From: a bacterium
GTDB lineage: Bacteria; 4484-113; JALSIF01
Assembly: GCA_026981635.1 (NCBI GenBank)
Contig: JALSIF010000014.1
Span: 1 to 6,504, forward strand
Direction of reading: 5' to 3'
Length of the DNA: 6,504 nucleotides
Part shown: positions 1 through 6,504 of the stretch, one piece after another
How positions within the stretch are numbered: the stretch's first letter is position 1
Layout of the letters: every line of letters starts with the position of its first letter
Notes under the pieces: generated by a model
Database searches by the model: none
Told to the model about the DNA's origin: nothing
The model's input: the letters and a program-made list of their open reading frames with translations, nothing else
Position numbers and translations under genes: made by a program

Positions 1-1
1 C

Positions 2-352
2 CAGCGCTTCCGGGTGGTGGTCTTCAACGTGCTGGGGGACGGCTCCAGCCAACTGGGGGGCGGGCGGGGTGGCCTTGCCGGACTGCTGGAGACTGCCCGG
101 AGCTATAAACCTAGGCCCACCCTGATGCTTAATGGCAAGCATGACCAGATCGTCTCCCCGGAGGGGAGCCGCCGCCTCTACGACGCCCTTCCCGAGCCCA
201 AGTCCATCGTCTGGTACGACTCGGGGCATCTTCTTCCCCCCGAGGCCCTTGAGCGGGCGGTGGAGTTCCTCGCAAGTGAACTGAAATCGGTGGGCCCGCT
301 CAAGGAGGAGCAGAAGGAACGGGGCCTGGGTCTTCCTCCCCGCCGGCGCTAG
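2..352 (+). CDS. Alpha/beta hydrolase, C-terminal part (5' end outside window)
   Basis: The open frame enters from the left edge and ends at TAG 350-352, so only the last 116 residues are visible. They show the end of an alpha/beta-hydrolase fold. A beta strand (LMLNGK) is followed by HDQIV, whose Asp (143-145) fits the acidic member of the catalytic triad. A strand leading to DSGHLLP follows, whose His (227-229) fits the catalytic base. The usual spacing between these two (28 residues) is kept. The nucleophile elbow (GxSxG) must lie upstream of the window, so substrate and exact family (esterase, dienelactone-hydrolase-like or peptidase-like) cannot be told. The last 20 or so residues are a charged Lys/Glu/Arg tail beyond the fold. 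No signal sequence can be judged. The metallopeptidase gene starts 31 bp downstream on the same strand, so the two are probably cotranscribed. Confidence 0.82.
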   Translation, partial: QRFRVVVFNVLGDGSSQLGGGRGGLAGLLETARSYKPRPTLMLNGKHDQIVSPEGSRRLYDALPEPKSIVWYDSGHLLPPEALERAVEFLASELKSVGPLKEEQKERGLGLPPRRR

Positions 353-383
353 CTCCTCATCCTGCCACTACAATCCCCACCCC

Positions 384-1997
384 ATGGGGTCCCCAATCAG
401 TCAGGCGCAGGAATTTATTGAGCGGAAGGTGGATAGGCTGCGCTCCCTCTCGGTGGAGCGGGCCAAGGTCTACTGGGATTTCTCCCAAACCAGCAACCCC
501 GAGCTGGTCGGGTGGCTGGCCGAGCTTTCCGACCGCATTGACCAGCTCTTCAGCGACCCGGGTGAGCTGGAAAAACTGGAGGAATACCTCGCCGATCCAG
601 CAGTCCAGGCCGACCGGATGCTCCACCGCCGCCTGAAACTGCTCAGCTACGCCTACCTTCGCCGCCGGGCCGACCGGGAGCTACTTTCCAAGGCAAACCG
701 CCTCTCGGTGGAGCTTGCCAGCCGCTACAACCGCTTCCGCCCCGAGGTGGATGGAAAGCCGGTCACCCAAAACGAGATCATGGAGGTGCTAAGAAGCTCC
801 ACCGACTCCGACCAGGTGCGCCGCTACTGGGAGGCCCAGAAGGAGGTGGGGGCCGAGGTGGCGGAGGGGATGGTGGAGCTGGTCCGCCTGCGCAACCAGA
901 TCGCAGGACAAGCGGGCTTTCCCGACTACTTCACCATGAACGTGGTCCTCTCCGAGCTTGACCCCATTAAGCTTGCCCAGACCATGGCCAAGCTTGAGGA
1001 GGGGACCCGCCCCCTCTTCGTGGAGCTAAAGGGGGAGCTAGACCGCAGGCTCTCTGAGCGCTTTGGCATCCCGGCCGAAGAGCTTCGCCCTTGGCACTAC
1101 GCCAACCCTTGGTTCCAGGATGTGCCGCCGGTCTTTGAGGTAGACCTGGACCGCCTCTTTGCCGAGGCCGACATCCCCACCATCGCCGAGCGCACCTTCG
1201 CCGACATGGAGCTGGAGATCTCCGATGTGCTTGAGCGATCCAGCTTGTATGAGCGGGAGGGGAAGGGGCCAGGGGCCTTCTGCCTGGACATTGACCGGCG
1301 GGGCGACGTGCGCATCTCCCTAAACCTCAAGCCCAACGAGCAGTGGATGAGCACCACCCTCCACGAGCTGGGCCACGCCGCCTACGACAAGTACATTGAC
1401 CCAAAGCTGCCCTGGGATCTTCGCCGCCCCGCCCACTCCAACACCACCGAGGCCATCGCCATCTATATGCAGTCCCTCACCCGCCGGGTGGACTGGCTGG
1501 CCCACTATGTGGTGGGCGAGGAGACCCCGGAGCTTCGCAGGCAGCAGCCCGAGATGGAGGCCGAGCAGCGGGCGGCAGATCTCATCTTCGTCCGCTGGGG
1601 ACAGGTGATGTACCACTTTGAAAGCAAGATGTACGCTGACCCCGAGCAGGACCTGGGTGCCCTCTGGTATGAGCAGGTGAGGAGGTTTCAGCTCCTCACC
1701 GTTGACGAGGACCGCCTGGCAAGGCCCGACTGGGCCTCCAAGCTCCACATCGTCCAGGCCCCCTGCATGTACCACAACTACTCCTACGGCCACATGATCG
1801 CCGCCCAGCTTCGCCACCACCTCATGGGCGAGCTGGGCCTGCCCAATCCCTACTGCCGCGAGGTGGGGAGCTTCCTCCGGGAGCGCTACTTTGCCCCCGG
1901 GGCAAGCCTTCGCTGGGACGAGCTGGTTGAGCAGGCCCTGGGTGAGCCGCTAAACCCCCGCCACTGGATCGCCGAGCTTGCCCCGTCGGCCGGCTAG
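384..1997 (+). CDS. M3-family (M2-like) zinc metallopeptidase, oligoendopeptidase type
   Basis: A complete 537-aa protein, predicted to hydrolyse short peptides in the cytoplasm; no signal peptide is visible. The zinc site is HELGH at residues 327-331 (His327, His331 as ligands, Glu328 as catalytic base). The third ligand is probably Glu356 in NTTEAIA, 25 residues further on, as is usual for M3/M2 gluzincins. Residues 459-471, with PCMYHNYSYGH, match the Tyr/His-rich strand that binds substrate and stabilises the transition state in these families. The N-terminal 300 residues are helix-rich and charged and would form the lid of the closed channel. The length is somewhat below classic PepF (about 600 aa), so I do not use that symbol; M2 (ACE-like) versus M3 assignment is open. 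ATG 384 is the first in-frame start after a stop, but it has no Shine-Dalgarno: the preceding 30 bases are C-rich. Translation may depend on coupling to the upstream hydrolase gene. Confidence 0.88.
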   Translation: MGSPISQAQEFIERKVDRLRSLSVERAKVYWDFSQTSNPELVGWLAELSDRIDQLFSDPGELEKLEEYLADPAVQADRMLHRRLKLLSYAYLRRRADRELLSKANRLSVELASRYNRFRPEVDGKPVTQNEIMEVLRSSTDSDQVRRYWEAQKEVGAEVAEGMVELVRLRNQIAGQAGFPDYFTMNVVLSELDPIKLAQTMAKLEEGTRPLFVELKGELDRRLSERFGIPAEELRPWHYANPWFQDVPPVFEVDLDRLFAEADIPTIAERTFADMELEISDVLERSSLYEREGKGPGAFCLDIDRRGDVRISLNLKPNEQWMSTTLHELGHAAYDKYIDPKLPWDLRRPAHSNTTEAIAIYMQSLTRRVDWLAHYVVGEETPELRRQQPEMEAEQRAADLIFVRWGQVMYHFESKMYADPEQDLGALWYEQVRRFQLLTVDEDRLARPDWASKLHIVQAPCMYHNYSYGHMIAAQLRHHLMGELGLPNPYCREVGSFLRERYFAPGASLRWDELVEQALGEPLNPRHWIAELAPSAG

Positions 1998-2000
1998 CCC

Positions 2001-2672
2001 CTAGTCCAGGAAGAAGCCGATCTCCACCGCGTAGTAGGAGGAGGCGGGGCGACTGTCCAGCACCAGGTAGCTCCCCAGCCAGCCGAACTCGGTCTCCCGG
2101 TAGAGACCGATGCCGCCGGTAAACTCCCCGAACTCCTCCTGGGTGCGCCCGTCCAGGTAGAGGTAGCTCTTCAGTCTGGGGATGTAGTGGGTAAGGCCCA
2201 CCATGGCGTTGGTCTCGCCTCCCTTGCCGAAGGTGTGGATCAGGCCCAGGTGGAGGTCGGTTCCCTGGCCGATCTGCCTTCCCCCCATCAGGTAGTACTC
2301 CGGCCTTCCTCCACCGCCGAGATTCAGCACCGCTCCGCTTATGGTCCAGCCGGCCACCCGCTGGGGGTTCACCAGCCGGGTCTTTATGCCCCAGCTTACC
2401 GAGTCGTAGTCGCCCGAGGTGCCGGCAAAGGGACCCGCCTCCAGCCAGTCGGAGAAGCCGTAGGTGAGGTCCACAAAGCTTCCGTTGAAGCCGTCCCCGG
2501 AGCCGGTCCCCTGCACATAGTCGGAAAGGAGCAGCGCCTTGGACTGGCCCACCAGGTAGGCCGAGGGGACCACATTGAGGAAGGTGACGCTGGCCCCCGC
2601 TGGCCAGGCGGAAAGGGCAATGCCCAGTGCGATGAGGACTGTGGCGCTAAGCAGGTGACGAACTGGCTTCAT
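2001..2672 (-). CDS. Secreted beta-barrel-like protein, possible outer-membrane channel
   Basis: A 223-aa protein that I do not recognise as a named family. Residues 1-27 form a clear signal peptide: MKPVRH, a hydrophobic core (LLSATVLIALGIALSA), then an AGA cleavage site before Ser28. The mature 196 residues are almost entirely alternating hydrophobic/polar stretches rich in Gly, Tyr and Trp, with short polar turns. Examples are DLTYGFSDWLEAG, SYLYLDG and SSYYAVEIGFFLD. This is the pattern of a small transmembrane beta barrel. The C terminus ends FFLD rather than in the canonical terminal Phe. The ATG directly follows the cytX stop codon, and its Shine-Dalgarno lies inside the end of cytX, so it should be translationally coupled and under the same TPP riboswitch. 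A role as outer-membrane entry port for a thiamine precursor is inferred from context only. Its stop lies 3 bp from the stop of the convergent peptidase gene. Confidence 0.8.
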   Translation of the reverse strand: MKPVRHLLSATVLIALGIALSAWPAGASVTFLNVVPSAYLVGQSKALLLSDYVQGTGSGDGFNGSFVDLTYGFSDWLEAGPFAGTSGDYDSVSWGIKTRLVNPQRVAGWTISGAVLNLGGGGRPEYYLMGGRQIGQGTDLHLGLIHTFGKGGETNAMVGLTHYIPRLKSYLYLDGRTQEEFGEFTGGIGLYRETEFGWLGSYLVLDSRPASSYYAVEIGFFLD

Positions 2673-4148
2673 TTAGGAGACCTCCATTTCGTAAGTTTCC
2701 TTTCCCCTCTTGCCCCTCCGCTCCATCAGCCTCACTAGCCCCAGGTAGACGAGGGCGGTGATGATGAAACTGGGGATGGCGCTGCCCGTCTTCCACTCCG
2801 GCCAGGCGGGCAGGCCGAGCAGGGTGTGGGCCCAGGAGGGGCTCTGGCCCCACACCGAGATGAGAAGCCCCACCACAAAGGCGATTACTGCCGCACCGCT
2901 TACCCTAGGCAGGCGGGAAAGTTCCGCGTCCCCCAGGGGAGCAAGTTTGCCCCGCCTAAGAATCAGGTAGTCGGTAAGCACCACCGCAAAGATGGGTAGG
3001 AAGACGCTGTTTATCATCAGCAGGAAGTCAAAGTAGCCCGCAAAGAGGGAGGGGGCGAACCACAGGGCAAGCACTATGCCAAGCATCCCGGCCCAGAAGG
3101 AGAGCCAGCGCTCGCTGAGCTTTGGCCAGAGGTTTAGCGAGCTTACCGCTGCCGAGTAGATGTCCAGGAAGGTGGTGGTGAGGGTGGAGATGAGCACCAG
3201 GGTCAGACCCACTACGACGATCTTCAGGGCGTGGGGGCCGCCCAGCTGCTCCAGGGAGTGGGCCACCAGCCGGGCGGGCTCAAACTCGTAGATGGGGGTG
3301 CCGGGGTTTTTAAGGGCGAAGGCTAGCCCGCCGAGCACCCCCACCACGTACATCCACACCGAGCCGGCAAAGTAGCCAAGATGCGTCCCCCAGAAGGAGG
3401 CCCGGCGGGAGCGGGCAAAGCGCCCGTAGTCGGCGGCCAGGGGGACCCAGCTGATCCCCATCGCCACCACGAAGTCAAAGTTGAGCATCAGCCCCCGATC
3501 CGCCTCCACCCTCACCTGGGCGATCTCCCCCAGCGGTACGCTCTTCAGGATGGCGTAGGTCATCACCAGGGTGACCACAAACAGCAGCGCCCCGGCGATG
3601 CGCTGGGCCCAGTGCCAGAAGCGCTCACCCCCCATCGCCCAGGCGGTGGTGAGCAGGCCGGTTAGCACCATCACCCCGGGGTCAAAGTAGCTCTCCACTC
3701 CCCCCTGGATGAGCCAGGGGGTTATCCGTTCGGCCACCTCCGGGGGCACGATAAACACCCCCAGCTCCCGGGTGGCCCGGCAGGCGATGATCAGCATGTA
3801 GCTGGTCCAGCCGATGAGCTGGAGGATGTTGGCCACCGCGGGGAGGTAGCTGCCCAGGTTGCCGAAGCTGAGGCGGGTAAGCACCATGGTGGGCTGGCCC
3901 GCCTCCTGGCCCATGCGGCTTACCGCCCCCAGGAGCAGGTTGGAGAGAAACCGCCCCACCAGGATGATGAGCACCGCCATAAAGAGTCCCGAGGAGACGA
4001 TCTGGGCACCCGACCAGATCTCGTCCACCACGATGGCGGCGCCAAACCAGAGCAGGGCAAGGTCAAGGCCGCTCAGGGTGCGGCGGTTTTCTGCCAGGGG
4101 GCGAAAGCGCGCCTCCCCCCTGGCCTCGGCTGCAGCCGCCTCTCCCAT
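2673..4148 (-). CDS. cytX: NCS1-family transporter, probable hydroxymethylpyrimidine (HMP) transporter CytX
   Basis: A 491-aa inner-membrane permease of the nucleobase:cation symporter-1 family. About 12 hydrophobic helices are visible. Family landmarks include the first helix (DLALLWFGAAIV, residues 29-40), the SWVPLAADYGRFARS loop (233-247), TTTFLDIYSAAVS (324-336) and LTDYLILRRGKL (391-402). NCS1 proteins import cytosine, purines, hydantoins or thiamine precursors. The TPP riboswitch upstream points to CytX, which takes up HMP for thiamine salvage. I chose ATG 4148 because AAGGGAGGTG (4154-4163) sits at ideal distance before it. The frame stays open for 30 more codons to 4238, but that stretch is the riboswitch leader and reads as unlikely, Arg-rich protein. 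It heads an operon with the beta-barrel gene, which begins at the base after its TAA stop. The substrate is inferred from family plus regulation, not from binding residues. Confidence 0.88.
   Translation of the reverse strand: MGEAAAAEARGEARFRPLAENRRTLSGLDLALLWFGAAIVVDEIWSGAQIVSSGLFMAVLIILVGRFLSNLLLGAVSRMGQEAGQPTMVLTRLSFGNLGSYLPAVANILQLIGWTSYMLIIACRATRELGVFIVPPEVAERITPWLIQGGVESYFDPGVMVLTGLLTTAWAMGGERFWHWAQRIAGALLFVVTLVMTYAILKSVPLGEIAQVRVEADRGLMLNFDFVVAMGISWVPLAADYGRFARSRRASFWGTHLGYFAGSVWMYVVGVLGGLAFALKNPGTPIYEFEPARLVAHSLEQLGGPHALKIVVVGLTLVLISTLTTTFLDIYSAAVSSLNLWPKLSERWLSFWAGMLGIVLALWFAPSLFAGYFDFLLMINSVFLPIFAVVLTDYLILRRGKLAPLGDAELSRLPRVSGAAVIAFVVGLLISVWGQSPSWAHTLLGLPAWPEWKTGSAIPSFIITALVYLGLVRLMERRGKRGKETYEMEVS
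2681..2685 (-). promoter_or_regulatory. Ribosome binding site of the beta-barrel gene, inside cytX
   Basis: GGAGG on the minus strand lies 8 bases before ATG 2672 and falls within the last codons of cytX. Because the cytX TAA touches the ATG, ribosomes finishing cytX can restart directly. Both genes should therefore be made together. Confidence 0.75.
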
Positions 4149-4149
4149 G

Positions 4150-4197
4150 GGTACACCTCCCTTGTGCGCCCTCAGGCGCAGGATTTGCCGGTGTACC
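4150..4197 (-). promoter_or_regulatory. Shine-Dalgarno-sequestering hairpin (probable expression platform of the TPP riboswitch)
   Basis: In the cytX leader, GGUACACC (4190-4197) is perfectly complementary to GGUGUACC (4150-4157), which contains the 3' half of the Shine-Dalgarno AAGGGAGGUG (4154-4163). Inside this stem a second perfect hairpin, UGCGCC-UGAG-GGCGCA (4165-4180), stacks just upstream of the SD, and UCC (4181-4183) can pair with GGA (4158-4160). The result hides most of the ribosome site. There is no U-tract, so control is likely translational. Pairing was found by eye; no folding energies were computed. Confidence 0.62.
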
Positions 4198-4292
4198 TGG
4201 GGAGCCTGCCGCCGTCCCCACCCCCGCCGCAGGCCCAATTTGCACCTGCACCGGGTAGGGGGAGCGGCAAAGAGAGATTCAGCGTCCTTTCG

Positions 4293-4386
4293 GGTACCTT
4301 CCCTGCGCCGGCATTACCCGGATCAGGTTCTAGGGGTCGGACGCCAAGTCCCTCTCAGCCCGCCTCCTGCGAGCTCCCCCGGTACC
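4293..4386 (-). promoter_or_regulatory. TPP riboswitch (THI element) aptamer
   Basis: The minus strand carries the conserved THI-box blocks in order. CUGAGA is at 4353-4358, ACCCC at the P2 3' side, GAACCUGAUC at 4321-4330, GGGUAAU at 4313-4319, then GCCGGCGCAGGGAAGG. P1 is formed by GGUACC at 4381-4386 with GGUACC at 4293-4298. P2 pairs the G-run after P1 with ACCCC. P3 is AGCUCGC with GCGGGCU (7 bp with one G-U). A small extra P3a-like hairpin, GGAC-UUGGC-GUCC, sits between CUGAGA and ACCCC. It binds thiamine pyrophosphate and by family precedent represses the downstream genes when TPP is high. It lies about 145 nt before the cytX start. Confidence 0.96.
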
Positions 4387-4393
4387 AGGTCCA

Positions 4394-4424
4394 ATTATAA
4401 GCACATCATCAATTGGCTAGTCAA
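4394..4424 (-). promoter_or_regulatory. Sigma70-type promoter of the riboswitch-cytX-barrel operon
   Basis: On the minus strand TTGACT (4419-4424) and a perfect TATAAT (4394-4399) are separated by 19 bases, slightly longer than ideal. Transcription would start within about 10 bases of the riboswitch P1 stem. The stretch 4149-4454 has no gene: it holds this promoter, the TPP aptamer and the leader. No intrinsic terminator with a U-tract was seen. Confidence 0.7.
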
Positions 4425-4454
4425 GAGGTAACCATTTCCCTGGTGGCGGGGAGG

Positions 4455-4934
4455 CTACTTAGGCTCCTCCGGGTCCGACCAGGGGTCCTCCTCCCAGGGC
4501 ATGGTCTCCGAGGTGATGAAGGGGTCGTGCCCCGGCTCAGCGAAGGGGTCTGCCCCCATGGCCTCGGTGAAGGGGTCGCCCCCCAGGGCCTCCTCCAACG
4601 GATCGGGGCCCATGATCTCCTCAATGGGGTCGCCAAAAAGCTCCCGCGCAATGTCCTCCCGCTCCATCTGCTCCATCAGCCGGTCGGAGGTGGTGCTCAC
4701 CTCGGGGCGGTAGAAGCGGCGAAGCTGGGGACTGGCAAACTTGAGCAGCAGGGCGGGGTTCTTGCCCGCTGAGAGGCGGTTTCCGTAGAGGTCCCAGGTG
4801 CCCTCTTCGGTGATGAGGCCGATTACCCGGCCATACATATCCATCCAGTAGCCCTCCAGCTGGTCGCGGTCCTCCATGTTGAAGGCGATGGGATACCCCG
4901 CCTCATTAACAATCTCCCCTCTGCGATTAGCCAT
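4455..4934 (-). CDS. Hypothetical protein with acidic 9-residue repeat tail
   Basis: A 159-aa protein of unknown function with no signal peptide or membrane segment. Residues 6-58 hold three short, similar beta-hairpin-like motifs with a central Gly: VNEAGYPIAF, MDMYGRVIGLI and WDLYGNRLSAG. These recall small repeat-built beta domains (beta-flower-like); this is a weak impression. Residues 70-100 look helical. From residue 101 onward the chain is a tandem repeat of the form xDPfxEamG (four to five copies), ending in a Pro/Trp/Glu-rich acidic tail. ATG 4934 is preceded by AGGAGG 10 bases upstream, which supports the start. It is divergent from csm1 and 30 bp upstream of the cytX promoter on the same strand. 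A role as CRISPR accessory is possible but unsupported; it may be an unrelated neighbour. Its GC-rich codon use resembles the genes to its left. Confidence 0.75.
   Translation of the reverse strand: MANRRGEIVNEAGYPIAFNMEDRDQLEGYWMDMYGRVIGLITEEGTWDLYGNRLSAGKNPALLLKFASPQLRRFYRPEVSTTSDRLMEQMEREDIARELFGDPIEEIMGPDPLEEALGGDPFTEAMGADPFAEPGHDPFITSETMPWEEDPWSDPEEPK
4503..4634 (-). repeat. 27-bp tandem repeat encoding the 9-residue motif xDPfxEamG
   Basis: Within the 159-aa protein, residues 101-144 read as GDPIEEIMG, PDPLEEALG, GDPFTEAMG, ADPFAEPG (one residue short) and HDPFITSET. On the plus strand the same period shows as GGGGTC-type words recurring every 27 bp, with one 24-bp unit. The copies have diverged at third positions but keep Asp-Pro and an acidic residue three to four positions on. 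This suggests selection on the protein rather than a fresh duplication. Confidence 0.8.
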
Positions 4935-4977
4935 CTCTCAACAGCCTCCTAGCTGGCTAGTTATCCCACTCAGGCTC

Positions 4978-4986
4978 TGCTATAAT
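4978..4986 (+). promoter_or_regulatory. Extended -10 element upstream of csm1
   Basis: TGCTATAAT is a perfect extended -10 (TGnTATAAT). No good -35 is visible 16-18 bases before it. It lies 5 bases before the -35 of the second csm1 promoter. Read on the other strand the same bases give TATTAT, which with ATAACA 18 bases upstream could be the -10 of the divergent 159-aa gene. Confidence 0.4.
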
Positions 4987-4991
4987 ACCTC

Positions 4992-5019
4992 TTGACTGAA
5001 CATCCTGTTATGTTATACT
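4992..5019 (+). promoter_or_regulatory. Sigma70-type promoter of csm1
   Basis: TTGACT (4992-4997) and TATACT (5014-5019) are 16 bases apart, each five of six to consensus. The predicted start lies about 20 bases before the csm1 ATG. The leader contains AGGTGG (5038-5043) as likely ribosome site, close to the ATG with only 3 bases between. Confidence 0.65.
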
Positions 5020-5046
5020 CGGCTTGAATGGAGAAGTAGGTGGGAC

Positions 5047-6504
5047 ATGGAACCAAAGAATAGACCTCAACCCACTCCTGCCTATCTGGCCGCTCTTGCG
5101 GGATTCTTACATGATCTGGGAAAGGTTGGACAACGTGCCTATCCCCCCGGTATTGAGGGGGTAAGAGAAGCTTTTCCTGAGGCGGAGAGCAATTTCAGAG
5201 AGGAGAACTGGCACCTTTGGCTTAAGGACCATCATCAGTACAGAGAAGGAGAAAAGGTCACCTGGTTCTCCCACTACCACGTTCTCTGGTCTGGATACTT
5301 GGCGGAGCAGTTGGGGCTTACGGATGAGTGGAAGCCGGTTCGCCAAGCTGTATTACTGCACCACTGCCCGACCCCCAACGCCCCCCTCTCGGAGCTACTT
5401 GCCCGGGCCGACCGCCTAGCCAGCGGCATGGATCGGATCACCGTCCCGGAGAAGGGAGATGCCTGGAAAACCCCACTGATTCCCATTCTCAAGGAGGTTG
5501 GGCTTCAGGTTGAGACTGGAAATGGCTTGTCTGGAGAGGCTGGACCCGACGATGACTGCGGTTTCCCCCTGGGATATGGACTGGAACTGGCCGAGGATAA
5601 GTATCCCGCCCGTGGCTTCCCTTTCCCTCAGCCGGGGCAGTCCCTGAGTGAAAGTGAATACGAGAAACTCTGGGGAGAAATCCTTAACGTTGCAAAAGAG
5701 CTCAGGTTCGGTGGCGACCCGGATATAGCTGTTTCCCAAGTGGCTGGCCTGGTTGAGTGGTACTGCTGGCCTGTTCATGACTCCTCCTACGGAACCGTAA
5801 ACGACGTGAGTCTGGCTGATCATTCCAGGGCGGTAGCCACCGTTGCCGCCTGCCTGGCGAGGGTGGCTGAGGAGCGGACCGGTTCAAGCCAGGTTGGAGA
5901 ATGGGCGGTAACTGAACTCTTTGGGAACTACCCCAAAGAGGCAAGGAAGAGTGAACCGGAAGGGGTTGATCCCTCCTTCAAGGAGGACATCTTCAGGCTG
6001 GTAGTTGGCGATCTCAAGGGGATTCAGCGCTTCATCTACGACGTCTTTGGTGAGGGGACGGCAAAGCAGCTTAGGGCTAGGAGTTTCACCGTAGAGATCT
6101 GGTGCGATCGGCTGGCCGCCTATCTCTGCCGAGAGGTGGGGATCCCCGAAGCCTGCCGCATATATGCCACCGGCGGCAAGTTCCTCCTCCTTCTTCCCAA
6201 TCTGACGAAACTCACCTGGAAGGACAGCTCGGAAAACCGTCACCAAGGTAGCCTGACTGACTATCTTAGGTACTTCCAGGACCTGGTAAATGAGGACATA
6301 GAGCAGACCTTTGACCACCGGGTACCTTTGCGGCTGGTGCTTGCGTCGGTTCCCCTGAGCCAGCTTGACCTGATCAAGCCGGGGAAGCTTAGGGAGAAGC
6401 TTGATGAGCTGATGAAGCTTCTCAACCTGGCCTCCGGCCACCCCTACTGGGAGCTGCCGGGGGAATTTTTCTCTCCCCTGGAGCCGCCCGCTGAATACAT
6501 CTCA
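5047..6504 (+). CDS. csm1: Type III-A CRISPR effector subunit Csm1/Cas10, N-terminal part (3' end outside window)
   Basis: The frame from ATG 5047 stays open for 486 codons to the window edge. Family members are usually 750-850 aa, so roughly 60% is seen. It is the large subunit of the Csm complex, which on target-RNA binding cuts DNA through its HD domain and makes cyclic oligoadenylates through its second palm domain. The HD domain carries FLHDLGK (His22, Asp23), HH at 62-63, LLHH (His105, His106) and the Csm1-typical ADRLASGMDR (121-130). VSLADHSRAVA (254-264) follows. The first palm domain starts near residue 315 with VVGDLKGIQRFIY (319-331), LRARSF (342-347) and YATGGKFLLLLPN (373-385). 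The HD residues look intact. The GGDD cyclase motif would lie beyond the window. Early codons use AGA, GGA and GAA far more than the genes to the left. Other csm genes and an array are expected downstream; none is visible here. Confidence 0.94.
   Translation, partial: MEPKNRPQPTPAYLAALAGFLHDLGKVGQRAYPPGIEGVREAFPEAESNFREENWHLWLKDHHQYREGEKVTWFSHYHVLWSGYLAEQLGLTDEWKPVRQAVLLHHCPTPNAPLSELLARADRLASGMDRITVPEKGDAWKTPLIPILKEVGLQVETGNGLSGEAGPDDDCGFPLGYGLELAEDKYPARGFPFPQPGQSLSESEYEKLWGEILNVAKELRFGGDPDIAVSQVAGLVEWYCWPVHDSSYGTVNDVSLADHSRAVATVAACLARVAEERTGSSQVGEWAVTELFGNYPKEARKSEPEGVDPSFKEDIFRLVVGDLKGIQRFIYDVFGEGTAKQLRARSFTVEIWCDRLAAYLCREVGIPEACRIYATGGKFLLLLPNLTKLTWKDSSENRHQGSLTDYLRYFQDLVNEDIEQTFDHRVPLRLVLASVPLSQLDLIKPGKLREKLDELMKLLNLASGHPYWELPGEFFSPLEPPAEYIS

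What the first reader, a model, noticed from the sequence alone, without database searches (positions are those of the whole stretch)
2001..4424. A predicted outer-membrane barrel under TPP-riboswitch control with CytX
The sequence shows a TPP aptamer, then an NCS1 transporter, then with zero spacing a signal-peptide protein with beta-barrel pattern. CytX alone under a TPP riboswitch is known. A coupled small barrel protein of no recognised family would be a dedicated outer-membrane route for HMP or another thiamine precursor, completing a two-membrane uptake system. The function of the barrel is inference.
Basis: partly seen in the sequence, partly recalled or inferred. Interest (0 to 1): 0.68.

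Follow-up and report, generated by a model that had tools for sequence, protein, structure and literature searches.

The report
Riboswitch-controlled vitamin precursor importer plus orphan
A bacterium of the little-known group UBP7 that apparently cannot make one half of vitamin B1 carries a vitamin-sensing RNA switch in front of the importer for that half, followed directly by a gene for an exported, probably outer-membrane protein with no detectable relatives; whether that second protein helps uptake is a guess that comparative data do not support or exclude.

Summary
The anatomy is real. On the minus strand there is a TPP riboswitch (4282-4390, Rfam 74.7 bits), a CytX-type NCS1 permease (2673-4148), then a 223-aa coding gene (2001-2672) joined by TAAATG with its own GGAGG. 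It encodes a signal peptide and has outer-membrane-protein-like composition and a beta-signal-like C-terminus.

The genome belongs to the UBP7 class. All ten class genomes searched carry one TPP riboswitch. In the seven where it precedes cytX, thiC is absent; in the three with thiC, cytX is absent. The window genome has thiD, thiE and thiG. So HMP import by CytX in a thiC-less diderm is well supported.

The 223-aa protein has no homologue in 385 genomes, Pfam, NCBIfam, PHROGs, PDB or plasmids. None of the six class relatives with cytX, nor about 50 other cytX loci, has a co-transcribed barrel. The one other barrel neighbour (Andreprevotia lacus) lies behind a terminator. In relative G004 an unrelated ATPase sits 9 nt after cytX. 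Barrel fold is unproven.

Verdict: a known riboswitch-cytX unit with an orphan, probably outer-membrane, second gene of unproven role.

The parts
4282..4390 (-). TPP riboswitch aptamer (THI element)
   Evidence: Rfam RF00059, 74.7 bits, full length
4150..4197 (-). candidate expression platform: perfect 8-nt inverted repeat GGUACACC (4197-4190) / GGUGUACC (4157-4150) covering part of the cytX Shine-Dalgarno (4161-4156) just before the ATG at 4148
   Evidence: sequence and RNA folding; pairing predicted with and without the aptamer enforced, so the direction of switching is not resolved
2673..4148 (-). cytX-type NCS1 permease, 491 aa, predicted HMP importer
   Evidence: PF02133 113 bits; TIGR02358 246.7 bits, below its cut-off; 36-50% identical to the permeases after the TPP riboswitch in six class relatives
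2681..2685 (-). Shine-Dalgarno GGAGG of the 223-aa gene, inside the end of cytX
   Evidence: sequence
2001..2672 (-). 223-aa exported orphan protein, probable small outer-membrane barrel, TAAATG junction with cytX
   Evidence: coding potential, no family or homologue, outer-membrane-like composition
2592..2672 (-). signal peptide, residues 1-27, likely cleaved after AGA
   Evidence: sequence; read by eye, no dedicated predictor available
2004..2039 (-). C-terminal beta-signal-like stretch SYYAVEIGFFLD
   Evidence: pattern shared with NanC (YRIGVSFKL); 1% of shuffled mature sequences have it

Best explanation
This is a TPP-riboswitch-controlled HMP-import operon in a thiC-less UBP7 bacterium, with a second, probably co-translated gene for an orphan exported protein. 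When TPP is low, the leader allows translation of CytX, which carries HMP across the inner membrane; ThiD, ThiE and ThiG supply the next steps. The 223-aa protein follows with its own Shine-Dalgarno at a stop-start junction and is most likely made together with CytX. It is most likely a small barrel of about 10-12 strands in the outer membrane. Shown: riboswitch, permease family, junction, coding status, gene presence and absence. Inferred: HMP as substrate, direction of switching, co-transcription, outer-membrane barrel. The barrel's role in HMP passage is open: about 0.25-0.3 likely, against a passenger gene that only shares the transcript.
For: TPP aptamer 74.7 bits. CytX family. All 10 class genomes have exactly one TPP riboswitch, and 7 place it before cytX. 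ThiC is missing in exactly those 7 and present in the other 3. ThiE, ThiD and ThiG are present in the window genome. CytX in ThiC-less organisms is the published argument for HMP as substrate (PMC5874261). An Omp85 protein at 131.6 bits points to an outer membrane. TAAATG junction with GGAGG, and no promoter-like site found in 1900-4500. Composition index 18.4, against 9.7-25.3 for eight E. coli outer-membrane barrels and at most 9.5 for 23 other proteins. C-terminus like NanC's.
Against: Strand alternation is not above shuffles (z 0.2 with the scale on which known barrels score 2.0-4.9; p 0.13-0.56). AlphaFold on the single sequence gave pLDDT 31-32, which says nothing either way. The CytX score is below the curated cut-off. 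Thi gene absences come from incomplete genomes (window genome 85% complete). The cytX/thiC split follows one family of the class, so it may be a single evolutionary event.
Confidence: 0.62

Rival explanations
1. The 223-aa protein is a dedicated outer-membrane channel for HMP or a related precursor, forming a two-membrane uptake pair with CytX.
For: Zero spacing behind cytX with no promoter-like site; outer-membrane-like composition and NanC-like C-terminus; size (196 aa mature) near the 12-stranded solute channel NanC; need for HMP import; precedent of TPP-riboswitch-controlled outer-membrane uptake in Bacteroides (PMC5613172).
Against: No homologue, hence no recurrence with thiamine genes. 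None of six class relatives with the same riboswitch-cytX unit has it. None of about 50 other cytX loci has a co-transcribed barrel. HMP is small enough for general porins (established knowledge).
Confidence: 0.27
2. Passenger: the protein is a lineage-specific exported or outer-membrane protein that happens to sit behind cytX and uses its transcript, with no role in thiamine metabolism.
For: In relative G004 an AAA ATPase with no thiamine link starts 9 nt after cytX on the same strand, so tight unrelated neighbours of cytX occur in this class. The genes after cytX differ among the relatives, apart from the two genomes of one genus. In Andreprevotia lacus a COG4313 barrel stands 122 nt after a TPP-riboswitch cytX but behind an intrinsic terminator, showing that such a neighbour can arise without co-regulation.
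Against: Stop-start coupling in the window is tighter than in those cases, and no separate promoter was seen.
Confidence: 0.6
3. The protein is periplasmic or otherwise not a barrel, for example a beta-rich soluble protein.
For: Alternation test not significant; no confident model; the last residue is D, not the usual aromatic.
Against: Composition outside the range of 11 secreted and 12 cytoplasmic controls and inside that of 8 barrels; C-terminal pattern found in 1% of shuffles.
Confidence: 0.2

Closest known systems
TPP-riboswitch-cytX units (CytX/PLUTO NCS1 transporters)
   Same: TPP aptamer directly before an NCS1 permease; thiC absent; thiD, thiE and thiG present
   Different: A second, exported protein follows at zero spacing; elsewhere the next gene is thiM, thiE or thiD, or unrelated
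OMthi-PnuT system of Bacteroides (TonB-dependent receptor under a TPP riboswitch; PMC5613172)
   Same: An outer-membrane protein and an inner-membrane transporter of the thiamine pathway under TPP riboswitch control
   Different: OMthi is a TonB-dependent thiamine receptor in its own operon; here a protein of 196 aa mature length with no family, directly behind CytX
COG4313 / PF13557 12-stranded channels (Pput2725, PDB 4rl8; PMC4493636)
   Same: Small exported barrel; one member lies beside a TPP-riboswitch cytX in Andreprevotia lacus
   Different: No sequence match to the window protein (hhalign probability 0.2%; no Pfam hit); members are 270-320 aa; the Andreprevotia case is separated by a terminator
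NanC / KdgM family 12-stranded monomeric channels
   Same: Similar size, same C-terminal alternation pattern, specific-solute channel beside catabolic genes
   Different: No sequence similarity tested beyond this; resemblance of size and C-terminus only

Membership tests
TPP riboswitch (RF00059) | full-length covariance-model match above the gathering score | tested here: met
   74.7 bits against 54.3, positions 1-105 of 105
CytX (TIGR02358) | score above the curated cut-off | tested here: not met
   246.7 bits against 309.85; the six class relatives score 270-304, also below. So it is filed as a CytX-type NCS1 permease, not as a strict member
CytX (TIGR02358) | association with TPP riboswitch and absence of thiC | tested here: met
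   riboswitch about 130 nt upstream; no ThiC in the genome or in the six relatives with cytX
Outer-membrane beta-barrel | N-terminal Sec signal peptide without lipobox | tested here: met
   read from the sequence; no cysteine in the protein
Outer-membrane beta-barrel | amino-acid composition of barrels | tested here: met
   index 18.4 within the range of 8 barrels, above all 23 controls
Outer-membrane beta-barrel | alternating strand pattern above chance | tested here: inconclusive
   z 0.2 and 1.0; known barrels 2.0-4.9 on the first scale and 0.3-3.0 on the second
Outer-membrane beta-barrel | C-terminal beta-signal | tested here: inconclusive
   NanC-like pattern present, 1% of shuffles, but one residue from the end, and the pattern used misses six of seven known barrels
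Outer-membrane beta-barrel | closed barrel in a confident model | tested here: inconclusive
   pLDDT 31.4 and 32.1 from a single sequence
COG4313 / PF13557 | profile match | tested here: not met
   no Pfam hit up to E 10; hhalign probability 0.2%
Dedicated HMP outer-membrane channel | conserved pairing with cytX or thiamine genes | tested here: not met
   no other cytX locus has a co-transcribed barrel
Dedicated HMP outer-membrane channel | HMP passage or HMP-dependent growth phenotype | not testable with these tools
   needs experiment

The most novel reading that the evidence does not exclude
The 223-aa protein is a small TonB-independent outer-membrane channel dedicated to HMP, co-regulated with CytX by TPP: the first complete two-membrane HMP uptake operon and a new barrel family.
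Probability: 0.22. Interest if true: 0.6.

Novelty: new variant of a known kind. Interest (0 to 1): 0.33.

Why it matters
How HMP and other vitamin precursors cross the outer membrane of auxotrophs is largely unknown; a riboswitch-controlled barrel next to CytX would name a candidate. The firmer result is that in the UBP7 class the choice between making HMP (thiC) and importing it (cytX under the only TPP riboswitch) splits cleanly between lineages.

Tried and rejected
Homologue searches of the 223-aa protein: viral contigs, 60 and 385 genomes, 97 genomes at E 10 with the mature part, plasmids, PDB, Pfam, NCBIfam and PHROGs. All were empty or chance; the weak G174 match is a sugar-kinase-like frame, and the other weak matches are short pieces of unrelated or spurious frames. 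Single-sequence cytX scan of genome contigs found nothing; the alignment scan worked. AlphaFold was run twice, with and without the signal peptide, and was uninformative both times, so no fold search was made. The Andreprevotia COG4313 neighbour looked like a second case and was rejected because of the terminator (the simple scan missed this terminator).

Full report
WHAT IS THERE. The window is contig C14 (6504 bp) of an incomplete genome (1.75 Mb, 317 contigs, 85% complete). On the minus strand, in order, lie a TPP riboswitch at 4390-4282, an NCS1 permease at 4148-2673, and a 223-aa gene at 2672-2001. A plus-strand M2/M3-type peptidase (384-1997) converges on the end of this unit, so no further gene follows on this strand. 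Upstream of the riboswitch lie a 159-aa gene of no family (4934-4455, minus) and a divergent csm1/cas10 start (5047 onward).

RIBOSWITCH AND LEADER. The aptamer is full length. Between it and the cytX ATG there is a perfect 8-nt inverted repeat (GGUACACC...GGUGUACC) whose second arm overlaps the cytX Shine-Dalgarno. Folding predicts this hairpin with and without the aptamer enforced. It looks like a translational platform, but the folding does not show how TPP would switch it.

PERMEASE. The best curated model is CytX (TIGR02358, 246.7 bits, below the 309.85 cut-off). The permeases of the six class relatives also score below the cut-off and are 36-50% identical to this one. All ten class genomes have exactly one TPP riboswitch. 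In seven it stands before cytX. In the other three (one family) it stands before an AIR-synthase-fold protein resembling HypE and ThiL. ThiC is found only in those three and in none of the seven. ThiE, ThiD and ThiG are clearly present in the window genome. This pattern is the published argument that CytX carries HMP (PMC5874261). A caution: the three thiC genomes are one family, so this may be one evolutionary event; and absence from incomplete genomes is weaker than absence from complete ones, although six relatives agree.

THE 223-AA PROTEIN. Codon usage and codon-position GC match the neighbouring genes, in this frame only. The cytX stop and the ATG abut (TAAATG), with GGAGG 8 nt before the ATG, and no promoter-like site was found in 1900-4500; co-expression is therefore likely but not shown. 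A signal peptide is evident by eye. Against controls taken from E. coli K-12, its mature composition falls among eight known barrels and outside 23 other proteins. The last residues (YAVEIGFFL-D) follow the same alternation as NanC (YRIGVSFKL), a pattern found in 1% of shuffles. Against this, hydrophobic alternation over the whole protein is not above chance, and AlphaFold on one sequence gave pLDDT 31-32. I put an outer-membrane barrel at about 0.75-0.8.

IS IT LINKED TO THIAMINE? The direct test, recurrence of homologues near thiamine genes, could not be made because no homologue was found: not in nine class relatives, nor in 385 genomes, nor in viral contigs, plasmids, PDB, Pfam, NCBIfam or PHROGs. 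The converse test looked after cytX in other genomes. Of 66 cytX locus records with more than 400 nt downstream (duplicates included; I estimate about 55 distinct genes), only the window itself and Andreprevotia lacus L071 have an exported, barrel-composition ORF within 400 nt on the same strand. The Andreprevotia protein is a true COG4313 barrel (PF13557; solved relative 4rl8) 122 nt behind a TPP-riboswitch cytX. However, a strong hairpin with a T-run (AAACCGCACC-CUCG-GGUGCGGUUUUUU) separates the two (fold z -4.1), and its sister Andreprevotia sp. IGB-42 lacks the barrel there. So it is a neighbour, not a co-regulated partner. In class relative G004 an AAA ATPase starts 9 nt after cytX, showing that tight unrelated neighbours occur. 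Elsewhere the recurring partners look like thiM, thiE and thiD (by sequence motif).

COMPARISON. Outer-membrane proteins under TPP riboswitches are known: OMthi of Bacteroides, a TonB-dependent receptor needed with PnuT for efficient thiamine uptake (PMC5613172). The window would differ in using a small protein of no family together with CytX. Sequence membership in COG4313 was tested and not met, though with one sequence the test is weak.

VERDICT. The dedicated outer-membrane route is an untested guess that comparative evidence lowers to about one in four. Interest is modest unless family-level homologues show recurrence.

Noticed in passing
G003, G006, G009 (L025 5404-6471 minus; L026 4917-5984 plus; L027 1840-2817 plus): In the thiC-bearing family of this class the single TPP riboswitch precedes an AIR-synthase-fold protein resembling HypE and ThiL, far below both cut-offs; clear ThiG and strong ThiD matches are missing in these genomes, so their thiazole and HMP-kinase steps are unexplained.
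   Followed up: partly
window 5047-6504: Start of a type III-A csm1/cas10 gene (TIGR02578, above cut-off) divergent from the 159-aa gene; the contig ends inside it.
   Followed up: no
window 4455-4934 minus: 159-aa gene with no Pfam or NCBIfam match and an acidic, repetitive tail (DPF/DPL-type repeats), just upstream of the riboswitch.
   Followed up: no
window 384-1997 plus: Peptidase with matches to M2, M3 and M32 families, all far below the NCBIfam subfamily cut-offs; a divergent metallopeptidase.
   Followed up: no
L071 3236-5670: Andreprevotia lacus: TPP riboswitch, cytX, then a COG4313 barrel behind an intrinsic terminator; absent from the same place in Andreprevotia sp. IGB-42 (L070).
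   Followed up: yes
L020 (G004 contig C91): AAA ATPase gene starting 9 nt after a TPP-riboswitch cytX in a class relative.
   Followed up: partly
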